Shown here piece after piece: positions 1-40,107 of a DNA stretch of 40,107 bases. The stretch lies in contig DAIDDL010000038.1 of the NCBI GenBank assembly GCA_027309085.1, positions 1 to 40,107 on the forward strand, given 5' to 3'. Below the pieces are notes generated by a model that was not told the origin of the DNA, did no database searches, and saw only the letters and a list, made by a program, of their open reading frames with translations. The position numbers and the translations under genes are program-made. Source of the DNA: Sulfobacillus sp. (GTDB taxonomy: Bacteria; Bacillota; Sulfobacillia; Sulfobacillales; Sulfobacillaceae). How positions within the stretch are numbered: the stretch's first letter is position 1; the number at the start of each line of letters is the position of its first letter.

Positions 1-2
1 CG

Positions 3-110
3 GCCCAAATGGCCGCCACCCGCTTGACCCCCTCCCGGCTTCGCCTGGAAAGGGGAATGCGCGGGCTTTATGTTCAATTTTCCTGCCAGGACTATAATGG
101 AACACTATGA
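3..110 (+). CDS. Possible 3' end of an upstream gene (partial)
   Basis: An open frame enters from the left edge and stops with TGA at 108-110. The peptide contains RLRLERGMRGLYVQF and looks protein-like, but it is too short to assign. Its last codons overlap the ATG at 97 that is one possible start of the aldolase frame, which would fit translational coupling. A second open frame also enters from the edge and stops at 95-97, so the assignment is tentative. Confidence 0.2.
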   Translation, partial: AQMAATRLTPSRLRLERGMRGLYVQFSCQDYNGTL

Positions 111-854
111 TGCCGGACCACTGTCCACAGGCAGCGCTGCGGACGAGCGCCTGCACCGCAAGCAGTGTCTTGCTGCGGGATTCCGCCTGTTTGCCCGCAT
201 GGGCTTCGACGAAGGGTTTCCGGACACATCACTGCGCGTGACCCGCAATACCCTGATAGATTCTGGGTCAATCCCTTCGGACAGTATTTTGGCCATATCC
301 GTGCCTCGGACCTTATTCTGGTCGATTCAGCCGGGCACGTTGTGGAAGGCACCGGACTTGTGAACCAGGCCGCTTTTGCGATTCATGCGGCCATCCACCA
401 GGCTCGGCCAGACGTCGTAGCCGCCGCCCACACCCATTCCATTTACGGGAGAGCCTGGTCAACACTGGGCAGGCTCCTTGATCCCATTACCCAGGATGCC
501 TGTGCGTTCTACGACGACCATGCGGTCTTTGAGGAGTATACGGGCGTCGTCCTCGACCCTGCCGAGGGCCGCAACATCGCCCAGACGCTAGGCGCCGGGA
601 AAGCCATCATTTTACAGAATCACGGTCTGCTGACCGTCGAGCAATCGGTTGAGGCGGCCATCTGGTGGTTTATTGCCATGGAGCGGTCCTGCCAGACGGA
701 ACTTGCGGCACGGGCGGCGGGGGACCCGCGTATGATTGCCCCGGCCGAGGCCCAAAAGACCCGCGATCAGGTCGGCAGTCCCATGGCGGGCTGGTTCAGC
801 TTTCAGCCGTTATGGCAGAAAATTGTGAGGCAGGAGCCGGACCTCCTGCACTAG
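70..854 (+). pseudogene. Class II aldolase/adducin family protein, frameshifted
   Basis: Members of this family are zinc-dependent aldolases or epimerases acting on phosphorylated sugars and related substrates. The N-terminal part (LAAGFRLFARMGFDEG) is in one frame from 70 (ATG, or a second ATG at 97). The rest is in another frame and runs to TAG at 852-854: SGHITARDP, FWVNPFG, then AAHTHSIYG carrying the metal-binding HxH, and LQNHGLLTVEQSVEAA carrying the third histidine. The two halves join as DEG-VSGHITARDP if one G is added to the GGG run at 214-216. That makes a single-base deletion, or a sequencing error, the simplest explanation. All metal-ligand regions are downstream of the lesion. 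The joined protein would be about 250-260 residues, normal for a stand-alone domain. The substrate cannot be predicted. Confident in the family; whether the gene is truly dead is open. Confidence 0.8.
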
Positions 855-1021
855 CAGACATTAAGGTGGCCAGTATTTCGAACCATGAGAGCTTTTTTGC
901 GGTACCATAGAAGGTGCTTCACGCAAGCAAGCCAGTGGGGGTATTTGGGCACTAATAACCTTGCCGCGCGCCATACGCTGCCCGGAAGCATCTAGCCCCA
1001 AAAAGAGAGAAGGAATGGTTT

Positions 1022-1687
1022 ATGTCACAATCCTTGCGTTCCAAAAAATCCACGCAAAAACCGGCCGGACTGGATGCGGCGTTAGCCGTTACGGACTCCG
1101 AGCGGCTAACCGAAGGCCCTCCGGGCCCTGTGGACCATAAAAAAATTGAAGACGCCGTGCGGATGATTTTAGAGGCAATTGGCGAAGACCCCACCCGTGA
1201 AGGATTAATCGAGACGCCTGCCCGGGTTGCCCGGATGTATGCGGAAATTTTTTCCGGTCTGCACCGCGACCCATCAGAGACCCTATCGGCCCGCTTTCAC
1301 GTTGACCATAACGAAGTCGTGTTGGTCAAAGACATTCCTTTCTATTCGGCATGTGAGCATCACCTGCTGCCATTTTTCGGTCAGGCGCACGTAGCCTATC
1401 TACCTCGCCATGGCGTCGTGACGGGACTGTCCAAGCTGGCCCGGCTCGTCGACCTTGTCGCCAAGCGCCCGCAAATTCAAGAGCGCATGACCAATATTGT
1501 GGCGGACACCTTGGAACAGGATCTAGACGCGGCGGGCGTTATGGTAGTCATTGAGGCAGAGCATTTGTGCATGACAATGCGCGGCATTAAAAAGCCGGGA
1601 AGCAAGACGGTCACTATTGCCTCCCGTGGGGCCTATGAGGTTCCCGACCGCCAGCTCGAAATTCTCCGCATGCTTAATCTAGGATAA
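1022..1687 (+). CDS. folE: GTP cyclohydrolase I
   Basis: Converts GTP to 7,8-dihydroneopterin triphosphate, the first step of tetrahydrofolate synthesis (or of queuosine-type 7-deazaguanine synthesis). The 221-residue protein has the family's zinc site: Cys111 and His114 in CEHHLLPF, and Cys183 in [15 protein letters not shown]. The [20 protein letters not shown] stretch near residues 54-73 is typical of bacterial FolE. The first 40 residues are a low-complexity extension before the conserved domain. The ATG is preceded by GAGAAGGA. The gene stands alone, with no other folate gene beside it, and is closed by a hairpin just after its stop. No riboswitch fold was recognised in the 167-nt upstream gap. 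Confidence 0.96.
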
Positions 1688-1689
1688 AC

Positions 1690-1735
1690 GAGAGGGCCAA
1701 GTGACGCACGGTCACTGGCCCTCTCTGTGTATTTT
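1690..1735 (+). terminator. Rho-independent-like terminator after folE
   Basis: An inverted repeat with arms at 1690-1705 and 1711-1725 (one bulged A, 5-nt loop) is followed by TGTGTATTTT. It starts a few bases after the folE stop, which supports termination of folE. The T tract is interrupted. Confidence 0.7.
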
Positions 1736-1764
1736 CGAGAGAGCCGCTGAAATCGAAGCATCCA

Positions 1765-1805
1765 TTTTCTCTGTGCTATTATTAATAATTATACAGTTTG
1801 ATTGT
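1765..1805 (+). promoter_or_regulatory. Probable promoter region of ppc
   Basis: A strongly AT-rich patch in a GC-rich context contains TGCTATTAT (1772-1780, extended -10-like) and TATACA (1790-1795). No good -35 box accompanies either. It lies between the folE terminator and the ppc ribosome-binding site, where a promoter is needed. Confidence 0.35.
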
Positions 1806-1823
1806 CGAGAGGATGTGTGAATA

Positions 1824-4454
1824 TTGTCCAGTCCAAACACCTCCGACCCGCGCGCCTGGCAGAACACCGTTCAGCTCCTGTGGGATATTCTGCACCGTGT
1901 GGTTCGGGAGGAAGAGACGGCCCCGGTGGTGCAAAACGGCCACCAGGCATACCTAGTGGCACAGCGCCTGCGCCTTGAGCAAGTTCCGTACCATTTGCGC
2001 GGCAACCTGCTGGCGGGCGGGTCTGTCGACTTTTCCAATGCCCTCACTGAAACGGACCGCACTATCCGCATGCTGACTGAACAGATCCGCCTGCAGAACC
2101 TGACGGAGGACCTGCACCGCATTGATTTGGTAGAGGCTAGGCGCCGCGCTCCCCAGCCGCCTCTAAGAGGTTCGGTCGAGGAACTGCGCGGCCAGATTGC
2201 ACAAAGCGGTCCCGGCGCTCCTTTCTCGGCGCCTGCCCAAGGCCGCCTAGTCCTAACCTCGCACCCCACAGAAAGCACCCGGCGCACCATACTTCAGCAC
2301 CTGGCCAAGATTGCGGCTCTTTTGGAAAAGCACGAGGGCTTTCCCCTTCCCTCTGGCGCGGAGCATGATCTGCAAGAGCTCATCCGGGTGCTGTGGCGCA
2401 CCCCCAATCAGCGCACGGCGCGGCCTACTGTGATGGATGAAGTGGAATTAGGCCTGTATTACATACGCAAGTCGCTATTCCAGGCGCTTCCCGCCGTGCT
2501 CGATGACTTGGACAGGAGCCTGCAGGGCAGAGCTCCTGTGCGCTGGTCGATAGATTCCTGGATTGGCGGAGACCGGGACGGCCATCCCTTTGTCGATGTG
2601 GCGATTACCCAAAAAACTCTGCAGAGACATCAGGAGATGGCCATCACCCTCTACCTCCAGTCGCTGGACGAACTGGAAAGAACCCTGAGCGCCGAACATC
2701 CTTATGTTCACCAAACCGACCTGCTGGAGCGGTGGCTCGCCGCCCACGCCCGCATATTTCAGGACCAGTCGGATGATCTGCAGCAAAGATATCCCCAGGA
2801 ACCCCTGCGGCAAATGGTTGGCCTCATTGCCGCCAAGCTGCAGGTCACCCAGACTCACCGCCTCGGCGGCTATGCCAATGCCGCCAACTTTCTGCAAGAT
2901 GTCCGTCAGCTGGCCTCCCATTGGGACCCTAGCCCAGACCGGTGGCCTGCGGAATTGCGGATCCTCATACGCCAGATCGACATCTTTGGGCTGCACCTAG
3001 CCAATCTCGATGTGCGCCAGCACAGCCGCGTCCATACCCAGGCCATGGTGGAAATGCTTGGGCCCGAATACGAAGACTGGTCCGATGAGGAGCGCATAGC
3101 CGCGGTGCATGCGGCATGGAACAATGCGCCGCCCTTTGTGCCGCAGAGTCCACTGACCCAGGATTTGAAAGATGTGCTCGAACTTCTCGCGCGCTATCAG
3201 CATCTGTCCGGCCCTGAAGGGGTAAGCCACTATCTGGTGAGCATGGCTCACCAGCCCAGTGACCTGTTGTCCGTATTATTTCTGATGCATGCCGTGGATC
3301 CCCAGCTCTCCTTAGACATCATCCCGGTGGTGGAAACTCTGGACGATCTTAAGCGCGCCCGACCCGTGATTGACCGGGTGAATCAGGATGTTTTGTGGCA
3401 ACACCACCTGAATTCCCGCCACCACTACCAGGAAGTCATGCTCGGGTATTCAGACAGCACTAAAGACGCCGGGAGTCTGAGTGCGTCCTGGGCTATTTTC
3501 CGCGCCCAGATCGACCTGACCGAGTGGGCTCGGGACAACGGCCAGCACCTGGGATTTTTTCATGGGCGCGGGGGTGCCTTGGGGCGGGGCGGCGGTCCGA
3601 CATCCTACGCTATCTCAGGACAGCCCAGCGGCAGCGTGCGCGAAGTGCTGCGCATCACCCAGCAAGGTGAGGTGCTATCCCAAAAGTTCCTGTTGCCGGA
3701 CATGGCGTACCGCAGTCTGGAATTGATGATTGTGGCCCATGCCCGGGCTGTCCTGTTCCCATCGGGAGATCCGGATGCGGCTACCGCCGCGCACATGGAC
3801 GTCTTGGCTGACCGCGCCCACCGCCATTACCGCTCTCTTATTGACGACCCGTCGTTTTGGGAATATTTCCTGGCGGTGTCACCGATTCGCGAGATGGGCG
3901 CCTTAAATTGGGGATCCCGGCCATCTTGGCGGGAGCAATTCCGTTGGGATGATCTGCGGGCGATTCCCTGGGTCTTCTCCTGGACCCAAAACCGCATGCT
4001 CCTGCCAGGTTGGTATGGCGCCGGCCAAGCCCTGAGCAGCTTTCTCCAGGAGGGCCATAAAGGGCTGCTGCAGGACTGGTACGCCACGTGGCCATTTTGG
4101 GCTACCAGCATCCACAATATGGAATTGGCCCTGGTCAAGACAGACCTGCATGTTGCGATGGCATATCATGACCTCGTGCCCCGCCATCTGAGCGCCCAAT
4201 TCTGGCCGCAAATCCAAGAGGACTACAGCCAACTGCACGATGCCCTGCTCACCATTACCGGCCACCGTGAACTTTTGGAAGATCAGCCCCGCCTGCAAGA
4301 AGTCATCCACTGGCGCAATCCGCATGTAGACCCCCTGAACTATCTGCAGATTGAACTGCTGTCCCGGTACCGGACCAGCGGGGACGCGGAACTGCTGCCC
4401 CTCATTGCGAAAACCATGGAAGGCATCGCGCTGGGGATGCGCAATACAGGGTAA
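1824..4454 (+). CDS. ppc: Phosphoenolpyruvate carboxylase
   Basis: Carboxylates PEP with bicarbonate to oxaloacetate, the anaplerotic entry to the TCA cycle. At 876 residues it is close to the bacterial norm (about 880). Visible motifs are LTSHPTE with the catalytic His147, GGDRDGHPFV at 248-257, LGYSDSTKDAG near 541-551, FFHGRGGALGRGGGPT near 578-593 (PEP-binding loop), and the invariant C-terminal MRNTG. Translation appears to start at TTG 1824, about 11 nt after GAGAGGA. The gene is transcribed alone, from an AT-rich promoter region to a perfect palindrome after its stop. With ppdK/ppsR 8 kb downstream it gives the cell both pyruvate-to-PEP and PEP-to-oxaloacetate steps, useful for CO2 fixation into C4 acids. 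Confidence 0.97.
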   Translation: MSSPNTSDPRAWQNTVQLLWDILHRVVREEETAPVVQNGHQAYLVAQRLRLEQVPYHLRGNLLAGGSVDFSNALTETDRTIRMLTEQIRLQNLTEDLHRIDLVEARRRAPQPPLRGSVEELRGQIAQSGPGAPFSAPAQGRLVLTSHPTESTRRTILQHLAKIAALLEKHEGFPLPSGAEHDLQELIRVLWRTPNQRTARPTVMDEVELGLYYIRKSLFQALPAVLDDLDRSLQGRAPVRWSIDSWIGGDRDGHPFVDVAITQKTLQRHQEMAITLYLQSLDELERTLSAEHPYVHQTDLLERWLAAHARIFQDQSDDLQQRYPQEPLRQMVGLIAAKLQVTQTHRLGGYANAANFLQDVRQLASHWDPSPDRWPAELRILIRQIDIFGLHLANLDVRQHSRVHTQAMVEMLGPEYEDWSDEERIAAVHAAWNNAPPFVPQSPLTQDLKDVLELLARYQHLSGPEGVSHYLVSMAHQPSDLLSVLFLMHAVDPQLSLDIIPVVETLDDLKRARPVIDRVNQDVLWQHHLNSRHHYQEVMLGYSDSTKDAGSLSASWAIFRAQIDLTEWARDNGQHLGFFHGRGGALGRGGGPTSYAISGQPSGSVREVLRITQQGEVLSQKFLLPDMAYRSLELMIVAHARAVLFPSGDPDAATAAHMDVLADRAHRHYRSLIDDPSFWEYFLAVSPIREMGALNWGSRPSWREQFRWDDLRAIPWVFSWTQNRMLLPGWYGAGQALSSFLQEGHKGLLQDWYATWPFWATSIHNMELALVKTDLHVAMAYHDLVPRHLSAQFWPQIQEDYSQLHDALLTITGHRELLEDQPRLQEVIHWRNPHVDPLNYLQIELLSRYRTSGDAELLPLIAKTMEGIALGMRNTG

Positions 4455-4458
4455 CTGC

Positions 4459-4486
4459 TGAGGGCAGCAGAATTCTGCTGCCCTCA
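4459..4486. terminator. Bidirectional terminator hairpin between ppc and the TPR gene
   Basis: A perfect 28-bp palindrome (two 14-bp arms centred on GAATTC) sits 5 nt after the ppc stop and 18 nt beyond the end of the convergent TPR gene. The position fits a shared terminator. Neither side has a clear U tract. Confidence 0.65.
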
Positions 4487-4504
4487 CGGCCCCTGCTCAC
4501 CCCT

Positions 4505-4996
4505 TTAGGGGTGAAATGAGTCATTAAGATGGTCCGCAGCGTAACGCAGCGTTCCCCGGTACCACTCAAAGTCCTCGCCGTCCATGCCGGTCTCCGCCAT
4601 CTGCCAGACAAGCCGGAATGCGGCACTGTAGTCATGATCCTGCCAGAGTGTCAGCGCATAAAACAAGTCCAGAGCCTTTTGTGGGACACGCTGGCTCCGG
4701 GCTTTCTCCAGAACCTGGCGCGATTCATGGATGCGCCCCAGGGTCCGCAGGTCATTGCCGAGCCCAATCGCTATGCGCAGCGCCAGAGGCGCTGGCGCTT
4801 CGTGCGCCAAAGCGTCTTCATAGTACAGAACCGCCTCGTGAGGCCGTCCCAGTTCATCAAGGATGCCTGCCATTTCCAGCTCCAAATATGGGCTGTTGGG
4901 CTGGGCCTCCATCCACTGCTCAAGCTGTTCATGCGCCTCTTCGAATTTCCCACGGCTCTTAAGATGGCGTATCAAACTCAGGTCAGGTTCCTGCAT
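4505..4996 (-). CDS. Tetratricopeptide repeat protein
   Basis: A 163-residue soluble protein made of TPR-like helical pairs: KFEEAHEQLEQWMEAQPNSP, then GRPHEAVLYYEDAL, then LGNDLRTLGRIHESRQVLEKA. The last pattern resembles the TPR_5 family, in which a conserved LRxLGR stretch recurs. TPR proteins are protein-binding scaffolds, and no partner can be named here. No signal peptide or membrane segment. The ATG follows AAGGAG at good spacing. It is divergent from the DsrE gene and convergent with ppc. Confidence 0.8.
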   Translation of the reverse strand: MQEPDLSLIRHLKSRGKFEEAHEQLEQWMEAQPNSPYLELEMAGILDELGRPHEAVLYYEDALAHEAPAPLALRIAIGLGNDLRTLGRIHESRQVLEKARSQRVPQKALDLFYALTLWQDHDYSAAFRLVWQMAETGMDGEDFEWYRGTLRYAADHLNDSFHP

Positions 4997-5141
4997 CGTC
5001 TATATTCCACTCCTTATACGGCTTCATTACGGGCTCTTTTGCCTTTACTATACCACTGGGCTGATGATTAATCCCGTTCAGATCCATTGATTATTGCGGC
5101 GTTAGAAGTGAAGTACTACACTTTTCCCAGAGGTGATGGCT

Positions 5142-5489
5142 GTGAGCGAAAAAAAAGGCGTCCTATTCCACGTTAACGACGCCGATGCGGCCAAACAGCG
5201 GGCGGCGTTGCGAAATATCGAAAATCTCCTCGTGGAGATGCCCAACATGCGAGTAGAGTTAGTGATCCAGGGAGACGCCGTCAATATGGCGGCTTCGTCA
5301 CAGTCCCGGTGGCCTGGCGAGATCCAAGCCTTGCAGGACAAGGGGGTGTCCACTGTGGTCTGTCTCAACAGCATGAAGGCGAACAACCTTACGGAGGGCG
5401 ACCTGCTCCCGTCGATGACGATCGTGCCGTCCGCCGTGGGAGAACTGGTGCGCAGACAGCAGGAAGGAATGGCCTATGTCAAACCCTGA
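5142..5489 (+). CDS. DsrE/DsrF-like family protein
   Basis: A 115-residue protein of the DsrE fold (small cytoplasmic sulfur-carrier or sulfur-trafficking proteins such as DsrE, TusD and YchN). It begins with GVLFHVND, has VELVIQGDAVN near residues 38-48, and a single cysteine, Cys74, in VVCLNSMKANNL. That is where family members carry the persulfide-forming cysteine. GTG 5142 is preferred because AGAGGTGA ends about 6 nt upstream; in-frame starts at 5133 and 5136 lie inside that ribosome-binding site. The reading frame overlaps the next gene by 14 nt, so the two are probably translated together. Function is inferred from fold only; sulfur transfer is plausible but unproven. Confidence 0.8.
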   Translation: MSEKKGVLFHVNDADAAKQRAALRNIENLLVEMPNMRVELVIQGDAVNMAASSQSRWPGEIQALQDKGVSTVVCLNSMKANNLTEGDLLPSMTIVPSAVGELVRRQQEGMAYVKP

Positions 5490-6333
5490 TATGAATCAGA
5501 GCCCCCATTTGGACTTGCCGCAATATGATACGGTGTGCGATTTTGTCGGCAACCCCATTACGCCAGACTTCACAGCATTTTTCAATGGCAACCAGTTTAT
5601 GGTGCTGGATGATCTTTTTCGCGCGTTCGGCCACAGCTTCCCGGAATGCCGCTCGGTCTTCTATGAGACGCTGCCGCCGGGAATGCTCGCCCAGCAAATT
5701 CTTCACGGCGGCGATTTTCAGCTGGGCACTCTCGCACTGCGCATCATTCCCGACGTGTTCGCGGCCGGGCTCCACGAAATGGAGCAGCTATCGGCGCACC
5801 TGGAAACTCCGGTGCCGTATGCCCAAAACCACCTGGCGCTGGTGATGCCCCAGAATAACCCCGCAGGAATCACCGGGCTTGATGACCTCGGCCGCGGCGG
5901 GGTGCGGGTGCTGATGCCGAATCCGCAGACCGAAGGCATTGCCCGGCTGGCGCGGCAGGCACTGGAAATGGCCCATGCCGGCCTGGCTGAGCGCGTGTTT
6001 CAAGAGAAAGTGCAAAATCGGCAGACGGTGTTTACCACCGTCCACCACCGGCAAACGGTGGACAGCGTGGCAACAGGCACCTTCGATGTCGGAGTAGTCT
6101 GGGTAAGCGAAGCCATGCATGCCGCGGCTCTGAACAAAGCGGTCAGGTGGCTGCCGTTCCCCCCGAATGCCAATCCGGCAGGGCGCTACTACATTGCCGG
6201 CCTCAAACAGGCTCCGCATCCCGAAGCGCAAAAGCGCTTCCTCCAGTTCATCGCGTCCGTAGACGCCCAAGAGATTTATGCCCGTTACGGGTTCGCGCCT
6301 CCCAGCCTGCCGGGCGCATATGAGGGGTTTTAA
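5476..6333 (+). CDS. Substrate-binding-protein-like domain protein without signal peptide
   Basis: A 285-residue protein resembling periplasmic-binding proteins of the molybdate/sulfate (ModA-like) type. FTAFFNGNQFMVLDDLFRAF near the N-terminus recalls the first strand and helix, DVFAAGLHEMEQL the first ligand loop, NPQTEGIARLARQAL the second lobe, and TVDSVATGTFDVGVVWVSEA the hinge. Unusually there is no signal peptide or lipobox: the N-terminus is polar (MSNPDMNQSPHLDLPQYD). No permease or ATPase gene follows. The start overlaps the DsrE-family gene and is preceded by AGGAAGGA. A cytoplasmic sensor, ligand chaperone or anion-binding role linked to sulfur or molybdenum metabolism is possible. 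The ligand is unknown. Confidence 0.7.
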   Translation: MSNPDMNQSPHLDLPQYDTVCDFVGNPITPDFTAFFNGNQFMVLDDLFRAFGHSFPECRSVFYETLPPGMLAQQILHGGDFQLGTLALRIIPDVFAAGLHEMEQLSAHLETPVPYAQNHLALVMPQNNPAGITGLDDLGRGGVRVLMPNPQTEGIARLARQALEMAHAGLAERVFQEKVQNRQTVFTTVHHRQTVDSVATGTFDVGVVWVSEAMHAAALNKAVRWLPFPPNANPAGRYYIAGLKQAPHPEAQKRFLQFIASVDAQEIYARYGFAPPSLPGAYEGF

Positions 6334-6975
6334 GTCGGTCCGGATCCGCATTTTGTGATGGATCTTATCTTGGTGTGTCTACTTCGTTGTCATCCGCGGA
6401 GTCAGAGTTGGGGGGGCGGTTCCCGGTGCGCGCATTGGCGAGGGGGATCGCACAGGTCCCAGCGCCGGACGCCGGAAACTGAAAGGCAATCCCCGAATTT
6501 CCACTAAGTGGGAGTAACTAGCTCTTTACATTACGCCGCCACCACTGCGATTATCTGGAACAGCAAGTCCCTCGTGAATCCCCCCATCGCAAAAGACTCG
6601 CCAGTCCAGTTGTGAGAGTCACCCCACCGGCAATCCACAATGATGTCATCAAAGACCGATTTCGGTCAAAGTTGCCGGAGCTAGAACGCCGGTCCACGGA
6701 GCGCAGAAGGACCCTGCGGGGCTTCTGAAAATGCCGGGACCCTGAGGATGGCCACCGGACATATCCATGCCGCTTCCCTGCCTTTCGTTTTGGAGCCAGC
6801 CCAACCGTCATTCCAGACACCTTCAAATGTTCAACCTTGCCGAATGCCATGGAGAACCGGATCGCAGCGATGGTCGCCGCTGCCACTCCCGGTTTCCCGA
6901 AATGCCCGCAAGTTCTCCGAAAGGCAGTCTGATTGCTGTTTCGCCGCATAAGATAGGGCAAAGGAGGCGATTCTC
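6334..6975. other. 642-nt stretch without a convincing gene
   Basis: Lies between the substrate-binding-like gene and the DUF2508-like gene. Both strands have short open frames with no start or ribosome-binding site that I would trust. One minus-strand frame ending near 6538 reads DIIVDCRWGDSHNWTGE and looks peptide-like; it could be a remnant of a lost gene. A G-run occurs at 6410-6416. No tRNA, terminator or riboswitch was recognised. Confidence 0.5.
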
Positions 6976-7233
6976 ATGACCTGGCATGAGGCTCTGAGGG
7001 AAGCTGTAACAGAGAGAAACCTCGCGGAACATGCCTTTATGCAGTCTGATCCTGATTTCTGCGACTACCACATTTACCGCCTGCATGCGGCCGAAGAAAA
7101 AGTGCGGATGATCATCCGGCAGGCGAGGGCCGCGATGGGATATCAGCAAGCCTGGCCTCTCCAGTCCCCTGTGATGGCGAAGCTTGCAGCCGGAGCGCTT
7201 TATGACCGCATATCGGATGACGGCGAGGAATAG
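6976..7233 (+). CDS. Small DUF2508-like protein
   Basis: An 85-residue, highly charged, probably all-helical soluble protein. The pattern AEHAFMQSDPDFCDYHIYRLHAAEEKVRMIIRQAR resembles the DUF2508 (YaaL-type) proteins of Firmicutes, which are small and of unknown function. A very strong ribosome-binding site (AAAGGAGG) lies 8-9 nt before the ATG, good evidence that it is translated. Its last 34 nt overlap the 3' end of convergent asnB, and no terminator was seen between them. The family call rests on pattern only. Confidence 0.6.
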   Translation: MTWHEALREAVTERNLAEHAFMQSDPDFCDYHIYRLHAAEEKVRMIIRQARAAMGYQQAWPLQSPVMAKLAAGALYDRISDDGEE

Positions 7234-9104
7234 TTTTCCCGGCGGGCTTCCAGCGCCTTGTTTCCCATCTCTTCCGCCCACAGCTCCAGCATCAGCAGGG
7301 AGTAGATTTGGCGGGACGTGGTGCCGTTTCCCGGTCCCATGCCGGACAGCAGCCTCTGGATGGCCCCCGGATCGAACCATTCCTGGCTGCGTGCAGAGGA
7401 GCCCGTCAAAGTATCCCACGCAATGTCATGCAGCGGCCCCGCCAACAGATCCGTGAGGGGCGTGGGAAAACCCTGCTTGGGCCTGCGCACGACATCCGGG
7501 GGCAGGAGCTTTCGGGCGACTTCGCGCAGCACCCGCTTGTCGTTGGACCCATAGCGCCTCAGGGCCAGCGGCATGCTCAGAGCCAGTTCCACTACCTCGT
7601 GGTCACAAAATGGCACGCGGATTTCGAGGTTATAGTGCATGCCGATACGGTCGGTCTTAAGCAAGGCGTCGTCGGGCAAAAACCACTGCACGTCGAATCC
7701 CTGCATCGCCTGCAGCTCTGGGAGAAAACCATGGGTAGCCCAATATTCGGCAACCGCTCCGGGACGGTCTGGAAGCTGCCATTCCGGCTTCAGCAGGCGC
7801 TCTTGCTCCTCCAGGCTGAATGTGTAGCCAACACCCCGGTAGCGCGTCGCGATAGGCACCATGGCCCGTTTCAGGGCATTTGCTCCCGGCCAGTTCTTTT
7901 TCATCCAAAATGTGCGCATAAACTCCGGGATCTTCCGGATCTGGGCCAGACTCTGCACCTCGCCGTACCCAGCGTAGCCTGCGAAAATTTCGTCCGCCCC
8001 CTCCCCCGAGAGCATCACAGTTTCCCGCTCCGCGGCGGCCCTAGCCACGCCGTCCAACGGCAGTACGGTGGGGTCCGCCATGGGCTCGTCCAGAATATAG
8101 GCCAATTCCCGCACTCTCTGCGGCGTAATGCTCAAATCCACATTGACCCGGTGCAGGGGAATTCCGTAATTAGCCGCTACCTTTTCGGCCCACGCAATTT
8201 CATCATAGCCGGGATATTTCGCCGGGAAAGTCGCAGACCACGCCTCGATTGGACTTTTTAGGGTGCCGGCCGCAATGGCAGCTAGAAGACTGGAATCCAG
8301 CCCGCCGGACAGAAAAATGCCCAGGGGCACGTCCGAAGCCAAGTGGGTGCGCACCACGTCGACCAGTAGCCCCCGCAGCCGGTCTGCCCAGTAGGCCATC
8401 TGGGCAATCGACTCTGGTTCGCGGACAGACGGCTGCCAGTACTGCCAGCGCTGCCGGCGCCCGTCCCCGTGAATGACGAGCACTTCGCCCGGCCGCAATT
8501 TGCTGACATTCTTCAGCATCGTGTGCGGGGCGGGCACAAACCGGTGCGCCAGATAACTGGCCAGCATCCTCGGGTCCACATCAAACTGAAACTCCGGCAT
8601 CTGGATTAGAGACTTCAGTTCAGACGAGAATGCCACCGTATCGGACATCTCATAGAGATACAGCGGCTTTTGCCCTATCCGGTCCCGCGCCAGGATCAGC
8701 TTATGCGAACGCCTGTCCCAAATCGCCAGCGCAAACATGCCGGAAATCTTGTCCAGAAAGTCCATCCCAAATTCTTCGTACAAATGGACAATCACCTCAC
8801 CGTCTGCGCGGCTGTTTAAATGGTGGCCCAAAGACTCCACCAGCGTTTGCAGGGCCAGGTAATTGTACAGTTCGCCATTATAGACGGCGACAATCTTGCC
8901 GTCCTCAGAATAATAGGGCTGGCGGCCATGCACCACATCAATAACGGCTAGCCGGCGCATGCCAATTCCGACGTTGCGTTCAGCAAAAACTCCCTCATCG
9001 TCAGGGCCCCGGTGAATCATGGCTCTCAGCATGCCCTTCAGCTCACCTGGCGGCACCGGTCTCTCCCGGTGCCATATTCCGGCTATTCCACAGATCGCAA
9101 ACAC
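7200..9104 (-). CDS. asnB: Asparagine synthase (glutamine-hydrolysing)
   Basis: Makes asparagine from aspartate, ATP and glutamine. The N-terminal class II glutaminase domain contains CGIAGIW, MIHRGPDDEG, RRLAVIDV, YNGELYNY and RADGEVIVHLYEEFG. The synthetase domain contains the pyrophosphatase loop LSGGLDSS, SGEGADEIFAGY and LLKTDRIGMHYNLEIRVPF. Length (634) matches Bacillus AsnB (about 632). The start is odd: the catalytic cysteine should follow the initiator Met, but the only standard start in frame (GTG 9104) puts MFAI in front of it. GAGGTG then acts as the start itself. If GAGGTG is instead a ribosome-binding site, it sits 6 nt before ATC at 9095-9093, directly followed by the Cys codon. 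Either a rare ATC start, an N-terminal propeptide, or a base error. The GTG-based coordinate is given. Confidence 0.93.
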   Translation of the reverse strand: MFAICGIAGIWHRERPVPPGELKGMLRAMIHRGPDDEGVFAERNVGIGMRRLAVIDVVHGRQPYYSEDGKIVAVYNGELYNYLALQTLVESLGHHLNSRADGEVIVHLYEEFGMDFLDKISGMFALAIWDRRSHKLILARDRIGQKPLYLYEMSDTVAFSSELKSLIQMPEFQFDVDPRMLASYLAHRFVPAPHTMLKNVSKLRPGEVLVIHGDGRRQRWQYWQPSVREPESIAQMAYWADRLRGLLVDVVRTHLASDVPLGIFLSGGLDSSLLAAIAAGTLKSPIEAWSATFPAKYPGYDEIAWAEKVAANYGIPLHRVNVDLSITPQRVRELAYILDEPMADPTVLPLDGVARAAAERETVMLSGEGADEIFAGYAGYGEVQSLAQIRKIPEFMRTFWMKKNWPGANALKRAMVPIATRYRGVGYTFSLEEQERLLKPEWQLPDRPGAVAEYWATHGFLPELQAMQGFDVQWFLPDDALLKTDRIGMHYNLEIRVPFCDHEVVELALSMPLALRRYGSNDKRVLREVARKLLPPDVVRRPKQGFPTPLTDLLAGPLHDIAWDTLTGSSARSQEWFDPGAIQRLLSGMGPGNGTTSRQIYSLLMLELWAEEMGNKALEARRENYSSPSSDMRS

Positions 9105-9122
9105 CTCATCTCATCACACAAC

Positions 9123-9152
9123 TGTATACCCACTATAATGCATCGGCTCCAA
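9123..9152 (-). promoter_or_regulatory. Possible sigma-A promoter of asnB
   Basis: On the minus strand TTGGAG (9152-9147) is followed after 18 nt by TATACA (9128-9123). Transcription would start about 10 nt before the asnB start region, giving a very short leader. A second TATAGT (9137-9132) lies in between without a good -35. Confidence 0.4.
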
Positions 9153-9380
9153 AATACCATGAGTCCGCCCATGAGAGATTCTCATCACCGCGTGCAGATG
9201 CCATCTAGTCATGCCCATTTCCAGCGCAAATCCTCCAAAGAACAGCCTGTCCATCCTATTGGGCGTCTTATCACTGGGCGGACGGCCAGATCTTTTGGCG
9301 AAGGCAACGGGCAGAAAGACAACACAAACCGTGCCCCTGGCTCTCGATGCACAGAAGGCCAGGCACGACGGCTGATCCAG

Positions 9381-9411
9381 AAAATCCCGGCAGGGGAACA
9401 ACCCCTGCTGG
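9381..9411 (-). terminator. Rho-independent terminator of the dnaG-sigA operon
   Basis: Arms 9402-9411 and 9387-9396 pair over 10 bp (one G-T pair) with a 5-nt loop, followed on the minus strand by GATTTT. It begins directly at the sigA stop. Confidence 0.8.
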
Positions 9412-10524
9412 TCAGTCCAGATAGTCTTTAAGTTTTTTGCTTCGGGTAGGGTGCCGCAGCTTGCGCAGGGCCTTGGCTTCTATCTGCCGGATTCGCTCAC
9501 GCGTCACCCCAAACACCTGGCCAACCTCTTCGAGCGTTCGCGCGCGCCCGTCATTAAGCCCAAAGCGCAGCCGCAACACCTTCTCCTCCCGGTTCGTCAG
9601 GGTGTCCAGCACTTCTTCGAGCTGCTCTTTGAGCAGCTGGTAGCCCGCGGCCTCAGCTGGTGCTGGCGCATCCTCATCCTCTATGAAGTCCCCAAGGTGA
9701 GAGTCTTCCTCTTCGCCAATCGGGGTCTCCAACGACACGGGCTCTTGCGCTACTTTTAGAATTTCGCGCACCCGCTCTTCAGTAATCCCCATCTCCTTGG
9801 CAATTTCATCCGGGCTCGGGTCACGCCCTAATTCTTGGAGGAGTTGGCGCTGCACCCGGATCAATTTGTTAATCGTTTCCACCATGTGCACCGGAATCCT
9901 AATGGTCCGCGCCTGGTCCGCAATCGCCCGCGTGATGGCCTGACGGATCCACCAAGTGGCGTACGTGCTGAACTTGTAGCCCTTGCGGTAATCGAATTTC
10001 TCTACAGCTTTGATCAAGCCCAAATTGCCTTCCTGAATCAAATCCAGGAAAAGCATCCCGCGCCCGACGTAGCGCTTGGCAATTGAGACCACCAAACGCA
10101 AGTTAGCCTCAGCCAGCTTCCGCTTCGCCTCTTCATCACCCTGCTCGATGCGCTTCGCCAGCTCTACCTCCTGGTCTGCTGTCAAGAGGGGAACCCGCCC
10201 GATTTCCTTCAGATACATCCGGACAGGGTCATCAATGGCCACCCCGTCGGGCACACTCAACTCGCGCCCGACATCTTCAGTCTCCTCGGCATCTACTTCG
10301 TCGGGTTCGGGCCCGGACTCTTCATCCGCCGGCTGCTCACCCACGAGCTCAATGCCCAGTTCGCCAAACATCTCATAAATACTGTCAATCTGGTCGGGAG
10401 GAAGGTCAATCGATTGCAGAGTGTCTACAATTTCACCATAAGACAGCTTGCCCCGCTCTTGACCACGGCGAATCAGGGATTTAACTTCATCGATTTGCCC
10501 CACAGCTTTTTTTCCCTGAGCCAT
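9412..10524 (-). CDS. sigA: Primary RNA polymerase sigma factor (sigma-A/RpoD)
   Basis: Directs RNA polymerase to housekeeping promoters. The 370-residue length matches Bacillus SigA (371). A short region 1.1 and an acidic linker (residues about 55-95) precede region 1.2 ([18 protein letters not shown]). Region 2 follows ([53 protein letters not shown]), which recognises and melts the -10 box. Region 3 contains [12 protein letters not shown], and region 4 the -35-binding helix-turn-helix ([30 protein letters not shown]). The strong ribosome-binding site GGAAAGGAGGGATAAC overlaps the last codons and stop of dnaG, so the two are translationally linked. The consensus TTGACA/TATAAT promoter before rpsU is what this factor would read. 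Confidence 0.98.
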
Positions 10525-10525
10525 G

Positions 10526-12322
10526 TTATCCCTCCTTTCCTATTATTCCAGCAAACGGAAATGCTGTTGCCATGCCTGTTGCCTGATCCTGCGCAATCCG
10601 GCTTTGCACCTGCTGAATTTCCTCCAGCAACTGTGCCGTACTTTCGCCCCGCCTCAGCCGTTCGATCAAGGACTGCCAATGGACATAATCCTCACGCCGC
10701 TGAATCACCTTAACCGTATCCTTGATAACTCGCATCCCCCCGTCAGGACCATCAAAGGTTAGTGCTTCTAAAACTAAACTGCGGAGACCCGGTTCCATCG
10801 TGTCAATTTGGCTGCTGATTTCAGCAGGCGACTGGCCCTCTTCAATCCGGGCGACAACGTCCCCCAGGCCGCGTTTCTCAATCCAGTCCGGCAACTCCCT
10901 TCTCACCTCATCCACGTGTTCTGGATGGCGTATCAGCAGCGCCAACAGGTACACGTCGTGAGAAGGCCTTGCCCCTTTTGACACGGTTCTCTCCATATTA
11001 TGCCTATTTTTAGGGGATGTATGCTTGAAGCCTTGCGCTACCCCAAAACTTTGTGCTAGAATACTTTGATCTAATCGCAGTGTTCTCGAAACCATCTCCA
11101 GATATCCCGCTTGCTCCACCGGGTTCGTCAACGCGTTCCATAACGGCTTAAGCTCCTCAACCAGCTCCGCTTTCCCCCGCGCTGTCTGTATGCCTGAATG
11201 GCTGAGACGCTCCTTAAACACGGCTTCAAAATAAGGTATGCGCTCATCAACCTTTTCGGCTAAAGACAAGGGCCCCTTTTCTTTCAAAAATTCATCTGGA
11301 TCTTTGCCAGCGTCCAGCCGAATCCGGTTGACCTGCAACCCTTCCGCCGAGAGAATCAGAAAGGCGCGGCGCATCGCTTCCTCACCCGCTGAATCACGGT
11401 CGTACAGCAAGTCCACTTCTTTGGCCTGCCGGGACAGGGACCGCGCGTGGTCGGCGGTCAGCGCCGTGCCCAATGAGGCGACCGCCTGTCCCAGTCCGGC
11501 CTGGTGGCATGCAATGACATCAAAATTTCCCTCGACCAGCAAAGGACGGCGCCCTTGGCGCCACAACGGCCGAGCGAAATGCTCGCCATACAGGACATTG
11601 CCCTTGTGAAACAGCGGGGTCTCCGGCGAGTTCAGGTACTTCGGCTCCTGCTCTGGCGCTGTCGCCCGCCCGCCGAACGCAATGATCTGGCCCCGGTGAT
11701 TCCAGATGGGAAAAATAATGCGGTTGCGCCAGCGGTCGTAAACGCCCCGTCCCTCCCGGCGGGATACGACCACTCCCGCTTCCAGCATCTCGCCTTCAGT
11801 AATGCCGTGCTTCGTTAAGAACTCCGTGAGAGCCGTCCATGAATCGGGAGCAAATCCTAGTCCAAATCTCTCACGCGTGGCCTGATCGACCTGGCGCTGT
11901 CCCAAATAGCCATCATAGGCGGCCAAGTGCGTGCGGGCACTCTCTACAAAAAATTCCTGACTCCATTCCATGATGGCCTGCAACCGACTGAAATGCCGGC
12001 TGCGTTCCTGATCGCGGTCCGATTTATGCGGACGCGGGATCCCTGCTTCCGCTGCCAGCATATCGGCTGCATCAGAAAAGCTGAGTCCGTCATGCTGCAT
12101 GAGAAAAGTAAAAACCGTCCCGCCCACGTGGCAGCCAAAGCAATAAAATAGCTGCTGTTCGGAATCGACGCTGAACGACGGCGTTTTTTCCTGGTGAAAA
12201 GGACACAGGCCCCAATAATGTTTTCCCTTCCGCTTCAACCCGACCGAACGTCCAATCACTTCAACAATATCCGCGGATTCTCTCACAGCCGAAACCCAGC
12301 CATCGTATTCCGGATCAGGCAT
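10526..12322 (-). CDS. dnaG: DNA primase
   Basis: Synthesises RNA primers for replication and is recruited by the replicative helicase. The 598-residue protein has an N-terminal CHC2 zinc ribbon (Cys40, His43 in [11 protein letters not shown]; Cys61 and Cys64 in YCFGCHVGG). The catalytic core follows ([23 protein letters not shown]), then the TOPRIM domain with [14 protein letters not shown] and [17 protein letters not shown]. The C-terminal helicase-binding part is diverged, as usual. GGAG lies 9 nt before the ATG. It is first in an operon with sigA, as in Bacillus subtilis. Its leader carries a T-tailed hairpin. Confidence 0.97.
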
Positions 12323-12406
12323 CAGGAATCACTCCAGTCCATGTGAAAAAATTCGCCACCGAGGGAAATATTCCTGCATCTTTTTGGCTTCTGATGCGAA
12401 AAGAAG

Positions 12407-12440
12407 AAAAAAAATACCCCTCAGCCGGGAAGCTGGGTGT
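12407..12440 (-). terminator. Hairpin with eight-T tail in the dnaG leader (terminator or attenuator)
   Basis: On the minus strand a GC-rich stem-loop (12440-12416, with a mismatch) is followed by TA and eight T residues (12414-12407). It sits downstream of the likely dnaG promoter and about 85 nt before the dnaG start. It may be a second terminator for ppdK, or an attenuator of dnaG-sigA. Confidence 0.6.
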
Positions 12441-12463
12441 CATTGAGGATGAGATCTGCCTAA

Positions 12464-12472
12464 ATTATAGCA
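12464..12472 (-). promoter_or_regulatory. Extended -10 promoter for dnaG-sigA (candidate)
   Basis: TGCTATAAT on the minus strand is a perfect extended -10 element. The -35 position (AGTTCA) is poor and falls inside the ppdK terminator stem. Transcription would begin near 12457, leaving a leader of about 135 nt before dnaG. Confidence 0.5.
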
Positions 12473-12475
12473 CAA

Positions 12476-12506
12476 GGTGCAAGAGCTGAACTACAGCTCT
12501 TGCACC
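12476..12506. terminator. Terminator hairpin after ppdK
   Basis: Perfect 13-bp arms (12476-12488 and 12494-12506) enclose a 5-nt loop, 26 nt after the ppdK stop. On the minus strand TTGTGCTATAATTT follows. On the plus strand a T-rich run follows (CGGCTTCTTCTTTT). Confidence 0.75.
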
Positions 12507-12532
12507 CGGCTTCTTCTTTTGGTGCTGGTTCG

Positions 12533-15172
12533 CTAGGCTGGCTGGTGCTTTAAATATGCCTGCGCGGCGGCTAGTCTGGCAATGGGCACCCGGTATGGGG
12601 AGGCGCTCACATAGTCGAGACCTGCCAGATGGCAGAATTCTATCGAGGACGGGTCTCCGCCATGCTCCCCGCAGATGCCCACCCTTAGGTCGGGGCGGGT
12701 TTTCCGCCCGTCATGCACGGCCAGTTCAATCAGCCTGCCCACGCCTTCCCGGTCAAGCACCATGAAGGGGTTTTCTGTCAAAATTTTCTCCGCCAGGTAA
12801 TGCGGGAGAAACTTGCTCTCCGCATCGTCACGGCTGAAGCCAAATGTTGTCTGGGTCAAATCGTTGGTGCCGAAGGAAAAGAACTCGGCCGATTCCGCGA
12901 TCGCCCCAGCGGTCAAGGCCGCCCGGGGAATCTCGATCATCGTGCCGATTTTGTACGGCAGATGCTGCCCCGTCTTCTCCTGAGCCGCTTCATTCACCTC
13001 GTGAATCAAATCGCGCATCCGAGTGAATTCCTCAACAATTCCCACGAGAGGAATCATGACCTCGACCACGGGATGGCGCCCCTCCCGGACCAGGTCCGCC
13101 TGTGCCTGGAAAATGGCCTGAGCCTGCATGGCATAGATTTCGGGATAGACAATTCCCAGTCTCACCCCGCGGAACCCCAGCATCGGATTGAACTCAAACA
13201 GCAGCCGCGAGCGCCGCAGAATGGCTTCAAAATGCACAGCATCCTCCAGACGGTCCTCACGCTGCGCCAGGGCCAGAGCCTTTTCCGTGTCAACAATATT
13301 GGGGAGAAACTCATGCAGGGGCGGGTCCAGCAGGCGTATGGTGACAGGATAGCCGTCCATAGCTTTCAGAATGCCATAAAAATCGGATTGCTGCATGGGC
13401 AGCAGTTTCTGCAGAGCCTGCTGGCGCTCGGCAAGGGTTTCCGCCAGAATCATGTTCTGCATGGCGGGCAGGCGGTCCTGTCCCATAAACATGTGCTCGG
13501 TCCGGCACAGCCCGACTCCGTGCGCGCCAAAGTCGCGGGCGGCCTGCGCATCTTCAGGCGTGTCCGCGTTGGCTTCTACGCCCAGCGTTTTGGTCTCGTC
13601 TGCCCAGGCCAGCAGCGTATTGAACTCTTCGGACAAACCTGGCTCCACCGTCGACACGAGGCCAATCACCACGCGGCCGGTGCCGCCGTCAATGGTAATC
13701 ACGTCGTTTTCCACGACCGTGACGTCACCGACCATGAATTTCCGGCCATCCAGGCTGATGCGGACGGCCTCGCAGCCAGTCACCGCGGGCTTCCCCATAC
13801 CCCGCGCCACAATGGCCGCGTGAGATGTCATGCCTCCGCGGCTGGTGAGCACCCCTTCAGCGGCAACAATGCCGTGGATGTCATCCGGTGTAGTCTCCGG
13901 GCGGACCAATATCACAGACTCGCCCCGGTTGCCGCGTTCCTCTGCCTCGTCCGCGTCAAACACAACCTGCCCGGATGCGGCGCCGGGGGAGGCGGGCAAT
14001 CCTTGGGCCAGCACTTCGAGCACCGCATCCGGATCAATCTGCCGGTACAGAAGCCTTGCCACCTGGTCGGGATCCTGGCGCAGCAGCGCTTCGTCCCGCG
14101 TGATCACCCCTTCAGCCACCAGATCCACCGCAATCTTCACTGACGCGCGGGCCGTGCGTTTTCCGGTGCGGGTCTGGAGCAGGAATAATGTTTCGCGTTC
14201 CACGGTAAATTCAATGTCCTGCATATCCCGGTAATGCTTTTCAAGGAGGCGGCAGACATCCGTCAGTTCCTGAAAGGTTTTCGGCATTTCTGCCGCCATC
14301 TCCCCGATCATTTTCGGGGTGCGGATGCCGGCCACAACATCCTCGCCTTGAGCGTTGGTCAGGTACTCTCCATACATCCCCGGGACGCCAGTATTGGGAT
14401 CCCGGGTGAAAAGCACACCGGTGGCTGAGGTGGAGCCCATATTGCCAAACACCATCGACTGCACGTTGACCGCAGTCCCCAAGGTCTCCGGAATCTTGTT
14501 GAGACGGCGGTAGACAATGGCGCGCGGATTCTTCCACGAGTCAAAAACGGCCTTGACAGCCATCTCCAGCTGTTCCCGGGTATTTTCAGGAAATTCCCTT
14601 CCCGTTTCTGTGCGGACCAAAGTCTTGTATCGGACAATGAGCTCTTCGAGGTCAGTTTCCTTCAAGTCCGGATCCTGGCGAGCGCCGGTCTCTTGTTTGA
14701 CGTCTGCCAGAAGACGCTCAAAGCGGCTGTGCTCCATGTGCATCACCACATTGCCAAACATCTGAATGAACCGCCTGTAGCTGTCGAGGGCAAACCGGCG
14801 ATTGTGGGTCAGTTGCGCCAGCCCTTCCACGGTTTCGGCATTGAGTCCCAAATTCAAGACGGTGTCCATCATGCCAGGCATGGAGATGGGTGCTCCTGAA
14901 CGTACGGACACCAACAGCGGCTTTTGTGGGTCACCCAGGTTGCGCGAAAGTTTTTTCTCCAACAGATCCAAGTTTTCCCAGACCTCATCCATCATCCCAT
15001 CAGGAAATCGGTCCATCTCTTGATAGCGGTTGCATGCTTCTGTCGTAATCGTGAACCCAGGCGGCACGGGCAGCCCAATAAAGCTCATTTCAGACAAGCC
15101 TGCCCCCTTGCCTCCCAATAACTCGCGCTGACTGGCCCGTCCTTGCTCGAACGGAAACACATACCGAGACAT
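12533..15172 (-). CDS. ppdK: Pyruvate, phosphate dikinase
   Basis: Interconverts pyruvate, ATP and phosphate with PEP, AMP and pyrophosphate. The 879-residue protein has the N-terminal ATP-grasp domain (LLGGKGAGLSEM, SVRSGAPISMPGMMDTVLNLG, LFTRDPNTG). The phosphohistidine domain has GGMTSHAAIVARGMGKPAV (catalytic His near 450), and the C-terminal PEP barrel has GVRLGIVYPEIY, SFGTNDLTQTTFGFSRDDA and GICGEHGGDPSS. Translation starts at ATG 15172 (MSRYVFPF), since upstream codons belong to ppsR. The ribosome-binding site AAGGAGG lies inside the ppsR 3' end and the ppsR stop is 1 nt away, so the pair is tightly coupled. PPDK probably supplies PEP for gluconeogenesis and for Ppc. Confidence 0.98.
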   Translation of the reverse strand: MSRYVFPFEQGRASQRELLGGKGAGLSEMSFIGLPVPPGFTITTEACNRYQEMDRFPDGMMDEVWENLDLLEKKLSRNLGDPQKPLLVSVRSGAPISMPGMMDTVLNLGLNAETVEGLAQLTHNRRFALDSYRRFIQMFGNVVMHMEHSRFERLLADVKQETGARQDPDLKETDLEELIVRYKTLVRTETGREFPENTREQLEMAVKAVFDSWKNPRAIVYRRLNKIPETLGTAVNVQSMVFGNMGSTSATGVLFTRDPNTGVPGMYGEYLTNAQGEDVVAGIRTPKMIGEMAAEMPKTFQELTDVCRLLEKHYRDMQDIEFTVERETLFLLQTRTGKRTARASVKIAVDLVAEGVITRDEALLRQDPDQVARLLYRQIDPDAVLEVLAQGLPASPGAASGQVVFDADEAEERGNRGESVILVRPETTPDDIHGIVAAEGVLTSRGGMTSHAAIVARGMGKPAVTGCEAVRISLDGRKFMVGDVTVVENDVITIDGGTGRVVIGLVSTVEPGLSEEFNTLLAWADETKTLGVEANADTPEDAQAARDFGAHGVGLCRTEHMFMGQDRLPAMQNMILAETLAERQQALQKLLPMQQSDFYGILKAMDGYPVTIRLLDPPLHEFLPNIVDTEKALALAQREDRLEDAVHFEAILRRSRLLFEFNPMLGFRGVRLGIVYPEIYAMQAQAIFQAQADLVREGRHPVVEVMIPLVGIVEEFTRMRDLIHEVNEAAQEKTGQHLPYKIGTMIEIPRAALTAGAIAESAEFFSFGTNDLTQTTFGFSRDDAESKFLPHYLAEKILTENPFMVLDREGVGRLIELAVHDGRKTRPDLRVGICGEHGGDPSSIEFCHLAGLDYVSASPYRVPIARLAAAQAYLKHQPA

Positions 15173-15173
15173 C

Positions 15174-15986
15174 CTAGGTGCGCCCTCCTTGTCTGATCTC
15201 CAAAACTTTGGTGGCCGTTTCTTCCACGGCATGATTGCTGACATCTACCACCGGACACTTCAGACGGCTGAAGATATCCCAGGCATACTCCAATTCTGCC
15301 ATAATTCGGTCCATTGTGGCATATTGCGCTGAAGATCCCAGCCCTAATGATTTCAGGCGCTGCCGGCGTATGCTCATCAAGAGTTCGGCATCAATCACCA
15401 ACCCAATGGCTTTGATACGGCCCTCCTGGAAAATCTCATGCGGCACCGGCACTTCTGGGACCAGAGGAACATTGGCCACCTTCAGGCGGTGGTTGGCCAG
15501 ATAGAGGCTGACGGGGGTCTTGCTCGTCCTCGAGACCCCCAGCAGCACGATGTCAGCCTCCCGAATTCCACGGGGATCCTTGCCATCATCATACTTCACC
15601 GCGAATTCAATCGCTTCCACCCTGTCAAAGTATTCCCTGTCGAGGCGGTGGCTGAGTCCCGGCACCAGTTGCGGCTTTTGCCCGAGAACATCTTCCAGCG
15701 CCTGGAGCACGGGGCCCATCACGTCCACATGGCGAATCCCCATAGCCGCAGCCTTGACGCGCAGGTATTCACTCAGGTCGGCGCGGACAATTGTGTAAAT
15801 CACCACGGAGGTTTCTGCGGCCGCCCGTTCCAGCACCGCATCCACGCCCGCGAAGTCTGACACATTCGACAGGCGCTCAATGCGGATTTCGGCGCGGTCA
15901 AACTGTATGGCAGCGCCGTGGGCCACCCGCTCGGCCGTTTCGCCCAGCGAATCCGAGACAATGTAGATCCGGCCCCGATTCACCAT
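15174..15986 (-). CDS. ppsR: PPDK regulatory protein (bifunctional kinase/pyrophosphorylase)
   Basis: A 270-residue member of the DUF299/PF03618 family, which switches PPDK or PEP synthase off by ADP-dependent phosphorylation of the threonine near the catalytic histidine and on again by phosphate-dependent removal. Visible signatures are the N-terminal YIVSDSLGETAERVA and the P-loop-like GVSRTSKTP at 150-158. Synteny is direct evidence of target: it ends 1 nt before ppdK, whose loop GGMTSHAA contains the target-type Thr-Ser-His. GGGGGAAACA precedes the ATG and overlaps the end of glyS. B. subtilis has its homologue (YqfL) at the same place between glyS and dnaG, without ppdK. Confidence 0.95.
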   Translation of the reverse strand: MVNRGRIYIVSDSLGETAERVAHGAAIQFDRAEIRIERLSNVSDFAGVDAVLERAAAETSVVIYTIVRADLSEYLRVKAAAMGIRHVDVMGPVLQALEDVLGQKPQLVPGLSHRLDREYFDRVEAIEFAVKYDDGKDPRGIREADIVLLGVSRTSKTPVSLYLANHRLKVANVPLVPEVPVPHEIFQEGRIKAIGLVIDAELLMSIRRQRLKSLGLGSSAQYATMDRIMAELEYAWDIFSRLKCPVVDVSNHAVEETATKVLEIRQGGRT

Positions 15987-15996
15987 TGTTTCCCCC

Positions 15997-18045
15997 CTAA
16001 TCCTGGTTCATGTGAAAATACCGGTTGAAGCACAGCCGGGCGCGCGCCAGAATCTGTCTGCGCGCCGCTTGGACCACGGGGTCGGGGTCATTGACCAGCA
16101 CCGCATCGAAAAGCTGTCCTACGGCGTCTGACAGGGCAACAAGGGCCTGCCACCACTCATCAGGTCCACGGGCCCCCTCCGCCCGCCGCACACCATCCAG
16201 CACGGCCCGTTCGGGGGGCAGCCCCCCAGCGGGAAGCTCCGGCGAAATCTCTACCTCCCCGAGGACGCGGTCGATCCGCTTATAGGTTTGCGCCACGATC
16301 TCCCATGACGGGTCGGTGCGGAGACGCTCCATCAGGGCGAGCCGGGTATCAAAAGTATGCCAGGGACAGTGCGCATGCAGGACCGGACTCGAAAGCTGAG
16401 CGGAAACGTGCCGCTCACTTTCCAGGTAGCGGCCCAGCCGGTTCCGGGATAGGTCAAAGGCCTCCTGAACCGCTGTGTCGCCCGCTCCCAGGATCTCTCC
16501 CGCACGCATAAACAACAGCTCCGGCGGCTGGTCCCAGATGCGGCTCTCCTCAAGGATGCGCCCAATCGCCAGAGCGCCGCGCCGCATTCCGAACGGGTCT
16601 TCCGACCCTGTCGGCTTCAGTCCCCGCTCAATGCCAAGCACGACGGTGTCCAAGCGGTCGAGCAGAACCAGAATGCGTCCCATAGCCGTCTGCGGGATGC
16701 GGTCCCCTTGGTAGCCGGGATGGTACTGTTCGCCGATTGCCTGCACAATGTCCTGGGACATGCCCTCTTGTTCAGCGTAAATGCTTCCCATCGTGCCTTG
16801 CAGCTCGGGAAACTCCTGGACCACCTGGGTCAGCAAGTCTGCCTTGTACAAATCCAGCACCCGGTGAAACACTTCCCGTCCAGAGGCGCCGAGTGGCCAA
16901 GCGGACGCCGTCTTGTCAAATAGCTCGTGCAGGCGCCGGATCTTGTCGCCATACGTGCCGAGTTTAGCGTGAAAAACGACCCGGTCGAGCGCGTCCACAT
17001 GGTCCTGCAGGCGCCGGCGCCTGTCCGCCCGGTAAAAATACAACGCGTCCGACAAGCGCGCGCGGAGCACTTTTTCATTGCCATGCACCACCGTCGCCAT
17101 GTCCCGGCCAATGCCGTTCCTGACTCCGATAAAATAGGGCATAAGATGTCCGGTGTGGTCGGTCACAGGAAAATAGCGCTGGTGCACTTTCATCGACGTG
17201 GTCAGCACCGGCGCGGGCACCTCCAAAAAAGCTTCATCAAATCTGCCGAGGAAGGGCGTGGGCCACTCTACCAGATGCACCACTTCCTCCATGAGAGCCT
17301 CATCATGGGCCACCTCGCCCCCCGCGCTGGCCGCTAGGTCCGCTGACTCGCTGGCGATAGCCTCTTCGCGGCGGGCAGGGTCGAGCACCACCAGACCCTT
17401 GGCCAGAGCCTGCTCATAGCTTGCAATCCCCCGGACCTCGAGGGGGCCGGGATGGTCCGTGCGGTTGCCATAGGTCAGGGCCGATGACTGGACCCCTGCC
17501 ACCGTCATGGGCAGCAGGCGGTCGCCGAGCCACAGGCTGCACCACCTGACGGGGCGGATAAAGCGGTAGTCCTGGGTACCCCAGCGCATGCTCCGCCCGA
17601 GCGGGATCTTGGAAAAGGCGTGCTCAATGGCTTGAGGCAACAGCCCATCCACGGGCTCCACCGGCTTGTCCAGGCGCGCGCACACGTAAGTCTTGTCGCC
17701 TTCCCCCATTGTCTCAATCTCTCCAGGAGAAATATTCAAGCGGCGGCAAAAGCCCAGCAGCGCCGGCGTCGCGGCGCCGTCTTTATAGGCATTGGCCAGA
17801 AGCGGCCCGCGCACTGTCTCGGCCAGCGCCGTCTGTTGCGAGGCGACCTGGCCCATCACCACCAGTCTGCGCGGAGTCGCCAAGCTCTGAATCCCTTCCA
17901 GTTCAATCCGCAGTGTCCCGAGCTCTTCGGCGATTAGCGAGCCAAAGGCCATCACAATATCGCGGACATAGTGGCTCGGGATTTCCTCCACTCCCACCTC
18001 CACCAAAAATGGCCGCCACGACCCCAAAGTCTCGTAGGCCTTCAT
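15997..18045 (-). CDS. glyS: Glycyl-tRNA synthetase, beta subunit
   Basis: The tRNA-binding subunit of the alpha2beta2 bacterial glycyl-tRNA synthetase. The 682-residue protein has the diagnostic N-terminus ([15 protein letters not shown]), then [53 protein letters not shown] and [13 protein letters not shown]. An HD-like region with [10 protein letters not shown] follows, and an anticodon-binding C-terminus. Its ATG overlaps the glyQ stop (ATGA), as expected for subunits needed in equal amounts. Confidence 0.98.
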
Positions 18046-18908
18046 GACAGCACCTCCTCTTGCACGGGCTTGCCCAGGGCGATGTAGCGCGCCGCTGCCA
18101 GCCGGGAGAGGGTGCGCAGGCGTCCGAGATAGGCCTGGCGTTCGGTGACAGAGATAGCGCCCAAGGCATCGAGGGTATTGAAAACATGGGACGCCTTGAG
18201 CACATATTCATAGCCTGGCCGGATCAGTCCCAATGTCAGCAAGCGGTCCGCTTCGCCCTCATACAGGCGGAAAAACTGGAAGAGGACATCGGCGGAGGCA
18301 TGTTCAAAGCTATAGGAAGCCTGCTCCCACTCAGCCCGGCGGAACAACTGGTCGTAGGTGACTCCCGGCGCCCACTCAATCGACCAGATCTCGTCAACCC
18401 CAACCAGATAGCTCACGAGCCGCTCCAGGCCATACGTCAGCTCCGCTGAGACGGGGCGGCACTCCTGTCCTCCCATCTGCTGAAAGTATGTAAACTGGCT
18501 GATTTCCATGCCATCCAGCCACACTTCCCAGCCCATGCCCCAAGCTCCCAAGCTGGGAGCTTCCCAGTTGTCCTCAACCAGCCGGATATCATGTTCGCGG
18601 CGGTCAAGCCCAATCACTTCCAAACTCTTGAGGTAGAGCTCCACCACGTCATCCGGGGCAGGCTTCAGCAAGACTTGAAATTGATGATGCTGGTAGACCC
18701 GATTGGGATTCTCCCCATAACGCCCGTCCACCGGGCGCCGGGACGGCTGAACGTAGGCAACACGCCAGGGCTCAGGGCCCAGAGCGCGGAAAAAGGTGGA
18801 AGGGCTCATGGTCCCCGCCCCCATTTCGATATCGTACGGCTCCGCAATCAGGCACCCCTGGTCTTTCCAGTAATTTTTAAGCGCCATTACAATGTCCTGC
18901 AGTGTCAC
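18042..18908 (-). CDS. glyQ: Glycyl-tRNA synthetase, alpha subunit
   Basis: Catalytic class II subunit that activates glycine. The 288-residue protein contains [64 protein letters not shown], and [33 protein letters not shown], all hallmarks of GlyQ. GTG start overlapping the recO stop (GTGA). No T-box leader is present because the gene is embedded in the operon. Confidence 0.98.
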
Positions 18909-19681
18909 AGTGGCGTGCCCGCTCCTTCCATCCCAATATTCTCAACTTCCTGCAAAAATTGCAGAGACCGGGGCAACCGGCCAATATGCCCCTGCACATA
19001 CTGGCGAAATACTTGAAACATCTGCGACCCGATAATTCCCTTGGCCTCATATTGCCCGATCCGGTTCACGTCCAGCGCCATCCACTGCTGCCAGGTCCGC
19101 CACGTTCCCAGCGCCACGCTGAGCCGAGCTTCCTGACCGCTGGCGTGTGCCGCACACAGCAGACTGTCATGGTCCACATCCAGCCAGACTGCCCCTTTGG
19201 CTGGAGGCTGGCCGCATACGCGGCATACTTGCCACTCAGGATAATATCCCGCCAGACGCAAAAGCTGCCAGCTCGCTGTCAGAGTCACCGTGAGGGGGCT
19301 CTCGCCAGCAGCCAGCCCCTGCCAAGCCGCAATGACCCAAGGAAAAATCTGAGGGGCCGGATCTCTCTCCGCCCACATTTCGTCGACAAGGTCAGCCAGC
19401 ACCATGCCCCAGCTGAGACGGCTCAGATCCTCGCGCAGCCCGGAAAATCCTTCCACGAGGTCCGCGCCGGTAATGGTATCCAGGGTTGAGCGGCCGTGGT
19501 AAATTTCACAAACCGCATACGACAGCGGGTAGAGCCCCGTCAGGCGGTTCTTCGCCCGTCTGGTCCCTTTGGCCACTGCGCCGATTTTTCCTGATTTCAT
19601 TCCGAAAGCCGTGATCAGGGCATCGGATTCCCGGTAAGGGCGGGACTTCAAAATGAGCATATGGTCCTCATATTGCGCCAT
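18905..19681 (-). CDS. recO: DNA repair protein RecO
   Basis: Helps load RecA at gaps together with RecR/RecF by annealing and displacing SSB. The 258-residue protein has the N-terminal OB-fold ([40 protein letters not shown]). Next is a helical domain with a zinc-ribbon start (CRVCGQPP near 153-160); a second cysteine pair is incomplete (LLCAAHASG). The ATG follows directly on the era stop. Confidence 0.93.
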
Positions 19682-20572
19682 CTATGCCTCCGGCTGCGCG
19701 TACCCCAGCCGTTTCAGCCAAGCGTCCTGGTCCCGCCAATGGCCCCGCACCTTCACCCATAAATCCAGGTAGACTTTCTTCCCGTAATACTCCTCGAGGT
19801 CCTTGCGGGCCAGCAGGCCGATGCGTTTCAGCATCTGTCCCTGATTGCCGATGACAATGGCTTTCTGAGTGTCCCGCTCCACATAAATTGCAGCGCGGAC
19901 ATACATCAAAGTCTCGGACCGCTGAACCCGCTCCTCAATGGTGATGGCCACAGAATGCGGCACTTCGTCGCGGGTCTGCTCCAGAATCTTCTCGCGGATC
20001 ACTTCCGTAATGTAGAAATCCTCGGTCTGGTCGGTGACCGTGTCCTCGGGAAAATAGGGAGCCCCTTCCGGGAGCAACGACAACAGTTTCTGCACCATGG
20101 GCTCCAGCCCCTGCTCCGTCTCGGCGGACACCACGAATTCCTCCAGATATTCCGCCTGCGCCCGGTAAGGATCCAGCCGCCCCTCGGTGCGGTCCACCAG
20201 GTCGCTCTTGTTTCCCACCAGCACCGCGGGATGCCGGAGGTGGGCAATCATCTTGGCAATAGCGAGATCTTCATCCCGCGGGGGCTTGGACACATCAACC
20301 ACATGTGCGATGAGGTCAACCTCCCTCAGCGCGCGCTCAGCCGCGCTCACCATCCGCTCGTCAAGTTTGGTGCGGGGCTGGTGAATGCCTGGAGTGTCAA
20401 CAAACACGATCTGCCCGGCAGGATCGTGCAATACTCCTCGAATCCGGTTCCGGGTGGTTTGCGGCTTAGCTGAGGCAATCGCCACTTTCCTGCCCAAAAC
20501 AGCATTCAGCAGTGTCGATTTTCCCACGTTGGGCCGCCCTATCAGTGCGACATATCCGGATTTAAAAGCCAT
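19682..20572 (-). CDS. era: GTPase Era
   Basis: Ribosome-biogenesis GTPase that binds the 3' end of 16S rRNA. The 296-residue protein shows G1 GRPNVGKST (12-20), the Era effector QTTRNRIRG, G3 DTPGIHQPR and G4 NKSD. The C-terminal KH domain follows (HSVAITIEE, IVIGNQGQMLKRIG, KVYLDLWVKVRGHWR). Start chosen at ATG 20572 (MAFKSGYVALIG). A longer frame to 20635 would run into cdd and lacks the family N-terminus. Confidence 0.97.
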   Translation of the reverse strand: MAFKSGYVALIGRPNVGKSTLLNAVLGRKVAIASAKPQTTRNRIRGVLHDPAGQIVFVDTPGIHQPRTKLDERMVSAAERALREVDLIAHVVDVSKPPRDEDLAIAKMIAHLRHPAVLVGNKSDLVDRTEGRLDPYRAQAEYLEEFVVSAETEQGLEPMVQKLLSLLPEGAPYFPEDTVTDQTEDFYITEVIREKILEQTRDEVPHSVAITIEERVQRSETLMYVRAAIYVERDTQKAIVIGNQGQMLKRIGLLARKDLEEYYGKKVYLDLWVKVRGHWRDQDAWLKRLGYAQPEA

Positions 20573-20588
20573 GGTGCTGCGTCCCCTC

Positions 20589-20987
20589 TCATTCTCTATC
20601 CGGCGCCAGGTGAAAACTCTCCGGCAGCAGATCATGCAGCCAGTAACTCTTCACGTCGTCCCCGTCACCCGACGCCACAAAAACCTGCAGGTCGCCAAAC
20701 TCGCTCAGAACCTGGCGGCATCCCCCGCACGGCATGGGGCGCTCCGTATCCCCCATAATCAAGACCGCGGCGAATTTCCTGACTCCCACAGCCACCGCCT
20801 GTGACACACAAGCCCGCTCCGCGCAAAGCCCCAGCGGGTAACTGGCATTTTCCACATTGCAGCCTGGGAAAATTTGCCCGTCAAGGCTCACCAGGGCAGC
20901 TCCCACGGGAAAATGGGAATAGGGGACGTATGCGCGCTCCCTGACGGCTTTAGCGGAAGTTTTCAATTTCTCAAGCGAAAAGGCCAT
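20589..20987 (-). CDS. cdd: Cytidine deaminase
   Basis: Deaminates cytidine and deoxycytidine for pyrimidine salvage. The 132-residue protein has the zinc site: Cys55 and catalytic Glu57 in LCAERAC, and Cys87 and Cys90 in PCGGCRQ. The substrate-binding YVPYSHFPVGAAL and NVENASYPLG are also present. It ends 16 nt before era, as in Bacillus, and a strong hairpin separates it from the upstream transporter. Confidence 0.97.
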   Translation of the reverse strand: MAFSLEKLKTSAKAVRERAYVPYSHFPVGAALVSLDGQIFPGCNVENASYPLGLCAERACVSQAVAVGVRKFAAVLIMGDTERPMPCGGCRQVLSEFGDLQVFVASGDGDDVKSYWLHDLLPESFHLAPDRE

Positions 20988-21007
20988 GCCTGTTCCCTCT
21001 CCTCACA

Positions 21008-21037
21008 CAAGCGCCGCAAACGGGCCTGCGGCGCTTG
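21008..21037 (-). terminator. Hairpin between the CNNM transporter gene and cdd
   Basis: Perfect 11-bp arms (21008-21018 and 21027-21037) with an 8-nt loop start right after the transporter stop and end 21 nt before cdd. There is no T tract on the minus strand. It may be a weak terminator or an RNA-stability element inside the operon. Confidence 0.5.
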
Positions 21038-22315
21038 CTACTCATTGTCGTCCGCTTTCTTCTGCGGTTCATGGACCTTGATAATCACCCGCGACACGCG
21101 GCGGCCCACAACCTTGGACACGGTAAATTCCATGTCGTCCCACTTGACGATTTCGCCTTCCACTGGAGCGCGGCCCAAAAGGTGCAGGATCAGTCCGCCT
21201 ACGGTGTCAAAATCCTCATGCGGCAAGTCCACTTCCAGAATTTCATTGACTTCATCCAGCTGCACCATGCCTGCCACATCAATGACCCCATCATCAAGAT
21301 AACGCACCGGCTGGTCTTCCTGGTCATATTCGTCTTGAATTTCGCCGACAATCTCCTCCAGCAAGTCCTCAATGGTCACGATGCCGGCCGTGCCGCCATA
21401 TTCATCAAGCACCACGGCAATCTGTGTGCGCTGGCGGCGGAAGTCCGCCAAAAGTTCATCCACCTTCTTGGTCTCCGGCACGTACAGCACTGGGCGCGCC
21501 AGCTCGCCGACCGGGGTGGAAGGGTCCCGCTCTTTCAGGTAGGCCAAGATGTCGCGGGCGTAAATCACCCCGACCACATCGTCAATGGTGCGCCGGAAGA
21601 CGGGAAGCCGGGAGTGGCCCCAGTGGATGACCGCATCCCACGCTTCCCGCAAGGGGGCCGTGTCGGGCAGTGCATTGACATCGATCCGTGGCACCATCAC
21701 TTCACGGGCCACCGTATCGCCCAAGTCAAAAATCCCCTGGATCATCTGCCGCTCATCCGCCTCCAGCAGCCCTTCCTCTTCACCCACCTCGACCATGCTG
21801 CGGATTTCTTCTTCTGTCAGCAGCCGGCCGCCCTCGGCCCGCCCTCCCATGATGCGAATGATGCCCACCCCGAACCACGTGAGCACGCGCACCAGGGGAT
21901 AGAAGATCCGGGCAGAGACCTCCAGAAACACTGCAAACCGCAGGGCCACACGCTCGGAGTTATGCGCCGCGTACGTCTTGGGAATGATTTCTGCCACTAA
22001 CAATATGAACAGCGTCATAACCACAGTGGAAATCAGAATGCCATTGTTCCCAAAATAGTAAATAAACATACCGGTAGCGATAGTCGCAGCCATGATGTTG
22101 GCGAGATTGTTCCCCACAAGCACAGTACCCAGCAACCGGTTAGGCTGCTCAATCAGCCGCTCCAGCCACCGCCCCTGATTATGGCCTTCCTCTACTAAGT
22201 TGCGGACTTTTCCGCGTGACAGCGACATCATGGCGGTTTCCGTCATCGAGTACAATGCTGAGAGGCCCACAAGAACAATCAAAATCACAATAGGGCCCCA
22301 CCGTATAGCTCTCAC
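21038..22315 (-). CDS. CNNM/CorC-HlyC family membrane transporter
   Basis: An integral membrane protein of the family once called hemolysin C, now linked to magnesium (or cobalt) export. A DUF21 membrane domain with about 3-4 helices comes first ([59 protein letters not shown]). A CBS pair follows ([66 protein letters not shown]), then a C-terminal CorC_HlyC domain ([22 protein letters not shown]). GTG 22315 (425 residues) is preferred since GGGGAAGG precedes it; GTG 22339 would add eight residues with no ribosome-binding site. It replaces nothing essential in the dgkA-cdd interval but is not there in B. subtilis. Confidence 0.93.
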
Positions 22316-22354
22316 CGGGTCTTGTCCTTCCCCTTTCACTGTACCGGTCAGTCT

Positions 22355-22864
22355 TCACTGGTCCTGCGGTGTTGCAGCTCCTGCCGATGGCCCCTTCCAA
22401 ATCCGGGGCAGCCAAATGACGAATCCCAGCAGGGCTCCCAGTAGGAACAAAAACAAAACCGTCAGTACCCGCTCATTTTTCCATCGTAGCATAAAATGAT
22501 ATCCCAGTGATGAAATGCGTGGGAGAAATACCCATAATCCCAGCAGCGCCGCACCGCCAGCCGCCAGCAGGACAGCTCCCGCCGCCACGTCCTTTGCCGT
22601 CTGTGCCAGTGGGTGAATGCGTGGGCTGGCCAGGTCCACCACAGCCTCCACCGCGGTGTTCATCATCTCCGCCACCATCACCACCATAATGGCGGCCAGC
22701 ACCACGATGAACTCCCTCTTTGGAAGATCCAGCAGCCATCCTAGAACCATAACCGTCGCCGCCGTGAAAAAATGCAGGCGCAGGTTTCTCTGGGTAGCCA
22801 GGGCGTACGTGAGCCCCTGAAACGCATACCGAAAAGATTCTTTGAGATTTTCAGCGCGCTTCAC
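22355..22864 (-). CDS. dgkA: Diacylglycerol/undecaprenol kinase with C-terminal membrane extension
   Basis: A small integral membrane lipid kinase; Gram-positive members phosphorylate undecaprenol. The core is in the first 115 residues: SFRYAFQGLTYALATQRNLRLH, LDLPKREFIVVLAAIMVVMVAEMMNTAVEAVVDL (the catalytic Glu and metal-binding ENTAxE-type region), AQTAKDVAAGAVLLAA. At 169 residues it exceeds the usual 120-130: a fourth hydrophobic segment (VLTVLFLFLLGALLGFVIWLP) and a polar tail follow. GTG start inside the ybeY 3' end (14-nt overlap). Confidence 0.93.
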   Translation of the reverse strand: MKRAENLKESFRYAFQGLTYALATQRNLRLHFFTAATVMVLGWLLDLPKREFIVVLAAIMVVMVAEMMNTAVEAVVDLASPRIHPLAQTAKDVAAGAVLLAAGGAALLGLWVFLPRISSLGYHFMLRWKNERVLTVLFLFLLGALLGFVIWLPRIWKGPSAGAATPQDQ

Positions 22865-23300
22865 GGGGCAGACCGATGCCTCCTAGAATTTCCTCGGTTT
22901 TAGCCATCATGCGCTGCTCTTCGTCAGGCTGCTGGTGGTCCCACCCCAGCAAGTGCAAGACGCCATGTACTGTTAAGAATCCCAGTTCCCGGTCAAAACT
23001 ATGCCCGTAGTCGGCAGCCTGCGCCGCCACTCGGTCTAGGGAAATCACAATGTCGCCCAGTATGGGGTCGTTGGGGTCGGCGCCCTCTCCCTCCCGCTGG
23101 CTGAACGAGAGAACATCGGTCGGGCGGTCCACGCCGCGGTACTCGCGGTTGAGCGCGTGAACGGCCGCATCGTCTGCCAGCACCACACTCACCTCTGCGT
23201 CGGCAAGCCCCCCGATCGCCTCAAGAGTGCGGCTGACGGCCCCGCGAACTATTCCCTCCAATTTTTCTGATCCCGGAGGACTTTCCACCCATATTTCCAC
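22851..23300 (-). CDS. ybeY: Endoribonuclease YbeY (rRNA maturation factor)
   Basis: Zinc-dependent RNase for 16S rRNA 3'-end maturation and ribosome quality control. The 149-residue protein has the metal site HGVLHLLGWDH (His112, His116, His122), plus NREYRGVDRPTDVLSFS and LGDIVIS. It starts with GTG 23300, 9 nt after AAGGAG. The start and ribosome-binding site lie inside pgpH, giving an 80-nt overlap, much longer than at other junctions here. The N-terminus MEIWVES matches the family start, so I trust the overlap. Confidence 0.95.
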   Translation of the reverse strand: MEIWVESPPGSEKLEGIVRGAVSRTLEAIGGLADAEVSVVLADDAAVHALNREYRGVDRPTDVLSFSQREGEGADPNDPILGDIVISLDRVAAQAADYGHSFDRELGFLTVHGVLHLLGWDHQQPDEEQRMMAKTEEILGGIGLPREAR

Positions 23301-25407
23301 GGCCCCGACTCCTTTCCATTTCCTTCAACACGCTTTCGGGATACTCAATGCGCTGGTGAAACACCCCGGTCAAGACACGTGTAAAGGTGCGGGCAATTGT
23401 ATCCAGTTCCTTCAGCGTCAGATTCGACTCATCCAGCTGCCCGTCTTCCAACCGGTCTTTGATAATCTTGCGCACGACCTGTTCAATGGTCTGCGGGGTG
23501 GGATGCTTCAGGGTGCGGCTGGTCGCCTCAGAGGCGTCTGCCAGCATGACAATCGCCGTTTCCTTGCTCTGCGGGCGCGGCCCGTCATAGCGGAAGTCTT
23601 CCTCAAGCACCCCGTCCCCCGTATCCGCTGCCAGCGCCTTCTGATAAAAGAAGCTGATCAGGGTGGTGCCGTGATGCTCCCGGATGAATTGGACAATAGC
23701 GTCAGGAATATGGTACTGGCGCGCCAGTTCAATGCCATCGCGGACATGGGACGAGATGATCAAGGCGGAGAGCGTGGGGGCCAGCTTGTCATGGGGATTA
23801 TCCGCTCCAAACTGATTGTCGACAAAAAAGTAAGGGCGCTTGGATTTGCCGATATCATGGTAATATGCCCCTACCCGGGCCAGCAGAGAGTTTCCGCCCA
23901 CCGCTTCAGCAGCCTGCTCCGCCAGATTCCCCACCATAATGCTGTGGTGGTAGGTGCCCGGGGCCTCCACGAGCAGCTTGCGCAAAAGGGGCTGGTTGGG
24001 ATTGCTCAGTTCAATCAGCTTCATCGACGTGATAATGCCGAACGGGCCCTCCAAAAAGGGAATCGAGCCCATTGCCAAGACAGCCGCCAGAATACCGTCC
24101 AAGAACCCCCACAGGAGAGTTTCCCAGGTCCCGGCCTGCCCAATCCCCGCGCCCTGCATAATGTCGAGGCCGCCAAGCGCCAGCAGGTTGACAATCCCTA
24201 CCAGCACCCCCGCCCGGATAATGTCATACCGCTGGGACAGCCGGCTGACGCCAAAAACCCCCGCTAGCGCCCCTAAAAATGACACCAGCGCCACATTCAG
24301 GTCCGCTCCCGTCAATGTGGCCACCCCGAGGGCCAAAACTCCCGCCATCACCAGGCCCAGTCCTGAATCGACCAGAGCCGTCACCATGATGGCAGCGGTC
24401 GGCACCACCAGATAGCTCAAAGCGGGCAGACCCTTGACGATGTCCGCCCCAATCAAAGACGCAGTGAAAATAAGCCCCGTGATGATGGTCGCTGGCAGCG
24501 ACGTGAGGGTCTGCCGCCGCAGGAACCACAAATAGCCCCCCACCGTCGCGACCAGCACGAAGGACAGCAGAGCTGACCCCAGAATCGGAGCCGGGTCGAA
24601 CCCCTGGGCCAGCAGGCCCAGTTCCTGGAGCACCTTGATATCAGCGGGCGTCACCACCTGACCAGCCTGCAGCACTTGCTCGCCCTTGAGAATTTTCACC
24701 GTGGGCACCCGGTCCATAGCCTCCTGGCGGCGCGCCTGAGTGTCTGGCACGTTCAAAAAGGTGTTGGGCACAATGAGACTCTTGGTGAAATCCGCCAGAA
24801 ACAACCGCAGCCCAGGCTGCTGTTCCTCTTGCCCAGCCAGCTGCGAGGCAAATCCCTGGGCCTCCGCCAGGCCTACGGAACTGTTGCGCACCCCGTTGCC
24901 GTTCCCCATGGCCGAGGAGATGATGACCATGGCGTCTTGCTGCAGCTGCGACAAGCTCGCGGGCGACAAGGACAGCACTTCCCCCCACACACTCAGGGGC
25001 AGTCCTATCGGAAGCGCTTGCGCAATGGTCTGCTCCCGCAAGGACACGGGCGCAGTCTGGTCAAGAGACAGGGACAAGATCAAGGAAAAGTCTTTATGAA
25101 TTGTGTTTTCCTGATTTCTCAGGATCTCGTTGTTCGTCGTGTATACACTGGGCACGAGCTTGGCCGCCTGCTGACGGGCCTTTTGGGTTGCTCCCCAATC
25201 CACCACGCCGTACGGCGCCACAACAGTTCTCGAAGCCAGATCCCCGGCGGCCACGTCAATCCGCTGCGCCAGCAGCGTTGTGGTGAACACCACTGTCGCC
25301 AGCAGCCACACTCCGGCAGCCACGAGGATTTGCTGCCACTGCTGCGGCGGCCTGCGCGAGCGGAAGAGATGGCCAACCCATTCACGGACTGTGCGTTTGG
25401 TGGTCAT
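23221..25407 (-). CDS. pgpH: 7TM-HD domain protein, cyclic-di-AMP phosphodiesterase PgpH
   Basis: Membrane phosphodiesterase of the YqfF/PgpH family that degrades cyclic di-AMP. The 728-residue protein has one N-terminal helix (QQILVAAGVWLLATVVFTTTLLA). A large extracytoplasmic 7TMR-HD domain follows (ending near residue 265), then seven membrane helices (LLSFVLVATVGGYLWFL through IPFLEG). The cytoplasmic HD domain has HHSIMVGNLAEQAA, ARVGAYYHDIGKSKRPYFFVDNQ, SSHVRDGIELARQY and REHHGTTLISFFY. ATG 25407 follows AAGGAG inside phoH. The last 25 or so residues (RGRGNMGGKSSGIRK...) are basic, poorly conserved, and encoded in the ybeY overlap. Confidence 0.95.
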   Translation of the reverse strand: MTTKRTVREWVGHLFRSRRPPQQWQQILVAAGVWLLATVVFTTTLLAQRIDVAAGDLASRTVVAPYGVVDWGATQKARQQAAKLVPSVYTTNNEILRNQENTIHKDFSLILSLSLDQTAPVSLREQTIAQALPIGLPLSVWGEVLSLSPASLSQLQQDAMVIISSAMGNGNGVRNSSVGLAEAQGFASQLAGQEEQQPGLRLFLADFTKSLIVPNTFLNVPDTQARRQEAMDRVPTVKILKGEQVLQAGQVVTPADIKVLQELGLLAQGFDPAPILGSALLSFVLVATVGGYLWFLRRQTLTSLPATIITGLIFTASLIGADIVKGLPALSYLVVPTAAIMVTALVDSGLGLVMAGVLALGVATLTGADLNVALVSFLGALAGVFGVSRLSQRYDIIRAGVLVGIVNLLALGGLDIMQGAGIGQAGTWETLLWGFLDGILAAVLAMGSIPFLEGPFGIITSMKLIELSNPNQPLLRKLLVEAPGTYHHSIMVGNLAEQAAEAVGGNSLLARVGAYYHDIGKSKRPYFFVDNQFGADNPHDKLAPTLSALIISSHVRDGIELARQYHIPDAIVQFIREHHGTTLISFFYQKALAADTGDGVLEEDFRYDGPRPQSKETAIVMLADASEATSRTLKHPTPQTIEQVVRKIIKDRLEDGQLDESNLTLKELDTIARTFTRVLTGVFHQRIEYPESVLKEMERSRGRGNMGGKSSGIRKIGGNSSRGRQPHS

Positions 25408-26374
25408 GGTTATTGGCTCCTTGCTCTCCCTCAAACCGCTGATACGCCTCAATGATTTCCCCTACGAGCGGGTGGCGCACCACATCGCGCTTGCCCAAGT
25501 GAATCGTCCGGATATTCGGGATGTTTTGCAGGATGTGCTCCGCTTCGTACAGTCCCGAACGCTGTCCCCGAGCCAAGTCGACCTGTGTCTCATCCCCCGT
25601 CACCACCATCTTTGACCCGTATCCCAGCCGGGTCAGAAACATTTTCATCTGCTCATACGTTGAATTCTGAGCTTCGTCCAAAATAATGAAGCTGGAGTTC
25701 AGGGTGCGCCCTCTCATATACGCCAGCGGCGCGATTTCGATGTGCCCGCGCTCCCGGTAGCGCTCCACTGCCTCCTGGCCCAGGAACTCAAACAGCGCAT
25801 CATACAGAGGCCGCAGGTACGGATCCACCTTGTCTTCCATCGCTCCCGGCAAAAATCCCAGCTTTTCTCCAGCTTCCACCGCGGGCCGGGTCAGGATAAT
25901 CCGTTCCACTTCATGCGCTTTCAGAGCCTGCACCGCCATCGCCATCGCCAGATACGTCTTGCCCGTTCCAGCCGGTCCGATGCCAAACACCAGAGTGCTC
26001 TGGCGTACGGCTTCAATATAGACCTGCTGCCCCACCGTTTTAGGACGCACCACGCGTCCCTGTGTGGTCGTGTACACGGCCTCGGTGAGGAGGTGGAGAA
26101 ACTGGTTCTGTGTCCCGTCCTTGACCGCTTCCACCGCCGCATCCACCGTATCCAGGCGGACAGGCTGACCCGCGTAAGCCCACTGCGACAGCAAGTCGAG
26201 CACCTCGCGAGCCAGAGCCTGGTCCTGGTCGGGACCCTGAATGGCAATCACATTGCCACGGGCTGTAAGCTTGACATGCAGCGAGTTTTCAATATGCTTC
26301 AGGTGTTCATCCCCGCGCCCTACCAGTAGCGTCACGGCATTATTGTCGGTTATAACCCACTGAGAAAGCGGCAA
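25382..26374 (-). CDS. phoH: PhoH family protein (phosphate starvation-inducible ATPase)
   Basis: A P-loop ATPase of the PhoH/YbeZ family, often found beside ybeY and linked to RNA metabolism. The 330-residue protein has a KH-like N-terminal part (LLVGRGDEHLKHIENSLHVKLTARGNVIAI). Walker A is GIGPAGTGKT (131-140), followed by LTRPAVEAGEKLGFLPG, LDEAQNSTYEQMKMFLTR (Walker B) and VVTGDETQVDLARGQRSGL. Translation starts at TTG 26374, six nt after AAGGGGGA. Confidence 0.96.
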   Translation of the reverse strand: MPLSQWVITDNNAVTLLVGRGDEHLKHIENSLHVKLTARGNVIAIQGPDQDQALAREVLDLLSQWAYAGQPVRLDTVDAAVEAVKDGTQNQFLHLLTEAVYTTTQGRVVRPKTVGQQVYIEAVRQSTLVFGIGPAGTGKTYLAMAMAVQALKAHEVERIILTRPAVEAGEKLGFLPGAMEDKVDPYLRPLYDALFEFLGQEAVERYRERGHIEIAPLAYMRGRTLNSSFIILDEAQNSTYEQMKMFLTRLGYGSKMVVTGDETQVDLARGQRSGLYEAEHILQNIPNIRTIHLGKRDVVRHPLVGEIIEAYQRFEGEQGANNHDHQTHSP

Positions 26375-26403
26375 TAGCGTCCCCCTTCGTGTTCCCGCGC
26401 GTC

Positions 26404-27603
26404 CTAGCGCACGGGAACGGCAATGTTTTGATTGACTGTCCAGATCAGTTGAACCGACACCCCGCGGTTGGTCCAGTGGACAATCCGCTGCTCCCCCACA
26501 CGGGTTCCTCCATGCACAGCTGCATGCATGCGGTGCGTAACCGCCGCCAGCGCCTGCTCGAGTGCTTGCTTGCGAGACAGGGTCTGATGACGTCTTTGTA
26601 AATCATTATATACGATTTTGACCTCCTTTACCGGGAGGTTGACAGCCCGCCAGCGGACCTGGCGGGCAAATTTCCGCGCGCGGTAGTACCGGAAGGGAAC
26701 AGCGCCATATCCCTTCAGGAGCACCGGGGGCTCCGCGGCGAATTGCACATAAACCTGCTCGAAAGCCCGCCCAGTCGGCTGCAGAGTCCAGAAGCTGTAC
26801 GGTTGCGAGACGGTGTCCTGATAGCGGACATTGGCGTAGACTTCACCTTCTGCCGGAGTTTTCACGGCATCGGTAATCGGCTTGGCCGCCCCCGGCGGCT
26901 GAACGGGCAGGGGCGCGCTCACGGCGCCGGAGATCAGTGTCTGCCCCTTGCGCACCTGTTCCCCGGCCATCACCTCAGGATCTCCCATAAATACCAGCAC
27001 CGATGTCACCGTACCGTTGTGGGACGCCACCAATCTGCGCGGCAGCGCATCGGGGGACGGGTTGACGAGCGGTATCACATGGATGGTCACCAGCATGCCG
27101 TGCACGGACAGCCCAATCCAGGCGTACTGGGGGAGGGCCCTTTGCATACTCTGGCGCTCCGCATTCAAATTCATGCGCGACCTGGCCATGCCGATGTGCA
27201 CCCCCGCTTTGGCCGCTGCCTGAATGATCTGCGCCCGCGCCGTCGGGCTCACCTGCGTCCCCGGCGCATCCACCACCCAGATCCGGCTGGTCACAAACAC
27301 AATCAGCGCCAGAGCCGTCACGGCTCCCACCCCGAGGAATGGGCGGCGGCGCATCTCCCGCACCTTGAAGGGCCACCCCCCACGGCGCCCGAACCGGACC
27401 CTGCTGTGCTGCCCCCGCACGGCATGGCGCAGCGCGGGCACTCCCCTCAAGCTCAGGGTGAATGCGTATCCCCCGGGAGTTTTCCGGATCCTCCAGAGCC
27501 TCAGCCCGCCCAGCGCCAGCCGGCTGATGGTCCCTTCCGGCGTCCCGCCGCTCACCGTGACTTCGATCCATCCGAACAGCATGCGGTAGAGGAAGTCGAT
27601 CAC
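26404..27603 (-). CDS. yqfD: Sporulation protein YqfD
   Basis: A 399-residue member of the YqfD family, expressed in the mother cell during sporulation of Bacillus and required for normal spores; its biochemical role is unknown. A single membrane helix (FLGVGAVTALALIVFVTSRIWVVD, about residues 89-112) follows a basic N-terminal region. The extracytoplasmic part contains a POTRA-like beginning (AAAKAGVHIGMARSRMNLNAERQSMQRALPQYAWIGLSVHGMLVTIHVIP). GTG start overlaps the yqfC stop (GTGA). Good evidence that the host forms endospores. Confidence 0.93.
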   Translation of the reverse strand: MIDFLYRMLFGWIEVTVSGGTPEGTISRLALGGLRLWRIRKTPGGYAFTLSLRGVPALRHAVRGQHSRVRFGRRGGWPFKVREMRRRPFLGVGAVTALALIVFVTSRIWVVDAPGTQVSPTARAQIIQAAAKAGVHIGMARSRMNLNAERQSMQRALPQYAWIGLSVHGMLVTIHVIPLVNPSPDALPRRLVASHNGTVTSVLVFMGDPEVMAGEQVRKGQTLISGAVSAPLPVQPPGAAKPITDAVKTPAEGEVYANVRYQDTVSQPYSFWTLQPTGRAFEQVYVQFAAEPPVLLKGYGAVPFRYYRARKFARQVRWRAVNLPVKEVKIVYNDLQRRHQTLSRKQALEQALAAVTHRMHAAVHGGTRVGEQRIVHWTNRGVSVQLIWTVNQNIAVPVR

Positions 27604-27881
27604 CGTGGGCCCTCCTGGAACACGAGGGAGTGGACCTGGCCCGTCACTAGCAATTCCCCGCGATCAATCCACCCAATCACCATGTCTTCCCCCTGCACTA
27701 TCAGGCGGCCATCAGCCAGACGCAAGATGACCTGGTCTGGCGCATATTTCTCGAGACCGCGGTGATTTTCCACCCGGAACTGCAGGTGACCGACCACCTC
27801 AATGCGGGAGACATTGACCAAGACTTCAGGGGGGACTTCCAGCATCTGGGCTATCCGCGTCATGGCGCGCCCCTTTTTCAT
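27600..27881 (-). CDS. yqfC: Sporulation protein YqfC
   Basis: A 93-residue YabP/YqfC family protein (RIAQMLEVPPEVLVNVSRIEVVGHLQFRVENHRGLEKY, then QVILRLADGRLIVQGEDMVIG). These proteins form sheet-rich layers or assemblies in sporulation. AAGGAGGAG precedes the ATG. It is the first gene of the yqfC-yqfD-phoH-pgpH-ybeY run and is divergent from the radical SAM gene, with 131 nt between them. No clear sporulation-sigma promoter could be assigned. Confidence 0.92.
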   Translation of the reverse strand: MKKGRAMTRIAQMLEVPPEVLVNVSRIEVVGHLQFRVENHRGLEKYAPDQVILRLADGRLIVQGEDMVIGWIDRGELLVTGQVHSLVFQEGPR

Positions 27882-28012
27882 ACGGTCTCCTCCTTGTCCC
27901 TTCTATAGTTCATGCTATGCCCGGATGCATTCCGCCATGAAAGAAATGGGGCGCCGAGTTTGCAGGAACCGCATGGGATGATCGCGTATATAGGGATGTG
28001 GAGGATTTTACC

Positions 28013-28864
28013 ATGACGAATGCACCGCTGCGTTACCGCGCCGCACTGCTTCAGACCCGGCCACGGCCCCTGGAGCATCTCAAAGTGCTGCGCGTCAATA
28101 CCACCAGGAACTGCTGGATGCAGTGCCGTTTTTGTGATTTCAGCCGCTATGCCCCGCTCTCGGGGCCGCGCCCGGTGCCACCCGCCGTCGGCCGCGCCGC
28201 GCTGAAGAGTGAGCTCGGCCGCGGTAATCGCTACGATCTTATCAAGATACGGGGCGGTTTGACCTTTTGGGAGCCGTGGAGCTACTTTCTGCAGTTGGTG
28301 CGGGTGCTCGCGGAAGGCAGTTCCGCCGCGGTTCAGGCATTTTCGGCAGTGGAGCTTATGCATTTCCACCGGGTCGAGAAAAAGCCGCTGCGTGAAATGC
28401 TCGAGGAATTGCGCTGGGCTGGCGCCACCAGCCTGGGCCCTGGGGGCGGAGAACTTCTAGTGGATTCCTTGCGCGAAGAGCTGGCGGTTCACCGCATCCG
28501 TTCTCAGGAATGGGTCACGGTGCAGCGTTTGGCTATGGAGGCAGGGCTGCAGTCACGGGCCATGATGATGGTCTTCCGGGGCATCACCCGCGATCTGGTG
28601 CAGGAGCACCTGCTGGCGCTGGGCCCGCTCCGGGATTTGTCCGTCATTGAAATAAAGCCGCTCCGCCCGCAGGGCACCCATATGGAAAACGCTCAGCCCC
28701 CGCACCTTCTGGAAATGCTGGCTGTGGTTCAGGCGATTCAGGATCTCTGGCCGCAGGTGCAGATTGCGGTAAGCGCTGACAGCGTGTCCCCCGACGCCCT
28801 CTCTATTTTACACCAGCACGGGGTCAGCATGGCCTACTTTAATGCAGAGGAGATTGGCCCTTGA
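28013..28864 (+). CDS. Radical SAM enzyme resembling MqnC/MqnE (CofH-like)
   Basis: A 283-residue radical SAM protein. The cluster motif is C34-W-M-Q-C38-R-F-C41 (CX3CX2C) followed by DFSRY. Further family-like elements are IKIRGGLTFWEPWSYF, HFHRVEKKPLREMLEELRWAGATSLGPGGGELL, SQEWVTVQRLAMEAGLQSRAMMMVF and EHLLALGPLRDL. These match the aminofutalosine synthase and dehypoxanthine futalosine cyclase group (GL...P...Y, E, PGGGAE, W, MM). It is about 70-90 residues shorter than those enzymes and lacks their C-terminal FIPL-type part. ATG 28013 is preferred (GGAGGAT 6 nt upstream). The next gene starts at the TTGA stop overlap, so they work as a pair. The reaction is unknown; a menaquinone-pathway role is possible but not shown. 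Confidence 0.8.
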   Translation: MTNAPLRYRAALLQTRPRPLEHLKVLRVNTTRNCWMQCRFCDFSRYAPLSGPRPVPPAVGRAALKSELGRGNRYDLIKIRGGLTFWEPWSYFLQLVRVLAEGSSAAVQAFSAVELMHFHRVEKKPLREMLEELRWAGATSLGPGGGELLVDSLREELAVHRIRSQEWVTVQRLAMEAGLQSRAMMMVFRGITRDLVQEHLLALGPLRDLSVIEIKPLRPQGTHMENAQPPHLLEMLAVVQAIQDLWPQVQIAVSADSVSPDALSILHQHGVSMAYFNAEEIGP

Positions 28865-29535
28865 CGCACCAGCCCCTGTCATGGATCCCGGTCTTGGACC
28901 TGAGACAAGAGTCCCTGACCTCTTTTGCGCTGCGCGAGGCAGCCGTGTTTTACCGGGCACATCAAGGCCGCGGGCATCTCCTACTGGGGGAGCCTCTGCC
29001 GCCTGGCATTTCCTATGCGTCATGGTCTTGCGCAAGGCCCCTCCCGGGGCAGACATGGCATTCCCCTGTTCGAAGCTGGGCGGGCCTGCCTGTGGCCGCT
29101 TCCTTGGAAATAGCGGGGGACCATGCTCCAGAACCGGCACGGGACTGCGATCTCCCCTCCCTCCTGACTCAAGATGCGGCATGCCGCCTCACCCTTTACC
29201 GCATCCCCGGCACGGAGGCTGACGCTGTGATCCAGGCAGTCAGCCAAATCCGGGAGGATCATCCCCGGGCCGCACTCTGGCTCGACCTGCCTTCAATGGG
29301 ATGGGACGCCGCGGCGTATCTGCTTGCGGTCATCCCGGCCCTGCAGCTCATGAATGTCCCTGACCGGGAACTGTCCCACCTGCTGGATCTCGCCGAAATA
29401 CTGGAACGTCCTGTGCAGCTGCATGATTTTGGAGGGGCAGCCCCTCTCCCCGTGCTGCCCCTGCCGGAGTACCCTCCCCAGATGGACAACTCTTGGGATA
29501 TGTCCTCCCCTCCGGTCTACCCCGGCTACCTCTAA
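28861..29535 (+). CDS. Unknown protein coupled to the radical SAM enzyme
   Basis: A 224-residue soluble protein I do not recognise. It begins at TTG 28861, overlapping the upstream stop (TTGA). It is rich in Trp, Pro and Leu, has three scattered cysteines between about residues 55 and 110 (SCARPLPG, ARDCDLP, DAACRLTL), an acidic helical middle (EADAVIQAVSQIREDHPRA), and a Pro/Tyr-rich tail ending PPVYPGYL. No signal peptide or membrane helix. Tight coupling suggests a partner or substrate-handling subunit of the radical SAM enzyme. Its stop codon overlaps that of the convergent lipoprotein gene (CTAA), and a 12-bp hairpin follows. Confidence 0.65.
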   Translation: MTHQPLSWIPVLDLRQESLTSFALREAAVFYRAHQGRGHLLLGEPLPPGISYASWSCARPLPGQTWHSPVRSWAGLPVAASLEIAGDHAPEPARDCDLPSLLTQDAACRLTLYRIPGTEADAVIQAVSQIREDHPRAALWLDLPSMGWDAAAYLLAVIPALQLMNVPDRELSHLLDLAEILERPVQLHDFGGAAPLPVLPLPEYPPQMDNSWDMSSPPVYPGYL

Positions 29536-30527
29536 GACGGCCAAGGCACCACCTCCCGGGGAAAGGCCCCGGGAGGTGCCTGGACGGTGAAAGATTCGCC
29601 GAAGCGGTCCCGGGCCGCGTTGAACCAGTAGCCCTGGCTGGGACCGTCCACAATCAGCACCCACCCATTCCCCGTCCCGTCGGATGTGATAGTAGCCTTC
29701 AGGGGACGCGGCCAAGACTGCAGCCCCTGCCAGTTCCACTGTCCGCGCTGCAGGGGAATCAGCCCTTTCACTGTGATCCCGTACGGCGGGCTTGAAGGCA
29801 CGACCGCAATCACGGCGTGCCACACGCTGGAATAGGTGCTCTGGCGCACCGTTTGGGGGCCACGGGCAGGCATTTGCGCCATCCCAAATCCCCTCAGGCC
29901 GTGAGTGACTGGAAGGTATCCCCACCCCTTCCCAAAGGCTAGCGTGCCTTGGGGCACACCGTCAACCACCCACGTCCGCCGGTTCTGGCCAGACAGCAGT
30001 GTCACCGTGGCGTGGTGCGGGCTGGCGCTCAGCACAGCTACCGACCCCGGGGGCCCGGGCACCAAGGTTGTGATGGCGAGAGGGGTCTCGGCGCGCAAGC
30101 GCAGTCTCCCCGCGTCTTCGTAAATCCGGACACGGTGGCTGTGAATCCCTTCGGCTGCCAGCCAGAGATGTCCCCACAGATAGGCCAGGGAGAGGACGGC
30201 TGTGCCGCTCGGGGCGTGGAGGACCACGCGGGGACGGGACAGATTCCTGATCCGCACGACCTCATGTCCTGTCGTCACCCACAGGTCCGGGCCGTCCGAC
30301 GTCATAATCTGGGCCTGCGCCACCAGCCCCAGAGGCCCCAAGTTCACCATAGATCCCTGCGGATTTCCCTGTGCCGTGAAACGCCCCACCAAAAGGTCCT
30401 CCTGACCGGAGGCGCCGCGGCGGGCAAAGGCGACGGCGAGCCCGGCAGGGCCAGCAGACGACACTGGCCCGCACCCTGTGGCCAGGAGGGCCGCGGACAA
30501 CAAAAAGGCCCTCTTGGACAGATGCAT
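29532..30527 (-). CDS. Putative lipoprotein, beta-propeller-like
   Basis: A 331-residue exported protein of unknown function. The N-terminus is a lipoprotein-type signal peptide (LSKRAFLLSAALLATGC; Cys19 would be lipidated, with Ala rather than the usual Leu at -3). The rest is strand-rich with repeated hydrophobic-Gly-Trp patterns (DLWVTTGHEVVRIRN, LAYLWGHLWLAAEGIHSHRVRIYED, GSVAVLSASPHHATVTLLSG), compatible with a beta-propeller. ATG 30527 follows AAAGG; a longer frame to 30611 would overlap yqeY. It sits last in the rpsU-yqeY operon, an unusual place for a cell-surface protein. Confidence 0.7.
   Translation of the reverse strand: MHLSKRAFLLSAALLATGCGPVSSAGPAGLAVAFARRGASGQEDLLVGRFTAQGNPQGSMVNLGPLGLVAQAQIMTSDGPDLWVTTGHEVVRIRNLSRPRVVLHAPSGTAVLSLAYLWGHLWLAAEGIHSHRVRIYEDAGRLRLRAETPLAITTLVPGPPGSVAVLSASPHHATVTLLSGQNRRTWVVDGVPQGTLAFGKGWGYLPVTHGLRGFGMAQMPARGPQTVRQSTYSSVWHAVIAVVPSSPPYGITVKGLIPLQRGQWNWQGLQSWPRPLKATITSDGTGNGWVLIVDGPSQGYWFNAARDRFGESFTVQAPPGAFPREVVPWPS
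29550..29578. terminator. Hairpin at the convergent end of the radical SAM pair and the lipoprotein gene
   Basis: Perfect 12-bp arms (29550-29561 and 29567-29578) around a 5-nt loop. It lies 14 nt after the plus-strand stop and within the last codons of the lipoprotein gene. No T tract on either strand, so this is a likely but weak terminator for the plus-strand pair. Confidence 0.5.
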
Positions 30528-30558
30528 CCAAAAGGACCTTTCCCCGACCCTGGCCAAC

Positions 30559-31008
30559 CTAGGAATGAAGCTGGGCTTTAACAAGCTCTGCCACATGCCG
30601 GCCATCGGCACGGCCCCGGATCACTGGGTTGATGATAGCCATCACCTTGCCCATATCTTTGGGACCTTGAGCTCCCGTTTCCCGGATAGCGCCCATAACC
30701 AGACCGACAATTTCGTCTTCGGGGAGGGGAGCCGGAAGATAGGTGCTGAGAACTCCCATCTCTTTCTCATTTTGCTCTACTAAATCCTTCCGGCCCGCCC
30801 GCTGAAATTCCTCGTTGGCCTCTCTGCGTTCCTTAATTTCCTTCACGATGACCTGCATGATTCCATCATCATCCAAAGTGATCCGCTCATTGCGAGTCTC
30901 CTGGGACAGTATGCCTGCTTTGACGGCACGAATCACCGACAGCCGGGTGCCATCTTTTGCCCGCATCGCTGCCTTAAGATCATCAGTGAGCCGTTCTCGG
31001 AGAGTCAA
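30559..31008 (-). CDS. yqeY: GatB/YqeY domain protein
   Basis: A 149-residue member of the YqeY family, homologous to the tRNA-binding tail of the GatB amidotransferase subunit. Motifs: LTDDLKAAMRAKDGTRLSVIRAVKAGI, KEIKERREANEEFQRAGRKDL, EKEMGVLSTYLPAPLPEDEI, GPKDMGKVMAIINPVIRGRADGRHVAELVK. Starts with TTG 31008 after AAGGGGG. Follows rpsU by 25 nt, the order kept in many Firmicutes. Exact role unproven. Confidence 0.95.
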   Translation of the reverse strand: MTLRERLTDDLKAAMRAKDGTRLSVIRAVKAGILSQETRNERITLDDDGIMQVIVKEIKERREANEEFQRAGRKDLVEQNEKEMGVLSTYLPAPLPEDEIVGLVMGAIRETGAQGPKDMGKVMAIINPVIRGRADGRHVAELVKAQLHS

Positions 31009-31033
31009 GGGAGAACCCCCTTAGCAACCATAA

Positions 31034-31210
31034 TTATTTCGCACGCTTCTTGCGCGCGGCTTCGGATTTCTTCTTGCGACGAACGCTCGGCTTTTCATAG
31101 TGCTCGTGCTTGCGCGCTTCCGCCAGGACGCCCGCCTTTTGGATCTGCCTCTTAAACCGCCGAAGTGCGCTGTCTAAGCTTTCGTTTTTACCGACTTTTA
31201 CCTCTGACAT
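31034..31210 (-). CDS. rpsU: 30S ribosomal protein S21
   Basis: A 58-residue small-subunit protein. The sequence ([45 protein letters not shown]) is typical S21, with a very basic C-terminus. S21 aids initiation. The ribosome-binding site GGAGGGAG ends about 6 nt before the ATG, and a near-ideal promoter lies 48 nt further upstream, so the gene begins its own transcript with yqeY and the lipoprotein. Confidence 0.97.
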
Positions 31211-31257
31211 AGTTCTCCCTCCCCTCCACCCGAACGGGTCGGGGTACGCTTCTCTTT

Positions 31258-31287
31258 ATTATATGTGTCGAGGGAAAAGTGTGTCAA
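31258..31287 (-). promoter_or_regulatory. Consensus sigma-A promoter of rpsU-yqeY
   Basis: On the minus strand TTGACA (31287-31282), 18-nt spacer, TATAAT (31263-31258): both hexamers are perfect. Transcription should begin near 31251, about 40 nt before the rpsU start. It is the best promoter in the window. Confidence 0.9.
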
Positions 31288-31324
31288 ACACTGATTGCTA
31301 TGTCTTTTCAGAGGCTCCCTGCCG

Positions 31325-31474
31325 TTACCATGGGCGGTATAGGTGGCCGTACTTTGAAAGACACTCTTTGCAGAGGGTACTTTCCAGAAAACCGGTGGAC
31401 ATGGAGGTCGCCTCCTTTTTCACCACTGGTTTGTGACAGATATCGCAAAACTTTAGTTCCACTACTTTGCCCAT
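31325..31474 (-). CDS. Small two-CxxC (zinc-ribbon-like) protein
   Basis: A 49-residue reading frame with a strong ribosome-binding site (GGGAGGT) about 9 nt before its ATG. The peptide starts MGKVVELKFCDICHKPVVKK and ends CKECLSKYGHLYRPW. Two CxxC pairs (Cys10/Cys13 and Cys35/Cys38), 21 residues apart, are the arrangement of a zinc ribbon. It begins 48 nt after rsmE and probably shares the hrcA operon transcript; rpsU then starts from its own promoter. Its function is unknown. A role in RNA or ribosome handling is suggested only by the neighbours. Confidence 0.75.
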   Translation of the reverse strand: MGKVVELKFCDICHKPVVKKEATSMSTGFLESTLCKECLSKYGHLYRPW

Positions 31475-31522
31475 TGTCTCGACCTCCCGACCATAGGATG
31501 GCCGAAAGGTGGGGCTTGAATC

Positions 31523-32251
31523 CTAGAAATGGTCTCCAGGGGAGGAAAGGCTCGAAAATGCCCAAGACGTGAGGATCCCGGCGGCCACCGTCCCCGCATT
31601 TTCGGCCCGGTAAATATACGGGCCCAAGGACACCGCGGTAAAGCCAGCCGACCGCAACCCAGAAATTTCCTGGTCCGACAATCCGCCTTCCGGTCCCGCT
31701 GCAATCAGCCAGTCCCGCACATCTGGCTGGCTGTGGGCCAGCCAGTCCATAATGTTCACCCCGTCCGGATCGAGAAGCAGTTTCACTGCAGCGGGAAACT
31801 CGGCCAAGCGGCCCAGTGTGCTCAGCTTCTCTATCCGCGGCACCCGGCTTTGCCGGCACTGTTCCGTGGCTTCCTGGGCAATAGCCGGCCAGCGTTGCTG
31901 CTTGGCAGCAGAAATCTCGCGGACGATGCTCCGCTCGGTCACCAGAGGAACAAAACAGGAAATGCCCGCCTCCGTGCCTTTTTCGATGATCTGGGCAAAC
32001 AGGTCCTTTTTAAGCAGGGATTGGGCCAGCGTAATCGAGATTGGCACAGCCACCGCATGCGATGCCACCTGGAGCAAAAGATCGGGCTGCTGCGTCACCG
32101 CGCAGTCGTACAGCATCTGCCCACTCACCAGCGCCTCCACCTTTTGACCCGGTTTGGCTCGCATCACCCGGAATAGGTAATGACTTTGTTCTGGAGTCAG
32201 AGATATAGTGTCCCGGGAAACCTGGGCCGAGCCAATGACAATCCGGATCAC
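31523..32251 (-). CDS. rsmE: 16S rRNA (uracil1498-N3)-methyltransferase
   Basis: Methylates U1498 of 16S rRNA. The 242-residue protein has an N-terminal PUA-like part (SAQVSRDTISLTPEQSHYLFRVMRAKPGQ). The C-terminal SPOUT knot has KKDLFAQIIEKGTEAGI, RWPAIAQEATEQCRQSRVP, LIAAGPEGGLSDQEI and LGPYIYRAENAGTVAAGIL. The last motif is normally LGxRILRxETA, so the Tyr residues and ENA are slightly unusual. GTG 32251 overlaps the prmA stop (GTGA); a longer frame up to 32413 runs inside prmA and does not match the family. Confidence 0.95.
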   Translation of the reverse strand: MIRIVIGSAQVSRDTISLTPEQSHYLFRVMRAKPGQKVEALVSGQMLYDCAVTQQPDLLLQVASHAVAVPISITLAQSLLKKDLFAQIIEKGTEAGISCFVPLVTERSIVREISAAKQQRWPAIAQEATEQCRQSRVPRIEKLSTLGRLAEFPAAVKLLLDPDGVNIMDWLAHSQPDVRDWLIAAGPEGGLSDQEISGLRSAGFTAVSLGPYIYRAENAGTVAAGILTSWAFSSLSSPGDHF

Positions 32252-33117
32252 CGCGCCACCACCATCATGGCCCATCCTTGGGCATTGGTGACAGTCTCCA
32301 CATGCGCCCCGGATCTTTCCACAGTGTCGGCCACAGCCTGGGTGCGCTCGCTTAAAATCCCCGACAGAATGGCCCGGCCACCCGGGGCAAGATGCGGCAG
32401 CAAATGCGGCCACTCCGGGATGATGATATCCGCAATCAGGTTCAGCAGCGCCAAGTCAAACACCTCGTCACCGCGGACATCGGACAAAGTGCCCAGCACC
32501 AAATCAATGGCGCTGCCGTTGCGCAGCACATTGTCCGCGAGCACGCGGAAGGCGACGGGATCCGGCTCAACAGCGACAATCCGGCCAGCACCCATGCGGG
32601 CGGCCAGGATAGCGAGAATGCCCGAACCGGCGCCCAGATCCAGCACGCGCCGACCCCTGGGGTTTTCCGCAATAATTTGTTCCAGACACATCAGCGTGGT
32701 CGGGTGGGTGCCCGTGCCAAAGGCCTGCGCAGGGTCCAGGATAATCTGGCGGTCTTGGGCCACCGGGCCCGGCTCCTCATTCCACGCGGGGACCACTGCG
32801 TATCCTTCCGGCAAGAGAATGGTGTGGTAATACTGTTTCCAGCTATTCTCCCAGTCCTGGGTAAAAACCTCCCGGTAATCTACCGCCCATCCCCGCTGGC
32901 GAGCTTCAGCCTCCACCCGGGACTGGGACTCGGGCCACGATTCATCCAGGGGGAAATAAGCCCGGACAAACGGCTGGCCGGGGAGCAAGGGGATATCCGT
33001 ATAGGGAGCCACAGCCAGTTGCCCGTCTTCCCATTCGACCCCTCCCGTGCCCCAAGACAAGAAAATCGCCACCGCCTCATCCAAGTCTGCTGCGGGAACA
33101 TGGCAGGTGACAGCCAT
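32248..33117 (-). CDS. prmA: Ribosomal protein L11 methyltransferase
   Basis: SAM-dependent trimethylation of ribosomal protein L11. About 289 residues. An N-terminal substrate-recognition domain (MAVTCHVPAADLDEAVAIFLSWGTGGVEWED) is followed by the methyltransferase domain with DPAQAFGTGTHPTTLMCLE, VLDLGAGSGILAILAARMGA (SAM loop), EPDPVAFRVLADN and LLNLIADIII (N-L-I-A catalytic loop). The start is uncertain: ATG 33117 fits the family but has a weak ribosome-binding site. ATG 33156, inside dnaJ, has a better one and would add 13 residues. Confidence 0.93.
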   Translation of the reverse strand: MAVTCHVPAADLDEAVAIFLSWGTGGVEWEDGQLAVAPYTDIPLLPGQPFVRAYFPLDESWPESQSRVEAEARQRGWAVDYREVFTQDWENSWKQYYHTILLPEGYAVVPAWNEEPGPVAQDRQIILDPAQAFGTGTHPTTLMCLEQIIAENPRGRRVLDLGAGSGILAILAARMGAGRIVAVEPDPVAFRVLADNVLRNGSAIDLVLGTLSDVRGDEVFDLALLNLIADIIIPEWPHLLPHLAPGGRAILSGILSERTQAVADTVERSGAHVETVTNAQGWAMMVVAR

Positions 33118-33139
33118 ATAATCTAGCGGGCCCAGCACA

Positions 33140-34261
33140 TTACCGGCCCAGGGCATCTTTGACCTTGCGGAAGATGCTCTTGTCTTCATGGGACACATCT
33201 TCCTTGCGCATCTCCGCCCACATATGCAGAATTTCCCGCTCCTTGGCCGTCAGGGAGGTCGGCACTTCCACTTTGACACGGACGTTTAAAGACCCGTGAA
33301 TCACCCCATTGCCGATGCGGGGCAACCCGTGGCGGTTCAGTTTGAACACGGTGCCGGTCTGTGTCCCTGCAGGAATATGCAAGGATTCCTCACCGTTTAG
33401 AGTCGCCACTTTCAAGTCCGCTCCGAGCGCTGCCTGGGCAAAGGTCACAGGCTGGTCCACCCACAGATCATCGCCATCCCTGGCAAAGCGGTCATGCTGT
33501 TTGATATGGATAAAGACAATCAAGTCACCGGACGGACCGCCGTGCTGTCCCGCCCCACCCTCGCCTGCTACCCGCAGCCGGGTTCCTTCATCGACTCCAG
33601 GAGGCACGGTCACACTCAAATTTTTGTCCACCCGGACCTGCCCGCGGCCATGACACTCTTTGCAGGGAACAGGAATAATGCGGCCCGACCCATGGCATTT
33701 GGGACACGTTTCAACCTGGCGAATGCGCCCTAGAAAACTTTCCCGAATCCGTTCCACTTGCCCACTTCCGTGACAGGTGGGACACATCTCAAGCCGCGTG
33801 CCCGGTTCCGCCTGATTCCCATGGCAGTGCGGGCACACTTCATCACGGGTCACTTTAATGTCCTGGGCCGACCCATTCAACACGTCTTCCAAGGTCAGAG
33901 TCAGATCGTAGCGCAGGTCCGGCCCTTTTTCCGGGCCCCCGCGCCGCCCTTGTGCCCCCCCTTGCCCGAAAAATATGTCAAAAATGTCGCCAAATCCGCC
34001 AAATCCAAACTCCTGCCCGCCAAATGGGTTGCCGGACTGCGGGCCCTCCATGCCAAACTGGTCATAGCGGGAGCGCTTTTCCGGATCCTGAAGCACTTGG
34101 TAGGCCTCATTAATCTCTTTGAACTGTTCTTCTGCCGTGCCATCCCCAGGATTGGCATCGGGGTGGTATTTGGCCGCCAGTTTGCGAAACGCCCGCTTAA
34201 TGTCATCAGGGCTCGCATTACGGCTCACGCCCAGCACTTCATAGTAATCACGCTTCGCCAT
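33140..34261 (-). CDS. dnaJ: Chaperone DnaJ (type I Hsp40)
   Basis: Co-chaperone that delivers substrates to DnaK and stimulates its ATPase. The 373-residue protein has the J domain (HPD at 33-35) and a G/F-rich linker (about 75-112). Four zinc repeats follow ([35 protein letters not shown]; the first departs from CxxCxGxG in its last Gly), then the C-terminal substrate-binding domains. A GAGGAGG ribosome-binding site precedes the ATG. It directly follows grpE with only 45 nt between; dnaK, normally in this gap, is missing. Confidence 0.97.
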
Positions 34262-34306
34262 TGGTAAATATCCCTCCTCGCAATGCCAGCCCTTGAAAAA
34301 TGGTCG

Positions 34307-34888
34307 TTATTCCGGTAAGGATTCTTCTTCCTCCGCTGAGCCCTGGCCTGTGGATACTTTCACAAGACTAGCCCGGAGCACCTGTTCCCTCCACTGGAAA
34401 CCCTTGAGCAGCTCCTCCACAATAATGCCCTCCGGCTGCGCGCTGTCAACCTGCTGCACGGCCTCATGCACCCGCGGGTTAAAAGGCTCCCCCACTGTCA
34501 CAATCGGGGTCACTCCAAATCGGCTGAAAACCTCGTTGAAGCCTTTCAGAGTCATCTCCAATCCGGCCCTCCAAGACTGGGTCTCTTGGTTCTGCGGCAT
34601 GAATTTCAATGCCCGCTCCAGGTTGTCATACACGGGGAGAAAGTCCTTAAGGATAGCTCCCGTCACAAATCCCCGGAGTTCCTCCCGTTCCCGGTCCATC
34701 CGCCGCCGGAAATTGTCAAAGTCAGCCTGCAGGCGGATAAGCTGATCGTACCGGTCCTGTGCCACCTGCTGCCAGTCGGTCGCATCCTCCATGACACCCT
34801 CAGGAGGTGTCTGAGCGTCCTCAGCCGTAACATTGTCCTGCTCTGCCGGTTCGTCCTGACCGAAGTCGTTGTCACGGTCCTCTGCCAC
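34307..34888 (-). CDS. grpE: Nucleotide exchange factor GrpE
   Basis: Releases ADP from DnaK. The 193-residue protein has an acidic N-terminal tail (about 45 residues) and a long coiled-coil (QDRYDQLIRLQADFDNFRRRMDREREEL). The beta domain has NPRVHEAVQQVDS, EGIIVEELLKGFQWREQVLRASLVKVS. GTG 34888 is preferred because AAGGAGAGG ends about 8 nt upstream. An in-frame GTG at 34909 lies before that site. Its partner dnaK is not found next to it. Confidence 0.96.
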   Translation of the reverse strand: MAEDRDNDFGQDEPAEQDNVTAEDAQTPPEGVMEDATDWQQVAQDRYDQLIRLQADFDNFRRRMDREREELRGFVTGAILKDFLPVYDNLERALKFMPQNQETQSWRAGLEMTLKGFNEVFSRFGVTPIVTVGEPFNPRVHEAVQQVDSAQPEGIIVEELLKGFQWREQVLRASLVKVSTGQGSAEEEESLPE

Positions 34889-34979
34889 TATTGATCCTCT
34901 CCTTCTCACATCACATCTTATGCCGCGCCCCGCGCACTTTCACCCGGGGCGCCAGAATCTTCAAATGCAGCGGCCCCGC

Positions 34980-35996
34980 TCAGGCCCACTTCAGCGCTTT
35001 CGACAGTTCATCTGACACGACTTCCAGCACCGTCATCACATAAGCATACTGCATGCGCCGGGGCCCAACCACCATGACCCGCCCTACAACGGCCTCACCC
35101 ATCCGGTAGGTTGCGGTGACCACACTGCAGTCCTTGATATCTGCCACGGACGTTTCCGTCCCTATCAGCACCGTAACTCCCTGAGCCATGGGGCGGGTCT
35201 TGGCTATCTGCTCGACTGCCTTATCTTGCTCTAAAAATCCTAGCACCCGGCGCACCTTGTCAATGTCATTAAATTCCGGGTAGTTGAGAATGTTCAGAGG
35301 ACCCGCCACCGTCATGCGCTCATCCTCGCCTCCCCCGTGGCCAAGCCATCCTAGCGCTCTCTGCCACAGGGCCCAGTGCTGGCGCAAACTGGTCGAGAGG
35401 GGGTCGAGAATATAATTCTGCAAGTCGCGGATTGCCATGCCTGAGAATTCCCGGGAAAACTCCTGAGCAAGATCATTGAGTTGCGCCAAACTCAATTCAG
35501 AAGGAATCGACACGGTGCGGTTTTGCGTCAGGCCGTCTTCCGTGCGCATGATAAGGAGAGCGCTGTCCTTTCCCAGTCGGACAAACCGGAGGGCGGAGAA
35601 AATTCCCAGTTCCCAGGCCGGCGCTAGAACAATCGAAGGGTATCCTGTAATATCACTGACTAAGCGCGCGGTTTGGTGGACAAACCACTCCAACTCGCGA
35701 ATGCGGGACTGGTAAGTGGCCCGGATCCTCTCCAGCAAGTCATTTCCGATAGCGGGCCTGGCCATCAGCTCATCCACGTAAAAACGGTACCCTTTGTCCG
35801 ACGGAACGCGGCCCGCGGAAGTGTGCGGCTGCTCAAGAAATCCCCACTCTTCCAGATCCGCCATCTCATTGCGGATGGTGGCCGGACTGATTCCCAAATT
35901 GTACTTCCGGGCCAATGTTCTTGACCCGACTGGCTCAGCCGACAGAATATAGTCTTCCGTCAGCGCTTGCAAGATGCTCCGCTTTCTAGCGTCCAT
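34980..35996 (-). CDS. hrcA: Heat-inducible transcription repressor HrcA
   Basis: Represses class I heat-shock genes by binding CIRCE. The 338-residue protein has an N-terminal winged helix (MDARKRSILQALTEDYILSAEPVGSRTLARKYNLGISPATIRNEMADLEEWGFLEQPHTSAGRVPSDKGYRFYVD) and the GAF-like ligand/dimerisation domain. ATG 35996 is chosen, because GGGAGGTG is 6 nt upstream; GTG 36005 overlaps that site. A perfect CIRCE lies 22 nt before the start, so the operon is autoregulated. Confidence 0.97.
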   Translation of the reverse strand: MDARKRSILQALTEDYILSAEPVGSRTLARKYNLGISPATIRNEMADLEEWGFLEQPHTSAGRVPSDKGYRFYVDELMARPAIGNDLLERIRATYQSRIRELEWFVHQTARLVSDITGYPSIVLAPAWELGIFSALRFVRLGKDSALLIMRTEDGLTQNRTVSIPSELSLAQLNDLAQEFSREFSGMAIRDLQNYILDPLSTSLRQHWALWQRALGWLGHGGGEDERMTVAGPLNILNYPEFNDIDKVRRVLGFLEQDKAVEQIAKTRPMAQGVTVLIGTETSVADIKDCSVVTATYRMGEAVVGRVMVVGPRRMQYAYVMTVLEVVSDELSKALKWA

Positions 35997-36017
35997 GCTC
36001 TTCACCTCCCACCCGCA

Positions 36018-36044
36018 TTAGCACTCCCCTGTGGCGAGTGCTAA
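36018..36044 (-). promoter_or_regulatory. CIRCE operator
   Basis: TTAGCACTC, nine bases, GAGTGCTAA: an exact match to the HrcA-binding CIRCE inverted repeat. It lies between the hrcA promoter and start codon and makes hrcA-grpE-dnaJ a class I heat-shock operon. Confidence 0.97.
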
Positions 36045-36059
36045 TCTGTCCTAATAGCT

Positions 36060-36089
36060 AAAATAGCGTGAGGCTGCCGCCACTGTCAA
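36060..36089 (-). promoter_or_regulatory. Heat-shock operon promoter (sigma-A)
   Basis: Minus-strand TTGACA (36089-36084), 18 nt, TATTTT (36065-36060). The TGA inside the -35 hexamer is also the hemW stop codon. The CIRCE operator follows about 16 nt downstream, so HrcA would block the start of transcription. Confidence 0.75.
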
Positions 36090-37255
36090 GCACCCGTGGA
36101 GTCCCCTACGAATTCCCGAAACACATAGTTGGCCACATCCAAGCCGCGTGCCGACAGCCTGATCCGGTCACCCGCGCGCTCAATCAGCGCCTGTTGGTGC
36201 AGCTTGCGAAACGACGGCCCGAAATAGCCTTCCGGATTCACGCCGAACCGCGAGAAAAAGCGGGACCGGGACAAACCCTGCCGCTCTCTGAGTCCCAGCC
36301 ACAGGTACTCCCGCATTTCTTCTGGACGCGTAAGACGCTCTTCTCCCGCTTCGACCGGTTCGCCAGCCAGTGAGGCCTCAATATAGCGGCGGACGCCGCG
36401 GACATTCCACCAGCGCCGGCTGTGCCAGTAGCCATGGGCGCCCGCCCCCAAGGCCAGATAAGGGTTCATCGTCCAGTACAGGCGGTTATGGCGCGACCAG
36501 CGCCCGGGCCTGGCGTAATTCGATATTTCATACCGCTCGAATCCCGCCTGTGCCAGACGCTCCTGGCCGAAATCCGCCATGTCTGCAGTCAGGTCCGGCA
36601 CTGGCAGGGCCAGTTGCCCGCGTTTGATCTGCGTGGCCAGAGGAGTGCCCTCCTCCACTTGCAGCTGGTAGACGGATAAGTGGTCCGGCTCCAGCGCCAG
36701 CGCCTCATCCAGGGTTTCCCGCCATTCGTCCAGCGTCTGGCGCGGCAACCCGTAGATGAGGTCCAGACTGACGTTGGCAAACCCCGCCCGGCGGGCGCTG
36801 CGCACCGCATCCACGGCATCCTCCGCTGTGTGAATCCGGTTGAGCCGGGCCAGATGATGTTCCTGCCAGGCCTGGACTCCTAAGGACAAACGGTTGACGC
36901 CAGCTTGGCGGTAGGCTGCCAAACGCTCCATGCTGACGGTGCCGGGATTGGCTTCCATCGTCACTTCCAGGTCGCCAGCCAGCCTTACCCCCCGCCCGTA
37001 AACGGCCTCCAGCAGTCCCCCTATCTGAGCAGGCTCCACCAGCGAAGGCGTTCCCCCGCCAAAGAAAACAGAGACCAGTTCGCCTGCGGGCGTGTCGCTC
37101 ACGCGCTGCCATTCCCGTTCCAGTGCTTTCATATACAGCGCATGGTCCCTGTCATCCATTCCGGTCACCGTATTGAAGTCACAGTACGTGCACCGCGCCT
37201 GGCAAAATGGGATGTGGACATACAGGCCCCACTGGCCCAAATTCGGGTCAGTCAT
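36086..37255 (-). CDS. hemW: HemW (heme chaperone, radical SAM family; formerly coproporphyrinogen III oxidase-like)
   Basis: A 389-residue radical SAM protein of the HemN/HemW family with Cys18, Cys22, Cys25 in [51 protein letters not shown] and [15 protein letters not shown] follow, as does the HemW-typical [22 protein letters not shown] and a C-terminal winged-helix-like domain. HemW delivers heme rather than oxidising coproporphyrinogen. ATG 37255 overlaps the lepA stop (ATGA). lepA-hemW-hrcA is the usual Firmicutes order. Confidence 0.95.
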
Positions 37256-39048
37256 TTGTCCTCTACCCGCAAGATGGCCATAAAGGCCTCTTGCGGGATC
37301 TCCACGTTGCCCACCGACTTCATGCGCTTTTTGCCTTCCTTCTGTTTTTCCAGCAGCTTGCGCTTGCGGCTGATGTCGCCCCCGTAACACTTGGCCAGCA
37401 CGTCCTTGCGCATAGCCCGTACCGTCTCCCGGGAAATCACGCGCCCCCCAATGGATGCCTGCAGCGGCACTTCGAACAATTGGCGGGGAATCAGGTCGCG
37501 CAGCTTTTCCACCAGCATCCGGCCCCGGTGATAGGCTTTGTCCCGGTGGACAATCACCGAAAAGGCATCCACTACTTCCCCGTTGATGAGGATATCCAGG
37601 CGGACCAGGTCAGAGACGACGTACCCGCTCCACTGATAGTCGAATGACGCGTAGCCACGGGTGCGGCTCTTCAGCTGGTCAAAAAAATCGTACATAATTT
37701 CGCCCAGGGGCAGTTGGTAGCTCAGCATGGCGCGCTGGCTGTCGATATACGAGAGATCCTTGTAGACACCGCGCCGCTCCTGCGCCAATTCCATCACCGC
37801 GCCAATGTAGTCGCTGGGAGTGATGATGCTGGCACTCACCACCGGCTCTCGGATCTCCGCAATGTCGCCGGCCACCGGCAGCAAGGCGGGGTTGTCGACC
37901 CGGATTTCTTCTCCGCTGACCAGGCGCACCTGGTACACGACATTGGGAGCCGTGGTGATGAGGGAAATATTATATTCCCTTTCCAGACGTTCCTGGATGA
38001 CATCAAGATGAAGCAGTCCCAAGAAGCCAGCCCGAAAGCCAAATCCCAGCGCCGCCGAGGTTTCAGGCTCGAAGGTCAGGGCGGCGTCATTGAGCTGGAG
38101 CTTTTCCAGCGCTTCGCGCAGGCGCCCGTACTCATTGCTGTCCACAGGGTAAAGGCCCGAGAAGACCATCGACTGCGCTGGGCGGTAGCCCGGCAGCGAC
38201 TCAGCTGCCGGGTGCGAGGCCAGCGTCACGGTGTCGCCGACCCTGGTGTCCTGCACGGTTTTGATAGCCGCTGCAAAGAAACCAACTTCCCCGGTGGCCA
38301 ATTCCGGCACTGCGACGGGATGGGGGCGGAACATCCCAATTTCTGTCACATCGAATTCGGCGCCATTGGCCATGAAGCGCACGCGGTCCCCCACCCGCAG
38401 CGCGCCGTCTACCACCCGGATGTATACCAGCACCCCTTTGTAGGTGTCAAACCGGGAATCAAAAATTAGAGCGCGCAGGGGGCCTTCAGCTTGTCCCTGA
38501 GGCGCCGCGATGCGTGCCACCACGGCATCCAGAGCCTCCTCAATCCCGATACCCTGCTTAGCCGAGACCAAAATAGCCTCGCTGCCGTCCAGCCCGATCT
38601 CAAACAGCTCTTCGCGGACCCTCTCCGGGTCCGCGTTAGGCAGGTCAATCTTGTTGATCACCGGAATCACGGTCAGGTCATGCTCCATAGCCAGGTACAA
38701 ATTGGCCAGGGTCTGCGCCTCTACCCCCTGAGCCGCATCAATGACCAGCAGCGCCCCCTCGCAGGCCTGAAGGGCCCGGGACACTTCATAGGTAAAGTCG
38801 ACATGCCCAGGCGTATCGATCAGATTGAGTTCATAGTGCTGTCCCTCTCTCTCATAGTCGAGGCGCACAGCCTGGGCCTTGATCGTAATCCCCCGCTCCC
38901 GTTCCAAGTCCATCGAGTCGAGAACCTGAGGAGCCATTTCGCGCTTGGTCAGAGCGCCTGTCGTCTCAATGAGACGGTCCGCCAGCGTGCTCTTGCCGTG
39001 ATCAATATGAGCGATAATCGAGAAATTGCGGATATCCGACTGTTTCAC
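37252..39048 (-). CDS. lepA: Elongation factor 4 (LepA)
   Basis: Ribosome-bound translational GTPase. The 598-residue protein has G1 AHIDHGKST (13-21), [13 protein letters not shown]3 DTPGHVDF, G4 NKIDLPNAD, domain II, the LepA domain IV ([16 protein letters not shown]), and the family-specific C-terminal domain ending [23 protein letters not shown] 39048 is chosen since GGAGGG lies about 6 nt upstream; the frame is open to 39186 but has no family match there. Confidence 0.97.
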
Positions 39049-39079
39049 ACTAGCCCTCCACCGTTCCGTCCGTATCCTT

Positions 39080-39085
39080 ATTATA
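39080..39085 (-). promoter_or_regulatory. -10 box of a candidate lepA promoter
   Basis: TATAAT on the minus strand, about 32 nt before the lepA start. The corresponding -35 (TTCATG, 18-nt spacer) is weak. Confidence 0.45.
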
Positions 39086-39246
39086 TTAACGATTTCCCGC
39101 CGCCATGAAAAGCCAGGCCCATAAAGACAGTTCTGAATCATGAGTGATGGAACCGTTGGCACGGGTGCGTTCGAGGGGATGACCAAGAAAATTTCGTTGC
39201 AAAAGGGGCTGAACCTCGCACAAGTCGTCGTGCGACCATAGCGTGA

Positions 39247-39899
39247 GAAGATCTCCCCCAGTCCGCCCGGTTATCGGGCTGGGGGAGATCTCCGGCTGTC
39301 GTCGCCTCCTGGCTGGAAGGACTCTGGTCCCTGCTGCCGCCTCTGTTGGAGCGGTTTGCCCGCTTACCGGATCCCCGGCGTCCCGGCAGCTGTCGTCATA
39401 AACTGTCGGTGCTACTGGTCTAACGGGCCCTTATTTGCCCTCTGTCGCCGGTATCATTGGGATTTTCTCATCGTGTTGAAGGATGGGAATCTCCCCGTCC
39501 TGCAGGCTGAGGCCCAAAAACTCAAAGGGCAGGAGCCCCATACGTACCGCACGGTGCACTGGGGCGATCGCACGCAACATTTCTGGTGGGTCAATGACAT
39601 CGTCTACGAGTGGACAAAGACCGGAGCTCGTCAGTCGCAGCACGTGACCCTCCATTACGTGCACTGTGACGAAACCTGGACCGATGCGCGCGCGGGACCA
39701 CACGACCCAGTGGGTGTGGGTCTCGGCGCGCCCCTTCACGCCGGCTAACGTGGCGGAACGGTGCAACCAGATGGCCTGTCATCGCTGGGATGTGGAAGAA
39801 CACATTTTAACGAAAAGCATCAAGGGTATCATTACTCAACTTTCTCAGGTAAAAACTGAGCCTTTTGCCTTGGGCTATGCCGCTTTGCGGGCTTTTTGA
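39247..39899 (+). pseudogene. Decayed DDE-type transposase
   Basis: Three pieces of one transposase in three frames. (1) 39247-39423: ASWLEGLWSLLPPLLERFARLPDPRRPGSCRHKLSVLLV then TAA, the usual transposase N-terminus with its DPRR motif. (2) About 39424-39720, other frame: NGPLFALCRRYHWDFLIVLKDG, then a WWVNDIVYEW region, part of the catalytic domain. (3) From about 39690 in the third frame: TTQWVWVSARPFTPANVAERCNQMACHRWDVEEHILTK, the C-terminal part with the HRWDVEE that carries the final acidic residue. Most of the middle, including the first catalytic Asp region, is deleted between pieces 1 and 2. Non-functional; insertion-sequence family not assigned. Confidence 0.75.
39249..39291. repeat. 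Long inverted repeat at the edge of the transposase remnant
   Basis: Arms of 13 perfect base pairs (39249-39261 and 39279-39291, AGATCTCCCCCAG and its complement) plus an inner CCCG/CGGG pairing. It separates lepA's upstream region from the transposase debris. It may be a terminator or part of the insertion-sequence end; no T tract follows. Confidence 0.6.
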
Positions 39900-40102
39900 T
39901 CGGGGCTTGACTTTTGGAGGCCGTCGATCCGGTCGCGGAGTGGGGCCGGGAGTTTTCGCAGAAACGCTTGATAGAGCGCCTCCACTTGGTCGGGTGTCAA
40001 ATCGAGAGTGTCGTGCAGCGCCGCCTCGAAGGCGGCCATGATCTGATCCCAGACGATGGCCCAGGTTAAATCGACCAGCTCATCCACCATGACAAAAAAC
40101 AA
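39875..40102 (-). CDS. Hypothetical protein at the window edge (possibly partial)
   Basis: At least 75 residues, acidic and probably helical: DELVDLTWAIVWDQIMAAFEAALHDTLDLTPDQVEALYQAFLRKLP, with a basic tail. The frame remains open to the right edge, so the true start may be outside; an internal ATG at 40090 (MVDELVDL) is another possibility. Not recognised. Its end overlaps the transposase debris, so it may belong to a mobile element. Confidence 0.35.
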   Translation of the reverse strand: MFFVMVDELVDLTWAIVWDQIMAAFEAALHDTLDLTPDQVEALYQAFLRKLPAPLRDRIDGLQKSSPDQKARKAA

Positions 40103-40107
40103 GGACC

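Follow-up and report, generated by a model that had tools for sequence, protein, structure and literature searches.

Two adjacent genes of Sulfobacillus sp. run on the plus strand through a conserved cluster whose other members all lie on the minus strand, and the question they raise is what the pair makes and whether its two products act together. The window analysed here is the whole stretch of 40,107 nucleotides (GenBank assembly GCA_027309085.1, contig DAIDDL010000038.1). A first-pass annotation of this DNA, made from the letters alone, had described a short radical SAM enzyme resembling MqnC and MqnE, coupled to an unrecognised partner, and had suggested a new radical SAM modification or cofactor pathway. 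We consider the pair a candidate for such a pathway, because the enzyme appears to be of the MqnC/MqnE kind, its partner is obligate and unrecognised, and the genomes that carry both have no futalosine pathway.

The locus

The features of the locus and of its relatives are collected in Table 1. ORF positions and synteny bear out the placement of a plus-strand pair between yqfC and yqeY; the neighbouring minus-strand genes belong to a cluster of the dnaJ-prmA-rsmE-yqeY-yqfC-yqfD-phoH-pgpH-ybeY type. The earlier description of the pair as inserted against the grain is correct as geometry, and the insertion is old, since a relative of the pair is found at the same place in a genome of a sister family (locus L148, below). 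The stop codon of the enzyme gene (TGA, 28862-28864) shares bases with the TTG start of the partner gene (28861-28863), which agrees with the TTGA coupling first noticed, and an AGGAG sits 8 bases 5' of this start. The enzyme ORF is real, but the start first assigned to it (27998, for a product of 288 aa) probably does not hold: because the GTG at 27998 overlaps the GGAGG Shine-Dalgarno sequence, ATG 28013 is the more probable start, giving a protein of 283 aa. A consensus search of positions 27882..28012 found no sigma-70-like promoter. The partner, earlier called Trp/Pro-rich, contains 12.1% proline and 3.1% tryptophan. The adjoining orf359 has a lipobox (LLATGC), and its position beside yqeY is conserved in the Sulfobacillaceae-type family and also in loci L148, L169 and L178.

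Table 1. Features of the locus in the window, and related loci in other genomes of the order
Feature	Position	Strand	Remarks
Short radical SAM enzyme, 283 aa	28013..28864	+	CxxxCxxC at C34/C38/C41; predicted MqnC/MqnE-like barrel
Partner protein, 224 aa	28861..29535	+	Predicted reduced TIM-barrel-like fold; without known domain
Shine-Dalgarno GGAGG of the enzyme gene	28000..28004	+	8 bases ahead of ATG 28013; from sequence
TTGA start/stop overlap	28861..28864	+	Translational coupling
Divergent intergenic region, yqfC to cassette	27882..28012	none	
yqfC (YabP family)	27600..27881	-	Family-wide left border of the locus; synteny
orf359, lipoprotein-like	29532..30611	-	No match in Pfam; borders the locus on the right in the genus of the source genome; synteny
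yqeY	30559..31008	-	Family-wide right border of the locus; synteny
Cassette pair in sister family, genome G035	L148:2723-4212		GTGA overlap, same locus
Lone Cys-less tandem rhodanese-like genes, family f2	L149:2826-3431; L169, L170, L173, L176, L178, L179		

Distribution and conservation of the pair

Co-occurrence of the two proteins had been named as a check, and profile searches with each returned an identical set of 30 out of 34 Sulfobacillaceae-type genomes. The enzyme is present there in single copy, and neither gene occurs without the other among the 34. Of 398 genomes sampled phylum-wide, 3 carry the partner, and all three belong to this family. Loci whose flanks share a contig all read yqfC(-), enzyme(+), partner(+), orf359 and/or yqeY(-). 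The 4-base overlap (ATGA, GTGA or TTGA) is kept in 26 of 29 family loci; in genus g7 (locus L050) about 355 bases separate the two genes. Two of the four family genomes that lack the cassette are 61-63% complete, with contigs ending beside yqfC, and the other two represent one genus, g9. One g9 genome has a LysR-type regulator at the usual place of the cassette (L144:3678-4589).

Both genes are under purifying selection. Closely related sequences give dN/dS values of about 0.07-0.16 in the enzyme gene; in the partner gene the range is 0.15-0.20, with the exception of one very close pair (0.45). Conservation of the pair is far beyond chance, given its shared position in 30 of the 34 genomes and these low dN/dS values. 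The pair is confined to Sulfobacillus and its closest kin, and is inseparable. The cassette gave zero matches in PADLOC and PHROGs that would assign it to defence or to phage, it was not found on plasmids in the plasmid search, and none of the papers searched describes a radical SAM pair in Sulfobacillus. Two sets of more distant matches were set aside: a partner match in genome G039 (20.8 bits over only 71 residues) was taken as chance, and enzyme-scan matches in Chthonomonadales/Armatimonadetes (L085-L087) are full-length MqnC/MqnE proteins rather than members of the short family.

The short radical SAM enzyme

In the radical SAM superfamily a cluster together with SAM gives the 5'-deoxyadenosyl radical, and members of the MqnC/MqnE/CofH group are known to take part in making the precursors of menaquinone and F420. 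The three cluster cysteines C34-C38-C41, spaced CxxxCxxC as in the superfamily motif, are invariant in all 30 family proteins. The enzyme scores 25 bits against PF04055, a little under the Pfam cut-off of 29.5, and its best NCBIfam matches are MqnC (TIGR03699; 93.8 bits, cut-off 428.1) and MqnE (TIGR03700; 85.8 bits, cut-off 434.55), followed by CofH (63 bits, cut-off 374). Relative to MqnC it lacks about 30 N-terminal and about 40 C-terminal residues, so that its earlier description as MqnC/MqnE-like and truncated holds for both ends. The AlphaFold model (pLDDT 93) is a complete barrel with all eight strands, and its best structural match is MqnE (6xi9; VIA Z 26.8 over 275 residues, rmsd 2.9), with ThiH at Z 19.6. 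Judged by its motifs, the enzyme is a radical SAM protein of the MqnC/MqnE kind, from a common stock with the futalosine enzymes.

It has nevertheless gone its own way. A tree that also holds 31 MqnC and 19 MqnE proteins places the short family outside both, in one clade (100/100) whose branch exceeds 3 changes per site, and the 31 MqnC rows form a separate clade (100/100). The motifs of the SAM side are retained, namely the GG after strand 2, FSxxE (E114) and GGxE (GG.E147). The futalosine substrate motifs differ or are deleted: GHxE, the Q/D of RELQDE, FIP, LDN and the C-terminal GADD/EE-AAG region. In their stead the short family has conserved residues of its own, K78, E122, R161, E213 and D261, with R161 and D261 newly invariant. 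These losses and gains would tell only that the substrate differs.

The first-pass annotation had proposed a search for mqnA/B/D or menaquinone genes elsewhere in the genome. Profile searches of the family genomes found no MqnC above the cut-off and no MqnA/MqnD (PF02621), and MenB scores above its cut-off in most of them. Menaquinone pathways and the quinones DMK-6, MK-6 and MK-7 have been published for Sulfobacillus (PMC4378227, PMC8489842). The source genome has in addition a second MenB-like copy (G000:C159:9033-9536; 246.8 bits) with an internal TAG stop, apparently a decayed duplicate. Since the genomes have menB and lack mqnA/D, the cassette is not read as futalosine chemistry, and a role in that pathway was rejected. 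The enzyme thus falls outside true MqnC and MqnE and has no futalosine set around it, the opposite of the finding that was to count against its novelty. As far as its residues tell, the enzyme is unable to do the futalosine job, and the cassette therefore probably makes another, so far undescribed product.

The partner protein

The 29 members of the partner family gave zero domain matches in Pfam, NCBIfam, PHROGs and PADLOC, and a sequence search of the PDB returned no match; the partner thus stays outside the known domains of these libraries, as was first supposed. Its model (pLDDT 85) can be read from the strand order as a reduced alpha/beta barrel without helices 2 and 3. The best VIA match of the model is MqnE (Z 11.3 over 200 residues), followed by biotin synthase (10.5), ThiH (10.2), HisF (10.1) and many TIM barrels at 9-10, so that the radical SAM barrels do not stand out clearly from unrelated TIM barrels. 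Foldseek alone gave nothing at E 0.001 or better, with MqnE present in its list, and profile comparison detected no similarity of the partner to the enzyme family, to MqnE or to MqnC. On the strength of the model 'TIM-barrel-like' is a fair label; a radical SAM barrel without cluster is a possible identity, for which the profiles give no support.

It had been suggested that the partner supplies the C-terminal part that the enzyme lacks. This was rejected: the enzyme model already has its eight strands, and the partner model forms a barrel-like protein of its own, which aligns along the MqnE barrel (residues 60-382) and not along the MqnE tail.

Positions P10, R114, G147 and R183 are conserved in all partner sequences, and H39, S54, R109 and D189 in nearly all. 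This pattern suggests a working binding site. No column has a conserved cysteine (at most 8 of 29 sequences per column). ThiG uses an invariant lysine; the invariant and nearly invariant columns of the partner include no lysine, and hence no counterpart of the Schiff-base lysine of ThiG.

A third gene and variants in sister families

In 18 of the 30 cassette genomes a tandem rhodanese-like gene follows 3' of the partner; it is missing at the locus in the other 12, the genus of the source genome among them, and is absent from g4, g7 and g10. Neither active-site loop of this protein has a cysteine (17 aligned proteins), which is not the pattern of an active rhodanese. In the examined genomes of family f2 of the order the rhodanese-like gene stands alone between yqfC and yqeY, on the opposite strand. 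Relatives elsewhere at the class level have a cysteine in the second domain (L171, L172, L174, L175, L177, L180).

The sister-family genome at L148 has the pair in another state. Its partner is matched with an E value of 3.6e-42 by a profile that includes it and of 9e-15 by one that does not. The gene upstream of it encodes a protein weakly homologous to the enzyme (16.5 bits, against 6.2 for the best of 1000 shuffles), and CxxxCxxC was not found in any frame. Radical function has apparently been lost in this lineage, which is represented by one genome. Because the pair persists there without cluster cysteines, radical chemistry is not the sole selected trait in that lineage. With f2 keeping the rhodanese-like gene alone and L148 keeping the pair without cluster cysteines, the locus appears to be old within the order, its parts having been lost in different combinations; for the sister family this evidence is one genome.

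What the pair may do

The reading that we prefer, with a probability of roughly 60%, is that the two genes of the cassette together specify one heteromeric radical SAM enzyme, restricted to the Sulfobacillus lineage. The product of the larger gene would be the catalytic barrel, binding a [4Fe-4S] cluster and SAM and yielding the 5'-deoxyadenosyl radical. That of the smaller gene would be a dedicated second barrel subunit, co-translated with the enzyme. It would most likely cover the barrel mouth left open in the shortened enzyme, and would also bind the substrate or accept a labile product in the manner of ThiG with ThiH; the substrate would be a small molecule other than a futalosine. Both folds are those of predicted models, and the physical complex, the radical chemistry, the hand-over and the small-molecule substrate are parts that we infer. 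Co-translation falls short of proof of a complex. The gap in g7, the L148 pair without cluster cysteines, the near-equal match of the partner model to MqnE and HisF (Z 11.3 and 10.1) and the profile comparisons that show no relation count against this reading.

More speculatively, the two products might form a two-barrel radical SAM enzyme serving a cofactor or natural-product pathway peculiar to Sulfobacillus; one barrel would be catalytic and the other cluster-less, and the two may share their ancestry. We hold this as a tentative extension; if it is true, the L148 pair would be a natural case of conversion from a radical to a non-radical function.

The alternative that survives best, tentative to the same degree, is that the two proteins are separate enzymes, the partner catalysing the step that follows in a short pathway, being co-transcribed with the first and forming no stable complex with it. 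Its own conserved polar residues, several of them near strand ends (R114, D142, D189), look like an active site rather than a decayed one, and the spacing in g7 leaves the two genes uncoupled by overlap; against this, 26 of 29 loci retain the overlap, and within the family neither gene is seen apart from the other. Somewhat less probable is a heterodimer of catalytic enzyme and pseudoenzyme of one ancestry, with the partner a diverged copy of a radical SAM barrel that has no cluster. The presence of MqnE, biotin synthase and ThiH among the top structural matches, of MqnE in the plain Foldseek list and of a cysteine-free enzyme homologue beside the partner at L148 would fit this view, but HisF and other unrelated TIM barrels fall within about 1 Z unit, and the partner profile resembles neither the enzyme family nor MqnE or MqnC. 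We think it unlikely that the locus is a sulfur-related module, in which the Cys-less tandem rhodanese would be the common denominator and the pair would add a sulfur-containing group to a product. The hosts are sulfur oxidisers (PMC4378227), and the rhodanese-like gene accompanies the pair in 18 genomes and stands alone in f2; however, the catalytic cysteine is missing from both of its domains, and 12 of 30 cassette genomes, including those of the source genus, do without it. A last view, in which the enzyme would be a genuine if divergent MqnC or MqnE for menaquinone and the partner its missing C-terminal part, would agree with the best family and structural matches of the enzyme and with its lack of both MqnC termini, but it is already refuted on pathway grounds (no MqnA/D, MenB present) and is made very improbable by the low score, the separate clade on its long branch, the lost substrate motifs and the eight strands of the model.

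The short family is a distinct branch of the radical SAM group, with a dedicated partner outside the libraries searched, single-copy and nearly universal in an acidophilic, metal-leaching family; identifying what it makes might bring to light a new cofactor or membrane component. The locus occurs naturally as the pair, as the pair followed by a dead rhodanese, as the dead rhodanese by itself and as the pair with the cluster lost, and this series offers a way to the role of each part.

Comparison with known systems

The cassette enzyme has in common with MqnC and MqnE (TIGR03699, TIGR03700; 6xi9) the CxxxCxxC motif, the barrel fold, FSxxE and GGxE. It differs in being shorter at both ends, far under the cut-offs and in a clade of its own, in having lost the substrate motifs, and in that MqnA/D are absent from the cassette genomes. 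The F0 synthase CofH/CofG likewise has two barrel proteins and belongs to the same radical SAM subgroup, to judge from the CofH match of 63 bits. In CofGH, however, there is a cluster in both subunits, whereas the cassette partner has no conserved cysteine, and the CofH score is far under 374. The third gene of 18 relatives resembles rhodanese proteins (PF00581) in its tandem rhodanese-like form, but lacks the catalytic cysteine in both domains and is absent at the locus of the source genome. With ThiH-ThiG the differences are that ThiH is not the closest match of the enzyme (Z 19.6, against 26.8 for MqnE), that the partner is without the invariant lysine of ThiG, and that genes and context differ. 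The likeness lies in the arrangement: ThiH is a radical SAM barrel enzyme in complex with ThiG, which receives its labile product (PMC9046217), and the cassette similarly joins a radical SAM barrel enzyme to a separate partner protein, for which we propose a comparable complex.
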